From a virus, in IMG/VR virus record IMGVR_UViG_3300008108_000011, positions 1-64,000 of that record: a stretch of DNA of 64,000 bases; one strand, 5' to 3'. Below the pieces are notes generated by a model. That model saw only the letters and a program-made list of their open reading frames with translations, was not told where the DNA came from and searched no databases. Shown in pieces: positions 1 to 64,000 of the stretch (positions within the stretch are counted from its first letter, which is position 1; each line of letters starts with the position of its first letter). The translations under genes and the position numbers were made by a program.

Positions 1-12
1 CTTTGTCTGCCA

Positions 13-225
13 TTAGAAAGGAAACTTAATACTTCCTGTATTTAGTTTAGGAATAGGTAGTTTCTCAAATGCCTTGTTGACCTGCTTCTCTACGACAGCA
101 CCAACAAATTTTTCAGGATTATCGAGAATCTTTTGTGCTTTTTGATAAGTAATGAAAGCACCGACTCCAATAGCAACACTGAATCCTAGACTTGTGATTG
201 ATAATGCTAGTGATAAGTATTTCAT
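13..225 (-). CDS. Small membrane protein, unknown function
   Basis: This 70-residue protein has a hydrophobic N-terminal segment (about residues 4-26, rich in Leu, Ala, Gly and Val) that reads as a membrane anchor. A polar, Lys-rich tail follows. Its ATG overlaps the stop of the upstream gene as ATGA, so the two are probably translationally coupled. I do not recognise a family; such small anchored proteins are common in cyanophages. Confidence 0.7.
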   Translation of the reverse strand: MKYLSLALSITSLGFSVAIGVGAFITYQKAQKILDNPEKFVGAVVEKQVNKAFEKLPIPKLNTGSIKFPF

Positions 226-416
226 TCTGATACCTCTATTGCTGTAATGGCATCTACATACACGCCAGTTCTATCTGACTTTGTTACTGCTTCGTCTGCA
301 GTTTCAAATCTCATTGCTTTTGAAATGTCTCCTGTCCACTTAGGAGAGTCATTTTCATTGTCTTGGAAGTAAAGACAATCTCCACCAAAGACTTCTCTTG
401 CTGCTATGTATTTCAT
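222..416 (-). CDS. Conserved-looking small protein, unknown function
   Basis: I place the start at 416 (MKYIAAREV), not at the ATG 12 bases upstream, because 416 gives an ATGA overlap with the stop of the preceding gene. This arrangement recurs throughout the operon. The 64-residue product is soluble and acidic, with no recognisable domain. It lies in a leftward chain of coupled small genes. Confidence 0.65.
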   Translation of the reverse strand: MKYIAAREVFGGDCLYFQDNENDSPKWTGDISKAMRFETADEAVTKSDRTGVYVDAITAIEVSE

Positions 417-613
417 TCGTTCCACCATCCTTCTTCTTTATGTATAAAAACTTTCAAATCTTTTACATACTTTCTTAATATTTGTGCTTGTTCTTCATGC
501 CACATATCACCTGTCTCCATACGAAGACGAGTGTGGTTGTCTATGGCTTTGAGTATTTGGTGGATTGGAGCATTCCAGCATTCCCTCTTAGGGGTGTTCC
601 ATTCTCTTGGCAT
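413..613 (-). CDS. Small Trp/His-rich protein, unknown function
   Basis: The 66-residue product is hydrophilic and rich in Trp, His, Glu and Lys. It has no membrane segment and no motif I can name. It is coupled to the next gene by ATGA at 413-416. Its 5' end overlaps the 3' part of a possible upstream small gene in another frame, so one of the two boundaries may be wrong. Confidence 0.6.
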   Translation of the reverse strand: MPREWNTPKRECWNAPIHQILKAIDNHTRLRMETGDMWHEEQAQILRKYVKDLKVFIHKEEGWWNE

Positions 614-720
614 GGGATAACAAGTGAGTTTATATCATTATAACGAAGATATTCAAGTTGACATTGCCCAGGGCTAATCTCAACATAACCAACAATCATA
701 AAAGCAATAAATTCCATCAT
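541..720 (-). CDS. Possible small protein, unknown function
   Basis: A 59-codon frame starts ATG ATG at 720 and overlaps the stop of the preceding 33-codon gene as ATGA. The N-terminus (MMEFIAFMIVGYVEIS) is hydrophobic. The N-terminal 35 or so codons look protein-like. The C-terminal third overlaps the next gene by about 70 bases, so the frame may end early or carry a frameshift. Confidence 0.5.
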   Translation of the reverse strand: MMEFIAFMIVGYVEISPGQCQLEYLRYNDINSLVIPCQENGTPLRGNAGMLQSTKYSKP

Positions 721-818
721 TTCTTTTTGCCACCGTTCTTTGCTTTCTTCGCTGTAGCATTACCAGAGTTCTGCTTGGCATTAGCAGACTTGCCTTTTTT
801 ATTTTTTGGCTTGCCCAT
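717..818 (-). CDS. Tiny, very basic peptide (33 residues)
   Basis: The frame runs from ATG at 818 to TGA at 717. It encodes a 33-residue peptide made almost only of Lys, Asn, Gly, Ala and Ser, with 14 lysines and a KKK C-terminus. Its start lies inside the end of the upstream secreted-protein gene. Its stop overlaps the next start as ATGA, which supports real translation. The composition suggests nucleic-acid binding or disorder, but no family is recognised. Confidence 0.5.
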   Translation of the reverse strand: MGKPKNKKGKSANAKQNSGNATAKKAKNGGKKK

Positions 819-1392
819 TGTTCTGAGGAGCAGGTAACATATTATTTATCTGTGGATACTTCACAACTACATCTGAACATATCTTAGCGTAAGGGCTTTG
901 TGGGTGAAAGCTGACACCAGATTTTATTGCTTCTCCACACTTCAATAATCTTACTAATTCAAAATCTAAACGTGCTTTATCTGCCTCGGCACTTTGTCTT
1001 TCTATTTCCGTTCGTGCTCTCTCCTTACAAAGTTCCGTTAAACTTCCATCCAGAGGAAAATTAAATCCCATACTGACACCAGCATTGCCGCTATAGGATT
1101 TGAAAGTTTCTGGATCATCACTACCGTTTCCTGTTGTTAAAACAAAAGGAGCAAAACTCATAGTGGGCCCTTGACAACTAACCCCCGCTCCGTATGTATT
1201 AACAGCATACGGCCCTTGGAGAACTTGAACCGCTTGGTTTGTAACGTTTCCAGTAGCACTAGCACTAGGACCAGCAATGTTAGTATTACTAGGAGCTGTT
1301 TGAGCCAGCACAGGCGATACATACAAACCTACTGTGTAAATACAGATACCGAGTTTGTGGTGGATTGTGTTTCTGTTGTTCTGTCTATCCAT
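799..1392 (-). CDS. Probable secreted protein with coiled-coil-like middle
   Basis: This 197-residue protein has a probable signal peptide. A polar start is followed by a hydrophobic run ending in the AQT site near residue 31. The mature part has a Gly/Ser/Asn-rich region, then a charged helical stretch (about residues 115-150). Two further Cys occur near the C-terminus (about residues 151 and 171). It overlaps the upstream secreted-protein gene by 64 bases. It is the last of three consecutive exported proteins, which suggests a common role at the cell surface or periplasm. Confidence 0.7.
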   Translation of the reverse strand: MDRQNNRNTIHHKLGICIYTVGLYVSPVLAQTAPSNTNIAGPSASATGNVTNQAVQVLQGPYAVNTYGAGVSCQGPTMSFAPFVLTTGNGSDDPETFKSYSGNAGVSMGFNFPLDGSLTELCKERARTEIERQSAEADKARLDFELVRLLKCGEAIKSGVSFHPQSPYAKICSDVVVKYPQINNMLPAPQNNGQAKK

Positions 1393-1688
1393 GTTTCTTT
1401 TGCCACTCCAGGACCGAGATAAGTTTCTGAGAACTGGAATGGAGCACCTTGAGTCATGATACTATAGTTTGCTCCCTGTTGAGGAGTGCCAGGAATGTTT
1501 ATATTAGTTCCAGTCACAGTATATGATGTGCCAGTTGTATATTCAACTTGACGAATTGTTTCTATAACTTTTGTAGTTGATTCTGTGGTTGCAGTAATAG
1601 TTCCCCTTGTGAAATTAGGAACAACCTGTTCAGCTAGGGCAGGACAAGATGACCCTAGCAGGAGCAACCCTGCTAGGATACGTCTCAT
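1329..1688 (-). CDS. Secreted protein sharing a motif with its neighbour
   Basis: This 119-residue protein has a clear signal peptide (MRRILAGLLLLGSSCPALAE, cleavage after ALA). The mature part is Thr/Gln-rich and beta-like. Its motif SYTVTGTNI, followed after about 14 residues by YSIMTQGAPFQFSE, is matched in the next upstream protein by SYSASGTNI and YNINTAGQAFSFSE. The two therefore look like diverged paralogues. Function is unknown; an extracellular fibre or surface protein is plausible. Confidence 0.75.
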   Translation of the reverse strand: MRRILAGLLLLGSSCPALAEQVVPNFTRGTITATTESTTKVIETIRQVEYTTGTSYTVTGTNINIPGTPQQGANYSIMTQGAPFQFSETYLGPGVAKETWIDRTTETQSTTNSVSVFTQ

Positions 1689-2146
1689 TTGAATACGCTC
1701 AACTCAATGCTACGTTGTGCAGTTGCTGTAGTTCCAGCACCACCAGCAGTTACGGTAGGAACACCAGTAGGTGACAATGTACCAGCGAGAGAACCTTTGT
1801 CTCCTGCTAACTGAGTAACACTATCCCCATAAAGGTTGGGAGAAGCAATAACTCCAGCACTAACTGACTGAGTGGTGACTGGTGTATCAGCAGCATTGAA
1901 ACTTTCTGAGAAAGAGAATGCTTGACCTGCTGTATTGATGTTATAAGTTCCAGCACCATTTACACCGCCAAATGATGTTGCTTGAATATTTGTTCCTGAG
2001 GCAGAATACGATGCCCCAATTCTTGTTGATTGAACCGCTGCGCCCTGTACACCCAATTGAACGGAATCAGTAATTCTTGATGTAATCTCAGCAGCACTTA
2101 CAGGAGTAATAAAGAATAACGAAGAGATTAGAAGTAATCTTTTCAT
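1685..2146 (-). CDS. Secreted Ser/Thr/Gly-rich protein, paralogue of the next gene
   Basis: I start it at 2146 (MKRLLLISSLFFITPVSAAE, a good signal peptide) and not at the ATG at 2173. The reason is that a late-promoter box lies at 2177-2184 and would leave almost no leader for the longer form. The mature 135 residues are low-complexity and beta-like. They carry SYSASGTNI and YNINTAGQAFSFSE, shared with the following gene. ATGA overlap at 1685-1688 couples the two. Confidence 0.75.
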   Translation of the reverse strand: MKRLLLISSLFFITPVSAAEITSRITDSVQLGVQGAAVQSTRIGASYSASGTNIQATSFGGVNGAGTYNINTAGQAFSFSESFNAADTPVTTQSVSAGVIASPNLYGDSVTQLAGDKGSLAGTLSPTGVPTVTAGGAGTTATAQRSIELSVFK

Positions 2147-2176
2147 TGTTCTTTTGGTATTTAAAACGACCATTTC

Positions 2177-2184
2177 TATTTATC
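2177..2184 (-). promoter_or_regulatory. T4-type late promoter box
   Basis: On the minus strand the sequence reads GATAAATA, a match to the T4-like late box NATAAATA. It lies about 30 bases upstream of the signal-peptide start at 2146. It would make the leftward secreted-protein operon a late operon. Confidence 0.55.
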
Positions 2185-2223
2185 AAACTTGACACCCAAC
2201 TAAATATGTGATATTATGTTCTG

Positions 2224-2245
2224 ACCCGATACTTAAGTGTCGGGT
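2224..2245. terminator. Palindromic hairpin in a divergent intergenic region
   Basis: A 22-base inverted repeat has outer arms ACCCGA/TCGGGT and an inner palindrome ACTTAAGT, with one T-G pair. It lies between divergently transcribed genes and has only a short T stretch after it. It may be a weak terminator or a transcript-end structure. Confidence 0.45.
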
Positions 2246-2349
2246 TTCGCATTATGAGAAAGTGATGTGACAATTAGTGCCGTGGAAAGTGCCCTTTGAG
2301 AAAAGGGTGTACCCCCTTTCTATACGGATGTAGAGTTCTATTAAAATTA

Positions 2350-2979
2350 ATGCAACAATTCTTTACTGTAGCCCTGCCCCTTCTGGCATCGGTTACAACC
2401 AACGTGGCAACGATGCCGATCTTTCCTCCTTTGACGACGCCTCCAGCGCCGTTTTCTGTTATTAAGGAGTTTGAAACGACAGCGACCAAAGAGGTTGCTC
2501 CTGAAAAGCCAAAAGAGAAAAGGCTAATTTGTAAAGGGTGTTCAGAACATGAACAACTTGCCTTGGATTATTTCCAAGATCAAGGAATTAAAGACAGAAA
2601 CGCCCTTGCTACCATCATGGGCAATATTAAGCAAGAATCTATGTTCGTGCCTAATATTTGTGAAGGTGGTGGTAGAGTCAGTTACTCTAGTTGCTATGGT
2701 GGCTATGGTCTGATTCAATGGACATCTGCCAACCGTTATTATGGATTGGGTGATTTCGCTAAGAAGTTTGGTGGTTCTCCATCATCACTTCACACGCAAC
2801 TTCGTTATTTAACGAATGAAGTTCAGTGGAAAGAAATTGAACCGCTTATGAAAACCCCTGGTAAGTCGATTTCTCGATACATGAACTATGCGTATAGTTG
2901 GATTGGTTGGGGCATTCATGGTGCCCGCACTTCGTATGCTCATGAGTATGCTAACCGACTGATTACGGTAGAAGTTTGA
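2350..2979 (+). CDS. Phage tail lysozyme-domain protein
   Basis: I choose the ATG at 2350 because it begins a hydrophobic signal-like segment (QQFFTVALPLLASVTTNVA). A Pro-rich linker follows, then a globular domain from about residue 68. That domain reads as the phage tail lysozyme family (Phage_lysozyme2): IMGNIKQES carries a candidate catalytic Glu at about residue 96, and GLIQWT and WIGWGIHG are typical. It would cut peptidoglycan. The signal or anchor suggests action in the periplasm, perhaps in lysis. Product 209 residues. Confidence 0.75.
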   Translation: MQQFFTVALPLLASVTTNVATMPIFPPLTTPPAPFSVIKEFETTATKEVAPEKPKEKRLICKGCSEHEQLALDYFQDQGIKDRNALATIMGNIKQESMFVPNICEGGGRVSYSSCYGGYGLIQWTSANRYYGLGDFAKKFGGSPSSLHTQLRYLTNEVQWKEIEPLMKTPGKSISRYMNYAYSWIGWGIHGARTSYAHEYANRLITVEV

Positions 2980-2984
2980 ACAAC

Positions 2985-2994
2985 TGAATAAATA
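2985..2994 (+). promoter_or_regulatory. Possible late promoter box
   Basis: TGAATAAATA matches the NATAAATA late box and lies about 30 bases before the next start. An imperfect hairpin follows (TATGGGGGAG with CTCCCCTATA), just upstream of and touching the ATG at 3022. It could affect translation. Confidence 0.4.
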
Positions 2995-3021
2995 TGGGGG
3001 AGTGCTGCAGACCTCCCCTAT

Positions 3022-3435
3022 ATGCCTCAGTTTAATTTTCAATTTGGAAAAAAGAAACCAGATAAAAAACAAATTATAATAGTTAGTATTGTATTATCAT
3101 CTATTATTGCAGCACTCTCACAATGCACTGGAGTATCCGAAAATGGATTATGGGATTTACTGGATGAGATTCAAAGAAAATATTTCCCACAAACTATTCT
3201 TAACGAGATTTTTATACAAGATCCTGACAAAATAGATAGAAGAATAAAACGTGATATAGATAAAGTAGTAGATGATTACTGGAAACAAACAGGATATAGA
3301 AAAGCAGAAGTATATAAACCTCGCTATATAGAAGAGGAAAACGACGAAAAGTTATGCTACAGTGATGAGTGCAAAGCACTCGCCCCTCCAATGAGACTCT
3401 GTGCTCCATGGCTTGACAACTGCCGCAAGCAGTAG
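3022..3435 (+). CDS. Single-span membrane protein, unknown function
   Basis: The 137-residue product has a basic N-terminus and one hydrophobic segment (about residues 18-35, IIIVSIVLSSIIAALSQC). A long charged helical region and a Cys-rich C-terminal part (four Cys in the last 25 or so residues) follow. The 3' end carries a perfect sigma70 promoter for the downstream tRNAs. No family is recognised. Confidence 0.7.
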   Translation: MPQFNFQFGKKKPDKKQIIIVSIVLSSIIAALSQCTGVSENGLWDLLDEIQRKYFPQTILNEIFIQDPDKIDRRIKRDIDKVVDDYWKQTGYRKAEVYKPRYIEEENDEKLCYSDECKALAPPMRLCAPWLDNCRKQ

Positions 3436-3441
3436 TATAAT
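3413..3441 (+). promoter_or_regulatory. Consensus sigma70 promoter for tRNA-Arg/Val
   Basis: TTGACA at 3413-3418 and TATAAT at 3436-3441 are separated by exactly 17 bases. Initiation would fall just before tRNA-Arg. The promoter sits inside the end of the preceding coding region. Confidence 0.85.
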
Positions 3442-3453
3442 ACTTACATACAT

Positions 3454-3530
<77 letters not shown>

Positions 3531-3602
3531 GGGAGATTAACTCAGCGGTAGAGTGGCTGCCTTACAAGCAGTAAGTCGTTGGTTCGAATCCGACATTTCC
3601 CA
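3531..3602 (+). tRNA. tRNA-Val (TAC)
   Basis: The cloverleaf has acceptor GGGAGAT/ATTTCCC (one G-T pair), anticodon stem GCTGC/GCAGT and loop CTTACAA with anticodon TAC. It directly abuts the CCA of tRNA-Arg, so the two are co-transcribed. Confidence 0.95.
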
Positions 3603-3611
3603 TATAAGATT

Positions 3612-3842
3612 ATGAATACATACTATATCTCTTTAATAGTGCTCTGTGCGACGATATATATTATCTGGCAGGATCCAAATGTGCCAGAATATATCAACCT
3701 CAGAATAAAACTTCTTCACATCAACTTTATTCGGTGGAGAATGGCAAGAAATATGAAGCGAGAACTTGATAGAGAAGCAAAGAAAATGCAAAAAGAAATG
3801 GCAGCGTGGTTAAAAGAAAAAAATGGCAAAGATCAGATGTAA
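3612..3842 (+). CDS. Small membrane protein, unknown function
   Basis: I start at 3612 (MNTYYISLIVLC) because the longer form would begin inside tRNA-Val. The 76-residue product has one N-terminal membrane span followed by a basic, Lys/Arg/Glu-rich helical tail. It overlaps the next gene by 20 bases. Function unknown. Confidence 0.65.
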   Translation: MNTYYISLIVLCATIYIIWQDPNVPEYINLRIKLLHINFIRWRMARNMKRELDREAKKMQKEMAAWLKEKNGKDQM

Positions 3843-4080
3843 TGCTTGTGGAACTGAGTTAGAAGTATACCAAGCAAATAAAAGTAAAGCATGTGGTTGT
3901 GATAACCAAACCATGCTAAGATTAGATAGAAATGGATTGCCTATTATCACAGGTAATGATCTATCTTTGGTCACTGGTATCGAAGGTGTCAGCAAACCTA
4001 AAGAGAAAAAGCTTGACAACCCCACACCAATGGAGTATACTAAGCGCATTCCAAGAAAGATGGAGTTTGAAGTTCGCTAG
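3823..4080 (+). CDS. Zinc-ribbon-like small protein
   Basis: The 85-residue product has CxxC near residue 6 (RCNACG) and CxC near residue 24 (ACGCDN), a plausible zinc-binding set. The rest is polar. The stop codon TAG shares its final G with the first base of tRNA-Ser. A sigma70 promoter lies in its 3' end. The family is unrecognised; nucleic-acid binding is only a guess. Confidence 0.7.
   Translation: MAKIRCNACGTELEVYQANKSKACGCDNQTMLRLDRNGLPIITGNDLSLVTGIEGVSKPKEKKLDNPTPMEYTKRIPRKMEFEVR
4013..4041 (+). promoter_or_regulatory. Sigma70 promoter for tRNA-Ser and downstream
   Basis: TTGACA at 4013-4018 and TATACT at 4036-4041 are 17 bases apart. The promoter is embedded in the end of the zinc-ribbon-like gene, just before tRNA-Ser. 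Confidence 0.75.
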
Positions 4081-4167
4081 GAAGATTGGCTGAGAGGTCT
4101 AAAGCAGCGGTTTGCTAAACCGCCGAAGGGGTTAACTCTTCCGATGGTTCGAATCCATCATCTTCCG
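4080..4167 (+). tRNA. tRNA-Ser (GCT)
   Basis: Acceptor GGAAGAT/ATCTTCC, anticodon stem GCGGT/ACCGC with loop TTGCTAA (anticodon GCT) and a long variable arm identify a serine tRNA. Its first base is the last base of the upstream stop codon. Confidence 0.93.
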
Positions 4168-4168
4168 T

Positions 4169-4187
4169 TGCCCTTAAGTGGGCATTT
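4169..4187 (+). terminator. Short hairpin after tRNA-Ser
   Basis: TGCCC and GGGCA form a five-pair stem around TTAAGT, followed by ATTTCG. It is a weak terminator or processing signal. Confidence 0.4.
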
Positions 4188-4211
4188 CGTAAACAGATTC
4201 ATTAAAAAAGT

Positions 4212-4574
4212 ATGAAACAATTTATTGCTCTTGCCGCTCTCCCTCTGATGGCAGCACCTGCTATGGCAGCTCCTTATGTAGAGTCGAAGACAACTACCGC
4301 TCTGGTTGATGGTGATTATACTGGTGCTCAAACTGAACTTCGTGTTGGTTATCAACAAGAAGTTGGAACTGGTGTAACCGTCTTTGGTGAAATCGGTCCT
4401 GGTTACGAGTGGCGTAATGGCGAAGATGGTCAAGGCGTTGCCGTTGGTGAAGTTGGTATCAACTTCCCTATTGCTAATCAACTCTCTGGTAAATTCAAAG
4501 TTGCTGGTGAGTATGGTTTCGATTCCGAAGTATTCGGTCTAGGTGGTGAACTGAAAGTTCGTTATAGCTTCTGA
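4212..4574 (+). CDS. Exported outer-membrane beta-barrel-like protein
   Basis: The 120-residue product has a textbook signal peptide (MKQFIALAALPLMAAPAMA, then APYV). The mature part is Gly-rich with alternating polar and hydrophobic strands and ends in an aromatic residue (VRYSF). Both features are typical of small outer-membrane beta barrels. Codon use is richer in GGT and CGT than most of the window, which suggests high expression. It is followed six bases later by a permease gene, so the pair may alter the infected cell's envelope. A superinfection-blocking role is speculation. Confidence 0.75.
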   Translation: MKQFIALAALPLMAAPAMAAPYVESKTTTALVDGDYTGAQTELRVGYQQEVGTGVTVFGEIGPGYEWRNGEDGQGVAVGEVGINFPIANQLSGKFKVAGEYGFDSEVFGLGGELKVRYSF

Positions 4575-4580
4575 TAAGTT

Positions 4581-5621
4581 ATGGATCTATTAATGGGTAT
4601 CTGGGAGAAGCTTCTGTTTCTCCCTTACATCATCGGCATCATGATTGTCGGTGGTCTCGTAAAACAATACGGAGTGCTTAACGAAGTATTCGTAGCACTT
4701 CGTAAAATCTTTAAGTCAAACAGACTTGTTGTTGCTGCTACCGCTTTAGCTGGTGGTGTTCTACCCATTGAAGGGCGTGTCGTTATGTCGGCACCCCTTC
4801 TGGATTCCATCGCTTCAGACAAAGCACAATCTCGTTCCAAGTTTGGCATTGTAGATTATCTTTCTACTCACCACTATTACTGGTGGTCGCCACTAGAAAA
4901 GACTGTGGTTCTTCCGATGGCAGCATTGGGTCTATCCTATACTCAACTGTTGGGATACACTCTCGTTCCTCTACTGATTACTCTTGGTTTTGCTGGAGTA
5001 TTCATCTTCAAGTATGTGAAGGAAACTGATGTAGAGATTATCCAAGAGACTCGTTCCTTTAGTTGGAATCGTCTTCTGAAAGGTTGGGCACCTATTGTTG
5101 CTACGATGTGGTTCCTGGTTTGCTATGGCGACCCTGATATGCCTTACCTGTTCTCTGTTTGGTTTGGTGGTCTTGCTGCTTACTATTCATTCATCTGTAA
5201 TGATTGGAAGTGGGGTCGTTATATCAATTGGAAGTTTGCTGGTCTTGCAGCACTGGTTCTTACCCTTGCTGCTATCATGGGCGAGATTAAAGAACCTGTA
5301 ATGGATTACCTGAAACTGACTGCTGCTCAGGGGTCTGCTGCCCTCGTGACGGTCTCTGTGGTAGGATTCCTGGCATCGTTCGCCATGGGTTCCTCAGGTA
5401 AGTATGCTGGCATCGTCTCGCTGCTTGCCAAGGCATTTGGTCCTGGCTACTTGACATGGTTCCTCTGCGTGGAGTATGCTGGTTACATCATCTCACCGAT
5501 GCACAAGTGTCTGCTGATTGGTCAGCAATACTTTGGCACTCCTATCAAAACTTATTACAAAGTTCTTGGTATGCTAATTGCTGCATTGGTTGGTTATGGA
5601 GCACTGACTCTAGTGTTCTAG
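4581..5621 (+). CDS. DUF401-like integral membrane permease
   Basis: This 346-residue protein has about ten hydrophobic segments. Two regions match the DUF401 membrane family (relatives of GntP/ion-transporter-like permeases). One is GGVLPIEGRVVMSAPLLD, followed by FGIVDYLSTHHYYWWSPLEK. The second, near the C-terminus, is AGYIISPMHKCLLIG before QQYFGTP. Each half carries a re-entrant-like motif, as in inverted-repeat transporters. The substrate is unknown. It shares a transcription unit with the beta-barrel-like gene upstream. It is an unusual auxiliary gene for a phage. Confidence 0.8.
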   Translation: MDLLMGIWEKLLFLPYIIGIMIVGGLVKQYGVLNEVFVALRKIFKSNRLVVAATALAGGVLPIEGRVVMSAPLLDSIASDKAQSRSKFGIVDYLSTHHYYWWSPLEKTVVLPMAALGLSYTQLLGYTLVPLLITLGFAGVFIFKYVKETDVEIIQETRSFSWNRLLKGWAPIVATMWFLVCYGDPDMPYLFSVWFGGLAAYYSFICNDWKWGRYINWKFAGLAALVLTLAAIMGEIKEPVMDYLKLTAAQGSAALVTVSVVGFLASFAMGSSGKYAGIVSLLAKAFGPGYLTWFLCVEYAGYIISPMHKCLLIGQQYFGTPIKTYYKVLGMLIAALVGYGALTLVF

Positions 5622-5624
5622 GGA

Positions 5625-5653
5625 TTGACAGATCTTAGACTCTCATATATAAT
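5625..5653 (+). promoter_or_regulatory. Consensus sigma70 promoter for tRNA-Ser(TGA)
   Basis: TTGACA at 5625-5630 and TATAAT at 5648-5653 are exactly 17 bases apart, directly after the permease stop and 14 bases before the tRNA. Confidence 0.85.
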
Positions 5654-5666
5654 ATGAGGGTCACTT

Positions 5667-5751
5667 GGAAAGGTGGTCGAGTGGTTGAAGGCTCTAGTCT
5701 TGAAAACTAGCGATGTGAAAGCATCCGTGGGTTCGAATCCCACCCTTTCCG
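5667..5751 (+). tRNA. tRNA-Ser (TGA)
   Basis: Acceptor GGAAAGG/CCTTTCC, anticodon stem CTAGT/ACTAG with loop CTTGAAA (anticodon TGA) and a long variable arm are all present. Confidence 0.94.
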
Positions 5752-5752
5752 C

Positions 5753-5876
5753 TTGGTAGTCGTTATGCAGATAGCATAGAAAGACGCCAACTTCTACTAC
5801 GGGTATCTTCCGTAGTGTCGTAGATAGAGGGTAAGCCTCTGTTATATCCTTGAGGTATATTACGCTTACTCCATCA
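5753..5876 (+). ncRNA. Structured non-coding stretch between tRNAs
   Basis: No gene is visible. Four hairpins follow in a row: TTGG..CCAA enclosing TATGC/GCATA (5753-5792), ACTACGG/CCGTAGT, AGAGG/CCTCT, and ATATCC TTGA GGTATAT. It lies inside the tRNA transcription unit and could be a small RNA or spacer processed with the tRNAs. Confidence 0.4.
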
Positions 5877-5950
5877 CGGAATGTAGCTCAGTTTGGTAGA
5901 GCACTCGCTTTGGGAGCGAGATGTCGCAGGTTCGAATCCTGTCATTCCGA
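5877..5950 (+). tRNA. tRNA-Pro (TGG)
   Basis: Acceptor CGGAATG/CATTCCG, anticodon stem CTCGC/GCGAG and loop TTTGGGA with anticodon TGG are present. The C1-G72 pair is as expected for proline tRNA. Confidence 0.94.
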
Positions 5951-5970
5951 TTCTTCTTTTGGAGATATTA

Positions 5971-6243
5971 ATGATTTCACAACTTGTTATTTACACCAGA
6001 GATCAATGTGAATATTGTCGCAAACTCAAGGTTATCCTTGATAGTTTTAATGTGAAGTATACACAGTATAAACTAGATGTTGACTTTGATCGCAATCAGT
6101 TCTATAATGAGTTTGGAGAAGGTTCGACTTTTCCTCGTGTGACTCTTGATGGTCAACTGCTTGGTGGTTGCACTGAATCAATTGAATATCTAACCAGTAT
6201 TGGTTGTCTGCAAGAAGAAAAAGACATGGAGTGTATGGTATGA
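5971..6243 (+). CDS. Glutaredoxin
   Basis: I start at 5971 because GGAGA lies just before it and longer forms begin in tRNA-Pro. The 90-residue protein has the glutaredoxin fold signs: active site CEYC (Cys13, Cys16), TFPRV with the cis-proline near residue 54, and LLGGCTE. It probably reduces disulfides, for example in ribonucleotide reductase. Its stop overlaps the next start as ATGA. Confidence 0.88.
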   Translation: MISQLVIYTRDQCEYCRKLKVILDSFNVKYTQYKLDVDFDRNQFYNEFGEGSTFPRVTLDGQLLGGCTESIEYLTSIGCLQEEKDMECMV

Positions 6244-6404
6244 AAACTATTACAGAAGAAACTTTTTGCCACGACTTTGATGAAATTATGGATAAGGTAA
6301 TGCTTAATAAAGAAAGTTTTATCATTTCTACATCAGATAGTAGTGATGTTCTTCTGATGCCATATGAGAATTATGAACGAATATTTAACGGGGAGTTAGC
6401 TTAG
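6240..6404 (+). CDS. Phd/YefM-type antitoxin-like small protein
   Basis: The 54-residue product starts at 6240 (MKTITEETF), overlapping the glutaredoxin stop. Its layout resembles the N-terminal DNA-binding part of Phd/YefM antitoxins: a short strand, a helix with DFDEIMDKVM, then SFIISTSDSSDVLLMPYENYERI, which fits the 'vavLmpyedYe' signature. No toxin gene is next to it. The last 15 bases overlap tRNA-Ala. Confidence 0.6.
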   Translation: MKTITEETFCHDFDEIMDKVMLNKESFIISTSDSSDVLLMPYENYERIFNGELA

Positions 6405-6462
6405 TTGGTAGAGCGCCTGCTTTGCAAGCAGGAGGTCAGGGGTTCAAATCCCCTACTCTCCA
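6390..6462 (+). tRNA. tRNA-Ala (TGC)
   Basis: Acceptor GGGGAGT/ACTCTCC includes the alanine identity pair G3-T70. The anticodon stem is CCTGC/GCAGG with loop TTTGCAA (anticodon TGC). Its 5' end overlaps the upstream coding region. Confidence 0.95.
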
Positions 6463-6474
6463 TTTAAAATTTAA

Positions 6475-6546
6475 GGGGGTATAGCTTAATGGTTAGAGCG
6501 GCCTGCTTATAACGGGTTAGTCTGGGTTCAACTCCCAGTATCCCTA
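6475..6546 (+). tRNA. tRNA-Ile (TAT)
   Basis: Acceptor GGGGGTA/TATCCCT, D stem GCTT/GAGC, anticodon stem GCCTG/CGGGT (two G-T pairs) with loop CTTATAA, and T stem CTGGG/CCCAG are present. The anticodon TAT would read ATA directly, which is unusual in bacteria, where a lysidine-modified CAT tRNA does this. Confidence 0.88.
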
Positions 6547-6569
6547 TATAAAATAAACAAGGGGGTTAA

Positions 6570-6785
6570 ATGGCATATCAAAACCAAACAGATTTTGAGT
6601 ATCATCTATTTGACTTCGGAAAAAAAGTAGAGTATATTATTGCTGCTGAGATGGCAGGTAAAGAAGATGCTAATGAAGCATATAAAAAAATCAAACACTT
6701 GTTCGAAGATCTTAAAAAATTTCGTAAGCAAGAGAAGAAACAAGAACATCCATTAGACTACGATCAAATTCCTGAACGTTATTAA
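6570..6785 (+). CDS. Small charged protein, unknown function
   Basis: The 71-residue product is helical and rich in Lys and Glu, without membrane segment or cysteines. GGGGG about 10 bases upstream is a plausible ribosome site. It is followed two bases after its stop by the next gene. No family is recognised. Confidence 0.65.
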   Translation: MAYQNQTDFEYHLFDFGKKVEYIIAAEMAGKEDANEAYKKIKHLFEDLKKFRKQEKKQEHPLDYDQIPERY

Positions 6786-6787
6786 TT

Positions 6788-7360
6788 ATGATTTCACAAG
6801 GATTAGTTGAAACTGAAGATGAAGATCCTGGATTTGAGATTACTCATCTGTCATTCAGAAGACGAGAATCTTCCCAACTCTATGGTGGCCCTGTGCATTA
6901 CTATGTTGGTAATATTGTATTCCGTTTGACTAACGAGGATGCCAAAGGTCGCATGGAATACATTATGAGAGAGAATGAGAGAGTTCGTGTAGCACCAGAC
7001 GAGAAGTTACACAACAAATATTATGATGGTCTTCACTTCAAGTTTGATACAAAAGAAGAAAGGGATGAAGATGGAGAAAAATTTTATCCATTAGATATCA
7101 TCAACAAACATGGCATCAAAGATGAAGATGTGTTCATCTGGGGTTACCGTCGTAACATGGATCCTCTTCATGACTTCATTCAATACAATGAGAAGTTCGA
7201 TTGTTACCGAATGCACGAATACTTCCAAGACACCCCAGTAGTTCGTGGTATAATACAGTATCTTCAAGACATGAAAGATGGTAAACCTAATCCAAGCCGC
7301 ACGGTCTATCATGAGCAGTTCCTCAACACGCTCACAAACCTCTGCTGGTGGTGGGACTAG
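6788..7360 (+). CDS. Soluble protein of unknown function
   Basis: This 190-residue acidic protein has a mixed alpha/beta look and no named motif. Aromatic residues are dense (for example the Trp-rich end LCWWWD). It sits in a run of overlapping small genes within the tRNA region, all rightward. Confidence 0.7.
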   Translation: MISQGLVETEDEDPGFEITHLSFRRRESSQLYGGPVHYYVGNIVFRLTNEDAKGRMEYIMRENERVRVAPDEKLHNKYYDGLHFKFDTKEERDEDGEKFYPLDIINKHGIKDEDVFIWGYRRNMDPLHDFIQYNEKFDCYRMHEYFQDTPVVRGIIQYLQDMKDGKPNPSRTVYHEQFLNTLTNLCWWWD

Positions 7361-7493
7361 AACCTGCGCCAAGTGCAAGACCGAGCACCCCCTTGACACA
7401 GACCACTACCAAGTGGTAAAATACTTTCGTTCTGGTTTCTCCTACTATTGTAATGACTGCAACAAACCAAAGCCGCGTGAAGACAATCCTTGA
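7311..7493 (+). CDS. Zinc-ribbon small protein
   Basis: I start at 7311 (MSSSSTRSQTS). The 60-residue product carries CAKC near residue 19 and CNDC near residue 48, a classic four-cysteine zinc ribbon. It overlaps the gene before it by 50 bases and the gene after it by 41 bases, in different frames. A role in nucleic-acid or protein binding is inferred only. Confidence 0.65.
   Translation: MSSSSTRSQTSAGGGTRTCAKCKTEHPLDTDHYQVVKYFRSGFSYYCNDCNKPKPREDNP
7393..7422 (+). promoter_or_regulatory. Possible sigma70 promoter
   Basis: TTGACA at 7393-7398 and TAAAAT at 7417-7422 are 18 bases apart, within a coding region. Confidence 0.5.
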
Positions 7494-7722
7494 GCGTTTC
7501 CCTTATCGCTACGTTCAAGCAGGCACTCTTGAGATTAATGGTAAACCAGATTACCGTATTCAAAAAATGTGCTCATATACTGGTCGTTACCGTGACATGT
7601 ATCTCTGTGATAATGAAATGCAGTTCATGACAGCGATTGAAGATTTTGAGTATACCAAGTGGCTTGACCCAGACACCGTTCCATGCTATATTAAAGGAGA
7701 TGACAATGAAGAAGATGAATGA
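7453..7722 (+). CDS. Small protein, unknown function
   Basis: The 89-residue product is mixed-charge with an acidic tail (GDDNEEDE). It has three scattered cysteines and several Tyr, and no recognised motif. It overlaps the zinc-ribbon gene before it and the next gene after it. Confidence 0.65.
   Translation: MTATNQSRVKTILERFPYRYVQAGTLEINGKPDYRIQKMCSYTGRYRDMYLCDNEMQFMTAIEDFEYTKWLDPDTVPCYIKGDDNEEDE
7664..7692 (+). promoter_or_regulatory. Possible sigma70 promoter
   Basis: TTGACC at 7664-7669 and TATATT at 7687-7692 have 17-base spacing, inside the end of the preceding gene and 14 bases before the next start. Confidence 0.55.
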
Positions 7723-7999
7723 CCAAGTAAAATATCAATTGCAACGTGCAGAAGATGCACTACGTTCGGCACTTGTATTTTCTGGTGAGGAAAGTGTTTA
7801 TGTAATCTCTGCTATTTCTAAGGCATTGATTGAGATTGATAATACTATGTTTGCTGAGCGTATTGAAGATGCTGCTAAGAAAGGAGATCCTGTAGCGCAA
7901 GGTTTAATTTCTGTTGATAAGAAAGAACGAGAAGATGGTAAATTTGAATATAACTTCTACTATGGTGATACTAAAATAACTGGAAATGTAGATCTCTAA
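7706..7999 (+). CDS. Soluble helical protein, unknown function
   Basis: The start at 7706 (MKKMNDQV) is set by GGAGA at the right distance. The 97-residue protein is mostly helical in its first 70 residues and ends with a beta-like segment (FEYNFYYGDTKITGNVDL). It has no recognised family and is the last gene before a structured stretch. Confidence 0.68.
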   Translation: MKKMNDQVKYQLQRAEDALRSALVFSGEESVYVISAISKALIEIDNTMFAERIEDAAKKGDPVAQGLISVDKKEREDGKFEYNFYYGDTKITGNVDL

Positions 8000-8244
8000 A
8001 TAATTCTGTCTCGGGATGACATTAAAAGCGCCCTGGTGGAGTCATCCCCAATATGCCCGTGATGGAGACACGTTAACAACCCTGGTCGGGAACCCCCTCG
8101 ATGAGTTTCCAATTTCTCTAAAGAATTGGTGGTGCGGATGGGACTCTCTCCCGCCTGGTTTCTTGCCTCCAGTCAAAGGGCAAGTGGCGAGCCTGGAATG
8201 GGGGTTGACAACCCCCACCACCCTCATATATAATACAGGGGTAA
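8000..8244 (+). ncRNA. Structured non-coding stretch with promoter signals
   Basis: CTAAATAA at about 7996-8003 resembles a late box. Just after it GGGATGAC (8013-8020) pairs perfectly with GTCATCCC (8041-8048). CCAATT/AATTGG and TTGCC/GGCAA hairpins follow. An open frame at 8016-8267 crosses these stems and runs into a tRNA, so I do not accept it. This may be a late small RNA. Confidence 0.4.
8205..8234 (+). promoter_or_regulatory. Sigma70 promoter for tRNA-fMet/Leu
   Basis: TTGACA at 8205-8210 and TATAAT at 8229-8234 are separated by 18 bases, ten bases before tRNA-fMet. Confidence 0.8.
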
Positions 8245-8321
8245 CGCGGGATGGAACAGTCTGGTAGTTCAGCGGTCTCATAAGCCGCAGGTCGCAGGTT
8301 CAAATCCTGCTCCCGCCCCCA
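8245..8321 (+). tRNA. Initiator-type tRNA-fMet (CAT)
   Basis: Acceptor CGCGGGA/TCCCGCC leaves C1 facing C72 unpaired. The D stem GAAC/GTTC has the A11-T24 pair, and the D loop AGTCTGGTA is the initiator form. The anticodon stem GCGGT/GCCGC carries loop CTCATAA (CAT). Two of the three G-C pairs usual in initiators are kept. A CCA end appears encoded. Confidence 0.85.
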
Positions 8322-8322
8322 C

Positions 8323-8403
8323 GTCGCTGTGGCGGAATTGGTAGACGCGCTGGGTTTAGGTTCCAGTGTTTTTAACGTGGAGGTTCAAGTCCTCTCAGCG
8401 ATA
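8323..8403 (+). tRNA. tRNA-Leu (TAG)
   Basis: Acceptor GTCGCTG/CAGCGAT, anticodon stem CTGGG/TCCAG with loop TTTAGGT (anticodon TAG) and a variable arm are present. It follows tRNA-fMet by one base. Confidence 0.92.
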
Positions 8404-8656
8404 TTGGTAGTAAGAACTGCGATAACATCAAGAGACCCTGCTACCAACTATCTGGCCAGATAGTATAAAGTTAGCCTAGTCCGAGATTGGCACGGTCGTT
8501 ATGATATGCTCAAACAGACTGCTTACGTGGTCAAGCCTCTATCAGCAATCAAAAGCATGAAAAACTGGAGATTGTAACCTCCACATGTTTGTATCATGGG
8601 AGAACGCTCAAAACTACATAGTATCGTAGCAGATATATAAGTAGTGGAGAGCACCT
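8404..8656 (+). ncRNA. Structured 250-base stretch without a gene
   Basis: No convincing coding region is present. TTGGTAG (about 8404) pairs with CTACCAA. It is followed by an 18-base perfect palindrome ACTATCTGGCCAGATAGT, and further on by GGAG/CCTCC hairpins. It lies between tRNA-Leu and tRNA-Gly in the same transcription direction. It may encode a small RNA or be a degenerate relic. Confidence 0.4.
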
Positions 8657-8728
8657 GCGGAGTTAGTTCAGCGGTAGAACGCTATCCTTCCAAGTTAGAT
8701 GTCGTCGGTTCGATTCCGATACTCCGCT
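8657..8728 (+). tRNA. tRNA-Gly (TCC)
   Basis: Acceptor GCGGAGT/ACTCCGC, anticodon stem CTATC/GTTAG and loop CTTCCAA with anticodon TCC are present. Confidence 0.95.
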
Positions 8729-8751
8729 CTTTATCCTTGAGGATAAATAAC

Positions 8752-8922
8752 ATGTCACTTATTTCACAAAGAGACAGAGAAGTTGCCATAGCAGCTCTTG
8801 AAAAATATGTTGCCGATGCAGAGAATACTGAGTATTATCTGGGCACACCAAAACATACACCATCTGAAATCTATGCCCTTCTCAACTGGATACGATTGGA
8901 ATATTTCAAACATGAAAATTAA
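8752..8922 (+). CDS. Small helical protein, unknown function
   Basis: I start at 8752 (MSLISQRDRE); longer forms begin inside tRNA-Gly. The hairpin TTATCC TTGA GGATAA and the late-box-like GATAAATA lie immediately before it. The 56-residue product is helical, with no family recognised. It overlaps the next gene by 11 bases. Confidence 0.65.
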   Translation: MSLISQRDREVAIAALEKYVADAENTEYYLGTPKHTPSEIYALLNWIRLEYFKHEN

Positions 8923-9082
8923 TCTGTGGTATTGCACCCACATGAATCAATGGCGTTGGTCTCTGACTGACGACCACAGACCAATCGTTAGACAAGAAAG
9001 TGGTCAACAACCACATCTACGTGATGCAATGAATGACATTGCAAACACAGTAGAATATATGATGGATTCTCAGCAATCCTGA
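8912..9082 (+). CDS. Small conserved-looking protein
   Basis: The 56-residue product begins MKINLWYCTHMNQWRWSLTD. Its Trp-rich N-terminus and helical C-terminus (DAMNDIANTVEYMMDS) look like a small family I associate with T4-like cyanophages, but no function is known to me. It overlaps the upstream gene by 11 bases. Confidence 0.68.
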   Translation: MKINLWYCTHMNQWRWSLTDDHRPIVRQESGQQPHLRDAMNDIANTVEYMMDSQQS

Positions 9083-9088
9083 TTTTAT

Positions 9089-9161
9089 TGGGGTGTAGCT
9101 CAGCGGTAGTAGCGGGATGCTGTTAACATCTAGGTCGCAGGTTCGATCCCTGCCGCCCCAG
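9089..9161 (+). tRNA. tRNA-Asn (GTT)
   Basis: Acceptor TGGGGTG/CGCCCCA, anticodon stem GGATG/CATCT and loop CTGTTAA with anticodon GTT are present. Confidence 0.93.
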
Positions 9162-9177
9162 TTTTCAAAAAAACTCT

Positions 9178-9185
9178 TATAAATA
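9178..9185 (+). promoter_or_regulatory. Late promoter box
   Basis: TATAAATA is the exact T4 late box. It lies 30 bases upstream of a 33-codon frame. Confidence 0.6.
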
Positions 9186-9207
9186 AACACATTAAAGGTC
9201 GAACATC

Positions 9208-9309
9208 ATGACTAACTTCAGCAAGCAAATTATTATTTTTATGGAAAGCGATTGCCGCTATTGGCATATTGCTCAGGCCCCCGTGCTTGCTCATAAGTGG
9301 AAACGATGA
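9208..9309 (+). CDS. Possible 33-residue peptide under a late promoter
   Basis: ATG at 9208 is preceded by AAAGG and an exact late box, and the frame closes at 9309 before a strong terminator. The peptide starts MTNFSKQIIIFMESD and is amphipathic with a basic end. The promoter-gene-terminator layout supports a real transcription unit; the function is unknown. Confidence 0.5.
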   Translation: MTNFSKQIIIFMESDCRYWHIAQAPVLAHKWKR

Positions 9310-9340
9310 CCGACATCTGACACATAAGCAAGATTTATCA

Positions 9341-9375
9341 GGGGGGCAGTTGACAAAACCGCCCCCCTATTTTAT
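9341..9375 (+). terminator. Strong rho-independent terminator
   Basis: GGGGGGC and GCCCCCC form a seven-pair GC stem around a 13-base loop, followed by TATTTTATT. It ends the unit holding the 33-codon frame. Confidence 0.8.
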
Positions 9376-9425
9376 TGTAGATTCATCGGTGGGGGATCCA
9401 CCAGCACCTTGACAATTTAACCCTT

Positions 9426-9498
9426 GGGTCTGTAACTCAGTTGGTAGAGTAGCGGGCTTTTAACCTGTAAGTCGTCGGTTCGAGCCCGACCAGACCCA
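9426..9498 (+). tRNA. tRNA-Lys (TTT)
   Basis: Acceptor GGGTCTG/CAGACCC, anticodon stem GCGGG/CCTGT and loop CTTTTAA with anticodon TTT are present. Confidence 0.95.
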
Positions 9499-9499
9499 T

Positions 9500-9520
9500 C
9501 GACCGTCATAGTTCGGTCAT
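9500..9520 (+). terminator. Short hairpin after tRNA-Lys
   Basis: GACCG and CGGTC flank TCATAGTT. It is a small stem that could be a processing or weak termination signal. Confidence 0.35.
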
Positions 9521-9538
9521 TAAATATAAACTATTCTT

Positions 9539-9620
9539 GGGAGGATTTCCGAGTGGCTAAAGGAATCTGACTGTAAATCAGACGGCTCTGCCTTCGCAGG
9601 TTCGAATCCTGCTCCTCCCA
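9539..9620 (+). tRNA. tRNA-Tyr (GTA)
   Basis: Acceptor GGGAGGA/TCCTCCC, anticodon stem TCTGA/TCAGA with loop CTGTAAA (anticodon GTA) and a long variable arm are typical of bacterial tyrosine tRNA. Confidence 0.95.
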
Positions 9621-9624
9621 CCTT

Positions 9625-9697
9625 GACCCTATAGTGAAGTGGTCTATCACGCTACCCTGTCACGGTGGTATCACGGGTTCGAATCCCGTTAGGGTCG
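9625..9697 (+). tRNA. tRNA-Asp (GTC)
   Basis: Acceptor GACCCTA/TAGGGTC, anticodon loop CTGTCAC with anticodon GTC, and T stem ACGGG/CCCGT are present. It follows tRNA-Tyr by four bases. Confidence 0.93.
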
Positions 9698-9875
9698 TTG
9701 GGAGTCAGTATTCTAACTCCCACACATTTCTTAGAGTTTGCCAGTGTGTAGAGAAATGATGTAGCAACAACTGGAATTGGGGAGGGATTTCTAACCACCA
9801 TCGGATGATGGCAGGATTCATAAGGCTACGAAGCGTAATCCATAAGTGACTTCGTGTGGGATACCCCTCCCATCT
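9698..9875 (+). ncRNA. Structured stretch closed by a long-range stem
   Basis: No gene is visible. GGGAGT/ACTCCC (about 9700-9722) forms a first hairpin. GGGGAGGG (9779-9786) can pair with CCCCTCCC (9864-9871). It encloses CCATC/GATGG, GGATT/AATCC and CGAAG/CTTCG stems, like a multi-branched RNA. It lies between tRNA-Asp and tRNA-Glu. Confidence 0.42.
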
Positions 9876-9949
9876 GGTCCCATCGTCTAGTCGGCCTAGG
9901 ACAACACTCTTTCACAGTGTAGACACGGGTTCGAATCCCGTTGGGACTA
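9876..9949 (+). tRNA. tRNA-Glu (TTC)
   Basis: Acceptor GGTCCCA/TGGGACT, anticodon stem ACACT/AGTGT with loop CTTTCAC (anticodon TTC) and T stem ACGGG/CCCGT are present. Confidence 0.92.
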
Positions 9950-9952
9950 TCT

Positions 9953-10028
9953 CGGGGAATAGCTCAGTTGGTAGAGCACATGTCTGAAGAACATGGTGTC
10001 GGTAGTTCAATTCTACCTTCCTCGGCCA
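9953..10028 (+). tRNA. tRNA-Phe (GAA)
   Basis: Acceptor CGGGGAA/TTCCTCG, anticodon stem CATGT/ACATG and loop CTGAAGA with anticodon GAA are present. The CCA end is encoded at 10026-10028. Confidence 0.93.
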
Positions 10029-10100
10029 GGAATCGTAGCTCAGTGGTAGAGCACTCGGCTGATAACCGAGCGGTCACAAGTTCAAATCTTGTCGGTTCCA
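10029..10100 (+). tRNA. tRNA-Ile (GAT)
   Basis: Acceptor GGAATCG/CGGTTCC, anticodon stem CTCGG/CCGAG and loop CTGATAA with anticodon GAT are present. Confidence 0.95.
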
Positions 10101-10104
10101 CTTT

Positions 10105-10176
10105 GGCAGTGTAGTTCAGTGATAGAACAGGAGATTCATACCCTCCATGTCGGTAGTTTGATTCTACCCACTGCCT
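10105..10176 (+). tRNA. tRNA-Met (CAT), elongator or Ile2 type
   Basis: Acceptor GGCAGTG/CACTGCC is fully paired, so it is not an initiator. The anticodon loop TTCATAC has CAT; the innermost stem pair is A-C. Whether it is charged with Met or, after lysidine modification, with Ile cannot be settled from the sequence. Confidence 0.85.
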
Positions 10177-10177
10177 T

Positions 10178-10248
10178 GTGATGTTAGCCTAGAGGTAAGG
10201 CAGTGGTTTGTGGAACCACCTAGATGGGTTCGATTCCCATACGTCACC
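10178..10248 (+). tRNA. tRNA-His (GTG)
   Basis: Acceptor GTGATGT/ACGTCAC, discriminator C, anticodon stem GTGGT/ACCAC and loop TTGTGGA with anticodon GTG are present. Confidence 0.93.
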
Positions 10249-10250
10249 CC

Positions 10251-10322
10251 GCCCGATTAGCTCAGTGGTAGAGCAACTCACTAGTAATGAGTAGGTCGTC
10301 AGTTCGAGTCTGACATCGGGCT
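10251..10322 (+). tRNA. tRNA-Thr (AGT)
   Basis: Acceptor GCCCGAT/ATCGGGC, anticodon stem ACTCA/TGAGT and loop CTAGTAA with anticodon AGT are present. A34 is very unusual in bacterial Thr tRNAs. A second Thr tRNA with the usual TGT lies at 47443. Confidence 0.88.
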
Positions 10323-10394
10323 TCTGAGGTCGCCAAGCGGTAAGGCAGCGGGTTTTGGTCCCGCCATTCGTGGGTTCGAATCCTACCCTCAGAA
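10323..10394 (+). tRNA. tRNA-Gln (TTG)
   Basis: Acceptor TCTGAGG/CCTCAGA, anticodon stem GCGGG/CCCGC and loop TTTTGGT with anticodon TTG are present. Confidence 0.93.
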
Positions 10395-10397
10395 CCA

Positions 10398-10472
10398 GTT
10401 GGGTTGGTGTAATTGGTAACATCTTGGTCTCCAAAACCAAAGTTCAGAGTTCAAGTCTCTGACCCTTCGCCA
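10398..10472 (+). tRNA. tRNA-Trp (CCA), imperfect acceptor stem
   Basis: The anticodon stem TTGGT/ACCAA with loop CTCCAAA (anticodon CCA), T arm CAGAG/CTCTG and encoded CCA are clear. The acceptor GTTGGGT/ACCCTTC has two T-T mismatches at positions 2-71 and 3-70, so it may be poorly functional. Confidence 0.8.
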
Positions 10473-10473
10473 T

Positions 10474-10548
10474 GCTCTCTTAGCTCAGTGGATATAGAGC
10501 ACTTGACTACGGATCAAGGTGTCGTAGGTTCGAATCCTACAGAGAGCG
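10474..10548 (+). tRNA. tRNA-Arg (ACG)
   Basis: Acceptor GCTCTCT/AGAGAGC, anticodon stem CTTGA/TCAAG and loop CTACGGA with anticodon ACG (inosine-type, reads CGN) are present. Confidence 0.94.
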
Positions 10549-10549
10549 T

Positions 10550-10572
10550 TTGGTAGTCTATGCTACCAAAAA
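10550..10572 (+). terminator. Hairpin ending the tRNA cluster
   Basis: TTTGGTAG and CTACCAAA form a perfect eight-pair stem around TCTATG, followed by AAAAG. It lacks a T run, so it may be an RNA 3'-end or processing structure more than a classic terminator. Confidence 0.5.
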
Positions 10573-10588
10573 AGATAAATATATACAA

Positions 10589-10640
10589 TACGTTCATCCC
10601 TATGGGACGGAAGTAAGCCGACTCGGAACGGATCGTTCAT
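10589..10640 (+). promoter_or_regulatory. Glutamine riboswitch, downstream-peptide type
   Basis: The sequence has the core of the glnA/downstream-peptide RNA family. P1 is CGTTC (10591-10595) paired with GAACG (10626-10630). A TCCC TAT GGGA hairpin follows, then the conserved GGAAGTA and the CCG ACT CGG stem. Known members bind L-glutamine and precede short genes in marine picocyanobacteria and phages. Here a second CGTTC (10634-10638) could compete for the P1 3' strand just before the ATG, as an expression switch. A short gene follows, as expected. Confidence 0.8.
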
Positions 10641-10642
10641 CT

Positions 10643-10798
10643 ATGGAAGCAATCCTATTAACTTGCCTTCAAGCTAATTTTATTATCGGAAGAGTAGTTA
10701 CTCATCCAAAATTAGATGCTCAACAAAAAAATGATATTGTTTGGGAAGTGAAACAAGTTACAAAAAAAGGTTGTTTTATAGACGCAAAGGTTGACTGA
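10643..10798 (+). CDS. Small protein downstream of the glutamine riboswitch
   Basis: The 51-residue product (MEAILLTCLQANFIIGRVVT...) has a hydrophobic N-terminal helix with one Cys, then a polar helical tail ending FIDAKVD. I start at 10643 because it follows the riboswitch directly. It is the 'downstream peptide' of this RNA class. Its function is not known to me; control by glutamine points to nitrogen status. Confidence 0.72.
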   Translation: MEAILLTCLQANFIIGRVVTHPKLDAQQKNDIVWEVKQVTKKGCFIDAKVD

Positions 10799-10837
10799 AG
10801 GAACGCTCTTTAACCTAAAAAACTAAGGAGAACCCTA

Positions 10838-10975
10838 ATGTCTAAAGTAGTATATCGCGGCGTTGAATACGATACGCAAAAGCGTTTAGAGTATCAACAG
10901 CAGATGATGCAACAACCCCAACAATACAACGAAACCTATCGTGGTGTTAAGTTTGTAAAGGAGGGTCACAAATGA
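10838..10975 (+). CDS. DUF4278-like small protein
   Basis: AAGGAG lies at good distance before ATG 10838. The 45-residue product has YRGVEYD near the start and YRGVKF near the end, separated by a Gln-rich spacer. This is the repeated YRG pattern of the cyanobacterial DUF4278 family. Function is unknown. It overlaps the next start as ATGA. Confidence 0.65.
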   Translation: MSKVVYRGVEYDTQKRLEYQQQMMQQPQQYNETYRGVKFVKEGHK

Positions 10976-11058
10976 ACTGGCTCAATCTAATCCGCAAGCA
11001 AATTGAAAAGCAAAGAAAACTAGAGATTGCTCAATATCATATGGCAACTCTTGGATAA
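10972..11058 (+). CDS. 28-residue helical peptide
   Basis: A strong ribosome site (GGAGG) lies before ATG 10972, inside the end of the DUF4278-like gene. The product MNWLNLIRKQIEKQRKLEI... is an amphipathic basic helix. A strong terminator follows. The coupling and ribosome site support translation; the function is unknown. Confidence 0.55.
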   Translation: MNWLNLIRKQIEKQRKLEIAQYHMATLG

Positions 11059-11061
11059 AGC

Positions 11062-11086
11062 AAAGGGGCATATGCCCCCTTTTTTA
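11062..11086. terminator. Bidirectional terminator between convergent genes
   Basis: GGGGCATATGCCCC is a perfect palindrome flanked by AAA on the left and a T run on the right. It lies exactly where rightward and leftward genes meet. Confidence 0.85.
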
Positions 11087-11269
11087 ATGCCTTCTTAATG
11101 TCTGTAAGTAATCAAGCATTGCTGTTCGTATGTGCATTAGTTCATTATAACATTTCTGGTTGTGAGCACACTGTCGCAGTTCGTTGTCTGGCTTATGCAC
11201 ACTTTCAATGAATAGGTCTAAACCTCTATTCCATTTGTCGTTGTCTTCAATCACGTTGCCTCCAGTCAT
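11084..11269 (-). CDS. Small helical protein, unknown function
   Basis: The 61-residue product is helical and polar with two Cys (QCAHNQKC). It overlaps the upstream gene's 3' end by 23 bases and ends at the bidirectional terminator. Family not recognised. Confidence 0.62.
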   Translation of the reverse strand: MTGGNVIEDNDKWNRGLDLFIESVHKPDNELRQCAHNQKCYNELMHIRTAMLDYLQTLRRH

Positions 11270-11573
11270 CGGGTTTGTCTCTTCCTTCAGAAAAGAAATC
11301 TACAATATCATCAACACTATCAAACCTTCTGATACCTTTTGCTTCGTGACCGATGCCACCGATATCAAGTTGGTTTAAAAAATCGTCTAGGTCTCCTTCT
11401 TGCATGTCTGGGTTAGCAGCAGTTCGTCTTGCCTGTCTGAGCATTGTGCCAGCGGTTCTGTTTGCTGCTGCTAGTTTCTCTGCCCAAATCATTTCAGATA
11501 GTTCTACAGCTTCTCCTTTTACAATCTTGTCACAAATAGCCTGTAATCTCAGGCGATACTGAGTAGAGAGCAT
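11247..11573 (-). CDS. Conserved-looking helical protein, unknown function
   Basis: This 108-residue protein begins MLSTQYRLRLQAICDKIVKG. It is mainly helical, with an Ala/Arg-rich middle (MLRQARRTAAN) and an acidic C-terminal half. It resembles a small family found in T4-like cyanophages, but I know no function. Confidence 0.7.
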   Translation of the reverse strand: MLSTQYRLRLQAICDKIVKGEAVELSEMIWAEKLAAANRTAGTMLRQARRTAANPDMQEGDLDDFLNQLDIGGIGHEAKGIRRFDSVDDIVDFFSEGRDKPDDWRQRD

Positions 11574-11598
11574 ACTATGTATAGCAGTAATACTATAT

Positions 11599-11688
11599 TT
11601 AGTGTGGGTATGCGTTGTTCAATCCCCAGTAAATAAAAAGTGCAATAGAACTAAACAAACAAAAAGTGCTAAGAATAAGATTATTCAT
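11599..11688 (-). CDS. 29-residue membrane peptide
   Basis: The frame starts at 11688 with an ATGA overlap to the upstream stop. The product MNNLILSTFCLFSSIALFIYW... is a single hydrophobic helix with a short polar end. The overlap and composition make it a likely real membrane micropeptide of unknown function. Confidence 0.55.
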   Translation of the reverse strand: MNNLILSTFCLFSSIALFIYWGLNNAYPH

Positions 11689-11918
11689 AGTTGGTTCTCG
11701 ACGTATTCGATATACATTTTTTTGATATCTCTATCAACATCAACCAGACTATTCAAAGGAGGTTGATATCCTTGACTGATGATATAGTCTATAAACTCAT
11801 AAACATTTGCTTTGATTGGTAGACTTAATCTAACAAAAGATGACAAGAAAAAATTTCTTGCTTGCCATCTATCATTCTTTTCCCTCCAATCATATGGGCT
11901 AGTGCTTAGGTGGTTCAT
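11685..11918 (-). CDS. Small protein, unknown function
   Basis: The 77-residue product is aromatic-rich and mixed-charge, without motif. It overlaps the upstream membrane-peptide gene by 20 bases and the downstream one as ATGA, so it belongs to the coupled leftward operon. Confidence 0.62.
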   Translation of the reverse strand: MNHLSTSPYDWREKNDRWQARNFFLSSFVRLSLPIKANVYEFIDYIISQGYQPPLNSLVDVDRDIKKMYIEYVENQL

Positions 11919-12024
11919 CTTTCATTTCCTCGTTTGCTAATCTTAGAATGTAATAGATGACATATAGAGTAAATAACAATCCACACGATAATAAAATGAT
12001 TACTCCCCAAGGCAAGTTACTCAT
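11899..12024 (-). CDS. 41-residue single-span membrane protein
   Basis: Starting at 12024, MSNLPWGVIILLSCGLLF... gives one clear membrane helix (about residues 6-28) and a charged tail (NEEMKDEPPKH). It overlaps both neighbours, as usual in this operon. Function unknown. Confidence 0.58.
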   Translation of the reverse strand: MSNLPWGVIILLSCGLLFTLYVIYYILRLANEEMKDEPPKH

Positions 12025-12127
12025 TTTCGTCTTCGTAAGTAGATGGTTCTTCGAAAAGTTCTTCCATTTTTTGTTGAAGAACTCTTTCTTGTAGTTCTTT
12101 TAAATCTTCTTCTGTTAAAACTATCAT
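12017..12127 (-). CDS. 36-residue acidic helical peptide
   Basis: The product MIVLTEEDLKELQERVLQQ... is an acidic amphipathic helix. Its start forms ATGA with the upstream stop (12124-12127), and its end overlaps the next start by eight bases. No family is known to me. Confidence 0.55.
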   Translation of the reverse strand: MIVLTEEDLKELQERVLQQKMEELFEEPSTYEDENE

Positions 12128-12303
12128 TTATCTTTGAGTAGTTCTTCTATTCTTTTACGCATGTTTGTGCTATCTTGTTTGAGATAATCTCTTAAAGAAT
12201 ACCCACGCTGCCCTTTCATAATACATGTCCCCTGATAGAACATGGTGGCGGCGAATACTAAAAGGAATGCTATTCCTATTATTTCAGGGTAATGTTGAGC
12301 CAT
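12124..12303 (-). CDS. 59-residue membrane protein
   Basis: Starting at 12303, MAQHYPEIIGIAFLLVFAAT... has one membrane helix (about residues 7-27). A polar, basic tail follows (GYSLRDYLKQDS, then MRKRIEELLKDK). It overlaps the upstream gene by 25 bases. Likely an inner-membrane protein of unknown function. Confidence 0.62.
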   Translation of the reverse strand: MAQHYPEIIGIAFLLVFAATMFYQGTCIMKGQRGYSLRDYLKQDSTNMRKRIEELLKDK

Positions 12304-12467
12304 GGTAGTAGTGGGGGAATTACTCCAATGAGTCGAAGCAAACCTTCAGCAAAAAGAGACAAAACAACCCAGCCAACACACATTGAGATAATTGAAGCAT
12401 TACGATTATGTTGTCGTATTGCATCATCGATCATCTCCTTCACTTCTTCTTTCGTTACTTGTGTCAT
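12279..12467 (-). CDS. 62-residue membrane protein
   Basis: I prefer the start at 12467 (MTQVTKEEVKEMIDDAIRQH). The N-terminal helix is charged and is followed by a long hydrophobic stretch (SIISMCVGWVVLSLFAEGLL) and a Pro-rich end. The arrangement recalls small phage membrane proteins. Function unknown. Confidence 0.6.
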   Translation of the reverse strand: MTQVTKEEVKEMIDDAIRQHNRNASIISMCVGWVVLSLFAEGLLRLIGVIPPLLPWLNITLK

Positions 12468-12567
12468 GGATTTTAGCGATTCCGATAATGGGAAACATAA
12501 CAAGGGCAAAGCAAAGGATGCCCAAACTGATGGGATTATTTAAGATTTCAACTATCAGATGAGTCAT
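12424..12567 (-). CDS. 47-residue membrane protein
   Basis: The product starts MTHLIVEILNNPISLGILCF and has one membrane helix followed by a charged tail (NERRSEGDDR). It overlaps genes on both sides by 20-44 bases. No family recognised. Confidence 0.55.
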   Translation of the reverse strand: MTHLIVEILNNPISLGILCFALVMFPIIGIAKIHDTSNERRSEGDDR

Positions 12568-12760
12568 TTTTCTTTACATGGATGTAACATTCAAGTGGTT
12601 TCTGTGTCTCACTGTCGAAGTTTTGATCTAGGTAGACACAAAGTTTCTCGATAATTTTTATATACTCATCATGCATCCACTCACTACCAGTTTCATGGTA
12701 TGCATAATGCTTACATGCTGTGATGATGCGATTGACATCTCTGCTTGATAGGTTATACAT
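12548..12760 (-). CDS. Small soluble protein, unknown function
   Basis: The 70-residue product has a helical N-terminal part (MYNLSSRDVNRIITACKHYA) and an acidic end. It overlaps the downstream membrane-protein gene by 20 bases. No named family. Confidence 0.62.
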   Translation of the reverse strand: MYNLSSRDVNRIITACKHYAYHETGSEWMHDEYIKIIEKLCVYLDQNFDSETQKPLECYIHVKKNDSSDS

Positions 12761-12764
12761 AAGT

Positions 12765-12890
12765 TTACTCTTTATACATTATTATGTCGCCATGTTGTCT
12801 GTGAAAATCAAGGTGCTTTTTACCCCAAGGTATCACTCTCCATTCAGTTTTTCCATTCCAAAGTAAAAGGCATATATGGATGTATCTCAT
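12765..12890 (-). CDS. Small protein, unknown function
   Basis: I favour the start at 12890 (MRYIHICLLLWNGKTEWRVI), 41 residues, because a late-box-like CTAAATA lies about 20 bases upstream on this strand. A longer form up to 13031 would cross the hli promoter region. The product is basic and aromatic. Function unknown. Confidence 0.5.
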   Translation of the reverse strand: MRYIHICLLLWNGKTEWRVIPWGKKHLDFHRQHGDIIMYKE

Positions 12891-12958
12891 ACATCTGTAG
12901 TATAACGACCTATTTAGATGGGTGCAAATACTCATCAGAGTTCCCTGACAAAAGGGGC

Positions 12959-12987
12959 TTGACAAGGATGCTAAAATGCTATATACT
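12959..12987 (+). promoter_or_regulatory. Sigma70 promoter for hli
   Basis: TTGACA at 12959-12964 and TATACT at 12982-12987 are 17 bases apart, 28 bases before the hli start. Confidence 0.82.
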
Positions 12988-13014
12988 ATGTAAAGATTTA
13001 CAACAGAATGTAAC

Positions 13015-13218
13015 ATGACTGTAACAAGCAATGAGTTTGGTCAACAGAATATGTGGGCCAAAGAACCTGAAATGGTTTACCAAGAATACAATCGTAAAGG
13101 TCTTCTGACCCCTATGCAAATGACGGAGATGTATAATGGACGCTGGGCTATGGTCGGTATTGTTGCTGGGGCTCTTTCTTATGCTCTCACTGGCAAACTC
13201 TTCTTCGGCATCTTCTGA
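13015..13218 (+). CDS. hli: High-light-inducible protein
   Basis: The 67-residue product ends in a single membrane helix with the chlorophyll-binding signature NGRWAMVGIVAGALSYALTG, as in Hli/ELIP proteins. It would sit in thylakoid membranes and protect photosystem II by binding chlorophyll and dissipating energy. A sigma70 promoter precedes it, so expression is expected early. It heads a photosynthesis cluster with ferredoxin and a second hli. Confidence 0.93.
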   Translation: MTVTSNEFGQQNMWAKEPEMVYQEYNRKGLLTPMQMTEMYNGRWAMVGIVAGALSYALTGKLFFGIF

Positions 13219-13225
13219 CAATTGA

Positions 13226-13254
13226 TTGACAATGACTGAAATTTTGTTTACAAT
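13226..13254 (+). promoter_or_regulatory. Sigma70 promoter for the ferredoxin genes
   Basis: TTGACA at 13226-13231 and TACAAT at 13249-13254 have 17-base spacing. It overlaps the start of a 28-codon frame, so transcripts from it would serve ferredoxin and not that frame. Confidence 0.65.
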
Positions 13255-13318
13255 GACTTCCGTTGCCTTCTTTATTTTACTGGCAGCATCCGTAGAAAAA
13301 CTTTGTGAAACTTACTAA
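13232..13318 (+). CDS. 28-residue membrane peptide before ferredoxin
   Basis: ATG 13232 to TAA 13318 encodes [20 protein letters not shown]..., a single hydrophobic helix with a short charged end. The stop overlaps the ferredoxin start (TAATG). It resembles the size and shape of small photosystem or cytochrome b6f subunits, but I cannot assign it. A promoter overlaps its start, so it would be read from the upstream hli promoter. Confidence 0.5.
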
Positions 13319-13608
13319 TGGCATATAACATTACCCTTCGCTCCCCTGATGGCACCGAGCAAACTATTCAGTGCCCTGACGATCAATACATTCTTGAAGC
13401 TGCTGAAGAGGCAGGTGTTGATCTTCCCTCGTCATGCAAAGCTGGTGCCTGCTCTGCATGTGCTGGTAAACTGATCAGCGGCACCGTTGATAACGAGGAG
13501 CAATCGTTCCTTGATGATGATCAACTTGCTGAAGGTTGGGTGCTAACTTGTGTAGCATATCCCACCAGCGATTGTGTGATTCTTACCGAACAGGAAGAAA
13601 ACTTGTGA
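13318..13608 (+). CDS. petF: 2Fe-2S ferredoxin, plant type
   Basis: The 96-residue protein has the full cluster ligand set Cys40, Cys45, Cys48 and Cys78 ([14 protein letters not shown] ... LTCVAYP). It carries electrons from photosystem I to NADP reductase, bilin reductases and other acceptors. In phages it is thought to supply reducing power during infection. The full length matches cyanobacterial PetF. Confidence 0.95.
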
Positions 13609-13817
13609 GTGCTGGAATGCTTGGGCAATTCAATCTTGCCCTTCAAGAGTTAGTTGATAGTGGTGCCTGGGATCGTCACGTCGAATTGGAAGTTAAGATT
13701 GCTGGCACTTTAAAGAACGACAAGTTTATTGTTATTAAACCTGTGAAAGAAAAACTGGTTTGTAATCCAAATCCAGATCTTAAACAAAAACACATTTATC
13801 AAGGAGAACAAAAATGA
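13605..13817 (+). CDS. Small protein following ferredoxin, unknown function
   Basis: A GTG at 13605 overlaps the ferredoxin stop as GTGA and has AGGAAG before it, giving 70 residues. ATG 13617 is the alternative. The product is soluble with a helix then beta segments ([18 protein letters not shown]). It overlaps the next hli start by four bases. No family known. Confidence 0.6.
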
Positions 13818-13933
13818 AATTCGGTTTTACCCCTGAGGCAGAGATCCTCAATGCACGTTTGGCAATGCTTGGTTTTGTCATTGCCGTTGGAACTTATCTC
13901 ACTACTGGGCAGATTATTCCTGGGGTGCTTTGA
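13814..13933 (+). CDS. hli: Short high-light-inducible protein
   Basis: The 39-residue product [20 protein letters not shown]... carries the Hli motif (E..NaRlAMlGF) and one membrane helix. AAGGAG precedes the start. It is shorter than the usual 45-60 residues but has the whole chlorophyll-binding helix. It closes the cluster before a strong terminator. Confidence 0.88.
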   Translation: MKFGFTPEAEILNARLAMLGFVIAVGTYLTTGQIIPGVL

Positions 13934-13937
13934 TACT

Positions 13938-13966
13938 TTAAAGGGGGTCTAGACCCCCTTTTTTAT
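13938..13966. terminator. Bidirectional terminator
   Basis: AAAGGGGGTCTAGACCCCCTTT is a perfect palindrome with a T run, placed between the rightward hli and a leftward structural gene. Confidence 0.88.
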
Positions 13967-14220
13967 TATTCAGTTGCTTCTGGTTGAGGCAGAGAGGCTT
14001 GATAAGCAGCAACAACTTCTTCCGTCCAAGTAGCAGCAGCGATAGCAGCAACTCTTGGATCTTCGTTGCTTACATCATCACCAGGATTGACTACATGACG
14101 ATGATAAGTAGCAGCAACTTCTACACCATCTTTGAGGATTTGATCTCTTCTTCTTACTTGAATAGATCCGTTGAGTAGAACTTCAACTTTATCTACTACT
14201 GATACTTCTTCTAATGCCAT
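13966..14220 (-). CDS. Conserved-looking virion-associated protein
   Basis: The 84-residue product (MALEEVSVVDKVEVLLNGSI...) has a beta-rich first half with VQVRRRDQILKDG and HRHVVNPGDD, then an Ala-rich helix. It resembles a small protein often found beside cyanophage tail-fibre genes. A late-box-like TGATAAATA lies about 30 bases upstream on this strand. Function unknown. Confidence 0.65.
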   Translation of the reverse strand: MALEEVSVVDKVEVLLNGSIQVRRRDQILKDGVEVAATYHRHVVNPGDDVSNEDPRVAAIAAATWTEEVVAAYQASLPQPEATE

Positions 14221-14264
14221 TAGGGTTATTCTCCGAATAAGACAGGTTTAGGCAGAGTTATTTA

Positions 14265-17200
14265 TCAATCAACGTAATACTGACCAGAAACAATTTGCTG
14301 AGCACTATTTGTGAAGTCAGCATCTGTTATACCATTTCCACCATTTTCAATTAATGTTATTGAAGTATTACCACCAACAATTCTATATGTAATAATGTTG
14401 TCGAATGTAATGCCACCAATATCAGCTCCAACAGCTGCTCCATATCCTTGATTTCCAGCTCCTGGGGTAAATGGTAATCCAGCGATTGTAGCAATACCAG
14501 TAGCAGTTCCTTTATTACTTATATTTAAAAGTATATTAAATAAAACTCTGTTGCCAATTTTTGTATATCTTCCCACTCTTACCGAATAAACTACTCCTAG
14601 ATCACTTCCACCAAAAGCTATTGAAGGTGTAAATGATCCCTCTTCATAATCATTCAACAACTCAGAAGTCATGCCAGCATTATTAGAATTAGCAGAGAAG
14701 TCAATACCTTTGCCAGATGTTCCGATGATTAGGTTGCCTCTATTGACAGTAACATCACCGAGATGTGAGATAGTTAGACCTTGCTGAGGACCAGTGGTGT
14801 AGTTATCGGTCGTAGCAAGTGTCATTGCTGTTCCGATGGTATTGTTGTTTACTACATAGATACCTGCTTGTGCTTCGTCTGTTGCGTTACCACGGAATGT
14901 AATAGCAACTTGTCTAGCAGCACCACCAGTTCCAGCAGCATTACCAAAGTGAATGCCACCTTTAACTGTCTTAGCAATACTGAATGTGTTGTTAGCGAGA
15001 GATGTGGCAGCATCGTTTGTAAGAGTTAATGCTGCTGAACCTACAGTAGAGAACGAAGATGAAATAGCACCAGAAGTGCTTAAACTTGTAAGTGTTCCAA
15101 CTTGTGTCAAACTGGAAGTAGTAACACCCGCACCCAAACTGAATGAACCAGTTGAAGGACCAATTTGACTGCCACTAGCAATCAATACGTTACCGATTCT
15201 ATATTGCTTACCAGTAGCAAGGTCAAAGTTTTCTGTAGATGTGAATGCTGTTGTGGCATTTACATAAGTTATAGACTTATCGGTGGTTCCTTTAACACGG
15301 AAACCTCCACCATCAGCTGTGGTATCTGTAGCACCAGTTGACACAAACGTAGCAGTGCCAGAAGAACCAGTAACTGGATTTGATAACGTAGCAGTATTAT
15401 TAGTAATCGAAACAATCGTTGTGCCAGCAGGAACACTTAAACCAGCAGTAGAAATGCTAACTGCCATACCAGCAATCAATCCTGTAACAGGTGAAATTGC
15501 AGTAATATTAGCACTATTGCTTACGATAGTTGCTGTAAATGTTCTTGCAGAAACGTCAGCAAGATCAATCAGTTTATCATCAATACTTAATACATTAGTA
15601 TTAATTGTTGTTGTGGTTCCATTCACAGTCAAATTACCGCTGACAATTAAGTTGCCGCCAACGTTTGCGTTTTGTGGAAGAGTAACATCGAAGTTTGCAT
15701 CTCCACGAATCCAAGTAGCAGTGCCAGAACCAATAACTAACTGGTTGTCACCTGATGGTGATGGTGGAGTGTGAGTTACGTTAGTATTGTTGCCGTCAGG
15801 TGCTGGTCCGATTAATACATTACCGTTACCAGTAGCACCAGCACCAGCATAATAACCAATCGCTACGTTATCTGTTCCAGTTGTATTTCCTTCTAAAGTA
15901 TTGGATCCAACGCCAACATTTCTTTCGCCAGTTAGTAACCCCGTGAGAGCACTTCTACCAATACCAATATTATTTTGACCCGTGCTTAGATTGGTCAGTG
16001 CTTGATAACCAACAGCAACAGTAGCAGCACCAGAGTTGACTGTCTTAGCAGCTTCATAACCAATAGCAGTGTTCTGACTACCTGAAGTGTTTGAGTTCAA
16101 GCAGTTGAAACCCATTCTGGTGTTGGTAGCAATCGCGTTACCACCTCTACCGATTGCGATTGGGTTTGCTCCACCTCCGCGAATGGTGAAGTCAGCATTA
16201 ACAAAGTCTACAGTTCCATTCAGGTTGACAACATCACCAACAACGTCACCTAAGTTTGTTGTTCCATTTACAGTTAACCCATTTCTTATGGTTGTCGTTC
16301 CAGTTGTAGCACCGATGTTAACCGCAGTGGCAGCACCGAAAGCATTGATTGTTGTTGCTGTGGTGTTGAAGACAGCAAACGTAGTGCTACCAGTAAGAAC
16401 GCTGGTGGTAAATGTGGGTGATGTTCCGAATACAGCAACGCCAGTTCCAGTTTCATCACTCAAAACACCACGAAGTTGTGCCGAAGTTGTTGAACCAAAT
16501 ACTGATAGGTTGTTGGTTGTGTAAACAACCGTTCCACCAGTTCCAAATCCAACTGTTGAACCATCAGTTCCACTGAAAGTTAGAGTGTTGTTTGCAGTGA
16601 GTGTTTTGTTGTTAGCAATCGTTAGAGTTCCACTAACTGTCTGTGAGATTGCTAGACCGTTGATTGTTGTAGCTGTAGCAGCACCAAGAGTTGGTGTAGT
16701 AAATGTTGGGTTGGTAAGTGTTTTGTTTGTGAGTGTTTGTGTCTCCCCTTCAGTTACCAATCGGTTGGCAACTGAACCATCATAAACTCTCCAGTAACCA
16801 CCAGATTCAAACCACTGCATCACGCTGTAGGATGAAACAACACCCAAAGCATTGGTGGTTCTATTGACCTGAACACCAGCATCAACACCAGTTAGGTTTA
16901 ATCCTTTTCTAAGTTCAATCTGTGCGTCAGCAATAACAAGTGTTTGTGATTCGATTGTTGAAGTTGTTCCTGTAACTGTTAAGTTACCAGCGATGGTGAT
17001 AGTTGAACCATCATCAGAAATAATACTGTTTGTTATCTGTGAGTTACCACTATCCCATTTAAGTAATCTGTTGCCAGTCAGGTTAGCATTATTTTTGAGT
17101 GAGAATGTAGTGCCTGTTAATGTAATTGCAGTTCCAGCTGAATATGTGGTATCGTTATCTGTTGAACTGATAGTAAAAGTATTTGCTGCAGCGCCAGATC

Positions 17201-18263
17201 CTCTAGTAACAGTCGTAAAACCACCACCAGTAATATTAATTATTCCAGTTCTGGCATTTCCATCTGATTCACCATTTACTTTTAAACTAGTTACAGTGTT
17301 TACATATTGCGAATCAATTGTAATAGTATTACCAACCTGAGATATAGATGCAGCACCAGTAGTTGTATTAACACCATTTGCTCCTGCTGTAGTTGATCCA
17401 GTCGCCGTGGCAAATGTAAAATCACCAGATCCTAATGTTCCTCCAGTTGCTCTCAACCTAGTTACAGTATCTTGAGAAGAAATAGTAATATCTGTAGGTG
17501 TGCCTACAGACTGATTGATTGTTACATTACTTCCAGCAAGAAGCTGCAAATCACCAGAGGTATAAATTCCAGCTGCTGTTCCTCTTAGTCTTGTAACAGT
17601 ATTGACGTAGTTTGCATCAATGGTAATTGTATTTCCAACTTGCGAAATAGCGGCTGCATTACCACTAACTGCAAAAGTAACATCACCAGAGACTAAATTA
17701 CCTCCACTTGCTGCAACACGAGTAACAGTATTTGTATCAATGTAACTAGAATTAATTGTAATGGCATCACCAGTTCTTGTTAATGTAACGTTTGTTCCTG
17801 CTACTAAATTTACATCATCATCAACACCAGCTCCAGAGTTACCACCAGAAGTTAAACGAATAACTTTAGTTGCTGCGTTACCTCCATCTTGTGCTGAGAT
17901 AGAATATGTTGTGTTGTTATCTGGAGTTGTTACTGTTCCCCCCAAAGAAATTGCTGTTCCATTGACAGTAATTGAAGAGTTAACTAGAGCACTATTTGGA
18001 ATGAAAGTAAATGTATTTGTTGTGCCAGAAATGAAAGAAGATTCAATCGTTTTGTTTGTTAAAGTTTGATTGGCAGTTAAGTATACATCACCAGGATTAT
18101 CCCAGATAACAGTTGTTCCATTGGTCTTTAGGTATTGACCAGTAGTTCCTAAGGTATTATTCGCAACTAAGCCACTACTTGTTAGATCTAAATTGTCACC
18201 AGCAACAAGCTCTTCAATTTTTTTTGTTGTTGCATTGACTATTAACGGAAAGCGATTTGCCAT
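14265..18263 (-). CDS. Large tail-fibre / adhesin protein
   Basis: This 1332-residue protein is Thr/Asn/Gly/Ser-rich and beta-repetitive throughout, with many 'LTVNGTTT' and 'NKTLTNPTF' modules. A central region (about residues 720-800) has repeats like NTAIGYEA, NNIGIGRSAL and DNVAIGYYAG. These follow the head-repeat pattern of trimeric autotransporter adhesins. The C-terminus is globular (about the last 100 residues, after a STELLNDYEEGSFTP-like junction). It probably forms a host-binding fibre. Two late boxes lie just upstream. It is isolated on the minus strand next to psbA. Confidence 0.82.
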   Translation of the reverse strand: MANRFPLIVNATTKKIEELVAGDNLDLTSSGLVANNTLGTTGQYLKTNGTTVIWDNPGDVYLTANQTLTNKTIESSFISGTTNTFTFIPNSALVNSSITVNGTAISLGGTVTTPDNNTTYSISAQDGGNAATKVIRLTSGGNSGAGVDDDVNLVAGTNVTLTRTGDAITINSSYIDTNTVTRVAASGGNLVSGDVTFAVSGNAAAISQVGNTITIDANYVNTVTRLRGTAAGIYTSGDLQLLAGSNVTINQSVGTPTDITISSQDTVTRLRATGGTLGSGDFTFATATGSTTAGANGVNTTTGAASISQVGNTITIDSQYVNTVTSLKVNGESDGNARTGIINITGGGFTTVTRGSGAAANTFTISSTDNDTTYSAGTAITLTGTTFSLKNNANLTGNRLLKWDSGNSQITNSIISDDGSTITIAGNLTVTGTTSTIESQTLVIADAQIELRKGLNLTGVDAGVQVNRTTNALGVVSSYSVMQWFESGGYWRVYDGSVANRLVTEGETQTLTNKTLTNPTFTTPTLGAATATTINGLAISQTVSGTLTIANNKTLTANNTLTFSGTDGSTVGFGTGGTVVYTTNNLSVFGSTTSAQLRGVLSDETGTGVAVFGTSPTFTTSVLTGSTTFAVFNTTATTINAFGAATAVNIGATTGTTTIRNGLTVNGTTNLGDVVGDVVNLNGTVDFVNADFTIRGGGANPIAIGRGGNAIATNTRMGFNCLNSNTSGSQNTAIGYEAAKTVNSGAATVAVGYQALTNLSTGQNNIGIGRSALTGLLTGERNVGVGSNTLEGNTTGTDNVAIGYYAGAGATGNGNVLIGPAPDGNNTNVTHTPPSPSGDNQLVIGSGTATWIRGDANFDVTLPQNANVGGNLIVSGNLTVNGTTTTINTNVLSIDDKLIDLADVSARTFTATIVSNSANITAISPVTGLIAGMAVSISTAGLSVPAGTTIVSITNNTATLSNPVTGSSGTATFVSTGATDTTADGGGFRVKGTTDKSITYVNATTAFTSTENFDLATGKQYRIGNVLIASGSQIGPSTGSFSLGAGVTTSSLTQVGTLTSLSTSGAISSSFSTVGSAALTLTNDAATSLANNTFSIAKTVKGGIHFGNAAGTGGAARQVAITFRGNATDEAQAGIYVVNNNTIGTAMTLATTDNYTTGPQQGLTISHLGDVTVNRGNLIIGTSGKGIDFSANSNNAGMTSELLNDYEEGSFTPSIAFGGSDLGVVYSVRVGRYTKIGNRVLFNILLNISNKGTATGIATIAGLPFTPGAGNQGYGAAVGADIGGITFDNIITYRIVGGNTSITLIENGGNGITDADFTNSAQQIVSGQYYVD

Positions 18264-18290
18264 TACACGACGCCCGTAGGAAAATGAGTT

Positions 18291-18308
18291 CTATTTATGT
18301 TATTTATA
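18291..18308 (-). promoter_or_regulatory. Tandem late promoter boxes for the fibre gene
   Basis: On the minus strand TATAAATA (18301-18308) and CATAAATA (18292-18299) follow each other 28-45 bases before the fibre start. Confidence 0.65.
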
Positions 18309-18327
18309 AATGGTTCTGTCAAGGGGC

Positions 18328-18361
18328 TTGACAGGTGCGGGGAACCGTGCTACTATAAATA
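18328..18361 (+). promoter_or_regulatory. Double (early and late) psbA promoter
   Basis: TTGACA at 18328-18333 and TACTAT at 18351-18356 are 17 bases apart. The exact late box TATAAATA overlaps at 18354-18361. psbA could therefore be read both early by host polymerase and late by the phage-modified enzyme. Confidence 0.7.
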
Positions 18362-18365
18362 AATG

Positions 18366-18417
18366 TTAAGGAACGTTACGTTTCTTAATAATACTTACCT
18401 CAACTACTCGGAGTATT
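18366..18417 (+). promoter_or_regulatory. Structured psbA 5' leader (PhotoRC-II candidate)
   Basis: TTAAGGAACG (18366-18375) pairs with CGTTTCTTAA (18379-18388). Then AATACT (18390-18395) can pair with AGTATT (18412-18417), covering the CGGAG ribosome site. RNA motifs called PhotoRC are known upstream of psbA in cyanophages. I infer that this is such an element but could not compare it. Confidence 0.5.
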
Positions 18418-18421
18418 TTCA

Positions 18422-19504
18422 ATGACTGCAACTATCGCACAACAACGCGGTGGTGAAAACATTTGGGAAAGCTTCTGCGAGTGGGTTACCTCTACCAACA
18501 ATCGTCTTTATGTTGGGTGGTTCGGAACTCTCATGATTCCTACCCTTCTTGCAGCAACCATCTGTTTCATCGTCGCTTTCATCGCTGCCCCTCCCGTCGA
18601 TATCGACGGCATTCGTGAACCTGTTGCTGGTTCACTCATGTATGGAAACAACATCATCTCTGGTGCCGTTGTTCCTTCTTCAAATGCTATTGGTCTGCAT
18701 TTTTATCCTATCTGGAATGCAATGTCACTCGATGAGTGGCTATATAATGGTGGTCCTTATCAACTGGTGGTCTTCCACTTCCTTATCGGTGTCTTCTCTT
18801 ACATGGGTCGTGAATGGGAACTCTCTTACCGACTGGGTATGCGTCCTTGGATTTGTGTTGCCTACAGCGCACCCGTTGCTGCTGCTACTGCAGTTTTCCT
18901 CGTCTATCCCTTTGGGCAAGGTTCCTTCTCTGATGGTATGCCGCTCGGCATTAGTGGAACATTTAACTACATGCTTGTTTTTCAGGCGGAGCATAACATC
19001 CTCATGCACCCCTTCCATATGCTTGGGGTGGCTGGTGTATTTGGCGGTTCTCTTTTCTCTGCTATGCATGGATCTCTGGTCACTAGTTCCCTCGTTCGTG
19101 AAACCACGGAAGTAGAGTCTCAGAACTATGGTTACAAGTTCGGTCAAGAAGAAGAGACCTACAACATTGTTGCTGCACACGGTTACTTTGGTCGTCTCAT
19201 CTTCCAATACGCTTCGTTCAACAACTCTCGTTCACTGCACTTCTTCCTTGCTGCTTGGCCTGTAGTTGGTATCTGGTTTGCTGCTCTCGGTGTTAGCACC
19301 ATGGCATTCAACCTCAACGGTTTCAACTTCAACCAGTCTCTGCTTGATAACAAGGGTCATGTAATCAACACTTGGGCAGACATCCTCAACCGCGCCAACC
19401 TTGGATTTGAGGTAATGCACGAGCGTAATGCTCACAACTTCCCTCTTGACCTTGCTGCTGCTGAGATGACTCCTGTTGCTCTCACTGCACCTGCTATCGG
19501 TTGA
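18422..19504 (+). CDS. psbA: Photosystem II reaction-centre protein D1
   Basis: This full-length 360-residue D1 has five membrane helices and all hallmark segments ([28 protein letters not shown]-like QB region, [13 protein letters not shown] at the C-terminal processing site). The residue equivalent to 130 is Glu (YMGREWEL), the high-light form. It replaces damaged host D1 during infection. Codons are GC-richer and host-like. The gene is intact, without the group I intron seen in some phage psbA genes. Early and late promoters precede it and a terminator follows. Confidence 0.98.
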
Positions 19505-19529
19505 CACTTAAGTTAAAATCAGGTAAACT

Positions 19530-19553
19530 AGGAGGGGAAACCCTCCTTTTTTA
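19530..19553 (+). terminator. Terminator after psbA
   Basis: AGGAGGG and CCCTCCT pair around GAAA, followed by a T run. It is a standard rho-independent form. Confidence 0.88.
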
Positions 19554-19558
19554 TTGGC

Positions 19559-20233
19559 ATGGAAGAAATTTTAAAATACGTTTTGGATGGAGGATCCGCC
19601 AAATATTTTAAAAATGCTTATAAAGAAGACCTAGTAACTATAGAGGATGTTAATAATTATATCAACAAAACAAATGCCAATGAATATGAACTTGCTATCA
19701 TAAAAAATCATTCTAGAATAACCACTCCCATAAAAAAATATGGTTGGAGAAATTCTTGGAATACTAAAATGCTTCAAAAATATTGGAATGAAGGATGTGC
19801 ATTCGTTTTGCATACTATACATCTCAATGAAAAATTAAAAAAATTAATTAAATCATTAGAAGAATATTCAGGTATGCAATTTGATTCTCACATCTATTGT
19901 GGAAAAGCAGGAAGCACATCGTATAACTATCATTGTGATGTAAGTCATAATCTAATCATACAGTGTCAGGGTGTTACTAGATGGAGAGTATATCCATTGA
20001 TAACTAAACAATCTATGACTTTTTCAGAAATGAAATTGGATCCAATCATAGATGTTACAATGAATCCTGGAGATGTAATCTGGATTCCAATGTTTCAAGT
20101 TCATTATGCTGAACCTATTACAGATAGATTAAGTGTTAGTCTTCCATTTTCTTCGCCATGTAAGGAAAGAACTACTATACAACCACCAGTTAATTTTACA
20201 ATAAATACTCAACGATATTTGGAGAACCATTAA
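19559..20233 (+). CDS. Cupin/JmjC-like 2-oxoglutarate oxygenase
   Basis: The C-terminal two thirds of this 224-residue protein resemble the cupin-type JmjC hydroxylases (Cupin_4/cupin-like). YHCD (about residue 126) gives an H-x-D iron site, and LIIQCQGVTRWRVYP fits the 'vQleGrKrWr' strand. MNPGDVIWIP is followed by FQVHYAEP with the distal His near residue 182, then LSVSLPF. Relatives hydroxylate ribosomal proteins or other targets. The N-terminal third is unassigned. It starts right after the psbA terminator and is coupled (TAATG) to speD. The substrate is unknown. Confidence 0.62.
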   Translation: MEEILKYVLDGGSAKYFKNAYKEDLVTIEDVNNYINKTNANEYELAIIKNHSRITTPIKKYGWRNSWNTKMLQKYWNEGCAFVLHTIHLNEKLKKLIKSLEEYSGMQFDSHIYCGKAGSTSYNYHCDVSHNLIIQCQGVTRWRVYPLITKQSMTFSEMKLDPIIDVTMNPGDVIWIPMFQVHYAEPITDRLSVSLPFSSPCKERTTIQPPVNFTINTQRYLENH

Positions 20234-20583
20234 TGATTGACGAAGTGCTAGGTGTGCATCACATTGCGGAGCTGTGTGAATGCAATCCCGATCTATTAAA
20301 TGACTCAGAGTTTATTAGCACTTCCCTCAGGCAAGCAGTAGAACATGCTAACGCAACGTTACTAGAAGAAGTTAAATACGAATTCACGCCACAGGGAATC
20401 ACTGCTGTTTGCTTGCTATCAGAAAGTCATATTAGTATTCATACGTGGCCCGAGAAAGGATATGCTGCTGTGGATATCTTTACTTGTGGTGATCACACTA
20501 TGCCAGGCAAAGCTTGCGAATACATGGTGCAGGTGCTAGAATGTATGAAACCAAACATTCAAGTATATACAAGAGGTATCTGA
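20233..20583 (+). CDS. speD: S-adenosylmethionine decarboxylase proenzyme
   Basis: The 116-residue protein matches the short bacterial class. LLSESHISIHTWPE contains the self-cleavage site Glu64-Ser65 (Ser becomes pyruvoyl) and His70; Cys85 lies in DIFTCG. It makes decarboxylated AdoMet for spermidine synthesis, and polyamines help pack phage DNA or stabilise translation. It is a known cyanophage auxiliary gene. Start and stop overlap both neighbours, so it is in an operon. Confidence 0.93.
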   Translation: MIDEVLGVHHIAELCECNPDLLNDSEFISTSLRQAVEHANATLLEEVKYEFTPQGITAVCLLSESHISIHTWPEKGYAAVDIFTCGDHTMPGKACEYMVQVLECMKPNIQVYTRGI

Positions 20584-20837
20584 TGGAAATAGTAGCTTAT
20601 ACATTGTCAGGATGCAATCACTGCACAAGTCTTAAAGAATTATTTCGCAGAGCACAAACAGACTATACTGAGGTTATGGTCAAGAGGGATATGCTTTTAG
20701 AAGATTTTCAGAAAGAATATCCAGGTATTACCCATTTTCCATATGTGGTAATTGATAAAGAACCTATTGGTGGATTGGTTGATGTTGTAAAAAGATTTGT
20801 TGCGAAAGGATTGGTGACTAGTTCTAGGAGGGAATAG
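20583..20837 (+). CDS. Glutaredoxin-like protein
   Basis: Starting at 20583 (overlap TGATG with speD), the 84-residue product has CNHC (Cys11, Cys14), THFPYVVID with the cis-proline, and PIGGL. It is the second glutaredoxin in the window; this one has Asn-His between the cysteines. It probably reduces ribonucleotide reductase or other disulfides. Confidence 0.85.
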   Translation: MEIVAYTLSGCNHCTSLKELFRRAQTDYTEVMVKRDMLLEDFQKEYPGITHFPYVVIDKEPIGGLVDVVKRFVAKGLVTSSRRE

Positions 20838-20838
20838 A

Positions 20839-21195
20839 GTGGCGTCGCTCAATGAGATTTACGATCTAATAAACACTGCTATTGATACTGCATTTATGAA
20901 GGAAAAGTATCAATTGAATTTTTATGAGTATCTTGAATCAGAAAAAGTAAAGAAAGATTACATACAATCTTTTATATCTTCTTCTTTGGGAGTTGCGATT
21001 ATACATCAGATAGAAGAATTGGATTTGTATCTAGATGGTGGGAGTCAAGCTGCTTTTGTTAGAGAATCATATGGATGGATGGGGAAACCTAGAGCAAGGA
21101 GAATGAAAGAATATCTTGAAAAGATTATGAGTGATGCAAAAAAGTATGAGCAATCCAAAAGACCAGGAAGGAAATCAAAAACTTCAAATAAATAA
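20839..21195 (+). CDS. Conserved-looking helical protein, unknown function
   Basis: The start is a GTG at 20839 with AGGAGG eight bases before it. The 118-residue product (MASLNEIYDLINTAIDTAFM...) is helical, with a basic C-terminal tail (SKRPGRKSKTSNK). It has the look of a cyanophage family of unknown function. Confidence 0.7.
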   Translation: MASLNEIYDLINTAIDTAFMKEKYQLNFYEYLESEKVKKDYIQSFISSSLGVAIIHQIEELDLYLDGGSQAAFVRESYGWMGKPRARRMKEYLEKIMSDAKKYEQSKRPGRKSKTSNK

Positions 21196-21212
21196 GGGTA
21201 TAGAATTCATGT

Positions 21213-21284
21213 TGCGTAGGAGGGTTGATAAAGTCAAACCTAGACATGGATTAACACTGAGTAAATCATTCAACCTCCTACGCA
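21213..21284. repeat. Long inverted repeat with AGGAGG arms
   Basis: TGCGTAGGAGGGTTGA (21213-21228) and TCAACCTCCTACGCA (21270-21284) pair over 15 bases with one bulged G around a loop of about 41 bases. No T run follows, so it is not a classic terminator. No gene is visible here. Confidence 0.7.
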
Positions 21285-21320
21285 GAACATACCATTTTAA
21301 TTTGGAGTTCTCTTGGGAGG

Positions 21321-21349
21321 TTGACAAACCAACAAGGGAGTAGTAAGAT
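21321..21349 (+). promoter_or_regulatory. Possible sigma70 promoter
   Basis: TTGACA at 21321-21326 and TAAGAT at 21344-21349 have 17-base spacing, but it overlaps the next ATG. It could only serve rnh and later genes. Confidence 0.5.
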
Positions 21350-21590
21350 GGAGTCAGCAACACCATACATCCTGTTCTTTAGTGGAATAGGTATCGTAGG
21401 ATCTTTTATGATCGGTCTAATGATTGGATGGTTCGGAAACGATATCGTCTATGCATTTTTAAACAAGAATAGGATTCAACCAATGCATCCTGAAATGTTT
21501 GATGAGAACGGTCAACTGATTCCCGACGAGATTGTAGCAGTTCGCTTTGAGAATTCTGAAGATTTTGAGGATTACGACGACGAGGATTAA
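21348..21590 (+). CDS. Single-span membrane protein with acidic tail
   Basis: I start at 21348 (MESATPYILFFSGIGIVGSF), 80 residues. One glycine-rich membrane helix is followed by a soluble part and a very acidic end (EDFEDYDDED). GGGAG precedes the start. The next gene begins right after its stop. Function unknown. Confidence 0.7.
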   Translation: MESATPYILFFSGIGIVGSFMIGLMIGWFGNDIVYAFLNKNRIQPMHPEMFDENGQLIPDEIVAVRFENSEDFEDYDDED

Positions 21591-22481
21591 ATGATTCTTA
21601 TTGATATGAATCAGATTATGATTAGTAATCTGATGATGCAACTGAAGGGCGATGCTCTAAATGAAAATCTTGTTCGTCATATGGTGCTTACTGCCCTTCG
21701 AGCATTTGAAAGACAATACTCCCCTAAGTTCGGTGAGATTGTTTTAGCTTATGACAGTAAGCACTACTGGCGAAAAGAAGCATTCCCTTATTACAAACAG
21801 AATAGAAAGAAAGATCGAGAAGCATCCGATCTAGATTGGAATGCAATCTTTGAAGTTCTGAATAAGATACGCGATGAGATTAAAACCTTTTTTCCATACA
21901 AGGTGGTGGAAGTTTATGGCGCTGAGGCAGATGATGTTATCAGCACACTCACTACTTACCAAGCTTATCGCAATATCAAACTTCAAAAAGAAGGTAAAGA
22001 TGCTGAGGAAGTATTAATTCTTTCGGGAGACAAAGACTTTATTCAGCTACAGAAGTATCCATTTGTGAAGCAATACAATCCGATTCTTAAGAAGGAGATT
22101 AAACATGATGACCCTAAAGCATACGCTAGAGAGCATATCATTAAGGGAGATAAGTCAGATGGCATACCTAACTTCTTATCTGATGCTGATACATTTGTGG
22201 TAGGCAAGAGACAGAAACCTATAAGTAAGAAAAACTTAGAAAAGTGGGTGAACCAAGACCCATCTGTATTCTGTTTAACGCAAGAAGCTGCTCAAAATTA
22301 TGAGCGTAATCGGAAATTAATCGATCTTACTTGCATTCCTGAGCATCTTGCTACTGAGATTGTATCTTGTTACAAGTCACTAAATAGCAACGAAAGGAAA
22401 GTTCCACTAGAATACTTTCAACAACATCAACTTACGAAGTTGATGGAAGAATATGTATTTCGTAACACACAACCATTTTGA
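21591..22481 (+). CDS. rnh: RNase H / 5'-3' flap nuclease, T4 rnh type
   Basis: This 296-residue protein has acidic metal-site motifs in order: ILIDMNQIM at the start, LAYDSKHYWRK, VYGAEADDVISTL, LSGDKDFIQLQ and KGDKSDGIPNF. These are the signature of the T4 RNase H/FEN family. It removes RNA primers and flaps from lagging-strand DNA together with gp32. Length is close to T4 Rnh (305). It starts a run of DNA-metabolism genes. Confidence 0.92.
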   Translation: MILIDMNQIMISNLMMQLKGDALNENLVRHMVLTALRAFERQYSPKFGEIVLAYDSKHYWRKEAFPYYKQNRKKDREASDLDWNAIFEVLNKIRDEIKTFFPYKVVEVYGAEADDVISTLTTYQAYRNIKLQKEGKDAEEVLILSGDKDFIQLQKYPFVKQYNPILKKEIKHDDPKAYAREHIIKGDKSDGIPNFLSDADTFVVGKRQKPISKKNLEKWVNQDPSVFCLTQEAAQNYERNRKLIDLTCIPEHLATEIVSCYKSLNSNERKVPLEYFQQHQLTKLMEEYVFRNTQPF

Positions 22482-22487
22482 ATTGAC

Positions 22488-22937
22488 ATGGCACCTAAAA
22501 CATATCGCCCTCTAATTTCAGAGGTGCTGCGTAAAGCTAACAACGCAAAGACTAAAGAAGAAAAGAAAAGAATTTTATTGGAGAACAACACACAAGTTCT
22601 TCGTTCTCTTTTTATCTGGAACTTTGATGAGAGCGTAGTGTCTATGCTACCAGAAGGAGAAGTTCCTTTTACTACTAATCCAGCACCAGAAGGAACAGAT
22701 CATCTATTGCTGGAGAATGAAGGTAAGAAAATGTTCCACTTCGTTAAGGGTGGATCTAACATCACTCAGAGTAAGCGTGAACAAATCTTTTTAGCAATGC
22801 TTGAGCAACTCCATCCAGATGAAGCAGAGATTCTTTGTCTCGTAAAGGATAAAAATCTTCAAAAGAAGTATACTCGTATTTCAAAAGCACTTATCCAAGA
22901 GACATTCCCACAAATTCAGTGGGGGGGTCGTAGCTAA
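22488..22937 (+). CDS. Conserved phage protein (DUF6433-like)
   Basis: The 149-residue helical protein has FIWNFDESVVSMLPEGEVPF and MLEQLHPDEAEILCLVKD, segments I associate with a family of T4-like cyanophages (DUF6433). Its place after rnh suggests a replication-linked role, but none is known. It overlaps the next start by one base. Confidence 0.65.
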   Translation: MAPKTYRPLISEVLRKANNAKTKEEKKRILLENNTQVLRSLFIWNFDESVVSMLPEGEVPFTTNPAPEGTDHLLLENEGKKMFHFVKGGSNITQSKREQIFLAMLEQLHPDEAEILCLVKDKNLQKKYTRISKALIQETFPQIQWGGRS

Positions 22938-23194
22938 TGAGAATTCTCCATCAAAACTGTGATCCTGAACTAGCAAAAGATAGATCTTTGCCCTATACAG
23001 CATATATTGTTGAGTATGAGATTGATGGAGCACTTGCACATGATATTGTCATTGCAAATAAACGCACCGATATCTTTGATCATTATTGGGATAAATATCG
23101 TGAGGGATTAAAAGGATTTAAACAAACCGAAGGTCGTGTAAATCCTAAACTTTGGGGATCTCAACCAAAAGAAACTAAAAAAGGTAAACGATAA
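22937..23194 (+). CDS. Small basic protein, unknown function
   Basis: The 85-residue product has a beta-like N-terminus (YTAYIVEYEIDG), a helical middle and a Lys-rich end (PKETKKGKR). It overlaps both neighbours by one base, so it is in an operon. No family named. Confidence 0.68.
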   Translation: MRILHQNCDPELAKDRSLPYTAYIVEYEIDGALAHDIVIANKRTDIFDHYWDKYREGLKGFKQTEGRVNPKLWGSQPKETKKGKR

Positions 23195-23589
23195 TGGCAT
23201 TAGTTATACCAAATGTAGGAAAATCATTAGCACTGAATTACTTGGTAAATAAAACCTCTTCTACTGAGCAATTAGTTCTTAAGTTATTTTCTAATGATGT
23301 AACTCCCGCATCAACTACTATTAATTCTAATTTTGTGTATACTACTGCACAAAACGGATATGCTCCGATTACATTGAATGCAGCATCATGGACAATTTCT
23401 GATGGAACAGCATCATATCCAGAACAAACGTGGACATTGACGGGGCCTATTGGAAATGTGTATGGGTATGCTGTAGTTACCAGCACTACAAATACTGTTC
23501 TTATGGCAGAAAGATTTTCATCTGCTCCATATAATGTCGTATCTGTGGATGATAGAATTAGAGTAACTCTTAACATTAATTTAACATGA
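23194..23589 (+). CDS. Probable structural (virion) protein
   Basis: The 131-residue product is beta-rich, high in Thr, Ser, Val and Asn and low in charge (SWTISDGTASYPEQTWTLTG, RVTLNINLT). That composition is typical of small cyanophage virion proteins. It is oddly placed among replication genes. Confidence 0.6.
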   Translation: MALVIPNVGKSLALNYLVNKTSSTEQLVLKLFSNDVTPASTTINSNFVYTTAQNGYAPITLNAASWTISDGTASYPEQTWTLTGPIGNVYGYAVVTSTTNTVLMAERFSSAPYNVVSVDDRIRVTLNINLT

Positions 23590-23840
23590 CACTCACTAAT
23601 CCAACAAAGAACTGGGTAGTTCGCTACCATCTTTCAGGCAAACCAGCGACACAATATAACTTTGCTGGTTGGAAAGAAAGTGGTAAACCTAGCTATACCG
23701 CCAAGTTTGATAAGATTGAAAAGTTCGAGAAAGCTGATGATGCATTTCGTATAGCAGTTCAACTTAATGAAACTGGAGATTATGTAGCAGAAGTAAAACG
23801 TATTTGTATTGCCCTAGGCGAAGATTATTATTTTATCTAA
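23586..23840 (+). CDS. Small soluble protein, unknown function
   Basis: The 84-residue product is mixed alpha/beta with a basic middle (KESGKPSYTAKFDKIEKFEK) and an acidic helix. ATGA overlap with the upstream stop suggests coupled translation. No family named. Confidence 0.65.
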   Translation: MTLTNPTKNWVVRYHLSGKPATQYNFAGWKESGKPSYTAKFDKIEKFEKADDAFRIAVQLNETGDYVAEVKRICIALGEDYYFI

Positions 23841-23844
23841 AACT

Positions 23845-24045
23845 ATGACTGAACAAACTATTGACATTGAAGCCCAAGAGGTGATAGAATCACCAGAGAT
23901 AGATCCACAAACTCCTTTTTTGAATGCCCAAATTAATCAAAAGGAATTAAAAAAAGTTATCAAGCAGTATAACCGCTATCGTAAATCTATTTTTGCTGAA
24001 ATTCGTCGTCTCGATGGTGCTCCCCAATATGACAATCCATTCTAA
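23845..24045 (+). CDS. Small acidic protein, unknown function
   Basis: The 66-residue product has an acidic N-terminal half (DIEAQEVIESPEID) and a basic helical second half. Its end overlaps thyX by 17 bases. No known family. Confidence 0.63.
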   Translation: MTEQTIDIEAQEVIESPEIDPQTPFLNAQINQKELKKVIKQYNRYRKSIFAEIRRLDGAPQYDNPF

Positions 24046-24673
24046 AGTTCAACTTATCTCGGTTACACCTGATGCAGAAAAGACAATGGCATATGTTGCT
24101 AGAGTCTCTAATCCTAGTAACCAAGATAATGAAAACTACGCAGGGTTACTGCGTTATTGTATTAAGCATAATCATTGGTCTGTGTTTGAACAATCTCATA
24201 TGACACTTGAGATTGAAACAACTCGTGGTATTGCAGCACAAGTGCTTCGTCATAGGAGCTTCACATTCCAAGAGTTTTCCCAGCGTTATGCTGATACCAA
24301 TCTGATTACTCAGAATATTCCCATCCCAGATCTTCGTAAACTAGATACTAAGAACCGTCAGAACTCTACAGATGACCTTGGAGACTATGTGAAACTCAAG
24401 TTTCAGGCAGAGATCGCTGAGCATTTCACCGCCGCCAACAACCTCTACAAGCGCCTGCTAGAGGCGGGAGTCGCTAAGGAGTGTGCAAGGTTCGTGCTGC
24501 CCCTGGCAACGCCCACAAGGATCTACATGACGGGATCGTGCAGGTCATGGATCCATTACATTGATCTTCGCTCTGCCCACGGCACTCAGAAGGAACACAT
24601 GATCATCGCTGAGCAATGCAGAGAAATCTTTAAGGAACAGTTTCCAGCGGTTGCAGAAGCAATGGAATGGTGA
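24029..24673 (+). CDS. thyX: Flavin-dependent thymidylate synthase
   Basis: The 214-residue protein has the ThyX motif RHRSFTFQEFSQRY (RHR-x7-S) near residue 74, plus IDLRSAHGTQKEH and IAEQCREIF in the C-terminal part. It makes dTMP from dUMP using FAD, NADPH and methylene-tetrahydrofolate, supplying thymidine for an AT-rich genome. I start at 24029 (MTIHSKVQLIS). The 3' third has GC-rich codons unlike its neighbours, which hints at recombination. Confidence 0.95.
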   Translation: MTIHSKVQLISVTPDAEKTMAYVARVSNPSNQDNENYAGLLRYCIKHNHWSVFEQSHMTLEIETTRGIAAQVLRHRSFTFQEFSQRYADTNLITQNIPIPDLRKLDTKNRQNSTDDLGDYVKLKFQAEIAEHFTAANNLYKRLLEAGVAKECARFVLPLATPTRIYMTGSCRSWIHYIDLRSAHGTQKEHMIIAEQCREIFKEQFPAVAEAMEW

Positions 24674-24679
24674 TATAAT
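24651..24679 (+). promoter_or_regulatory. Sigma70 promoter
   Basis: TTGCAG at 24651-24656 and TATAAT at 24674-24679 have 17-base spacing, 22 bases before the next gene. Confidence 0.65.
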
Positions 24680-24700
24680 AGGGTCAACCACACAGACCCA

Positions 24701-25264
24701 ATGAATATTTTCTATCTCAGCTACGATCCTCGAACGTGTGCCGCCGAGCATTGCGATAAACATGTGGTTAAAATGATTGTTGAGTATGCTCAGCTTCTCT
24801 CCACTGCTCATCGTGTGCTTGACGGCATTCCTTATACTTCCAAGACTGCTAACAATCGTAATATCAAACGCTGGCGACTAGACAAACCACGCGAAGATAT
24901 TCTTTATAAAGCATCGCATATCAATCATCCATCTGCTGTATGGGTGCGGCAATCCCGTTCGCACTATCGTTGGTTGTTTGATTTGTTTCAGCATTGCTGC
25001 TTAGAATATACACGACGATACAAAAAGTATCACAGCACTGAGAGTTTGATTAGTTATCTTTGGGTTCCTCCATTTAACATTCCTGATGCTGGATGGATCG
25101 ATCCGCCGCCTGCAATGCCCGATAAATACAAAGTGATTGGAGACAGTATCCAATCATACCGCAACTATTACGTCGGAGACAAAGTTGCTTTTGCTACTTG
25201 GAAGTCTCCAGCAACTCCCCCATTATGGTTTATTGAAGATGCCAACTTACAGATTCAAGGATAA
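24701..25264 (+). CDS. Conserved phage protein, unknown function
   Basis: This 187-residue protein begins MNIFYLSYDPRTCAAEHCDK, with HVVKMIVEYAQLLSTAHR next. The His/Cys-rich start and the later SHINHPSAVWVRQS form a pattern I recognise as a family widespread in large phages, without a firm function. It has a Pro-rich end. A promoter lies just upstream. Confidence 0.7.
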   Translation: MNIFYLSYDPRTCAAEHCDKHVVKMIVEYAQLLSTAHRVLDGIPYTSKTANNRNIKRWRLDKPREDILYKASHINHPSAVWVRQSRSHYRWLFDLFQHCCLEYTRRYKKYHSTESLISYLWVPPFNIPDAGWIDPPPAMPDKYKVIGDSIQSYRNYYVGDKVAFATWKSPATPPLWFIEDANLQIQG

Positions 25265-25469
25265 TAACACAGGTGAAGAGTTTGAAAAGTGGATGTATAT
25301 GGCAGAGAGAGAACCATATCTCGAAGCTAATCCTCACATCACTCAGATGCCTACCATACTACATGCAGTCTCTGAAGTAGGAAACTGGCAGAATAAAACT
25401 GATAGTGATTGGAAACACATTATCAATCGCGCTGCCGACACACCTGGATCCACTGTTAATCGTATTTAA
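25239..25469 (+). CDS. Small conserved phage protein (FmdB-like start)
   Basis: The 76-residue product begins MPTYRFKDNNTGEEFEKWM, like the start of FmdB-type zinc-ribbon proteins, but it lacks their cysteines. Such versions are common in T4-like phages. It overlaps the gene before it by 26 bases and directly precedes phoH. Confidence 0.63.
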   Translation: MPTYRFKDNNTGEEFEKWMYMAEREPYLEANPHITQMPTILHAVSEVGNWQNKTDSDWKHIINRAADTPGSTVNRI

Positions 25470-25470
25470 T

Positions 25471-26229
25471 ATGCCCGTAAGAAATCGTAAAACCAAGCAA
25501 GCTGTTCCAAATGGAATGAGCGTGAAGCAGATGAAGCGCAAGAAGCCTCTCAACGAAGAATATTTTGCCAAAGACATTGAACCTCTTACGGATGCACAAC
25601 GTAAGATGTTTGATGAGTGGAACAATGATAAGCATCTATTTGCTTATGGTGCCGCTGGAACTGGTAAAACATTTGTGGCATTGTATCTTGCACTGAAGGA
25701 TGTTCTGAATGAGAACACCCCATACGAAAAGGTATATATTGTTCGCTCACTTGTGGCAACTCGTGAGATTGGTTTCCTTCCTGGAGATCATGAAGACAAG
25801 TCAAGTCTTTATCAGATTCCTTATAAGAATATGGTAAAGTATATGTTTGAACTGTCAACGGATGAAGAGTTTGAGATGCTGTATGGTAATCTAAAAAATC
25901 AGGGAACGATTAGTTTCTGGTCTACATCATTCCTTCGTGGAACTACCATGGATAACTGCATCATCATCGTCGATGAAATGCAGAACCTAAATTTCCATGA
26001 ACTTGATTCAATCATCACTCGCGTGGGTCAAGATTGTAAGATCATCTTCTCGGGTGATGTTCAACAAACTGACCTGATCAAAACTAATGAACGTAATGGC
26101 ATTCTTGACTTCCAACGTATCATCAATACAATGGAAGAGTTTGCATCTGTTGAGTTTGGTGTTCAGGATATTGTTCGCTCTGGTTTAGTTCGTAGTTACA
26201 TCATCAGTAAAATTAATTTGGGATTCTAA
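25471..26229 (+). CDS. phoH: PhoH-like ATPase
   Basis: I start at 25471 (MPVRNRKTKQAV), 252 residues. Walker A is GAAGTGKT (residues 60-67) and Walker B is IIIVDEMQN (about 153-161), followed by FSGDVQQTDL, typical of the PhoH family. In bacteria it belongs to the phosphate-starvation regulon. Its phage role is unclear, possibly in RNA metabolism. It is common in marine phages. Confidence 0.93.
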   Translation: MPVRNRKTKQAVPNGMSVKQMKRKKPLNEEYFAKDIEPLTDAQRKMFDEWNNDKHLFAYGAAGTGKTFVALYLALKDVLNENTPYEKVYIVRSLVATREIGFLPGDHEDKSSLYQIPYKNMVKYMFELSTDEEFEMLYGNLKNQGTISFWSTSFLRGTTMDNCIIIVDEMQNLNFHELDSIITRVGQDCKIIFSGDVQQTDLIKTNERNGILDFQRIINTMEEFASVEFGVQDIVRSGLVRSYIISKINLGF

Positions 26230-26904
26230 ATGTTTATTCATTCTTCGTCATTCGCACCTATTGAACTGGAAGCTATCATGGTAGATGGTCGTAGGCTCTA
26301 TCCAACACCTTCGGGTGGAAAGTATCCTTCGATCACCACAGTTCTAGGTGTGTGCCCGAAGAAGAAAAAGAAACTGAACGAATGGAAACAACGTGTTGGT
26401 CATGATAAAGCACAAGCAATCTCAACTCGTGCCGCCACTCGTGGCACAGACTTTCACAAAATGGTTGAAGATTTGCTGAATAACTGCTATAATGAAGAGA
26501 ACTTCAAAGGGAAGTTCCTCCCCCTTATGATGTTTAAAAATGCTGTTCCGACTCTCAATAGAATCACCAAAGTCTATTTACAAGAAGCAGCATTATACTC
26601 AGATCACCTGGAAGTAGCTGGGCGCGTCGATTGTATCGGTGAGTTTGATGGTATTCCATCCATCATTGACTTCAAAACCTCAAAGGAAGAGAAGAAAGAA
26701 GAATGGATGGAAGACTATTACATTCAAGAGACTGCGTATGGGTGTATGTTCTATGAACTATATAATACACGCATTAAACAACTTGTGACTATCGTTGCCT
26801 GTGAAGATGGTAACACACAAGTAGTGATTAAGCAACCTAAAAAAGAATATCTAGAAAGATTAATCGAACTACGCTCTCTCTACCAGGAAATCTATGGAGG
26901 ATAA
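26230..26904 (+). CDS. PD-(D/E)XK-family exonuclease
   Basis: The 224-residue protein has motifs of the RecB/MGME1-like nuclease group: GTDFHKMVEDLL (about residue 77), AGRVDCIGEF then IIDFKTSK (metal-binding D and D-x-K), and YYIQETAYG with the late Gln. It probably trims DNA in replication or recombination. It starts directly after the phoH stop. Confidence 0.8.
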   Translation: MFIHSSSFAPIELEAIMVDGRRLYPTPSGGKYPSITTVLGVCPKKKKKLNEWKQRVGHDKAQAISTRAATRGTDFHKMVEDLLNNCYNEENFKGKFLPLMMFKNAVPTLNRITKVYLQEAALYSDHLEVAGRVDCIGEFDGIPSIIDFKTSKEEKKEEWMEDYYIQETAYGCMFYELYNTRIKQLVTIVACEDGNTQVVIKQPKKEYLERLIELRSLYQEIYGG

Positions 26905-27142
26905 TATATTACAGGAAAAATTTATGACCGTTGCGAGATTCTCTTCTGAAGTTGAGACGCTTGTGAACAGTGATTCAATGAGTTATATTGATGCTATCAT
27001 TCATTATTGTGATACCAACGATATTGAGTTGGAGACTGTGCCCAAGTTGATTTCAAAACCACTAAAAGAAAAACTAAGACATGAAGCTCAACAACTGAAC
27101 TTCATCAAGAAAACATCCCGTGCAAAACTAATGTTAGTATGA
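26894..27142 (+). CDS. gp33: Late transcription accessory protein gp33
   Basis: The 82-residue helical product (SYIDAIIHYCDTNDIELETV, then KEKLRHEAQQLNFI) matches the cyanophage gp33 pattern. In T4, gp33 bridges RNA polymerase to the sliding clamp for late transcription. An inner ATG at 26924 (MTVARFSSE) with AGGAA before it is an alternative start. The many late boxes in this window agree with its presence. Confidence 0.75.
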   Translation: MEDNILQEKFMTVARFSSEVETLVNSDSMSYIDAIIHYCDTNDIELETVPKLISKPLKEKLRHEAQQLNFIKKTSRAKLMLV

Positions 27143-27483
27143 CAGACTTCTTTGATTCTGATATTGTTAGAGAAGAAGCAAGAGAAATGGAACGCCTTCA
27201 AATGAAGGCAATGGAACTGACTCTTGCTTCTCCTATGAAAGGCGACAAAGAAGATCAACTTGAATATATTCGAGTTGTTCGTTCTCTTGTTGAAAAACAA
27301 CAGATCTTTTATATGCGTCTGAAACTATCTGATGACCCTCGCGCAGTAGAAATGTGTGAGCAAATCGAACAGGGTGCTAAGATGCTGTATGGGTGGTGGG
27401 AAACGCAAGACGTTCAGACCCTCATGCGTAACATGCTCGACAAGCTCGACGAGTTTGAGCAGGAGATCGAGGCAGAGGGTTGA
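27139..27483 (+). CDS. DUF1825-like protein
   Basis: The 114-residue helical protein begins MTDFFDSDIVREEAREMERL, which fits the cyanobacterial DUF1825 family (FFDS.IV..EA). It continues with KQQIFYMRLKLSDDPRA and an acidic end. ATGA-type overlap joins it to gp33. Function unknown. A sigma70 promoter for gp32 begins at its stop. Confidence 0.7.
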   Translation: MTDFFDSDIVREEAREMERLQMKAMELTLASPMKGDKEDQLEYIRVVRSLVEKQQIFYMRLKLSDDPRAVEMCEQIEQGAKMLYGWWETQDVQTLMRNMLDKLDEFEQEIEAEG

Positions 27484-27508
27484 CGCCGACCTCTGCCCGT
27501 GGTATGAT
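27480..27508 (+). promoter_or_regulatory. Sigma70 promoter for gp32
   Basis: TTGACG at 27480-27485 and TATGAT at 27503-27508 have 17-base spacing, 55 bases before the gp32 start. Confidence 0.68.
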
Positions 27509-27563
27509 GACTAAGTGATCGGGCGTCACACAGACCAAATCTAAAACAATCCGAGGTAATCCT

Positions 27564-28484
27564 ATGTCTTTCGCTGACCTTAAGCGCAAATCTCAAAACT
27601 CCTTTGCTTCTCTGACTAAGGAACTTGAGAAAGCAAACTCTTCTTCTAGTGGCGATGATCGCTTCTGGAAACCTAGCGTTGACGCCGCTGGTAACGGGTT
27701 CGCTGTTATTCGTTTCCTCCCTGCACCTGATGGTGAGGAAATCCCTTTTGTGAAACTCTATTCCCATGCCTTCCAAGGTGATGGTGGTTGGTATATCGAG
27801 AACTCTCTCACCACTCTGGGTCAGAAAGATCCTGTGGGTGAGGTGAATCGCCGCCTGTGGAATAGTGGTCGTGATGCTGATAAAGAAACTGCTCGCAAGC
27901 AGAAGCGCAAACTGACTTACTACTCTAACATCTATGTGGTGAGTGATAAAGCCAATCCCGAGAATGAGGGTAAGGTGTTCCTGTATAAGTATGGCAAGAA
28001 GATCTATGACAAGATCTGTGCTGCTATGCAACCTGAATTTGAAGATGAGTCTCCTGTGAATCCTTTCGATCTGTGGGAAGGTGCTAACTTCAAACTGAAG
28101 ATCACCAACGTTGCTGGTTATTGGAACTATGATAAGTCTGAGTTCGCCGCCCCGTCTGCACTCTCAGCGGATGATACTGCGCTTGAAAAAATCTGGCGTC
28201 AAGCATACTCTCTCCAAGAGTTTGTCGCGCCGTCTAACTTCAAGACCTATGAAGAACTGGAAGAGCGTCTGAATCTGGTGTTGGGTATCACTCAAACTCC
28301 TTCCCAAGCTCGTGCTGCTCAAGCAACTCGTGTGATGGATGAGGAAGAGGATGAAGAGTTCTCTGCTCCCGCTCCCGTCGCTCGCCGCGAACCTGCACTC
28401 CCTAAAGTTGCAGTTGCTGCTGGCGTAGATGAAGATGAAGACGATGCTTTGAGTTACTTTGCTCGTCTTGCTGAGGAAGACTGA
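27564..28484 (+). CDS. gp32: Single-stranded DNA-binding protein gp32
   Basis: This 306-residue protein has the gp32 plan. A basic N-terminus (LKRKSQNS) allows cooperative binding. The core carries FAVIRFLPAP and RKQKRKLTYYSNIYVV, and the tail is very acidic (EEEDEEF, DEDEDDALSYF) for partner proteins. The zinc-binding cysteines of T4 gp32 are not visible. It coats ssDNA in replication and recombination. Codons are host-like, consistent with high expression. Confidence 0.93.
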   Translation: MSFADLKRKSQNSFASLTKELEKANSSSSGDDRFWKPSVDAAGNGFAVIRFLPAPDGEEIPFVKLYSHAFQGDGGWYIENSLTTLGQKDPVGEVNRRLWNSGRDADKETARKQKRKLTYYSNIYVVSDKANPENEGKVFLYKYGKKIYDKICAAMQPEFEDESPVNPFDLWEGANFKLKITNVAGYWNYDKSEFAAPSALSADDTALEKIWRQAYSLQEFVAPSNFKTYEELEERLNLVLGITQTPSQARAAQATRVMDEEEDEEFSAPAPVARREPALPKVAVAAGVDEDEDDALSYFARLAEED

Positions 28485-28488
28485 TAAT

Positions 28489-28518
28489 AGTAAAGGGGGC
28501 ATTATGCCCCCTTTTTTT
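28489..28518. terminator. Bidirectional terminator
   Basis: AAAGGGGGC ATTAT GCCCCCTTT forms a perfect stem with A and T runs on its two sides, between convergent gp32 and gp53. Confidence 0.88.
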
Positions 28519-29167
28519 ATATACCAGCTTTCTTGGTTGTTCGATTTATGTAAGAACTAGACTTAGAATACTCCATCCCTAAATCAAATTGATCAATAAA
28601 TTCTTGAACATATTCTGGTCTTAGGATATAAATTTTTCTTTTCTCATCATTCAATTTTAATTCATATTCATAATTAGTGATAGGTTTTGATATGGTATTT
28701 CCATTTACTGATACTACACTTCCATTATTATAGTATTTGTATACACTATTATAGAAAGATTGTTCTACTCTTAATCCAGATTTAAGCACAACTAACCCAG
28801 AACTATTCTTCACTTCGTATGTTTCATAGTGGTGAATACCTTCTGGGTTTCCGTATGTTTTTTGAACTATCTCATACAAATCAGATTCTCTGATTGGTAG
28901 ATCAAAATAAGAATTGATAATATTATTTGTAATTAATATCACCCAATCAAAATCAGATTTTCCGTAAAATTTATATGACAGATAATCAATTCTGTCTGTG
29001 TCTGTCATGTTATATTCATTAAAAAAGTTCTGAAAGTTGTAAGAGCTTTCAGTTACTTTGTATCTTCTGAAGAAATTTTTAGCAAGAACATATTCTCTTT
29101 CCGAGAATGGAAAGGTCAATGGTTTCTTGTCGTATTCTATGTTTGGTAAACGTTTGAAGTATGACAT
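28517..29167 (-). CDS. gp53: Baseplate wedge protein gp53
   Basis: The 216-residue protein begins MSYFKRLPNIEYDKKPLTFP. It contains the gp53 core: RIDYLSYKFYGKSDFDWVIL, NIINSYFDLPI and YGNPEGIHHYETYE. It joins baseplate wedges around the hub. It overlaps the gp48 stop by one base and is last in the leftward unit gp4-unknown-gp48-gp53. Confidence 0.9.
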   Translation of the reverse strand: MSYFKRLPNIEYDKKPLTFPFSEREYVLAKNFFRRYKVTESSYNFQNFFNEYNMTDTDRIDYLSYKFYGKSDFDWVILITNNIINSYFDLPIRESDLYEIVQKTYGNPEGIHHYETYEVKNSSGLVVLKSGLRVEQSFYNSVYKYYNNGSVVSVNGNTISKPITNYEYELKLNDEKRKIYILRPEYVQEFIDQFDLGMEYSKSSSYINRTTKKAGI

Positions 29168-30030
29168 TATCGTGCTCTACCTGATTCTAAATCATCTCTG
29201 AATACAAGTTTGGTTTCTTTAAATCCAACTGTTAGTTGAATTCCTATTGGTTTACCATCTTCAAATGACATATAACTTCCTTCCGTAACGTAACTTATAT
29301 TTACTGAAGTTATACCCGAAACTTTATACTTGGGTAAGTATTCGTTTTCACCACCGCCAGCTTTAAAGAATTTCACTTCACATAATTTAGGTAGGTTTAT
29401 AAAATTTTTACCTTCTGTTCCGAATATACTATTTGCTGTTGATGGAACACATGCTTCTCTAAAAGTCTTTACGATATCTAATATCGCTTGCGCTTCGCCA
29501 GATGACTGAGGAATCATTTTAAAACTATATCCATGAGACCTCAATCCAAATCCACTATAAAGAAGTTCTGTATTTGGATTTAATATAGTTCCTGATGTTA
29601 ATGCTAAAACATCATTATAATTTAAATTCGCTCCCAGTCCAGGAAGATTGGAAAAACTAGTTGCGAGATATTTTACTGCATCATCTCCAGCTGCTTTTGC
29701 AAAGTTTGTGAATTTTTCTCCAGGATTTTTAAAGACAGAATCAATAGCGCCTTGCAAATTTCCTTTTGTTACTGCTTGAGATATTGGTTCTGCTACAGCA
29801 CCCAAGGCAAATTGCGCTAGAGAAGTTGTATCTTTTCCTTGCCAATTACCAGAAAAGGAAGTTCCCACATCACTAGGCATATTCATTGCAATTGTGCTAC
29901 CACTAGCAGTGTATCCTTGCGTCTGACTATATGCACTACTTCCACCTGAAACTGGTGGCTTATAATCACCAAATGAAAATTGGATCCAGTCACTACTACC
30001 ATCAATATCTGCTGGATATTTTAATGTCAT
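29167..30030 (-). CDS. gp48: Baseplate tail-tube cap gp48
   Basis: The 287-residue protein starts MTLKYPADIDGSSDWIQFSF. It ends with the conserved part ITSVNISYVTEGSYMSFEDG and then GIQLTVGFKETKLV, as in cyanophage gp48. The middle is Ser/Gly/Ala-rich. In T4, gp48 caps the baseplate hub and starts tail-tube growth with gp54. Confidence 0.85.
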   Translation of the reverse strand: MTLKYPADIDGSSDWIQFSFGDYKPPVSGGSSAYSQTQGYTASGSTIAMNMPSDVGTSFSGNWQGKDTTSLAQFALGAVAEPISQAVTKGNLQGAIDSVFKNPGEKFTNFAKAAGDDAVKYLATSFSNLPGLGANLNYNDVLALTSGTILNPNTELLYSGFGLRSHGYSFKMIPQSSGEAQAILDIVKTFREACVPSTANSIFGTEGKNFINLPKLCEVKFFKAGGGENEYLPKYKVSGITSVNISYVTEGSYMSFEDGKPIGIQLTVGFKETKLVFRDDLESGRAR

Positions 30031-30707
30031 TGACTTACTACCTCGATGTCTTCTGGTCTACCATAACCTTTGATGATTCTTTTTGCTTTGATTCTATCAT
30101 TATATTTTTCGTTGGTTTCTTTCCATACATCAGATGACTTGTATGGAACTAAAACGTTTCCTCTTTCTCTAACAAAATGTTCTATCGGCAAAGCAATAGC
30201 AGTATCCCATTCATCAATCGCAAGATCTAAAAGGAATCCATCTACATGGTCTAAAATATATTTATGGAAACATGCACGAGGTAAATCAATACGATCATTT
30301 TTTAATTTTTCTATAGCAAGCACTCTTTTTCTCGGATCCATGTAGTGTAAATTAGCACCAAAGAAATGATCTGAGTTTGCTTTGATGACATATACTAATG
30401 GAAATGTATCATAGTATGGTAGATACTTCATCTTAGCTTTATATTCAAAAAGAAATAGTCTACCTACTCTTGCGTATCTTCTGAGTTGGTTTTGGTCTTT
30501 ATTTTCTTCTGTGTCTGCTCTATCTCTACGTTCATCACGTATTGTTTTATCTGGTTGTTGTTTGTATTCTAAAGCCATGGTGCGAACAGTCTTTCTATAC
30601 CACTGCCAAGATTGTTCTTCGCTCCCTGCTTTTTCTTTAACTCTTTCAAATAAAGTATTATATCCTTTTCTAGTTTTAGATGTTTCTTTTTTAAATCCTT
30701 GTGCCAT
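30027..30707 (-). CDS. Conserved structural-operon protein, unknown role
   Basis: This 226-residue basic protein has a Lys/Arg-rich N-terminal half. A conserved-looking centre follows: KYLPYYDTFPLVYVI, FFGANLHYMDPRKRV and CFHKYILDHVDGFLLDL. It lies between gp4 and gp48 with four-base overlaps, so it likely acts in head or tail completion. I cannot match it firmly to a T4 gene; gp2 is only a possibility from gene order. Confidence 0.68.
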   Translation of the reverse strand: MAQGFKKETSKTRKGYNTLFERVKEKAGSEEQSWQWYRKTVRTMALEYKQQPDKTIRDERRDRADTEENKDQNQLRRYARVGRLFLFEYKAKMKYLPYYDTFPLVYVIKANSDHFFGANLHYMDPRKRVLAIEKLKNDRIDLPRACFHKYILDHVDGFLLDLAIDEWDTAIALPIEHFVRERGNVLVPYKSSDVWKETNEKYNDRIKAKRIIKGYGRPEDIEVVSQ

Positions 30708-30710
30708 CTG

Positions 30711-31145
30711 CTACACCCCCAAGTGATCTTCGGTGAGAATAAGGAATTGCATTTGTCTATCCTCACACCAGTCACTTGCGGCTTCCCATTTCGCTTGGTT
30801 TTTTAGAAACGTTAGAACCTTGTCTTTGTATACTTTAGTTTGTTTCTTTGCTGGAGGTGGAGGAGTTGTCTGTTTCTTTGGTTTAATTTCAACAAGATAT
30901 TTTTTAATTTCATTTGATTTTGTACGAACTTTGATATAGAAGTCTACATAATAACGATGAACCCTTCCATCAATAGGTGAACGATAAGGTATCACAACTT
31001 CCTCACTGCCCCACTCAATGACACTGCTGTTTCTGTCACAGAATATCATAAACTTTCTTTCCCATAACGAACGATAGATTATATTCATAGGGTTACCCCT
31101 ATACTTCGTGGGATTTATGGGGCGATAAAATCCCGAGTATGCCAT
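30711..31145 (-). CDS. gp4: Head completion protein gp4 (nuclease-like)
   Basis: The 144-residue protein matches T4 gp4/gp50. It starts MAYSGFYRPINPTKYRGNP and continues with IYRSLWERKFMIFCDRN, WGSEEVVIPYRSPIDGR and YYVDFYIKV...YLVEIKP, a PD-(D/E)XK-like nuclease core. It finishes DNA-filled heads so that tails can join. A late-box-like AATAAATA lies upstream on this strand. Confidence 0.87.
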   Translation of the reverse strand: MAYSGFYRPINPTKYRGNPMNIIYRSLWERKFMIFCDRNSSVIEWGSEEVVIPYRSPIDGRVHRYYVDFYIKVRTKSNEIKKYLVEIKPKKQTTPPPPAKKQTKVYKDKVLTFLKNQAKWEAASDWCEDRQMQFLILTEDHLGV

Positions 31146-31148
31146 AAA

Positions 31149-31156
31149 TATAAATA
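31149..31156 (+). promoter_or_regulatory. Late promoter box for the tail-tube operon
   Basis: TATAAATA is exact and overlaps a second ATAAATA just before it. It lies 24 bases before the next start, between divergent late genes. Confidence 0.6.
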
Positions 31157-31179
31157 TAACTTCTCAAGGTATTTATTAA

Positions 31180-31794
31180 ATGGGCGTTCAAACCTATTTA
31201 ACAGCAATCTCAAATGGAAGAGGGATGGCAAAAAGCAATCTCTATTCTGTTTATTTTTCTGGAGGTGTTATCAACGAACTGATAGGAGATTTTGGCGGCA
31301 TTGACAGAAAAGCTGGAACGCAACCTTCTCTAGTTGGAGAACGAGTTAATATCATGTGTGATGAAGTATCCTTACCAGGAGTTCAATCCTCGACAGGTAG
31401 TGTGGTTAGACATCCTGGAGCAAATCCAATTTACTATCCAACCAATCCAATATATAATGACCTTCAATTATCTTTTATGTGTGACGCAGAGATGCAAGCA
31501 CTGAATTTCTTAACAGATTGGCACGCTAAAATTTACAAGAAAGTTGGTAATTCATATCAAATTAATTACCCAGAAAAATATAAATGCACTACATTAACTA
31601 TCGAAAAAAACGAAAAGGATTCTAAATCTGAAGTTGGTTTGACCCCTGTTAAATATGAACTTAAAGATGCATGGGTTTATTCAGTTGATGCTATTCCTCT
31701 CTCGTATGGATCTAGTCAAATAGTTAAGGTGACTGCTAACTTCTACTACACTAATTGGAATGCAACTTTCAACCGTCTCAACACTATAACCTAA
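31180..31794 (+). CDS. Tail tube / tube initiator protein (gp54 or gp19 like)
   Basis: The 204-residue protein is beta-rich. VNIMCDEVSLPG and LSFMCDAEMQALNFLTDWH in the middle and PLSYGSSQIVKVTANFYYTNW near the end fit the tail-tube fold shared by gp19 and gp54. Its place directly before gp26 and opposite gp48/gp4 favours gp54, the tube initiator. I cannot decide firmly between the two. Confidence 0.68.
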   Translation: MGVQTYLTAISNGRGMAKSNLYSVYFSGGVINELIGDFGGIDRKAGTQPSLVGERVNIMCDEVSLPGVQSSTGSVVRHPGANPIYYPTNPIYNDLQLSFMCDAEMQALNFLTDWHAKIYKKVGNSYQINYPEKYKCTTLTIEKNEKDSKSEVGLTPVKYELKDAWVYSVDAIPLSYGSSQIVKVTANFYYTNWNATFNRLNTIT

Positions 31795-31831
31795 ATATTT
31801 TTACGAACATATTATCTTCTTTGGAGTAATC

Positions 31832-32548
31832 ATGACTTTACCAAAACCACCAGTGCCAACATATGAGTTGGAATTGCCATCATCAGGAAAGACAATTAAG
31901 TATAGACCATTTCTAGTTAGTGAAGAAAAGATTCTTCTTATGGCTATGGAATCTGAAGATGAAAAACAAATCACACAAGCAGTAAAAGATATTGTGAAAG
32001 CTTGTGTTCTTACGAAGGGTGTGAAGATTGAAGACCTAGCATCATTTGATATCGAATACATCTTTCTCAACATACGTGGCAAATCTGTTGGTGAAGAAGT
32101 TAAAATGAAAATCATCTGTAATGATGACAATGAAACAGAGGTAGAATATACTTTAGATTTAAGTAAAGTAGAAGTTCAAAAAAATCCAGATCATGATGCT
32201 AAAATATTATTAGATGATACTACAGGTATTGTGATGAAGTATCCTGGTGTTGATCAGTTTATTCAAACACAAATCATGATGAAGTCATTGAACGCAGAAG
32301 AAGTATTTGATATTATTATTGATTCTGTTCATCAGATCTTTTCTGGAGAAGAAGTGTTCGAGGCTAAAACAACATCAAGAAAAGAAATTGAAGATTGGAT
32401 GGGTGGATTAACTTCCAAACAATTCGAGAAAGTTAAAGATTTTTTTGCTACCATGCCCAAGTTAGCGCATACATTTAAAGTTACTAATCCTAACACTGGA
32501 GTTGAATCTGAATACACAATTGAGGGTCTGGTAAATTTTTTCGGGTGA
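31832..32548 (+). CDS. gp26: Baseplate hub assembly protein gp26
   Basis: The 238-residue protein begins MTLPKPPVPTYELELPSSGK, followed by YRPFLVSEEKILLMA. These are hallmarks of the gp26-like hub subunit in T4-like phages. It also has IRGKSVGEEVKMKIIC and an acidic helical C-terminal part. It helps form or deliver the central baseplate hub and is followed immediately by gp51. Confidence 0.88.
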   Translation: MTLPKPPVPTYELELPSSGKTIKYRPFLVSEEKILLMAMESEDEKQITQAVKDIVKACVLTKGVKIEDLASFDIEYIFLNIRGKSVGEEVKMKIICNDDNETEVEYTLDLSKVEVQKNPDHDAKILLDDTTGIVMKYPGVDQFIQTQIMMKSLNAEEVFDIIIDSVHQIFSGEEVFEAKTTSRKEIEDWMGGLTSKQFEKVKDFFATMPKLAHTFKVTNPNTGVESEYTIEGLVNFFG

Positions 32549-32550
32549 GC

Positions 32551-32715
32551 ATGTTCCATGAGAGCCTTGCTAATTATTATCAGTCAAATTTTAATCTCAT
32601 GTATATTCATAAGTTTAGTTTGACTGAATTGGATAACATGCTCCCCTGGGAAAGAATGGTTTATATTACTATGTTGAATGCTTATATTGAAGAGCAGAAC
32701 AGTAAGAATAAATGA
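32551..32715 (+). CDS. gp51: gp51-like baseplate hub assembly protein
   Basis: The 54-residue product (MFHESLANYYQSNFNLMYIH...) ends with LPWERMVYITMLNAYIEEQN. That LPWER helix is typical of the small protein found after gp26 in cyanophages and named gp51. In T4, gp51 catalyses hub assembly. Its stop overlaps the next start as ATGA. Confidence 0.7.
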   Translation: MFHESLANYYQSNFNLMYIHKFSLTELDNMLPWERMVYITMLNAYIEEQNSKNK

Positions 32716-35435
32716 ACTACGATTACTTACCCCAACCACCTGAAGGTGTATTAGATCCAAAGATACCTTGGAGTAGGATTAATCCTAACTCTAGGTTGTG
32801 GTTGGTTTTAAAATCAAAATTAACTGGCAGAAGACAGGGAGATGAATTCTATAGTTCATATGTAAATCTTTCTGATGCTGATGCTGATAAACTGATTGCA
32901 AACATGAAGAAGGATCCTCGTGGGTATCCTTCTTTAGATCAGACTAGTGGCACTCCTGTTCAGTGGATGGAAAGACAGAGATTATATCAAGAGTGGTTGG
33001 TAGAAGCATACCTCGAAAATCCTTTTCGTGAAGATGTAAATAAAAAAATTGAAGCAGCTGAACAAGAAAGAAGATTACTAGAAATACAGGAACAAAGAAA
33101 AAAAGAAAAAGAAGAGAAGGAAGAGAGAGAAAAAAGAAAGAAAGAGCGCGAGCAGATCAAACCCCCAGAGACATCCGTTCCTGCTCCTGTAGCACCTGCT
33201 CCTGTTGAACCTGCTTCTGTGCCAGCAGCACCTGCTCCTGCTGCTCCAGAAGCACGCAAACCCAAGCCAGCGCCTTTGAGAGATGAGGATCTGGTTGCCC
33301 CATATCGAATGCCATCGAATGTTTCTAAAGCGATGGCGAGTTATGGTGATGCTTTAGATGCTATTGGTAATCAATTATCAAAACAGAATTCTATTCTCAC
33401 TAGAAACCTAGGTTACTTAAGAAGGATAAATGAAGATCTTGGTGATGTAGAATTCTTACTCGGTCAGATGACTGAGAATTATCAAGAAGCACTTGATGAT
33501 TTTGAAACCGAAGAAAGAAAAAAAGCATTACGAAAAAAGATTGTTGGTAAAATATTTTCTCCATTTGGTAGTGGAAAAGAACCACCTTCGAAGGTAAAAC
33601 CAAAACAAGAGAAGAAACAAAATTGGTTTGATGGGATCACCTCGTTCTTTAATCCAAGTAAAAGACCAGAAAAAAAATTAGCATCAGGTGGAATTGCATT
33701 AGGTCAAACGGGAGGAGATAAAGTAATACCTCCAGGTGTGTATGATAATCCTATCAGAGGTAGACTAGCGCCAGGAACTGTAGTCGTTCCTCATAACAGA
33801 AACGACGGGAAGAGAATACTAAACCAATATGATCAGCAATCTTATATACAATCTTTCGGTGATGTATTAGCAAAATCATCAAATGCTTTACTTGGTTCTG
33901 CTGTTGTTGTATATGGATCTGTTCTTCGTAGTTTAGGTCCTCTTGCTGGATATTTTAATACTAGTATTTCTGGATTAATACCTACAGTATCTTCAATACT
34001 CAGCATATCTCGCAGTGCTGTTATTGATATGTTTGGTGGTCCTGCGTATGCAGGAACTACAGAAAATACACAAGATCTGAAATCATTCTATAAATCCTGG
34101 CGTGTTTATATGAATGATAATGATTTATATTTTCCAGGTGCTACTGGTGTTTTTGGTGGAGCTCCATTACCTTCAGGAGAGATTGCAGAAGATATAGGTA
34201 TCATTTCTTCTGCTGCCGATCTTAGATACGTTGGTGGAACTAATGTAAATAAATTACCTGCATGGATACCTTTTTCAAAAGAAGATACAAAGAAGATTGG
34301 ATATGTATCTGGGTTTGGATATAGGTGGGGAAGGCAGCATAGTGGTATTGATTTAGATGGCGATCCTGGCATCAAAATTATTTCACCTTTTGCTGGAACT
34401 GTATATGACATTAATAAAAACTGGCCAGCTGATGGTGGTGGTGGGTATGGTAATTTGGTTGGCATCGCCCACGATCAACCAAAAATATTTACATTTTATG
34501 GTCACTTAAAAGATGTTGCTACCAATTTGGAGATGGGATCTAAAGTAAAAGCAGGTGAAGTAATAGGAACAGTGGGTAACACTGGTCGTTCTTTTGGTCC
34601 CCACCTGCACTGGGAAGTTAGAACACAGGCTAGCGGAGGGCAAATAGATCCCGTTGAATGGACGCATCAAAACAAACCAAGTTTTGCTGTTGGTGGATGG
34701 TTCAAACCATTGGTTAATTTAGTTAGGAATGTCACTAGACCAAAAGGACTTAGTATCAGAGGAGTTCAAGCTGGTTTTACTGGCATGGCGAGAGAAGGAT
34801 TTGAGGCTATTATGAAAGGTGACAAATTTAGATTGGGTAAATGGAAACCACAGATACTTGGCAGGGGAGCATACTCTGCTCCAACACTAAAAGGTGCTCA
34901 AAGATATGCTGGTGCTCAAGGATCTTTAGGAGGCAAGCAAACTCCTGGTGGTGTTGTGAAGAGTATTGTTCCAGGAACTGCTAGGAGGATTGATATATTA
35001 GAACCACAAGCAGCAGTGAAACCAGCAACATTTGATAAGGGTAAACTGTTAGCAGATAAGTTACTACAAGGTGCATATGCAAACAGCCCATTAGCAAACA
35101 ATCTTCGTTTACAACTTATAACTGGCAGTGCTCAAAATGTTGGTGTTGGAATGGGAAAACTTTTCAGTAAAGCAATTGGTATTTTAAATGCTCCTGTAAT
35201 TGGAGACATGTTATTCCCAGAACCAACTGCTGCTGGAACATTAGATTATGCTAGATCTCAAGGGTGGGTCACACCGCAATCATCAAAACCACCAGTAAAA
35301 CAAACTACCATTCAGATGCCACCATCTTCTGCAAATGTATCTCCTGCACCCAGAGCATCTTCAAAACCTCAGTTTGTAAATATTGATATACCAACTGGTG
35401 AAGTATTAACCACTACACAAATGAGGCGCATGTAA
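32712..35435 (+). CDS. Large tail protein with M23 peptidase domain
   Basis: This 907-residue protein has a conserved N-terminal region, then a long Glu/Lys/Arg coiled coil (about 110-150) and a Pro/Ala linker. A second charged section ends KKLASGGIALGQ. An M23/LytM metallopeptidase domain lies at about residues 520-645: HSGIDLDG (zinc His and Asp), then GPHLHWEV with the last zinc His. It likely cuts peptidoglycan cross-links during injection. The C-terminal part is unassigned. It is the first of three similar large genes between gp51 and gp27. Confidence 0.82.
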   Translation: MNYDYLPQPPEGVLDPKIPWSRINPNSRLWLVLKSKLTGRRQGDEFYSSYVNLSDADADKLIANMKKDPRGYPSLDQTSGTPVQWMERQRLYQEWLVEAYLENPFREDVNKKIEAAEQERRLLEIQEQRKKEKEEKEEREKRKKEREQIKPPETSVPAPVAPAPVEPASVPAAPAPAAPEARKPKPAPLRDEDLVAPYRMPSNVSKAMASYGDALDAIGNQLSKQNSILTRNLGYLRRINEDLGDVEFLLGQMTENYQEALDDFETEERKKALRKKIVGKIFSPFGSGKEPPSKVKPKQEKKQNWFDGITSFFNPSKRPEKKLASGGIALGQTGGDKVIPPGVYDNPIRGRLAPGTVVVPHNRNDGKRILNQYDQQSYIQSFGDVLAKSSNALLGSAVVVYGSVLRSLGPLAGYFNTSISGLIPTVSSILSISRSAVIDMFGGPAYAGTTENTQDLKSFYKSWRVYMNDNDLYFPGATGVFGGAPLPSGEIAEDIGIISSAADLRYVGGTNVNKLPAWIPFSKEDTKKIGYVSGFGYRWGRQHSGIDLDGDPGIKIISPFAGTVYDINKNWPADGGGGYGNLVGIAHDQPKIFTFYGHLKDVATNLEMGSKVKAGEVIGTVGNTGRSFGPHLHWEVRTQASGGQIDPVEWTHQNKPSFAVGGWFKPLVNLVRNVTRPKGLSIRGVQAGFTGMAREGFEAIMKGDKFRLGKWKPQILGRGAYSAPTLKGAQRYAGAQGSLGGKQTPGGVVKSIVPGTARRIDILEPQAAVKPATFDKGKLLADKLLQGAYANSPLANNLRLQLITGSAQNVGVGMGKLFSKAIGILNAPVIGDMLFPEPTAAGTLDYARSQGWVTPQSSKPPVKQTTIQMPPSSANVSPAPRASSKPQFVNIDIPTGEVLTTTQMRRM

Positions 35436-35436
35436 T

Positions 35437-37593
35437 ATGTTACTCAACAATCTTATTCCACAAAAAGCAAAGCAAACTAGACAGGAAGCAGTAAGTTTTG
35501 AAAGCTCACTTGCTTCAGAATTTAGATCATTAACATCAAAGAGTGGTGAGAATGTAAGGAAGGTTAATCAGCAATTAGATATTTTAATAGAGCAAGCAGA
35601 ATTAGAAAACGAAATTGCTAATCGTGTTGCTAAACTAGCAGCAATGTTTTCTAAAAATTCTTTGCTGGAAACTTTATCTTACTCTAAGATAGAGGAAAGA
35701 TTATCAGTATTTCCTAAAAAGACAGAAGAAGATATTATATTAGAAAAAAAGAATACAAAAAAGTCTAAGGTTTCAGAACCTAAAAAACAACCTAAAGTAA
35801 ATCCCCCCAAAAAATTGGCATCGGGTGGTGTTACTCCTCCAGCTTCTGGTTTGAATAAAGACAAACTTCAATCAAATAAAGGGGAGCAGATTGCTTATAG
35901 TGAAGTATTACAGCTCTCGATGAGAGCATCTGGTATTTTTGCAATCACTACTCTAGGAGAATTCATACAAGGAACAGGGGCTCTCGGGGCATTTTTTAAA
36001 CCTTATTTGAAATCAGTCGTAACACCATTTGCATTATCATTAGGGGTTGAGCAGAATTTAATTAACAGTTTATTAAATTCTCCAATTGAATCTGCATCTT
36101 TGGAATTAAAAAATCAACAAAAAGAGTTTGGTAAAACTTGGGCTAAATTTTTAAATGATCCTGATTTTGTTAAGATTTATATTGATAGAGAAGCAACTCT
36201 CGATGCTCAAGGAAAACCAAAAGGATTTGTTCCTGCTGATTGGAAGGAAGATCCTGAGTTTGTTGCTTTAGTTAATGCGTTTGCAGAAGAATGGGAATTG
36301 AATGCAAATGGATTGCTTGCGTTAATGGCAAGTGAAAGTGGATTGAAACCAGATGCAGAAAATGATGGTGGTTGTGTTGGATTAATTCAGTTTTGCCCTG
36401 GTGGTGGTTTACCTGGAACAGGAAAATCAGCGGCAGAACTCAAAGCAATGAGTCGAAGTGAGCAGTGGCCTTATGTAGTAAAATATTGGGTTGGTGTTGG
36501 ATTGAAAAAAGGAATGACAGCTGGTGATATCTATGGATTGACTCACGTTCCTGCTTGGTATGGAAAAGCAGTGAACGGATTAGCAGTAGGATCTCCAGAG
36601 AGAATGAATGCTGTAGTTGCTACTTCTGCTGATGGTCCTGCGTATTCTCAAAATGCTAGACTTGATTTTAATGGAGATGGGAAGATAACAGTTCAAGATT
36701 ACGACGATGAGGTTAGAAGAGTTGGTAAAAATTTCGGAATAAAATATGAGACTGGAGGTTACTATACTCCAGAAGAATTAGATATGGTAACACCAATGAC
36801 GCCATATCTATTATCCGGACCCGATTCTGGTTATGATGTAGTGATTCAAAATACTCCTATCATAATGCACGGTGATGAGATTGTTGAAGAGACACCAGAA
36901 GGAGTTAAAATTTATCCAGTAAAAAATAGACTGTATGATATCACAAAAGATCCAGTTGATGTTATAAAAAGATGGCAACAAATTTCTTTGCAATCTAATA
37001 CTCAACGTGTGGAATCATTTGCAAGAGGTGGAGTAACACAACGCCCCTGGTGGGATAAAATGGGTTGGTTCGGTGGCGCGGCGGCGGAAAGAAAAAGAAC
37101 ACAAAAAAATCGCAAGAGAAATTACGGTGATGATTACAAAAGACAAGAATTAATTCTTGCGGCAAAAGCATCTGGTGGTAGTGGTCTTGCTGACATTAGG
37201 GGTAGTCAAAGACTAAAGCAAGTATTTGATGATCAGAGAACTACAACGAACAAACTATCTCCAAGTAAATCAGAATCTCTAGTCATTTCTAAGTTAGATC
37301 CTTCTCTAACACCGATGCAAAATTGGGCTAAATTATTTCCAGATCTTGCCAGAAAAGTTAAACCAGGGCAATCTGGATACGATGAAATACAAAAAGTCTT
37401 ATCATCTTCAGGAACCAGAGAAGTAGCATCACAAACAAAATCAACTGGCACAGTAATTGTAAATAGAATCCCAATAGAATCCTCACCTAATGTGTCTCAA
37501 TCTGTTCAAAGTTCTACGCCCACACAAATTACTACAGTTACTTTCAATCCTCATCGATTGAGATCAGAACTTAATATGAGACGCGCTCGATAA
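35437..37593 (+). CDS. Large tail protein with transglycosylase-like and EF-hand-like parts
   Basis: In this 718-residue protein the N-terminal third is helical and ends KKLASGGVTPP. A lysozyme-like (SLT/lytic transglycosylase) domain occupies about residues 275-400, with ALMASESGLKPDAEND (candidate catalytic Glu near 298) and CVGLIQFCPGG. Then DFNGDGKITVQDY (about 409) looks like a calcium-binding EF-hand/dockerin loop. RGGVTQRPWWDKMG near residue 530 is shared with the next protein. It likely acts with the M23 protein to open the wall. Confidence 0.78.
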   Translation: MLLNNLIPQKAKQTRQEAVSFESSLASEFRSLTSKSGENVRKVNQQLDILIEQAELENEIANRVAKLAAMFSKNSLLETLSYSKIEERLSVFPKKTEEDIILEKKNTKKSKVSEPKKQPKVNPPKKLASGGVTPPASGLNKDKLQSNKGEQIAYSEVLQLSMRASGIFAITTLGEFIQGTGALGAFFKPYLKSVVTPFALSLGVEQNLINSLLNSPIESASLELKNQQKEFGKTWAKFLNDPDFVKIYIDREATLDAQGKPKGFVPADWKEDPEFVALVNAFAEEWELNANGLLALMASESGLKPDAENDGGCVGLIQFCPGGGLPGTGKSAAELKAMSRSEQWPYVVKYWVGVGLKKGMTAGDIYGLTHVPAWYGKAVNGLAVGSPERMNAVVATSADGPAYSQNARLDFNGDGKITVQDYDDEVRRVGKNFGIKYETGGYYTPEELDMVTPMTPYLLSGPDSGYDVVIQNTPIIMHGDEIVEETPEGVKIYPVKNRLYDITKDPVDVIKRWQQISLQSNTQRVESFARGGVTQRPWWDKMGWFGGAAAERKRTQKNRKRNYGDDYKRQELILAAKASGGSGLADIRGSQRLKQVFDDQRTTTNKLSPSKSESLVISKLDPSLTPMQNWAKLFPDLARKVKPGQSGYDEIQKVLSSSGTREVASQTKSTGTVIVNRIPIESSPNVSQSVQSSTPTQITTVTFNPHRLRSELNMRRAR

Positions 37594-37618
37594 ATACTTT
37601 TACTAGGAGAGATAAATA
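37589..37618 (+). promoter_or_regulatory. Late boxes before the third large tail gene
   Basis: GATAAATA occurs at 37589-37596 and again at 37611-37618. AGGAG lies between them as ribosome site for the ATG at 37620. The first could be a late promoter. Confidence 0.45.
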
Positions 37619-37619
37619 G

Positions 37620-40331
37620 ATGTCTTTTGGAACCGAAAGCTCAGCATCAGTAGGAGGTCAATCCCTCGCAGGTTTCATAGTATCTAAAGCAACTCAGTCT
37701 CGTAAGGATGCGAGAAAAGAGGATAGAAAACAATCGCGCAGAAAAAAGAAAGAAGAACAAACAAAAAAAGAAAACAAACAACAAGAGAAGAAACAAAAAA
37801 TAGGAACTAAGTTACTTGGGAGTCTTCCTTCTTTAGGTAATCTTTTTTCATTTAAGAAACCAGAAACTAAAACTTCATCTCAGTCATCACAACCCAGATC
37901 TTCTGGTGGGGCAACTGGATTAGCAAAAATTCTTACGCAAGGATTTGGTTCTCTCACGGCTGATACGATGGGAGTTGCTTCTGGTCTCGCATCAGTTACG
38001 CAAGTTCTCAATAGTTCTTTAAGAGCACAATCTTTTACTGCAACTGGTGTTCAAACTATTGCTAGTATTCTTTCAGATCAAGTAGAGAATCAAGGATCTA
38101 TATTATCAACTGTTAAATCATTGAAAACTGGTGGTAGATCTTCAGGAACTGGATCAAGTATGTTTGGATCCAGTAGATCATCAGGTGTAAAATCTGATAC
38201 TCTAACTGGATTTGTTTGGGAAAAAGTTAAAGATAAAGTTTTAGGGTTTTTATCTGGAGCTGCTGCTACTCAATTAGGAAAACTAAAAAATTTATTTAAA
38301 CCTAAAGGTGCTACATCAACTGCAAAACCTTCTCCTTCTCCAGGTGCATCTGCATTAAAACCAAAACCATTGGGAAGAATGACAGGTTCTTATGATAGAT
38401 TTTTACAAGGATCATCTAATTTTGGTGATAGATTAAGATTACTTCGTAGAGGTCAAATAGGTCCTGGTCAATTATTTACTAAAGGTGGTGTAGATTCCCT
38501 GGCAAAACCAACTGGGGGTGGGTTATTAAAATCTTTTAAATCTTTTGCAACACCGAAAAATTTGTTAACGGGAGTTAAAGGATTAGGTGTTGGATTGCTG
38601 GGTGATATGGCAGTAAATAAAATTGGAGAGGCAGTAGGCAATAAAGTAACAGAAGATTCTATCAGAAGAATTAGTTCCTTACCTCCAGAGAAAAAAGAAA
38701 AAGCGATCAAAGGTTTGCGTTCTGAATTAGAAAAAGAAAAATCATGGCAATCTGGATTTGGGGGAGCTTTTGATAACATCATTAACCTTGGTGGTATTTT
38801 AGGGGAAAGTTCCAGTCAAACAAAATCAGGTGGAATTGAGCGAATATTATCTGGATTAGGTGAAGAGAAAATGGCATCAGGTGGAGTGATGCTTGGTGAA
38901 GCAGGTAAAGAATCTGTCGTTGATTTAAATTCAAAAACTGGAAAAGATTTAGTTGGTAAACAGGGTGAAGATCCAGGCATGAAAGCATCAGCTGCCTCCA
39001 CTCTTGCTGTAGTTGATCAATTCATTAAAGGCATGGGTTCTTTAGGTGCTCCAGTAGCACAAGCACTCGGACCAGAAATTCAAAACCTTGCTAGAACTTT
39101 TGGTATGTCACAGGCATTACCAAACTTAAAAGTTGGTGGTGGTAAGTTTAAAGAAGATGGCGGTGCAAAAAAGACTAGAGAAGATTTCTTAAAAAATTTA
39201 ATAGCAGGTTCACTAGAATCACTCGATGCCAAGAAGAAAGAAGAGAAGAAGCAAGGGCAGGATAACAAACCTCAAACTACTAACGAACAACAGAATCAAT
39301 CAAACCCTTCTAATCCAGATACAGGATCAGGAACACAAAGAAATGTTGGTGCTGATGGAAAACCAATGGATGTTCATGATCCTAAGTCTTATGGTGCTGG
39401 TCGTCAGTCTGTTACCAAAGGAACTAACGAAGGTGTTGGTGTTTCGGATGTGGATACCAACCGCCAGACTGGGCAACTAGAAGCAAATCATGTGAACTTT
39501 AATCATGATGGAAAAGATTACAAAGTAAGAATCAATCCCAACAATGGAGATTATGAAGTCTTCCAATCTCGTGGGTATCTTGGAATGGTAGATAAAAAAA
39601 TAGATGTTGGCGGACCTCAAGGACCAAAGCCAGGTCAAGCGAACGAAGCACTGTTGAGAAAAGCACATGGTCAAGTTAGAGCATTCTTTATGAAGAACGC
39701 CCCACAGAAAGGATTGTCATTGAAGTACTTGAGTGAAGCGGAAGTTGATAAGAGCTCCACGGGTAATCAAAAACGAGGTGGAACAGTTAAGTCATATAAT
39801 AAAGGCGGCGTAGTTCAAAAACCTTGGTGGGATTTCATAGGAAATTTCATAGATACTCATCGCAATACCAAGTCAACTGATTATAAGAATCAAAATAATA
39901 ATCCTCTTGCCTCGATGGCAAAGCAAAGAGAGATGATGAAAGAGTTGGGTTATGAAGAAGGAGGAACGGTAAAAAGACCAACAATCAGAGAAGATGTAGA
40001 TGATATCAGAAGAATGATTGCTGCTTCAATGATGAGGCAACAGGATAGATATCTTCCTGGAGATAAAATACCAGTTGGAAATGATCTGATAACTAAATCA
40101 GTAACACCAAAGGTATCACCAGCATCCCCACCAACAAGTGCCACATCTAAAGAGGGTGAAGGTTTAAATTCTGCTGCGATTATTAATATAGTTGGTGCTG
40201 GGGGTGCGGGTATGACTATCCCATCATCGGCAGATGAGATGAATGAACAATCTACAGCAGAGTTTGTTTCAGATCCATGGCCAGGTGGTTTAGCATCTGT
40301 TCTTTGTGTATCATCACCTTGGGGGAATTAA
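37620..40331 (+). CDS. Tape-measure-like large tail protein
   Basis: This 903-residue protein has a very basic N-terminal stretch (about 28-70). Gly/Ser-rich helical sections follow, with KMASGGVMLGEAGKESVVDL (about 420), the motif common in tail-length and tape-measure proteins. A Gln/Asn-rich part comes next, then GGVVQKPWWDFIGNF (about 728). In T4 the hub/tape function is gp29; position before gp27 agrees. No enzymatic domain is visible. Confidence 0.68.
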   Translation: MSFGTESSASVGGQSLAGFIVSKATQSRKDARKEDRKQSRRKKKEEQTKKENKQQEKKQKIGTKLLGSLPSLGNLFSFKKPETKTSSQSSQPRSSGGATGLAKILTQGFGSLTADTMGVASGLASVTQVLNSSLRAQSFTATGVQTIASILSDQVENQGSILSTVKSLKTGGRSSGTGSSMFGSSRSSGVKSDTLTGFVWEKVKDKVLGFLSGAAATQLGKLKNLFKPKGATSTAKPSPSPGASALKPKPLGRMTGSYDRFLQGSSNFGDRLRLLRRGQIGPGQLFTKGGVDSLAKPTGGGLLKSFKSFATPKNLLTGVKGLGVGLLGDMAVNKIGEAVGNKVTEDSIRRISSLPPEKKEKAIKGLRSELEKEKSWQSGFGGAFDNIINLGGILGESSSQTKSGGIERILSGLGEEKMASGGVMLGEAGKESVVDLNSKTGKDLVGKQGEDPGMKASAASTLAVVDQFIKGMGSLGAPVAQALGPEIQNLARTFGMSQALPNLKVGGGKFKEDGGAKKTREDFLKNLIAGSLESLDAKKKEEKKQGQDNKPQTTNEQQNQSNPSNPDTGSGTQRNVGADGKPMDVHDPKSYGAGRQSVTKGTNEGVGVSDVDTNRQTGQLEANHVNFNHDGKDYKVRINPNNGDYEVFQSRGYLGMVDKKIDVGGPQGPKPGQANEALLRKAHGQVRAFFMKNAPQKGLSLKYLSEAEVDKSSTGNQKRGGTVKSYNKGGVVQKPWWDFIGNFIDTHRNTKSTDYKNQNNNPLASMAKQREMMKELGYEEGGTVKRPTIREDVDDIRRMIAASMMRQQDRYLPGDKIPVGNDLITKSVTPKVSPASPPTSATSKEGEGLNSAAIINIVGAGGAGMTIPSSADEMNEQSTAEFVSDPWPGGLASVLCVSSPWGN

Positions 40332-40334
40332 TAA

Positions 40335-41750
40335 ATGTCAGTAGATCTTAATGCTCACGTAAAGAACGTTGTTATTATTGATACAAACGGAGTCAAGCAT
40401 CCTTTAACTGGTAAGAATCCAGAAGCGCAATTAAATGCTATTAAAATATACGAGAGTATAGAATTGAATACTGTAGTTGCTGAATTAATGGTTGTTGACA
40501 CAGGAATTAACTTGATTGCTAGCGCACCTATCGTAGGCACAGAAACAGTTGAGATAGAACTAATAGCGCCTAATATTTCTGAAGAATCTTATAAGTGGAA
40601 GTTTGTAGTTTATGGGATTAGAAATAGAATAGTTTCTAAAAATATGCAAGTCTACATATTAGATTTGTTTTCTCCAGAAGCATTGAGAAATGAAACTTTA
40701 CGAATTGGAAAAGCTATATCAGGCACGGGCGACTCCATCGTTAGTCAAATCTTAAAGGATTACTTAGACACCGATAAAGATATATCATCGGAATCTTGTA
40801 AGTATAAAATGAAACAGATACCATCATTGAAAAGACCATTCGATGTTGTCTCATCAATGCTTCCTGAATGTGTATCTTCATCCGCTACAACTCCACTAGC
40901 CCCTCAACCATCTGCAACATCTTCTAAAGGTGGATCCACTAGTGCTTCTGGTGGTCAGACACAAGCTGCTACTAAAGAAACTGCAACTGTTGTTTCTGGT
41001 TCTGCTGGATACATGTTCTTTGAAACATATGATGGTTATGTTTTCAAATCTATAGATGCTTTAATACAAGAAAATCAAAACAAACACCCAGAATATGTTT
41101 ATGGTATGGCGCAAGATGATAATTCAAATGCACAAAAGAACTCTTATCTTATTTTGAATTATTCTTTTGGCAGTCAAGAAAATATTTTGAAAAAGATGCG
41201 TTATGGTGTTTACTCATCGATGATATCATTTTTCAATCCATCTAACTTAGAGTATGAAGAATACTTTTTTGATCTCAGTAAAGAATATCCTAGGATGGTT
41301 CACTTAGGAACTGATGAAGATATCCCAGAGACAATTAAAACTTTGGCAAAGTATCCTTCTAGAGTTATGTTACAATTTTTTGATCATGAAACATTCCATG
41401 ACGCAGATACAATTGCTGATCCACAGAAGGCTGGTGCTAGTGGAGGAACACAATACCCAGACTTCAGGAAGCAATGGATGGCTCAATCGATGAGCAGGCA
41501 TATGATTTTGAATAACCAGATACTAAATATCACTATACCTATTAATTTCGGAATTAGAGCTGGCGATAAACTGAACGTTAAGTTACCTAACCAATCAGTC
41601 TCCTCTAAAAGAGAAGAAGAAAAATATGATTTAGTGAACAGTGGTTTGTATCTAGTTAAGAAAATTTCTTATGATATAACTAGAGACTCTTCTAAGGGAT
41701 TGATCGCAGTTTGTAATTTGGAACTTATTAGAGATAATTTAGGGAGTTAG
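40335..41750 (+). CDS. gp27: Baseplate hub protein gp27
   Basis: This 471-residue protein has the gp27-like order: N-terminal beta domain (MVVDTGINLIASAPIVGTE, then YKWKFVVYGIRNR), QVYILDLFSPEALRNE, and MFFETYDGYVFKSIDALI. The late part has NITIPINFGIRAGDKLNVKL. A Ser/Thr/Pro-rich insert near residues 185-220 is unusual. gp27 forms the ring under the tail tube that holds gp5. Confidence 0.87.
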   Translation: MSVDLNAHVKNVVIIDTNGVKHPLTGKNPEAQLNAIKIYESIELNTVVAELMVVDTGINLIASAPIVGTETVEIELIAPNISEESYKWKFVVYGIRNRIVSKNMQVYILDLFSPEALRNETLRIGKAISGTGDSIVSQILKDYLDTDKDISSESCKYKMKQIPSLKRPFDVVSSMLPECVSSSATTPLAPQPSATSSKGGSTSASGGQTQAATKETATVVSGSAGYMFFETYDGYVFKSIDALIQENQNKHPEYVYGMAQDDNSNAQKNSYLILNYSFGSQENILKKMRYGVYSSMISFFNPSNLEYEEYFFDLSKEYPRMVHLGTDEDIPETIKTLAKYPSRVMLQFFDHETFHDADTIADPQKAGASGGTQYPDFRKQWMAQSMSRHMILNNQILNITIPINFGIRAGDKLNVKLPNQSVSSKREEEKYDLVNSGLYLVKKISYDITRDSSKGLIAVCNLELIRDNLGS

Positions 41751-41752
41751 TA

Positions 41753-41965
41753 ATGGAAAACATTCAAAAACATATAGAACACGATAAGAGAATCTTAGAT
41801 GATCCTCTATCTTCTTCTCAATCAAGAAGACATGCTGAAGAAGAACTGGAATCTTTGGAAGCATATCATTCTCGTCACCCAGAAGATGATCATGATCCAT
41901 CGCCATTGGAATTATACTGTGACGAAAATCCAAATGCTTTAGAGTGTAGAATTTACGACAACTAA
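41753..41965 (+). CDS. cp12: CP12-like small protein
   Basis: The 70-residue product ends with the CP12 signature: a HPEDDHDPSPLELYCDENPN stretch then LECRIYDN, with Cys56 and Cys65 as the C-terminal redox pair. The N-terminal cysteine pair of full CP12 is absent, as in other phage versions. CP12 binds GAPDH and phosphoribulokinase and slows the Calvin cycle, sending carbon and NADPH to the pentose phosphate route. Here it sits between gp27 and gp5, an unexpected place that would give late expression. Confidence 0.72.
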   Translation: MENIQKHIEHDKRILDDPLSSSQSRRHAEEELESLEAYHSRHPEDDHDPSPLELYCDENPNALECRIYDN

Positions 41966-41967
41966 TT

Positions 41968-44622
41968 ATGTTGCTACCCGAATTAAATTTACCAGTAGGT
42001 TTTGCTGGCAAAGATGGTTTCTATTGGTGGATAGGTCAGATCGAAACAGATGTAGACAAAAAGTTCTCCAATAGATATAAAGTAAGAATTGTTGGGCAGC
42101 ATGTTAAGAGTTGCACTGCTGTTTCCGTTGAGGATTTACCTTGGGCGGTAGTTATGCTGCCTGTAACTGCTCCTTCATCGGAAGGTAATAGTTCATATCA
42201 TCCAGCAAGATTACAGAAAGGAGATTGGGTAGTAGGTTTCTTTTTAGATGGTGCTGAAGGTCAACACCCTGTTATCATGGGTAGTTTCCAGAAGGTAACC
42301 AAGTCAACAACTAATACATCATTATCAAATAATAATTCTACTGCAGAGTGTCTGGCATTCACAAGATATGTTCCAGATACTAATCCTAAAATGACTGTTC
42401 CAGAAGGCAGTCAGGATGCAACTGCTAGACCAGGAATTAAAAACGGAGAAGGATCTGGATCATCAACCATTTTAAATGCTACAAATGATCAGCAATCTGG
42501 AACTAATCCACATGGAAGATATGCATGTGTTTTGATTGCAGATCCTACATGTGAAGATACATCATCATCTCAATCTAAATTTGAGCAAACCCTATCAGAA
42601 TTTTTTGGAGCAGTTTCTAAAAATGGTGGGCAGTTAGGAACTCAGATGTTGAGCAGTGTCACTGGAAAACTCTACGATTATACTGGTGCTGCTGGTGGAT
42701 ATATTAGAAGAGTATTTGGATTAGCGAGAACTTATATTAAAGCTGGAAAGTTTCAACTGCTTGCTTTGATAAAGAAGGGAGTGCAAACTTTAATATCATT
42801 CTGTTTAGGAATACCTATCCCAACATCAAATCCTAAAGATGGCAAAGCAGTTAAATTAAAAAATCAAGGTATATTAAGTAAACTATTCCAGTGGTTGAAT
42901 GAACAACTCGGATTGATTAATTGTGCCATTGCAGGATTAGAAGATAGACTTCTAGATTTTTTAACAAACTTAATTTATGGTTTACTTACGGAAGTTGTAT
43001 CTGCTGCAACTTGTAAGATAGAACAGATTGTATCTCAAATTATTAATGAGATTGAAAGTTTTCTTACCGACGCAATAAGTGCAATTCTAGGACCTCTACA
43101 AGCTATCTTAGGAATTATTGCTAGCCCACTTAATATCTTGGGAGCAATTCTACAATACATATTCACACTGTTTGGTATCTCCTGCACAGGACCAGATAAA
43201 AAATGTAAGAAACCAGAACAGTCTCAGTTTTGCACTGGAGCTGCTAATAATAAGAAACCAGGGGAAGATGATTTCGCAGCACTAGATAAATTAATTGCTG
43301 ATGTTGCTGCAGGTGGTCAAGCAGATTTACAAACAAGTTGCACAGATTACACTACATTGCCTTGCCCAGCAGTCACAACAGCAAATGTATACGGCGGAGA
43401 ACCAGGAGACGGTTCTGGTGATCCAGAAACACCACCGCCAGATGTAGAAGATCCTTTCGATAATTTCTTTGATTCATTTAATCCGCCAACTGATGACGGT
43501 AATAGAGATGGATCAGATGATATTGACGAAGAGGTTGATGCGATACCAGTTAATGCGGCAGTTAATAGCACAGTTGGTTTAAGATTAACTAGCAACTCAA
43601 GGTATAGAATTGCATTAGCACAAAGAAGTGATTATACATGGAGGGGAACTTTAAACATCAACTTATCATCTACTTCTTCTGAAGTTAGAACGCAAGATAG
43701 ATACGAAGTTGATGTCGTTTCAGTTATACCACAGACAGAGACTAATATTATAACATATTCATTGACTGCTGACAAGACAAGAGTTAGACAAAGTGAAACA
43801 ATTTCATTTACATTAAGATTATTAAGTGGATCTGTTCCAGATGGAACAGTATTTAATTATTTTATGTTTGGTTTTATTCAAGCATCTGATTTTGCTAATG
43901 GAATAAACACAGGAAGAATGACAATGATTGACGGTGTTGCTACTGCAAACATAACAATCTCTTCACAAATAAGTATAGCAGATGAAGAAGAAGTGCTATT
44001 CAGTGTGACAGAAGCTGGTTTGTCTAGGCAGTTTATCATCTACAATCAGAATCCCGTAGTAACTACACCAACAGAACCACCTAGATCATTTGTTCCTCCC
44101 ACTTTAGGAATACCTGAAGTTGATGGGGAGGGTAGGATCATATACATACCTATCGTTGACCCAGGAGATCCATATGTAAGACCTCCATTTATTAATATAG
44201 CAGGAACTGGTAGTGGTGCTTCTGCTACTGCACTTTTAGATGATAGTGGTAGGTTGACGAAGATAAAGATAGAAAGACCTGGAAGGAATTATGTTCCAAA
44301 CAAATCTAACAAAACTAGTTGTGTAATAGATGGGTTTGTTGTCATTAGACCTGGATCTGGATACACATCAGAACCAACTGTAACTGTAAATGGAGAGCAA
44401 GGAATTGCCAGAGCAATTATAAGAGATGGATTTGTAGTTGATCTTGAAGTAATAAATAAGACGAAAACCTATGAAGATTTCCCTGCTGTCAGAGTGTTTG
44501 GTGGTGGTGGATCAGGAACCAGAGTTATTTCGTCGCTCTCTTGTTTAGAAAGAGAAACATACGAAGAGTTTGCATTATCTGTTGCTCCATCTGGAGAAGC
44601 ACAAGTAATCGATTGCCCATAA
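41968..44622 (+). CDS. gp5: gp5-like baseplate hub (OB domain, no lysozyme domain seen)
   Basis: Residues 1-110 of this 884-residue protein match the gp5/VgrG OB-fold start: FYWWIGQIETDVDKKFSNRY, KVRIVGQHV, LPWAVVMLPV, LQKGDWVVGFFLDGAEGQ and PVIMGSF. The middle has helical, membrane-like segments (about 250-400). The rest is acidic and beta-rich. I find no T4-type lysozyme domain and no triple-helix needle. The needle may be the next gene, and the wall-cutting enzymes may be the M23 and transglycosylase proteins upstream. Confidence 0.78.
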   Translation: MLLPELNLPVGFAGKDGFYWWIGQIETDVDKKFSNRYKVRIVGQHVKSCTAVSVEDLPWAVVMLPVTAPSSEGNSSYHPARLQKGDWVVGFFLDGAEGQHPVIMGSFQKVTKSTTNTSLSNNNSTAECLAFTRYVPDTNPKMTVPEGSQDATARPGIKNGEGSGSSTILNATNDQQSGTNPHGRYACVLIADPTCEDTSSSQSKFEQTLSEFFGAVSKNGGQLGTQMLSSVTGKLYDYTGAAGGYIRRVFGLARTYIKAGKFQLLALIKKGVQTLISFCLGIPIPTSNPKDGKAVKLKNQGILSKLFQWLNEQLGLINCAIAGLEDRLLDFLTNLIYGLLTEVVSAATCKIEQIVSQIINEIESFLTDAISAILGPLQAILGIIASPLNILGAILQYIFTLFGISCTGPDKKCKKPEQSQFCTGAANNKKPGEDDFAALDKLIADVAAGGQADLQTSCTDYTTLPCPAVTTANVYGGEPGDGSGDPETPPPDVEDPFDNFFDSFNPPTDDGNRDGSDDIDEEVDAIPVNAAVNSTVGLRLTSNSRYRIALAQRSDYTWRGTLNINLSSTSSEVRTQDRYEVDVVSVIPQTETNIITYSLTADKTRVRQSETISFTLRLLSGSVPDGTVFNYFMFGFIQASDFANGINTGRMTMIDGVATANITISSQISIADEEEVLFSVTEAGLSRQFIIYNQNPVVTTPTEPPRSFVPPTLGIPEVDGEGRIIYIPIVDPGDPYVRPPFINIAGTGSGASATALLDDSGRLTKIKIERPGRNYVPNKSNKTSCVIDGFVVIRPGSGYTSEPTVTVNGEQGIARAIIRDGFVVDLEVINKTKTYEDFPAVRVFGGGGSGTRVISSLSCLERETYEEFALSVAPSGEAQVIDCP

Positions 44623-44628
44623 AAAATC

Positions 44629-46158
44629 ATGGCAAAAAGTTGGCTAGAACTACAAGAGAATTTAAGAACTGGAGCGGCAAAACTACCTAACCCAGTTCCT
44701 AATAGTAGTTGTGGGGTATCTGAAAATCAAACAGCACAAACAGATATACTTGGATTGCCTAATCTAGGTGAACTTACCCAACCAGTTAATGATTTCCTTT
44801 CTGGTGTTCAGGGTGAGATAGATCAGTTCGGTGCTGATGTCATGGGAGTGCTTCAAGATATTGGAGCATTTATTCCACCCGAATTACAGGGATCTGGTGG
44901 CAGCAACTCGACAACAGAAGACGGAAAATCTAAAGTTGCGGCTGTATCAAGTTTAAATCATACCATTCTAGCAAATGGCGAAGTAACAGTAACTGATGGT
45001 AGTGATTCTGATACTGGTGATAGTTTTTATTCTATAGTAACTAGTTCTGGTGGTGGAATAACATTAGATACTGATGGCAGTGTTATTTTAACAGCTGGAA
45101 AAAATCCATCTTCAGATCCAAAAACAGGAAGAGTAGATATAATTGCACAGGGAGCTGGCGTGCAAAAGTATGGTGAGTTTCTTGCCATAGAAGTTAATAA
45201 TGATAATGAGGCATTGTCAGCGGAAAATCCTTCAGTTAAAGGAGCTGCATTTTCTATTGTAGTTCATGGAAACGTTGAAATTCAATCAACATCTGGTGAT
45301 GTTAAAGTAGGTGGAAAAAATATTGTATTTTCTGCATCTGATTCTATCGAATTAAATGGAGCAGATATTAAATTATATGCTGGATCATCCAGCACAACTA
45401 CTGGTGGATCTTCTGGTAAAGCGAAAGAAGAACAAGGTGGAATCATAGAACTGAAGTGTGGATTATTAAAGAATTCTAGTGCCGCTCAACAAAATATTGA
45501 AGGTGGAACATATAACAAGGTAGATGGTGAGAAGTTTATCACCACTACTAATTCACAGGGTAACGTGACTATCGAATCCACAGGAACTCTTAATATTAAG
45601 AGTGGTGGAGACATGATAGAAGAAATTGGAGGAAGGAAACTTACTACCGTATTTGCTGCTCTCCCTGGAGTTAGCTTGGGTGGGGGGTTGATACCACCTA
45701 GACCACAAGTATTGGGAGTTTCCGCTGGATATTATATCACAAATAAGTATCCTATCATTCCTGCAGGAGGAACCTCAGCAGAAATTCCTCCTCTAGTTCA
45801 CATTGATTCAAATGTCAGTGCAGGTGGTCATGGATTCACTGTGGAAGCACCTATGGGCAACATAGGATTATACAGTAGATTTGGTAGCGTTGGTATGGCA
45901 ACCGATTTTTCTGCTTTTGCTGATATAACTCCACCTGGATTTGTTGGGGCAACTGTTCCTAAACCATTACTTCAATTAAAATCTCCTGGTGCATACATAA
46001 CAGCACTCGATAATTTAAGTATGGGTGCAAAAATTAACACCAGTCTATTCGCTGGTCCTATTCCTACAGGAGGAACACCACCTATCGATGACTCTATCAA
46101 TATTACTCCTGGAACTATCAGAGTATCTGCATTAAAGGGTGGTATTTTCTTAAACTAA
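44629..46158 (+). CDS. Baseplate spike / beta-helix needle-like protein
   Basis: This 509-residue protein has repeated short beta strands (GGGITLDTDGSVILTAG; VEIQSTSGDVKVGGKNIVF; SIELNGADIKLYAG; NVTIESTGTLNIKSGG). This pattern resembles the beta-helix of gp5 C-terminal needles and VgrG. A conserved N-terminus (MAKSWLELQENLRTGAAKLP) precedes it. It starts six bases after the gp5-like gene and probably completes the cell-puncturing tip. Confidence 0.65.
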   Translation: MAKSWLELQENLRTGAAKLPNPVPNSSCGVSENQTAQTDILGLPNLGELTQPVNDFLSGVQGEIDQFGADVMGVLQDIGAFIPPELQGSGGSNSTTEDGKSKVAAVSSLNHTILANGEVTVTDGSDSDTGDSFYSIVTSSGGGITLDTDGSVILTAGKNPSSDPKTGRVDIIAQGAGVQKYGEFLAIEVNNDNEALSAENPSVKGAAFSIVVHGNVEIQSTSGDVKVGGKNIVFSASDSIELNGADIKLYAGSSSTTTGGSSGKAKEEQGGIIELKCGLLKNSSAAQQNIEGGTYNKVDGEKFITTTNSQGNVTIESTGTLNIKSGGDMIEEIGGRKLTTVFAALPGVSLGGGLIPPRPQVLGVSAGYYITNKYPIIPAGGTSAEIPPLVHIDSNVSAGGHGFTVEAPMGNIGLYSRFGSVGMATDFSAFADITPPGFVGATVPKPLLQLKSPGAYITALDNLSMGAKINTSLFAGPIPTGGTPPIDDSINITPGTIRVSALKGGIFLN

Positions 46159-46238
46159 TAGTCATTTCAAAATTGACCTCCAATTACCAAAAGGTCGCAA
46201 AAAAAATCTCGGCAAATTTTTGGTCAAAAAAGTCGAGC

Positions 46239-46267
46239 TTGACAAAACCCCTAAATACCGCTAAACT
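46239..46267 (+). promoter_or_regulatory. Sigma70 promoter for the second tRNA group
   Basis: TTGACA at 46239-46244 and TAAACT at 46262-46267 are 17 bases apart. CTAAATA inside the spacer is late-box-like. Confidence 0.65.
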
Positions 46268-46297
46268 AGCAATGTGGCGCTTTGAGAATCGAATTTT

Positions 46298-46486
46298 ATG
46301 AATCTCCAAAATCCTTCTGAACCAGCTCTTGACAAGATTACGGTTGACCTCTATAATAAGAAGGTAATCATCCGAGGTGAACATGGAACGACTCTTACCT
46401 TTCGATGTGCCACAATTAACGAGTTAGTTGAATTAAAGGAAAAATGTGGTAAACTGTTGAAGACAGATAACTTCATTTATCGCTGA
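46298..46486 (+). CDS. Small protein, unknown function
   Basis: The 62-residue product is beta then helix (KITVDLYNKKVIIRG, INELVELKEKCGKLL). It ends one base before tRNA-Met begins. No family recognised. Confidence 0.65.
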   Translation: MNLQNPSEPALDKITVDLYNKKVIIRGEHGTTLTFRCATINELVELKEKCGKLLKTDNFIYR

Positions 46487-46559
46487 GCTCCTTTAGCAAT
46501 CTGGCGAATGCACCGAACTCATAATTCGGCTAAGGTGGGTTCGATCCCCTCAAGGAGCA
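46487..46559 (+). tRNA. tRNA-Met (CAT), elongator-like
   Basis: Acceptor GCTCCTT/AAGGAGC is fully paired. The anticodon stem CCGAA/TTCGG has loop CTCATAA (CAT). T stem GTGGG/CCCTC has one T-T mismatch. It is the third CAT tRNA in the window. Confidence 0.85.
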
Positions 46560-46560
46560 C

Positions 46561-46589
46561 TTGACAGTCATTACGGCACCTGCTATAAT
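46561..46589 (+). promoter_or_regulatory. Consensus sigma70 promoter for tRNA-Leu
   Basis: TTGACA at 46561-46566 and TATAAT at 46584-46589 are exactly 17 bases apart, 14 bases before tRNA-Leu. Confidence 0.85.
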
Positions 46590-46603
46590 ACTGTCATCAT
46601 CAC

Positions 46604-46687
46604 GGGGCGGTGGTGGAATCGGTAGACACACCAGACTTAAAATCTGTTGGGGGCAACCCCGTGGGAGTTCAAGTCTCCCTCGCCCTA
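46604..46687 (+). tRNA. tRNA-Leu (TAA)
   Basis: Acceptor GGGGCGG/TCGCCCT, anticodon stem CCAGA/TCTGT with loop CTTAAAA (anticodon TAA) and a long variable arm are present. It reads TTA, a frequent codon in this genome. Confidence 0.94.
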
Positions 46688-46689
46688 TT

Positions 46690-46713
46690 TCCCACTAAAT
46701 AATTTGTAGTGGG
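46690..46713 (+). promoter_or_regulatory. Hairpin with late-box-like sequence
   Basis: CCCACTA and TAGTGGG pair over seven bases around AATAATTTG. CTAAATA inside it resembles a late box. It directly precedes the next gene and could end the tRNA transcript. Confidence 0.45.
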
Positions 46714-46719
46714 AATGTT

Positions 46720-46986
46720 ATGAAATACACATTATCACAAGCATATGTCTTCTACATGGGAGAAGTTGTGCGAATGTATTTCATACAAAATCTTCCATAT
46801 ACGTTTGATGAGTTACCTCAAATAATCCAAGATCATCCTTCTGTTCAAACAGAAGCACTTAGTCATCGTGATTATGATGATGAAGATCTTTACAGAGTTT
46901 CAAATTATCTTATAATGGAAGAAATGCATCCTTTGATGTTTGACTTAGAAATCGAAAATCCTGAATTGTTACCTAAAGATGATTGA
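46720..46986 (+). CDS. Small acidic protein, unknown function
   Basis: The 88-residue product is acidic and rich in Tyr, Met and His (MKYTLSQAYVFYMGEVVRMY). It overlaps the CpeT gene by eight bases. No family recognised. Confidence 0.66.
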   Translation: MKYTLSQAYVFYMGEVVRMYFIQNLPYTFDELPQIIQDHPSVQTEALSHRDYDDEDLYRVSNYLIMEEMHPLMFDLEIENPELLPKDD

Positions 46987-47452
46987 CAAATTTTGTGAAT
47001 ATTTTGAAGGAACATTTGAGAATAAATTGCAAGCAATGTCTTATCCGACACAGTTTGCTATGATTGAACTGATTCACGAAAAAATCGATGAAAATCGTTT
47101 TCGTTGTATTCAACGTTATTATGTTGATAAAAACGAATATCGTAGAACAGTTATTGAGGTCATTCCGCAAGAAACTTCAATTCTAGTCAAAAATTATAAA
47201 GAAAAAGATGAGTTGACTTATCTTTCTGGGTGTGATATAATGTTCGAGCAGATAGGTGATGAATTTCACGGCAAAAATCTTTGTAAAACCTGCTTTGTCT
47301 CCTGGTCGGGAAAAGAAACCTATCTACAAACACAAAGTATTCTCGGAAACGGTTACTATCATGTAATTGATAAGGGATACGATATAAATACCGACGAACA
47401 TATTTGGGGTAGCTTTCACGGGCAATTCCAGTTCGTCAAATCGCCCTTGTAG
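46979..47452 (+). CDS. cpeT: CpeT-like phycobiliprotein lyase
   Basis: The 157-residue protein is the CpeT/CpcT family. The GCDIMFEQIGDEFHGKN stretch precedes two Cys (CKTC), then the end shows YHVIDKGYDINTDEHIWGS and FHGQFQFVK, matching the 'GkDrvWGS..GpFeF' finish. Such lyases attach or chaperone bilin chromophores on phycoerythrin. In phages it may maintain light harvesting. Its stop codon lies inside tRNA-Thr. Confidence 0.85.
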   Translation: MIDKFCEYFEGTFENKLQAMSYPTQFAMIELIHEKIDENRFRCIQRYYVDKNEYRRTVIEVIPQETSILVKNYKEKDELTYLSGCDIMFEQIGDEFHGKNLCKTCFVSWSGKETYLQTQSILGNGYYHVIDKGYDINTDEHIWGSFHGQFQFVKSPL

Positions 47453-47514
47453 CTCAGTGGTAGAGCAGCGGTTTTGTAAACCGCTGGTCGTCTGTTCGAA
47501 TCAGATCGGGGGCT
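47443..47514 (+). tRNA. tRNA-Thr (TGT)
   Basis: Acceptor GCCCTTG/CGGGGGC (two G-T pairs), anticodon stem GCGGT/ACCGC and loop TTTGTAA with anticodon TGT are present. It overlaps the last 10 bases of cpeT. Confidence 0.94.
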
Positions 47515-47534
47515 CTCCGTGTGAAGGAAGTGAT

Positions 47535-47560
47535 ACCTGAGGTTCGCCTCAGGTTTTTTC
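47535..47560 (+). terminator. Rho-independent terminator
   Basis: ACCTGAGG and CCTCAGGT pair around the stable loop TTCG and are followed by six Ts. It ends the cpeT/tRNA-Thr transcript. Confidence 0.92.
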
Positions 47561-47561
47561 T

Positions 47562-47569
47562 TATAAATA
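47562..47569 (+). promoter_or_regulatory. Late promoter box for the giant structural gene
   Basis: TATAAATA is exact and lies right after the terminator, 39 bases before the ATG at 47608. Confidence 0.75.
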
Positions 47570-47607
47570 ACTCAGAAGAAATCTCCATACTACGGGTTAC
47601 TGAGAAG

Positions 47608-50600
47608 ATGCCATTAACAAGATTAGATAATCTTATTTCTAGTAAGACTGGTAAATATCTTTATGTTTCACCTGACGACTTTAATGCTACAGATGCCTTA
47701 GATAACAGAGGTAATTCTCCTCTAAGACCATTTGTTAGTATTCAAAGAGCATTTTTAGAAGCGGCAAGATTCTCGTATCTACCTAATGTAGATAATGACA
47801 GGTTTGACCAGTTTACAATCATGCTGTCGCCTGGCAATCACTATATTGATAACCGCCCTGGTGTGGAAGATGTTTCTACTCTTCCAATTTTTCAATTTAA
47901 TCAGGCAACACAAGAGTGGGAAGCAAATACTAATGTAAGCTTCGATCTCTCAGACCCAGATAATATTCTCTACAAGTTCAATGGTCGTGATGGTGGCGCA
48001 ACCATTCCTAGAGGAACTTCTCTTGTTGGAACAGATCTTCGCAGAACACAAGTTCGTGCTTTATATGTTCCAGATCCTGCTGATCCAGATGTTCCTCGCA
48101 CAGCTCTCTTTAATGTAACGGGTGGATGCTATTTCTGGCAGTTTACCATTCTAGATGGTGATTTAGAAGCAAGTTCGCCATTATATAATGTTGGATCTCC
48201 TGTTGGTGTTGGTAAAGTATACACGCAACCTGGCAGCACTACGAATTTAGCAATTCCTGAATTCTCTCACCACAAAATGACAAACTTTGTGTTTGCCGAC
48301 AGAGAGGATCTAGGTTTACTTTACAGAAAGATTGCTCGTGTATTCAGTGATTATCAACCAGCAATTGATGACGTATATGTAGAAGGTTCAAATACTCCTG
48401 TTACCGATTCTTGGTTTAGCACCACAACCTACCAGATTGGTGATAGGGTTCTTTATGATGGAAATGCTTATATAGCTAGTGCTGTATCCACAAATATTGC
48501 TCCTGATGCAGATGAAACAAAGTGGTCTCGTCTTGTAATTCGTGGTCGTGAATTTGATTTCAGGGTTCAAGAAAATAGAATCGTTGGTCCTCTTTCTGAC
48601 GCTGTTAGATTAGATGAGGTAACAATTTTAGATTCTAACCCCGCAGGAACAGTTACTGTTAAAGTAAGAACAAAAATTAATCATGGTTTCTTCCCTGGTC
48701 AATACGTTGCAATTTCCAATAATGGATTGAATACTACACTCAATGGTGTATTCAAAGTAACTGCTATCAGTCAAACTGATCCAAAAGAATTCGAATATAA
48801 AGTTGCAACCACAGCAACTGGTTTAGGATTGATTAGCGGAACTACTTACACTGCAGTATCTTCTCCATCACTTGACACTAACGCTACCGTACAGGCGGAG
48901 GTAGATAGCGTAGAATCAGCATCTCCATACGTCTTCAACGTTTCGATTCGTTCGACATGGGGTATTTGCGGTATTTGGGCTGATGGTCGCAAGGCGACTG
49001 GTTTCAAATCCATGGTTATCGCCCAGTATACTGGTGTTTCGCTACAGAAAGACGACAGAGCATTCATTCGTTACGACGAATTCAGCAACACATGGAACCA
49101 GGCACCACTAACTGATGCGTTTGCTACAACTCCTTATCACATCAAGGGAGATGCATATTGGAAGGATGATTGGAGAAACTTCCACGTTCGTGCTTCAGAT
49201 GACTCCTTCATTCAGAACGTTTCGATCTTCGCGGTAGGTTTTGCTGATCACTTCCTGCTTGAGTCAGGTGGTGACATGTCTATCACCAACTCGAACTCAA
49301 ACTTTGGTAACACTTCGATGCACTCGAAGGGATACAAAGGTTTTGCATTCTCGCAAGATAAAGGCGGATACATCACTCATATTGTTCCACCAAAATCTCT
49401 TTCTACTCTAAAAAATATTAAGCAACAGTATTATGTTCTGGATGCTCAATTAACTAGAGCTACTTCTAATCAAAATAGATTATATTTTGGATCTGATGAT
49501 GCTCGTAGCGCAGAAGATCGCCCAGCAGCATCGATTGGTGGGTATAGAATTGGTGCAAGAAGAAATGAAAAATTATTTGTAAAACTAGATACTTCTGCTG
49601 CTAAGCAAGCAGAACTTTCTCCATCTGGGTTTAAGAGATGGGTTTCTTCTCTATCCACAATTTCTCCAACTGGTTCTAGATCTGTAGAAGATATAAGTCG
49701 TTTGTATGTAACTAGCACTGTTGGATTTGCTTCAAATGATTTTGTTAAAGTTGATAACGAATTTTTCAGAATTACTGCAGTTAATCCTTCTAGTTTAAAT
49801 GTAGTAAGAGCACAATTGTCATCTGCAGCATCTGATCATGTTAATGCATCTATTGTTACAAAATATATTCAAAACGCTGTAGCGACTACTGTTCTTAATG
49901 AAGAAGTTGATGCTACTGAGACAGTATTTGACGTTCAGAGCACTACTGGTCTTGCTCCAAATATGTTTGCTAGTATTACTAATAGTCAAACATCTATTAA
50001 TGAAACAGTTAGAATTGTAACTATTGAGGGTGCTAGTCAAATTACAGTTCAGAGGGGTCAGTTAGGAACTATTGCTGTTGCTCAACCACAGACATCTTTA
50101 GTTACTCTAACAACACTTTCAAATACATATTCTCCTGCTTCTCCTAGTGTAACAACAACTCTCACTGAGAGATATCCAAGAATTACTCCTGCATCAAATG
50201 CATCAGAAAGAGATTATAATCTTGCACAAGATGCTGCGAATCTAATTGATTCAAATAAAACATTCATTCAAGCAGAAGCATTTGGATATGTTTTACAGAA
50301 ATATCCATATCTTCAAAATATTTCTTATGTAAACCCAAATATCACTGCGGAAACTGGTAGATATCGTGATGCCAGCAATTTGATTAAAGCAAATCGCCAA
50401 GAAATTATTGATTATGCTTTCACTCAAATGCAAGTTGCATTCCCTTCATTCGTTGTTCCAAACAATGAAAATGATAAGTGTAAGCGTGATATTGGATATA
50501 TTGTAGATGCAATCGCAAACGATTTATATGATGGTGGAAATGCAAGCATCATTGAGGCAACCAAAGCATATTTTGACAATAACGGATCTTTAATTACAAA

Positions 50601-53600
50601 TGGTGTTTTGGGTGAGCAAACTCAATCGGTATTTGCTTTCAATAGAGCAAGAGATTGGGCTAAGAAAGCAATTTCAAACCTTCTAGGAAATACTTCTCTA
50701 CTTGATGTAATTAGTATCACTTCATCTGGAACAACTGTCACCGTAACGACAGGAAATCCACATAATTTAGAAGCAGGTAATAAAGTAACAGTTGGCGGTG
50801 CAACTCAAACTGCATATAATGGAAAAGTAACTGTTCTTGCTTCTGGATTAACTGCTACCCAATTTAGATACACTGCATTATCTGCTCCTTCTGCGTCACC
50901 AGCTACTGGTGCATATTATGTTTCGACTGTAACTATTGATCCATCTAATGATTCTATTGTTGCTGGTAGATATAAGGATGCGAGCAACTTAGTTAAATCA
51001 AATCGTCAAGAAATTATTGATAGAGCTGCAGCTAAAGTTGCTATTGATTTTCCTGATTTTTATTATCCAGGTGATAGTCAATCAAATGCAACTTCTCGTT
51101 TTAAGGATTCGTATCGTCTAATTCAACAAAACAGACAAGAAATTATTGATAGAGCAGCTGCCGAAATCGCTGTTCAGCATCCAGATTTTTATTATCCAAA
51201 TGATGCTCAAACTACAAGCACATCGAGATATAAAGATGCTTATCGTTTGATCCAATTAAATAGACAAGAAATTATTAATGGAGCTTATGCTCAAATTGCT
51301 ATTGATTATCCTGGATTTACAAATCCAAATCCAACAAAGTGTCAAAGAGACATTGGATATTTTATTGATGCAATTTCTCTTGATATTTCAATTGGATCTG
51401 GTAATGTTTATTCGCGCAAGTTCACTCAGCAGTATTTTACTGTTAGTGGAGCTCCAATTAGTGATGGATTACTAGGAGAAGAAACACAATCGATTGCTGC
51501 ATTTAATAAAGCTCGTGATTTGATGAAATCGGCAATCACAAATCAATTAACGGTAAAAGATTTAACTGTTACTGTAGATCCTATTACTGGTTCTAATACA
51601 AATGTAAATTCTTGTTCTAATGTTCAACTTGCAATTACTAACTTAAGCGCAATTGTTACAAATGCTATTGGTGCTGGTAGTATTTCTGGTTTACCACCTG
51701 AAAATGTAGGAACTGTTCCTGCTGGAGAAACAAAATGCAAGAGAGATATTGGCATGTTTATTGATGCTATTTCTCTTGATATTGTTCAGGGAGGTGGTAA
51801 TGTTTATGCGCGTAAATTCATTCAACAGTATTTTAATCAGGCAGGAACTGCTTGGATAACTGGCGGATTACAAGGTGAAGAAGCTCAGTCTGTAACTGCA
51901 TTTAACAAAGCAAGAGATATAATGAAACTTGCTGTAGCAAACCAGTTATATGTAAAAGATCTTTCTATTACTGCTGATCCTGCTCCTGGTTCTAATTATG
52001 GAACTTCTGGATCTAATACTGATAATAATTTAAATCCTGCTCTATGTTCAGATGTTCAAAATGCAATTACAACTTTAACTTCTATTGTTACTGCTAGAGT
52101 AACTGCTGGAAATCTTACTGGATTACCTGCAGAAACACAAGCAACCATTCCAAATGGAGAAGCTAAGTGTAAGCGCGACATTGGTTATATTGTAGATTCT
52201 ATTGCCCAAGATTTATTCTGGGGTGGAAATGAATTTACTGTTGGTGCAGTAAGAGAATATTTTACTCTAGCAGGTGTTCCTATTTCTAATGGATTAGTTA
52301 ATGAAGAGAGTCAAACAGTAGTTGCTTTTAATGCTGCAAAAGATGTTGTTAAAAAAGCAGTTACAAATCAACTTTATTCTAAAAATTTAAATCTTTCTTA
52401 TGGTCCAGCAAATGCTGGTGGATCGGGTGGAAATGTAACATACAATGCATCTGGTAATGGTGCTACTTGCGTAGATGTTCAGACCACAGTAGAAAACTTA
52501 TTTGCAATTGCTACTAGTGTTGTAGCGTCTGGAACTTTAGCAAATCTTCCTCCAGTAACTAATGGATCTTACGATTGTGCTAATGTTAGAAATAGTATAG
52601 ATACATTAACTGCAATTTTAACAACTGCGTTAGCATCAGGAAATCTATCTTCTTTACCTGAAGAGAATCCAGGATCATGGAGCACAGTTAGTGAGAGTAG
52701 TAAGTGTAAGCGTGATATTGGATATATTGTAGAGGCAGTTACTTCTGATCTACGTTTGGGTGGAAATGAAAATACTATCAACGCAGCAGAAGCATACTAT
52801 ACAGCTGTTCCTCTCAACACTGACACTGTAGACGGAAGACAAGATGGATTTACTCTAGATTATATTGAAAATGAGAGACCAGAAACTCTAGATGCATACA
52901 ACTATGTAAGAAATTTGGCTATCTCAGCAATGAGAAACCACAATACTTATATCAATAATGCTTCCACTACTTTAAATTCTCCAATCGTTACAGTTCCAAG
53001 CACAATTGGTCTTGCTATTGGAATGCGTGTTAGAAGTGTCAATGCTATTCCAACAGGTCCTTCTGATACAGTATCATTTACTTCTACTATTCCAGATACA
53101 GCATACATCAAAAAAATTGGTGATGGTCAAAATGGATTGGCATCGAATCAAATAGAATTAGGAAGACTAGGAAGCAGATTTGATGATGGAGAAACTGTAA
53201 GTGCTCAGGGAACATCGTCTACTGTAAAATTATACGTTGAATTAAATCAAGGATCTTGGGCAACAACAATTGCTCCTTCAACCGATAGCGCAGTTATTCA
53301 AGATTATAATTACACGGCTGCTGGCGATCCTTCAACTGGATCTCCAGGAGGAGAGTGCGCTACTGTTGCTAATTCAATTGTTAATTATTTCAATATTATT
53401 TCAACAATTATCAACAATGGTGTTGGTGTTGTTCCTAGAGTTGCTTCTTCTCTTAACACAGCATCCCTCGCTCAAAGAGGATCTCTATTCACTTTAACTG
53501 AATATGATAGCAATGGAAATCCAACATCAAACCCCCACCAGTTAGAAACTGGAACTCCAGTAAGACTTGTTCCATCTCCTAGACCAGGAACTAATCCAGA

Positions 53601-56600
53601 CAAGAGACTGGTTAGACTTCCAAAAGGATTTGATACAAATACTATTTACTATGTAATTGCTCCTGGCAGAAGAACAGATCCTTTTGATTATTCTAATTCT
53701 ATCGGATTTAATGGCGCAAATCAGCAAACATTGATGCTTGCTACTAGTGAAGAGAATGCTGCCGCAGGTATTTACATTTATTCTTCCGAGACTGATAGTG
53801 TAGATCCAGATGTAAATATTGATGTTTATCAGTATGTTCTAGATCTTAAGTATGATCTACATCAATATGAAACTAAAATTGCTAATAATAGCAGCACCGA
53901 ATTTGAAACCACTAGACCACATATTTTTGACAAACCAGCTGATGGAGTTGAACCTCAGTTAGTGTTCTTTAGAGTTGGAAGTGATATTATTGGATCATCG
54001 TTGCCTACTCTATCTTCTAATTTTGGTGGAACTGTTATTTCAGAAAAGCAACAGTATTATGTTCGTTATGTAAGTTCCAGAAGATTTACGATTCACCAAA
54101 CATTTACTGATGCTAGAGATAATATTAATCCTGTAACTTTCCAACCAGGAAGCACCGCAGTATTCTACGCATTTGCTAGCAAGAGAAGATCTCCTCTCAA
54201 ATATGATCCTGTTGTAGGTGGTGCAAATGATGGTTGCTGGTATTTAAACACCTTAACTGCAGGAAATGAAATTGTTCCTAGATTGAAGTTTAGTGATTAT
54301 GCAGGAAGAATCAGAACAACTGATACTTACTTTGAACGTATTGAAGATAATAGAACGGAAGATGATCGTGTATATAGATTCCGTTATGTAATTCCTAAGA
54401 ATCTTAAAACCGTTCGTGATCCTCTACGTGGATTTGTGTTTAAGATTAGAACAGATGAAAAGAGAAGATTGCTCCCCCAGAAAATATTACTGAAACCAAC
54501 TGCATCTGGTTCTTCACTTGCCACAATTAATGCTCCTGTCACTGGTGAAAGACTAGGTTTAACTGTATCTGAACTATACAGTCAAACTGGTAAAGATTCT
54601 ACTTACGATCCAGGTCCTCAGGGTAATCCTAAGAGAATCGAAACAGATTCTAAGATTTCTTTCACAGTTCAATCTGCCAGAAAGAGAACTATTCAAAATA
54701 GAGATTATTTAGAATTAACTGTATTTGATATTGGTGTAGATGCCGAAGCATATAAGACTAAACTCTTCACAACGGTTAAAATTTCTGCTCCTGAGGGTGG
54801 AGATGGATCCTTTATTGAAAGTATTCCAAATTCTAATAACACAAATAAAATTACTTGGGATGGTAATAGCAAGGGAACTGCATATGTTCACGCATATTTT
54901 TCTTATGAAAACGATTACTACATGATTCTTAAGGATCTCACTGGTAATTCTGAAATTAAGTATGATAGTAATACAGTTACTACCTTTACTCAAGGATCTG
55001 TAACTGCTACTTTACTTGATCAACCAAATGGCGGAAGATCTGACATTTCTAATTTCCTTTATGTTGTGGAAGGAGCAAACGTTTACACTATGACTCCTGG
55101 CGACACTTTAAATGATGATCAAGGAGTGTCGTATACAATTGCTGAAGTAGAAGATTCTTCTGAACTTGAAAGCACTTTCTACATTTTTGATATTGATACT
55201 ATCCGTAGAAGAATTGCTGGTCAACAAGATGGTGTGTATTATCTCACATGTTTACGTGGAGATATTAGACCTTTCCCAACTGGTTCTGGTGTTGGTGAAA
55301 ACTTCAGAAACTTCAGATTCTCTCAACCAGTATCTAAGTTATATCCAGAATTCTATAAGAACGACCCAGAATGGTATAAGGGAATAAGTGCAGCAACTGC
55401 CACGTTACTTGATCCACCACCAACAATTTCTGCGGCAGACAACTATATCCATGGTTTAGTTACGGTTAATGATTCCAAAGGATCTGTAACTAGAGAAACC
55501 GTTCTTGATTTTGTTGCTGATCCTGGAACAGGAAATTATACATATTCTGGAAATAATACAATTCAAGCTCAACCAGGATCAGCTTCTGCTGGATCTGAAG
55601 GCAGATTGATTCCTATTTCTGGCGATTCTCCATATCCAACAGAAGGAAAACTTTATATAGAACTTCGTAGACCATCTATTGCGCGTTCTGGCAACCATAC
55701 CTTTGAATACCTTGGTTTCGGTCCTGGTAACTACTCAACTGGTTTCCCTGCGCGTCAGGAAGTGGTCTTAACTGATGTTCAAGACTTCTATGCTCAAGCT
55801 AAGCGTGAAGACGCTGGTATCGTCTTCTACACGGGTCTGAACTCCAATGGTGACCTCTACATTGGTAATCGCAAGATCAATGCTATTACTGGTGAAGAAA
55901 CATTCCTAGAAAGAGCGGCATTAGTTGAATCTGAGGATGAAGGAGATAGTATTGGCAATCTTGTAACTACTTTTGATACTCCAGTTACATTTAATCAAAT
56001 CATCACAATTAATGGTGGTGATGGATCTGATGAAAGTTTCTTCAATTCTCCAGTTGTAATTAATAATGCAACTTCTTTCGGAACGGTAGAAAATTATCCT
56101 TCACTTAAGATTGTTACTGGAGAAGGAACTCCTGTTGGATTTGATCAGTATTTAGAATATAATACTGTTGGTCAAAGAACAGGTGATATCGTCATTCATC
56201 AAAACAGAATTACTGCAGCTGTATTTGATTTCAATCCAAGAGGAACACAAGATTATACTATTAGAACTTCCATATCAAATATCACTCCAGATTTTAACAA
56301 TACATTTGGGCAAACTACAGGATTTACTTCTCAAATTTTAGCAACTAATTTTGGAACTAGAGATCCGTTGAAGTCAGGTGATATGCTATTGAAGGGAGAT
56401 CAAACTTCCTTTACTGGATCGTTAGGTTGGATATATGCTAATGATTACATTGCTATAACTAACAGATCTGATGGTCAAACAACACCTCAAGTTGTAGGTA
56501 TTCAGGGTAATGCTACTGGAACATTTGCTAGAATTAACTGGAATACTGGTATTAATAATGGTTCTCTAAGTATTAATAGTTCTACTCAAATTAGAATTAC

Positions 56601-59600
56601 TAATGCTACTGGAACATTAGCAGTTACAAATGGTGTTTGGAATATTGTTCCAGGAAGTTTTAACGCTTCTAACAATTATATTGATGTTATTCTGAACTCT
56701 AATCTTTCTGTGTATCCAGTTAATCTTAATAATGGTAAAGGATACCCAGTTGATCAAGTAGCACAACCAAATATTGCAATCGCTCGTTCGTCTTCTCAAT
56801 TTAAGGAGTGGGGTGTTCTAGGTGCAGAAGCAATTAGAACAGAAACTTCTTCGATTGGAAATTACAAGTTAGGTATTAATACCGTTGCTCGTTCTCCACA
56901 TTCTGCATATCTGACAGCATTTGTTTCTCCAGAAACAACGCCAAGAGCAAATCTTGATGTTGTCGGTAATGCATTTATCAGTGGTAAGGCAATTAATTCT
57001 TATTTAACTGAGCAAACATCTACGAAGACAGAAACTAATTTAGACAATGCTTTGGTTGTTGGTGGCAATAGTTTGAGTCTAAATGGTCCTGCTACATTCC
57101 GTGTTCAGACAACGAATAATGGTAGAGTAGGAATTAATACTTCTCTAGTTGATGTCGTAAATCCATCCAACGTTCTTGATAGAAATTTTGTAGTTGTAGG
57201 TAATGCTAGAATTACTTCAGATTTTGAATTAACAGGTGACCTTCAAGTTAATGGTGGTGATTTAACTACAACTTCTCCATCTTTCAATTTATTAAATACT
57301 TCTTCTCCAGACATTTTAAACTTTGCTGGTGGTGCAGAAATATTTAATATTGGTCACACGACAACTGGAGCTCAAACAATTAATGTCGGCAATGCTGCTT
57401 CATCTAGTTATATTCAAGTTGGTAACGTTGCTACAGAATCTGTTTTCAGAATTCATAGAAATTCATTAAACGCAATTGTTGATATTGCTTCCGTTGCTGA
57501 TACTGTTGGTAATAGTTGTGAAGTTCAAATTGGCGGAGCATGGAACAATACTGCTAGCTTCACTGAAATACGCACCAGACAAACATTAATTGCTGGAGAA
57601 TTAGAATTTGGAACTAGGTATGCTTCTGGAACTAGTCAGTCTAGAATTTTCACTCAGACTAGAGTTCTGAATGCATTTGATGGTGATCAAACCAATACAG
57701 TTAATCTTGCTACTAATGCAACTACCTTCAACCTCGGATCTCTTGGTGGTAATACTACCATTAGAAATACTCTTAATGTTCTTGCAAGTGAAAACGTTAA
57801 TGGTAATATTAGACTGAATGGTGGATTAAATGCAGGTATTGTTGAAATTGTAAGAGGAAGATTCTCTACAACACCAGTCGCACACAACGTAGGAAATCTC
57901 GCAAACACCAACATTGATTATTATCAGTATAATACAACTGGTAGAATAATTGATACTCAAGGTGTTGCACAATGGGGAGGAACTTCGTTCTTGGTTGCTG
58001 GTGGTCAAATTGCTGGTATTGATACTATTACAAATACTGGCGGAACAAATAGAAATCCTGGAACATATAGTTTCATTCCAGCAACAGGTGGAACTGGAAC
58101 GGGTGCTACATTTACTATTAGCATTGCTAACGATAAAACTCTTAATATTGATATTGTTAGCCCTGGATCTGGATATACTGATAATGACCTATTAATAATT
58201 ACTGCTGCACAAATTGGTGGTGGAACTGGTGCTGGCAATCTTACATTCCAAGTAAATGGTGTAAATGCTGGTGGATCTAGCTATTATCTACCAATTTCTA
58301 CTCCTGGTGTGTTTGATTTCAGAGTTGGTGATCTTATTCTCATAGATCGTGGTGATGCAGCAACACCAGATAGTGTTGTTGTTTCTGGTGGTGGAAGCAT
58401 TACTGGATTAAGAAATCAAGCAAACAGTGAGATTGTTCGTGTTACTGGATTAACAAACTTAAGTAATCCAAATGATCCAGAAGGTTTCCGAGTTCAAGTT
58501 ATTCGTGGTCAGGAAGGAACACAGGTAAGAACAGATCACCCACAAGGTTGTGTGCTTGCTAAATTAATTAAACAAACAAATGCAAGTTATATTACAGGAT
58601 CTGATCTTAATAATGATGGAGTTTTAGATACACCTGTGACGGGTATTTCAAATTCCTCTGTCAATGTTAATATTGGTGTTGCTGAATTTGGTGGAGTTCT
58701 TACTACCAGAGACTTCTTGAGATTATCTGGTTCAGAAATCGTTGGTATTGCTAGAACGGTATCCACTGATATTCAAGTTCTTGAAGTTAACGATGGATCT
58801 TTAACACCCGCTACAGTATTCAAAGTAGAATCTACTACTGGTAATACAATTATTGGTGGTAATCTTGGGGTTGGAACTGGATTTAATAAATTTACAGTTA
58901 CTGGATCATCTGGAAACACTAATATTGCTGGAACATTAACAACAGAGAACACATTAACTATTAATGGATCTACTATTCCTAATACTCAATTCTTTACTAT
59001 TACTAACGGTGGTGCTACAGGAACTCCATTGAGAACTACATTCCAGATTGATACTGCGAATGGTAATGTTAGAATGAATGGTGGAAACATCAACATCTAT
59101 GGAACTGATGGAACAACACCTAGACTAACGTTTGTCAATTCTTCGGGTGACTTTACCACATATGGTTCTTTCTCTGCTCTTGGAACGGGTGCTAGCACTT
59201 TTGGTGGTGATATTGTTGCTGCAGGTGATTTAACAATTAATGGTGGTGATATCACTGTTAATTCTGGAGGTAATCCTATTTTTGAGGTAAATAGTAATGG
59301 TTCTATGCGTATTGCTGGAATCAATAATTACTTTACTCAAACGGGTGGTAGAAGATGGGAGTATGCCGATGGATTTGTCATTAATGCTTTGGCAAACGTT
59401 AATTATTTTGTTAATGCTACACAAAATACGCTATTTAAACTTCCTCAAAATGCTCTAATTGGTGATATGATTCGTATTATAGATATTGGTGGAAACTTAA
59501 ATTATAATTTAAGTTTGATTGTAAGAGCTCCTGACAACGTAAAAGTTCAGAACGCATCTGATAATACTGCAAGAAATATTGCTTCTGGTATTCCAGTTTC

Positions 59601-59745
59601 TGATTTTGTTGGATATAATGGTGGTGAAATGGTTGTTCAAACTCCATACGCTGCATTTGCACTAGTTTTTGCAGGATCTACAACTCCAGATGGCAACACT
59701 GCTGTTCCATCATCTATCGCTGGTTGGTATTTAATCGAAGTCTAA
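47608..59745 (+). CDS. Giant fibre-like structural protein (4045 residues)
   Basis: I start at 47608 (MPLTRLDNLISSKTGKYLYV) because the late promoter is just upstream and the longer frame crosses a terminator. The N-terminus has NRGNSPLRPFVSIQRAFLEA, seen in large cyanophage structural proteins. About residues 910-1280 hold four RY.DA..LI..NRQEIID modules. About 955-1720 hold five KCKRDIGYIVDAI modules with conserved E..QS..AFN.A. The middle is mixed. The last 1000 residues are repetitive beta-fibre (DLQVNGGD, TTIRNTLNV, GNLGVGTGFNKF). It is probably a long fibre or baseplate decoration. Two short segments have host-like codons. Confidence 0.85.
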   Translation: MPLTRLDNLISSKTGKYLYVSPDDFNATDALDNRGNSPLRPFVSIQRAFLEAARFSYLPNVDNDRFDQFTIMLSPGNHYIDNRPGVEDVSTLPIFQFNQATQEWEANTNVSFDLSDPDNILYKFNGRDGGATIPRGTSLVGTDLRRTQVRALYVPDPADPDVPRTALFNVTGGCYFWQFTILDGDLEASSPLYNVGSPVGVGKVYTQPGSTTNLAIPEFSHHKMTNFVFADREDLGLLYRKIARVFSDYQPAIDDVYVEGSNTPVTDSWFSTTTYQIGDRVLYDGNAYIASAVSTNIAPDADETKWSRLVIRGREFDFRVQENRIVGPLSDAVRLDEVTILDSNPAGTVTVKVRTKINHGFFPGQYVAISNNGLNTTLNGVFKVTAISQTDPKEFEYKVATTATGLGLISGTTYTAVSSPSLDTNATVQAEVDSVESASPYVFNVSIRSTWGICGIWADGRKATGFKSMVIAQYTGVSLQKDDRAFIRYDEFSNTWNQAPLTDAFATTPYHIKGDAYWKDDWRNFHVRASDDSFIQNVSIFAVGFADHFLLESGGDMSITNSNSNFGNTSMHSKGYKGFAFSQDKGGYITHIVPPKSLSTLKNIKQQYYVLDAQLTRATSNQNRLYFGSDDARSAEDRPAASIGGYRIGARRNEKLFVKLDTSAAKQAELSPSGFKRWVSSLSTISPTGSRSVEDISRLYVTSTVGFASNDFVKVDNEFFRITAVNPSSLNVVRAQLSSAASDHVNASIVTKYIQNAVATTVLNEEVDATETVFDVQSTTGLAPNMFASITNSQTSINETVRIVTIEGASQITVQRGQLGTIAVAQPQTSLVTLTTLSNTYSPASPSVTTTLTERYPRITPASNASERDYNLAQDAANLIDSNKTFIQAEAFGYVLQKYPYLQNISYVNPNITAETGRYRDASNLIKANRQEIIDYAFTQMQVAFPSFVVPNNENDKCKRDIGYIVDAIANDLYDGGNASIIEATKAYFDNNGSLITNGVLGEQTQSVFAFNRARDWAKKAISNLLGNTSLLDVISITSSGTTVTVTTGNPHNLEAGNKVTVGGATQTAYNGKVTVLASGLTATQFRYTALSAPSASPATGAYYVSTVTIDPSNDSIVAGRYKDASNLVKSNRQEIIDRAAAKVAIDFPDFYYPGDSQSNATSRFKDSYRLIQQNRQEIIDRAAAEIAVQHPDFYYPNDAQTTSTSRYKDAYRLIQLNRQEIINGAYAQIAIDYPGFTNPNPTKCQRDIGYFIDAISLDISIGSGNVYSRKFTQQYFTVSGAPISDGLLGEETQSIAAFNKARDLMKSAITNQLTVKDLTVTVDPITGSNTNVNSCSNVQLAITNLSAIVTNAIGAGSISGLPPENVGTVPAGETKCKRDIGMFIDAISLDIVQGGGNVYARKFIQQYFNQAGTAWITGGLQGEEAQSVTAFNKARDIMKLAVANQLYVKDLSITADPAPGSNYGTSGSNTDNNLNPALCSDVQNAITTLTSIVTARVTAGNLTGLPAETQATIPNGEAKCKRDIGYIVDSIAQDLFWGGNEFTVGAVREYFTLAGVPISNGLVNEESQTVVAFNAAKDVVKKAVTNQLYSKNLNLSYGPANAGGSGGNVTYNASGNGATCVDVQTTVENLFAIATSVVASGTLANLPPVTNGSYDCANVRNSIDTLTAILTTALASGNLSSLPEENPGSWSTVSESSKCKRDIGYIVEAVTSDLRLGGNENTINAAEAYYTAVPLNTDTVDGRQDGFTLDYIENERPETLDAYNYVRNLAISAMRNHNTYINNASTTLNSPIVTVPSTIGLAIGMRVRSVNAIPTGPSDTVSFTSTIPDTAYIKKIGDGQNGLASNQIELGRLGSRFDDGETVSAQGTSSTVKLYVELNQGSWATTIAPSTDSAVIQDYNYTAAGDPSTGSPGGECATVANSIVNYFNIISTIINNGVGVVPRVASSLNTASLAQRGSLFTLTEYDSNGNPTSNPHQLETGTPVRLVPSPRPGTNPDKRLVRLPKGFDTNTIYYVIAPGRRTDPFDYSNSIGFNGANQQTLMLATSEENAAAGIYIYSSETDSVDPDVNIDVYQYVLDLKYDLHQYETKIANNSSTEFETTRPHIFDKPADGVEPQLVFFRVGSDIIGSSLPTLSSNFGGTVISEKQQYYVRYVSSRRFTIHQTFTDARDNINPVTFQPGSTAVFYAFASKRRSPLKYDPVVGGANDGCWYLNTLTAGNEIVPRLKFSDYAGRIRTTDTYFERIEDNRTEDDRVYRFRYVIPKNLKTVRDPLRGFVFKIRTDEKRRLLPQKILLKPTASGSSLATINAPVTGERLGLTVSELYSQTGKDSTYDPGPQGNPKRIETDSKISFTVQSARKRTIQNRDYLELTVFDIGVDAEAYKTKLFTTVKISAPEGGDGSFIESIPNSNNTNKITWDGNSKGTAYVHAYFSYENDYYMILKDLTGNSEIKYDSNTVTTFTQGSVTATLLDQPNGGRSDISNFLYVVEGANVYTMTPGDTLNDDQGVSYTIAEVEDSSELESTFYIFDIDTIRRRIAGQQDGVYYLTCLRGDIRPFPTGSGVGENFRNFRFSQPVSKLYPEFYKNDPEWYKGISAATATLLDPPPTISAADNYIHGLVTVNDSKGSVTRETVLDFVADPGTGNYTYSGNNTIQAQPGSASAGSEGRLIPISGDSPYPTEGKLYIELRRPSIARSGNHTFEYLGFGPGNYSTGFPARQEVVLTDVQDFYAQAKREDAGIVFYTGLNSNGDLYIGNRKINAITGEETFLERAALVESEDEGDSIGNLVTTFDTPVTFNQIITINGGDGSDESFFNSPVVINNATSFGTVENYPSLKIVTGEGTPVGFDQYLEYNTVGQRTGDIVIHQNRITAAVFDFNPRGTQDYTIRTSISNITPDFNNTFGQTTGFTSQILATNFGTRDPLKSGDMLLKGDQTSFTGSLGWIYANDYIAITNRSDGQTTPQVVGIQGNATGTFARINWNTGINNGSLSINSSTQIRITNATGTLAVTNGVWNIVPGSFNASNNYIDVILNSNLSVYPVNLNNGKGYPVDQVAQPNIAIARSSSQFKEWGVLGAEAIRTETSSIGNYKLGINTVARSPHSAYLTAFVSPETTPRANLDVVGNAFISGKAINSYLTEQTSTKTETNLDNALVVGGNSLSLNGPATFRVQTTNNGRVGINTSLVDVVNPSNVLDRNFVVVGNARITSDFELTGDLQVNGGDLTTTSPSFNLLNTSSPDILNFAGGAEIFNIGHTTTGAQTINVGNAASSSYIQVGNVATESVFRIHRNSLNAIVDIASVADTVGNSCEVQIGGAWNNTASFTEIRTRQTLIAGELEFGTRYASGTSQSRIFTQTRVLNAFDGDQTNTVNLATNATTFNLGSLGGNTTIRNTLNVLASENVNGNIRLNGGLNAGIVEIVRGRFSTTPVAHNVGNLANTNIDYYQYNTTGRIIDTQGVAQWGGTSFLVAGGQIAGIDTITNTGGTNRNPGTYSFIPATGGTGTGATFTISIANDKTLNIDIVSPGSGYTDNDLLIITAAQIGGGTGAGNLTFQVNGVNAGGSSYYLPISTPGVFDFRVGDLILIDRGDAATPDSVVVSGGGSITGLRNQANSEIVRVTGLTNLSNPNDPEGFRVQVIRGQEGTQVRTDHPQGCVLAKLIKQTNASYITGSDLNNDGVLDTPVTGISNSSVNVNIGVAEFGGVLTTRDFLRLSGSEIVGIARTVSTDIQVLEVNDGSLTPATVFKVESTTGNTIIGGNLGVGTGFNKFTVTGSSGNTNIAGTLTTENTLTINGSTIPNTQFFTITNGGATGTPLRTTFQIDTANGNVRMNGGNINIYGTDGTTPRLTFVNSSGDFTTYGSFSALGTGASTFGGDIVAAGDLTINGGDITVNSGGNPIFEVNSNGSMRIAGINNYFTQTGGRRWEYADGFVINALANVNYFVNATQNTLFKLPQNALIGDMIRIIDIGGNLNYNLSLIVRAPDNVKVQNASDNTARNIASGIPVSDFVGYNGGEMVVQTPYAAFALVFAGSTTPDGNTAVPSSIAGWYLIEV

Positions 59746-59746
59746 T

Positions 59747-60976
59747 ATGTTTTACCAAGAAGTAAAATCCGCAAGGGCAGCTGCAATAGGCACCATCATG
59801 CCCTGGACAGGACCAATTAGTGACGTTCCTAAGGGATGGGTATTCTGTAATGGTCAAACTGTTACAGCAAGTGAGTATCCATTATTAGTTCAGGCAATAG
59901 GTGATACCTATAATGCAGGAACTTCAGATCTTGGTGGGTCTTTTCCTAATTATAGTGGAAGTATAGTTCTTCCTAGTTTAAATGGAAAAGCATTGATGGA
60001 TTTGGAAGAATCATATTTTGCTAGTAGAGCAAGTGGTGGCACTGGAAGAGCAGCGGATACAAATACAGAGGCAAGAACTATTATTTCTCCGTATATTGGA
60101 ACTAACTCTGATAATTCTATTCCAGTTATTTTTAATGATGTCTATACTGATGTTATTTTTACATTAAATGATAGAAGTGGATATGGTGGTAGGATCAGAG
60201 GATCTAGTATTCAAAGAGGTGAGGCTTCTAGAACAGTTTATATTGCTCCAAGAAAATTAGGTAGAAATCATCTTAGGGGTCATAGACATTCTGGTAGTTA
60301 CGACACCATATCTAGAACTCCAGATTCATCTCCTGGTGATGGGGTAATTCCTTGGGATAATATGGAATTCAAATTTGGTCTTGGTATTCAAGACGTTGAA
60401 CCAGGACCTCAGGGTGATGTTTATGGTTTGAACTTTCAAATGACGAGAGGTGATACGTGGTCGGATATAGAAAGCAGAAGTGGTTTTGGTAGTGGTCAGG
60501 CAGGAAGAACTGTTGCTGCTGTTTGGTCTGAAAATCCTCCCATAAACTTATTTCCTCAATCTGTTCGTAGAACTCCTATTTCTGGTGCATTGCAAGATGC
60601 AAGATTAACTTCTGGCAGAACTGTTTCTTATGGTATAGGTGGAGGAACTGTTACTGTTCCTAGTGGGTATACAAATTATTATGCTGATCTTGGAACATCT
60701 ACAAATTATGGAACATTAAATAGTCATCCAGCATATGATTTCAATCAAAACTCAGGAGCAATTGGATTTAATCCAGTTATAGAACCACATAATCATGACG
60801 AAATAGATGTAACTTTTGATACTGGAAATCTTAGACCACAAAGTTCTTTGACGGCTAGTGCAAACATACCAGTAACTACTACATTAGATAATACTCAAAA
60901 TAGATCGGTATTGCAAGTTAATTTTAATACTTCGCAACCAGGATTAAATTGCATTTATATCATCAGAGCATACTAG
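59747..60976 (+). CDS. Tail-collar-domain protein (short-tail-fibre-like)
   Basis: The N-terminus of this 409-residue protein, GTIMPWTGPISDVPKGWVFC then NGQTVTASEYPLLVQAIGDT, is the phage tail collar domain. LPSLNGKALM is the matching 'lPDLrGr' strand. Two HxH clusters (GHRHSG, PHNHDE) may bind metal, as in T4 gp12. It likely binds the cell surface. It starts after the giant gene's stop with no gap. Confidence 0.78.
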   Translation: MFYQEVKSARAAAIGTIMPWTGPISDVPKGWVFCNGQTVTASEYPLLVQAIGDTYNAGTSDLGGSFPNYSGSIVLPSLNGKALMDLEESYFASRASGGTGRAADTNTEARTIISPYIGTNSDNSIPVIFNDVYTDVIFTLNDRSGYGGRIRGSSIQRGEASRTVYIAPRKLGRNHLRGHRHSGSYDTISRTPDSSPGDGVIPWDNMEFKFGLGIQDVEPGPQGDVYGLNFQMTRGDTWSDIESRSGFGSGQAGRTVAAVWSENPPINLFPQSVRRTPISGALQDARLTSGRTVSYGIGGGTVTVPSGYTNYYADLGTSTNYGTLNSHPAYDFNQNSGAIGFNPVIEPHNHDEIDVTFDTGNLRPQSSLTASANIPVTTTLDNTQNRSVLQVNFNTSQPGLNCIYIIRAY

Positions 60977-60985
60977 GATAAAAAA

Positions 60986-61897
60986 ATGGCAGTTAGATAC
61001 GCTAATTACGCAAGAGAAAAATCTAGATTTGGTGGGTATTGTGGTGCTATTATTATGCATTCAACTCCTGGAGTTGGAGTTAACAATGACCCTACTTCTG
61101 CAGTATTTAAAAATAATTTACCAGCTGGTTATTTAAAATGTGATGGCACGGTAAAGAGTGTTAGAGATTTTTATGCTTTGGCTCAAATTCTTGGTGTTGG
61201 TGACGATTGTAGATTTAAAAAAGATGGAACTCAATTAAGAAATGCTGATCCCACGACAGGAGATTTGGGTCAATTTCAACTTCCAGATTTAGGATCTAAA
61301 GTTATTCTCCCAAACAGATCAACAGGAACATACGTTAATGATAGAGTAGAAACGGATGGTGGAACAACATCCACAAATATTGTTAATAGAGTGGGACCTC
61401 AAATTGAGGTCGCTAGTAATGTGGGAAATCGTATAGAAGTAAATTATTCTGGAAATCTACAAGTAACTGCTGCAAGTGGAATTAATTTTAGTGGAAATGC
61501 AAAATACAATATGGTAAGCACTTTATCCACTACAACATTAGGAATTGAAAATTTCCAAGGTCATGCTCACAATTCATCGCAAAGTTATTTAAATTTTTCT
61601 GCTACCCATAGAGTTGGATCAACAGGTGGTAAAGATGGTGGTAACTTAAGTGGAAATAGTGGATCTGGTAATGTGTTTGGAGAAACTCAGACAAATACTT
61701 CATCTCCATCAACACATAGTCATGGTATAATACGACCAACAACATATAATCCTAATCCATTTACTTATTCTTATTCTCAATTTAACGCTCCACTAGATAA
61801 TGTAGTTTCATATGTTGATATTGATATTCAAAATCAAGATAAATTAGATCAGGTTGTAACTCCTTTTATTCTAATTGAATATTTAATTAAGTTCTAA
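60986..61897 (+). CDS. Second tail-collar-like protein
   Basis: This 303-residue protein has a collar-like N-terminal part: NNLPAGYLKCDGTVKSVRDF, ALAQILGVG and QFQLPDLGSKVILP. HxH clusters follow (GHAHNS, THSHGI). It is shorter than the gene before it and may form a heteromer with it. The coding region overlaps the next gene's ATG by one base. Confidence 0.75.
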   Translation: MAVRYANYAREKSRFGGYCGAIIMHSTPGVGVNNDPTSAVFKNNLPAGYLKCDGTVKSVRDFYALAQILGVGDDCRFKKDGTQLRNADPTTGDLGQFQLPDLGSKVILPNRSTGTYVNDRVETDGGTTSTNIVNRVGPQIEVASNVGNRIEVNYSGNLQVTAASGINFSGNAKYNMVSTLSTTTLGIENFQGHAHNSSQSYLNFSATHRVGSTGGKDGGNLSGNSGSGNVFGETQTNTSSPSTHSHGIIRPTTYNPNPFTYSYSQFNAPLDNVVSYVDIDIQNQDKLDQVVTPFILIEYLIKF

Positions 61898-63603
61898 TGC
61901 CACAGTTAGCATCTATCACCAACACTCAAAATTATACTATACCACAAGATGTTTATAGTATGCGTATACGCATCTATGGAGCAGGAGGTGGTGGAGAATT
62001 TATTAATAATAATGTTGCACTAACATCCACTGCTGGAACTTCTGGTGGATCTTCGTCTTTTCTTGGATTAATTGCTGGTGGGGGAACTGGGGGTGGAATT
62101 GGTGGTAAAAATTCTGGTGGAAATGGGGGAGGAACTTCATTTACTTACAATTGGTCTAATTTAGGAGCTACTATTTCTACAGTTTCTGGTTCTAGTGGTG
62201 GAATTAGCACAGGTGGAACTGGTGGAAATATTGCGGGGGTTACAAAAAATGGAGGAAACGGTACACCAGGGCAAGTTAGCTATACATCTAATGTATATCA
62301 TGAATTTAATAATGAGACTAATGTTACTCTTTTTACTAGCAATAGCCCTGATTTGACAGTTTCAATTAATAACACTGGATCTCCTGACGGAACTCCATGT
62401 GGATTACCTCCTAGTGGAAAAAATTATGGAGTTTATTTTAATGTTCCTTTTGTTGATTCTAGTTATAGTGTAAGTGTATTTGGAGTATGTCAGCAAGCAG
62501 CTGCGGGTGGAACAGCTGGTGCTCCATATTCTTTGGATGGAATTGGTGCTAAAAGTGCAAATGGATTTCAAATATGGTTTACTACGGGAGCTTGTAAAAA
62601 TACTTACATTAGATGTTTTAGTTTTACTGCTACAGGATTGAAGGTAGGAGCGCGTGGGAGAGGAGGTGGTGGTGGAGCCCTAGAAACTACTCTTACTAGA
62701 GAAATGTTATTGGGATCTGGGGGGACATATTCACCAGGAACTACGCATACTGCTACAGTTGGGGGTGGTGGATCTAGAGGAGGGAATACTGCATTTGATG
62801 GTGCAAGTGGGTTGATTGATTTATATCTTTTGATTATTCCTAGGATTAGTTTAAGTGCTACTAGAACACAAATTGCAGTTGGGGAATCTACTACATTAAA
62901 TTGGTCAACCACTGGCGATGCTAGTAGTATTTCTTGGTCATCTGGAGGATTAACGAATGGAAATTTAGCTAGTAGCGCAACAGTTTCGCCAACAGTTACT
63001 ACTACATATACTGCTACCGCGAGTGGATTGGGTGGAACTTCCCCACCAGCAAGTGTTACTATAGTAGTTTATCAGAGACCTACGGCTTCAATTACAGTTC
63101 CTTCTACTTTATTGTATGGTCAACAGGGAACAATTAGTTACGATACAAATTACGCTAATACTAGTATCACAATAACGCCAACATATAGTTATGATAATGG
63201 CACTGTAACTGGAACCGTAGTTAATATCACTCCAGCTGCTTCTGCTGAAAATGGCTCAGCAGGAACTCAAGTTGCTGGTAGTTTCACATCATCAATACCC
63301 TACAATAATTATGGACCTAGAACAGTTCAATATACTTTAAATGCAGTTGGATCTGGTGGTAATACTACAGCACCTGTTACTAATACTACAATTATTATTG
63401 ACGAAACTCCAGAAAATGTTAATATTCCTGAAACGGAAGATGCGTTTAAAAACCAAGATCCAGTTTTCTCTCCTGATTATGATGTTACTTCGAGTTATTT
63501 GCAAGTATTAGATATTGATATTCCAGTAGAAATTAAAGCTAGTGCCCCAATTAAAGTAGATAAAAATTTACAAGAAAACTGGCAGGATGTAAGGAGATTA
63601 TAA
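61897..63603 (+). CDS. Gly-rich, Ig-like adhesin
   Basis: The first 300 residues of this 568-residue protein are Gly-rich (GAGGGGEF, GGGTGGGIGG, GARGRGGGGGALE), like phage tip adhesins of the gp38 kind. Ig-like beta domains follow (PRISLSATRTQIAVGESTTL, then TTYTATASGLGG; and PTASITVPSTLLYGQQG). It ends with an acidic, Pro-rich tail. It likely sits at the fibre tip and decides host range. Confidence 0.72.
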   Translation: MPQLASITNTQNYTIPQDVYSMRIRIYGAGGGGEFINNNVALTSTAGTSGGSSSFLGLIAGGGTGGGIGGKNSGGNGGGTSFTYNWSNLGATISTVSGSSGGISTGGTGGNIAGVTKNGGNGTPGQVSYTSNVYHEFNNETNVTLFTSNSPDLTVSINNTGSPDGTPCGLPPSGKNYGVYFNVPFVDSSYSVSVFGVCQQAAAGGTAGAPYSLDGIGAKSANGFQIWFTTGACKNTYIRCFSFTATGLKVGARGRGGGGGALETTLTREMLLGSGGTYSPGTTHTATVGGGGSRGGNTAFDGASGLIDLYLLIIPRISLSATRTQIAVGESTTLNWSTTGDASSISWSSGGLTNGNLASSATVSPTVTTTYTATASGLGGTSPPASVTIVVYQRPTASITVPSTLLYGQQGTISYDTNYANTSITITPTYSYDNGTVTGTVVNITPAASAENGSAGTQVAGSFTSSIPYNNYGPRTVQYTLNAVGSGGNTTAPVTNTTIIIDETPENVNIPETEDAFKNQDPVFSPDYDVTSSYLQVLDIDIPVEIKASAPIKVDKNLQENWQDVRRL

Positions 63604-63604
63604 A

Positions 63605-64000
63605 ATGCCAATATATTCAACTAGTAGAGATGTAGGGTGGAATGCATGTAGTAACTCTAATTGGAGTTCATTCATGAATAGTTATGCATCAACTCCTTAT
63701 AATCCAAGTCAAACTACTGGGTTGAGGGGAGTTGTAATAACTGGAGGTTGGAATATTAATGCTCCTTATTCTGGCAACTATACATTGACAGTTGCTACAG
63801 ATGATTATGGAACTATAAATTATAGTGGAACTACATTTAGTTCTGGTGGATTCACTACAAGTGGAAATAGTTCTACTAAGTATTTTTCTCAAGGGCAAAA
63901 TATTGCGTGGTCTTGGAGTGTGCAGAATAGCACTAGTTCTGATAGTTTTATATTTAATCCTGTTGCTATCGCTTTTACTTTAGATGGTCCTTCTAGACCA
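63605..64000 (+). CDS. Beta-rich structural protein, truncated by the window
   Basis: The frame starts ATG at 63605, one base after the previous stop region, and stays open for 132 codons to the window end. The product (MPIYSTSRDVGWNACSNSNW...) is Ser/Thr/Asn/Gly-rich with Ig-like strands (GNYTLTVATDDYGTINYSG). It is probably another adhesin or fibre component. The 3' end is outside the window. Confidence 0.7.
   Translation, partial: MPIYSTSRDVGWNACSNSNWSSFMNSYASTPYNPSQTTGLRGVVITGGWNINAPYSGNYTLTVATDDYGTINYSGTTFSSGGFTTSGNSSTKYFSQGQNIAWSWSVQNSTSSDSFIFNPVAIAFTLDGPSRP

Follow-up and report, generated by a model that had tools for sequence, protein, structure and literature searches.

A small phage operon headed by a probable nested double glutamine aptamer with a gene in its inner loop

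In both glutamine-riboswitch classes, the third base of a CGG or CGC forms a long-range pair with the base after GAACG, and this pair closes the ligand site. In the crystal structures, C1:G59, G22, and C58 together with the long-range pair define the glutamine sites of both classes (PMC6698751). DUF4278 genes are glutamine riboswitch targets in cyanobacteria, where their expression is activated, and cyanobacterial switches of both type I and type II have been reported to work in the ON direction; DUF4278 is related to the N-terminus of the glutamine synthetase inactivating factor IF17 (PMC6316151). Tandem glnA riboswitches carry two glutamine aptamer cores per leader (PMC2864571). Furthermore, phage glutamine riboswitches as such have already been published: the glnA RNA of S-CREM1 (PMC9964418) and the glutamine riboswitch of the methylophage Melnitz (PMC9004378) are phage-borne RF01739 matches, and the available excerpts of these two reports describe neither an inner domain nor embedded genes. 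We found no description of a nested, permuted, or gene-hosting glutamine riboswitch in the literature searched; earlier primary papers may mention one.

The window analyzed here is a stretch of 64,000 nucleotides from a 192.7-kb virus record (IMGVR_UViG_3300008108_000011). The source virus is a T4-like cyanophage, an assignment made because of its wcaG RNA, its large tRNA cluster, and its relatives. As judged by comparison with those relatives, positions 10591 to 10806 probably form a double glutamine aptamer of nested design that heads a small phage operon. Its outer domain would be a type-I glutamine aptamer whose P3 bears a circularly permuted aptamer-like domain in place of the short loop. 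Because this inner domain has a P1' (capped by GAU), a P2', and the same long-range closing pair, two glutamine-site cores would share helix P3. The elements follow the order P1 - P2 - J23 - P3 - (P1' - P2' - J23') - P3 - J31 - P1, within these features:

10574-10581, + strand: T4 late-promoter-like GATAAATA, identical to TATAAATA at 7 of 8 positions (a consensus match only)
10591-10595, + strand: P1 5' strand CGUUC of the outer aptamer, paired with 10801-10805
10597-10607, + strand: outer P2 hairpin UCCC-UAU-GGGA, whose loop can host ORF-A in other phages
10608-10615, + strand: outer junction J23, CGGAAGUA (loop-E strand), with a long-range pair from G10610 to C10806
10616-10623, + strand: P3 5' strand AGCCGACU, paired with 10789-10796
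10626-10638, + strand: P1', with GAACG at 10626-10630, loop GAU, and CGUUC at 10634-10638 (the "switch strand" of an earlier, sequence-only reading)
10640-10644, + strand: P2' 5' strand UCUAU, paired with 10778-10782 and overlapping the ORF-B start codon
10643-10798, + strand: ORF-B (51 aa) within the P2' loop, its stop UGA being in P3/J31
10778-10782, + strand: P2' 3' strand AUAGA
10783-10788, + strand: inner junction J23', CGCAAA, with a long-range pair from C10785 to G10631
10789-10796, + strand: P3 3' strand GGUUGACU
10797-10806, + strand: J31 GAAG (10797-10800), P1 3' strand GAACG (10801-10805), and C10806
10806-10830, + strand: expression platform hairpin, CUCUUUA (10806-10812) with UAAGGAG (10824-10830), sequestering the ORF-C ribosome-binding site
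10838-10975, + strand: ORF-C, 45 aa, DUF4278-like with a YRG motif, the gene that follows the complete element
10972-11058, + strand: ORF-D, 28 aa, overlapping ORF-C (ATGA); phrog_545, E 5e-6
11065-11085, + strand: intrinsic terminator, terminator-like GGGGCATATGCCCC-CTTTTTT, closing the operon unit

The sequence-only reading had placed a glutamine riboswitch at 10589-10640, and all of the motifs that it named are there: CGTTC (10591-10595), TCCC/GGGA (10597-10607), CGGAAGTA (10608-10615), and GAACG (10626-10630), as well as a second CGTTC (10634-10638) and the ATG at 10643, a set far beyond chance. Its glutamine-riboswitch identity is supported by a near-threshold Rfam match in the window, above-threshold relatives, and a covarying ligand-site pair. 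The rest of that observation had to be redrawn. The outer stem between CGTTC 10591 and GAACG 10626 is not a conserved pairing, the partner of CGTTC 10591-10595 being the distal GAACG 10801-10805; the CCG/CGG stem lacks conservation in relatives; the 52 nt covered are only the 5' part of an element of ~216 nt; and the short gene said to follow the riboswitch directly is a 51-aa gene within it, in the inner aptamer loop. As originally drawn, the aptamer has no GAAG before GAACG 10626 and no supported P3, that is, its 3' half is absent. The Rfam covariance-model check came close: RF01739 scores 34.0 bits at 10589-10634 (E 6e-6 over 251 nt, 0.0015 over the whole window), 1 bit under the gathering threshold of 35, the alignment being contiguous, built on the wrong GAACG, and too short to span the 173-nt insert. 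Relatives without an embedded gene exceed this threshold, and in L134 Rfam itself aligns the outer aptamer with a 48-nt insert in P3, at 46.8 bits. A Glutamine-II identity for the whole was rejected on its score (17.2 bits against a cut-off of 33) and its permuted strand order.

A pattern scan of IMG/VR for the aptamer 5' half returned at least 120 contigs. In many of the matches listed, the canonical 3' half CTGAAGGAACG lies 60 or ~180 nt downstream, versus the usual ~10, and ordinary type-I aptamers are also among them. Scans for P3 inserts of unspecified sequence gave at least 120 matches each. Among the matches listed, from IMG/VR and from isolates such as S-PM2 and P-SSM2, 371 unique nested elements were parsed with an expression that required the P1 and P1' strands; all element counts refer to unique sequences and do not represent independent events. 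An unbiased subset of 216 was obtained by removing two scans whose pattern fixed the closing-pair partner base. Hairpin-type isolates are S-CREM1, S-PM2, P-TIM68, Bellamy, and the single-cell-derived virus AG-345-P14, and the 99-nt match annotated in S-CREM1 belongs to the hairpin type of the nested class (L121). The gene-hosting isolates are S-SRM01, DSL-LC02, DSL-LC03, P-SSM7, P-RSM6, P-SSM2, and S-SSM7. Our nested covariance model, R1, spans the gene inserts of DSL-LC02 (73.7 bits) and DSL-LC03 (68.7 bits) and fails to span that of the window, also with filters off; therefore, the window was judged by alignment to relatives. No nested element was recognized in genome contigs with two patterns, the first covering CGG-type outer junctions only and the second giving 53 matches, either tandem aptamers of the ordinary kind or aptamers whose long P3 is unrelated, besides a few chance or unclassified sequences. 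Likewise, a covariance-model search of 386 cyanobacterial genomes, under stricter filters, recognized none, its 10 matches being 50 to 60 nt, a single-aptamer length. Because none was recognized in either collection, the nested element looks phage-specific, and a host origin was rejected.

Two CGUUC and two GAACG strands can pair either nested (1-4, 2-3) or in tandem (1-2, 3-4). Since the P1 and P1' strands are invariant, they cannot themselves covary, and support for the topology comes from P3, the closing pairs, and folding. In the nested reading, the outer closing pair is complementary in 371/371 elements among the matches listed (C-G in 203, G-C in 168), being C-G in marine-type and G-C in window-type elements. 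The unbiased subset, again among the matches listed, has G-C in 168 and C-G in 48 with no exceptions (Fisher p 3e-49). CGG with GAACGC and CGC with GAACGG covary without exception when nested and fail when tandem. Across 34 diverse relatives, 94.6% of cells in the nested structure are paired, 12 pairs have both-sided changes, and covariation is 0.270 versus a shuffled mean of 0.091. Compensatory changes occur in P2, P3, and P2': outer P2 covaries in comparison A1 (both-sided changes in 3/3 pairs, 100% paired), P2' is 98.2% paired in the A2 count, and in relatives with full-length P3 among the matches listed, P3 pair 8 is U-A in 177, G-C in 38, and A-U in 25, pair 5 is G-C in 205, A-U in 21, and G-U in 18, and pair 1 is A-U in 230, G-C in 5, and C-G in 3. 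P3 position 3 is a C.A mismatch in the window, and C.A or A.A is kept in most members. Nested P1, P1', and P2' are picked unaided by the RNAalifold consensus and also by the window's unconstrained fold, which gives nested P1 a pairing probability of 0.81 to 0.90, versus 0.01 for pairing with 10626-10630, and P1' a probability of 0.79 to 0.90. The window's P3 has a probability of ~0.01 by nearest-neighbor folding, which prefers a slightly different junction; because these energies do not favor P3, it may need tertiary contacts.

The outer domain resembles Glutamine-I (RF01739) in its structure. The comparative structure has a P1/P2/P3 three-way junction with CGUUCA and GAAGGAACG; the AGUA and GAA strands of the loop E at the base of P3 are present in CGGAAGUA (10608-10615) and GAAG (10797-10800), conserved in A1; and J23 forms the long-range pair with the base after GAACG (G10610-C10806). 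The region from J31 through P1 to C10806 is a canonical type-I 3' half, invariant in A1. Shared with Glutamine-I are the arrangement CGUUCA-P2-CGGAAGUA-P3-GAAGGAACGC, the long-range pair closing the ligand site, and a DUF4278-type gene downstream. In contrast to Glutamine-I, P3 here bears a second, permuted aptamer-like domain, and the aptamer is split across 216 nt with a gene inside. The outer domain would be expected to bind L-glutamine.

Two other pairings of the same strands have to be weighed against the nested one. RF01739 scores its 34.0 bits on exactly 10589-10634, as would fit a single ordinary type-I aptamer there that controls ORF-B with the alternative hairpin as its switch, and GAACG 10626 is physically able to pair with either CGTTC. 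This was the switch that the sequence-only reading had in mind, with CGTTC 10634 and CGTTC 10591 competing for one GAACG. However, the comparison does not support this as the conserved architecture, each CGTTC having its own GAACG in the nested arrangement. A single aptamer would also be without the J31 GAAG and the conserved P3, would be closed by G10610.G10631 (mismatched in 151/216 unbiased relatives among the matches listed), would depend on the P1 pairing to which the window fold gives 0.01, and would leave ORF-B extending into the true aptamer 3' half; rejected on closing pairs and P3, it is scarcely credible. Two tandem type-I aptamers, 10591-10630 and 10634-10805, would have precedent in the tandem glnA RNAs already cited, which also occur in other phages and bacteria (L035), and L124 scores as two Rfam matches. 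In the tandem reading, however, the window's closing pairs become G.G and C.C, the closing pairs form in 67.6% and 64.7% of the 34 diverse relatives whereas the nested ones hold, and P3 covariation disappears, existing only when read nested. Two complete side-by-side aptamers are not found here, and this very improbable reading was rejected on the same two grounds. What the nested element has in common with tandem glnA leaders is its two cores, joined here via a shared P3 and not side by side.

The inner domain of the nested element has the order GGAACG-loop-CGUUCA-P2'-CGCAAA, which is that of the glutamine aptamer in circularly permuted form, with P3 as the point of entry. P1' is a capped hairpin with a variable loop of 3 to 6 nt in the 371 unique relatives among the matches listed. 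GAACG/CGUUC plus CGC, with C10785-G10631, supply the equivalents of C1:G59, G22, C58, and the closing pair. Among the matches listed, 360 elements have an inner CGC, with G directly after GAACG in 347 and at loop position 3 in the other 13. Of the 10 cases parsed with an inner CGG, 6 have C as its partner, versus 0/360 for CGC (p 6e-11; among the matches listed), and 3 of the remaining 4, parsed as CGGAG, are apparent mis-parses in a hairpin loop. Because the inner core belonged to the search definition, only this closing-pair swap is independent. No loop E or equivalent turn is found, J23' being CGCAAA and J31' CG, with no AGUA/GAA; therefore, we term the domain aptamer-like and do not file it as Glutamine-I. 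The inner domain, too, would bind L-glutamine, less certainly so because it is without the type-I loop-E strands (GUA, GAAG). It shares CGUUCA-hairpin-CGCA and GGAACGG with a C:G closing pair with Glutamine-II (Downstream-peptide, RF01704) but has no H-type pseudoknot with its own P2, and its strands are permuted, GAACG before CGUUC. Because outer P2 and inner P2' can bear an identical hairpin, UUCGCUAUU...AAUAGCGAA (e.g., L151 and L218), their sequences are consistent with a shared origin.

In 195 unique elements among the matches listed, including the window, P2' holds a gene of ~50 codons in place of a hairpin. Its ATG is at P2' position 3 to 5 in 195/195 and its stop at the same J31 site in 191/195 of these. 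The ORF-B start codon is in the P2' helix and its last codons are J23' and P3; with the stop at a fixed J31 site, it is the aptamer junction and P3 that encode the C-terminal residues (IDAKAD or WDAND). P2' base pairs 1 to 5 are paired in 187 to 195 of the 195 ORF-hosting relatives among the matches listed, with U-A/C-G, A-U/C-G, and U-A/A-U swaps, and pairing drops after base pair 5. The dN/dS ratio is 0.18 over 85 sequences, in this frame only, by which measure ORF-B is under purifying selection and evolves as coding sequence between the helices. It belongs to phrog_504 (function unknown), has two invariant cysteines, and is modeled by AlphaFold as a helical hairpin (pLDDT 83.5). There was no Pfam or NCBIfam match and no PDB sequence match, a fold search gave generic two-helix matches only (best E 0.9), and no clear SD precedes the gene. 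Outer P2 likewise contains a gene, ORF-A, in 143 unique elements among the matches listed, with the ATG at P2 position 4 to 6 and within the P2 stem in 143/143. Compared with hhalign, the profiles of ORF-A and ORF-B match at a probability of 94.8 (E 5e-8); these homologous small proteins from two different aptamer loops have two invariant cysteines and a hydrophobic N-terminus. Outer/inner combinations, in unique elements among the matches listed and as sampled by the scans, are hairpin/hairpin 125, hairpin/gene 132, gene/hairpin 50, and gene/gene 56. By comparison among relatives, we could show that the pairing is nested, that the pairs closing both ligand sites covary, that the embedded gene is under coding selection, and that its start and stop are fixed within aptamer helices. 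Group I introns with ORFs in peripheral loops are also structured RNAs with a protein gene in a loop; in contrast, there is no sign of splicing or mobility here, and the start codon lies within a ligand-sensor helix.

The DUF4278-like gene at 10838, and not the short gene near 10640 to which control had been ascribed, is the canonical target downstream. ORF-C scores 19.1 bits (E 0.0017) against Pfam DUF4278 (PF14105; gathering 25.3), its P-TIM68 homologue scores 26.0 bits, above that cut-off, and ORF-C matches phrog_5049 (E 1e-10). A YRG gene is downstream of 287/357 elements, and in S-CREM1 the ORF-D homologue is fused to the YRG part. The platform hairpin (-7.3 kcal/mol) uses C10806, whose equivalent is paired in 239/262 relatives versus ~150 in shuffled leaders; the ORF-C SD is paired in 226/262 versus 103 to 119. 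Because C10806 serves both the outer closing pair and the SD hairpin, a simple switch can be envisaged. With glutamine bound outside, C10806 would pair with G10610 rather than within the SD hairpin, and its capture would weaken that sequestering hairpin and turn the DUF4278-like ORF-C ON, the direction known from cyanobacterial glutamine riboswitches. Inner binding would stabilize P1'/P2' around the ORF-B start codon and disfavor ORF-B, whereas ribosomes on ORF-B would unfold the inner domain and P3. We infer glutamine binding and the switching direction; from geometry, a single metabolite might then control ORF-B and ORF-C in opposite senses. More broadly, we tentatively propose, at somewhat less than even confidence, a two-site glutamine sensor with genes in its aptamer loops, in which ligand-stabilized helices would hold start codons, translating ribosomes would dismantle the sensor, embedded and downstream genes would be translated oppositely, and small Cys-Cys helical-hairpin genes would move between homologous aptamer halves.

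Two further readings accept the nested fold and dispute parts of this mechanism. The missing loop E and the shortening of J23' to CGCAAA are what one might see if only the outer domain bound glutamine, the inner one having lost binding and serving as a structural relay or cassette-carrying scaffold. Against this, the inner closing pair still swaps compensatorily (the 6/10 versus 0/360 above), as expected if the inner site is maintained, and type-II aptamers bind without loop E (PMC6698751); we consider outer-only binding unlikely. The embedded genes could also be without any regulatory tie to the aptamer, P2 and P2' being loops that tolerate insertion of small phage genes. That they hold a hairpin or a gene in all four combinations, and that the genes in both are homologous, like a movable cassette, makes this a distinct possibility, although a doubtful one, since the start codon is always in the P2/P2' stem (195/195 and 143/143, among the matches listed) and the ORF-B stop is nearly always in J31, a placement tighter than tolerance alone needs.

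Hundreds of related viruses have this layout of what look like two nested glutamine sensors with a gene threaded through the inner loop. The annotation of phage glutamine riboswitches would change accordingly, the known type-I aptamer being one of two nested partners in many T4-like cyanophages, among them the long-studied isolates S-PM2 and P-SSM2. If both sites bind, the element would contain a natural circular permutation of an aptamer and offer a new route to sensing at two sites. Cases in which the same bases carry a coding sequence and a ligand-sensing fold, as here, are also rare, and this one makes competition between translation and ligand sensing directly testable. The locus suggests that the phage uses host glutamine to control a DUF4278 protein, similar to glutamine-synthetase inactivating factor.

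Upstream, the late-promoter-like GATAAATA is 9 nt from the aptamer (spacing scan), with a candidate transcription start at ~10588. In most relatives, a TATAAT lies 7 to 10 nt upstream of the element (at least 5/6 matches in 250/336 versus 89/336 shuffled). In many relatives, this -10 box is within a short inverted repeat directly 5' of the aptamer (e.g., AGGTGCTATAATGCACCT and GGTCTATAATGACC), which resembles an operator overlapping a promoter. Elsewhere in the window, a wcaG RNA (RF01761, 8101-8198, 102.6 bits), a cyanophage-associated cis-regulatory RNA whose ligand is unproven, lies within the tRNA cluster region. Downstream of the element's region, 13015-13608 holds ORFs for a protein of the high-light-inducible type and for one resembling plant-type ferredoxin, both typical cyanophage metabolic genes and identified by eye only.

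Other P3 inserts were seen as well. A bacterial glutamine-aptamer-like element in an OM182 clade genome (L355/L771) has an insert with CGTTCATTTGAACGCAAAGG and is a weak R1 match (34.8 bits), a possible cellular intermediate. A different, structured insert of ~60 to 75 nt, of the form CTGAAAACCTC..CACATTCGTG..GATAGCAAGTAGGC...GCCGAACGAGACCGAAA, is found in the P3 of type-I glutamine aptamers (L111, 3828-3938; L086; L164; L385) and conserved among phage contigs and a Flavobacteriales MAG. In these elements, Rfam recognizes the glutamine aptamer and nothing else, and neither a tRNA nor a tmRNA was found nearby; the insert is possibly another nested aptamer. Finally, a P3 insert variant in L203 (reverse strand, 4504-4609) keeps AGCCGAC/GCCGACT, with an unrelated hairpin replacing P1'/P2'.
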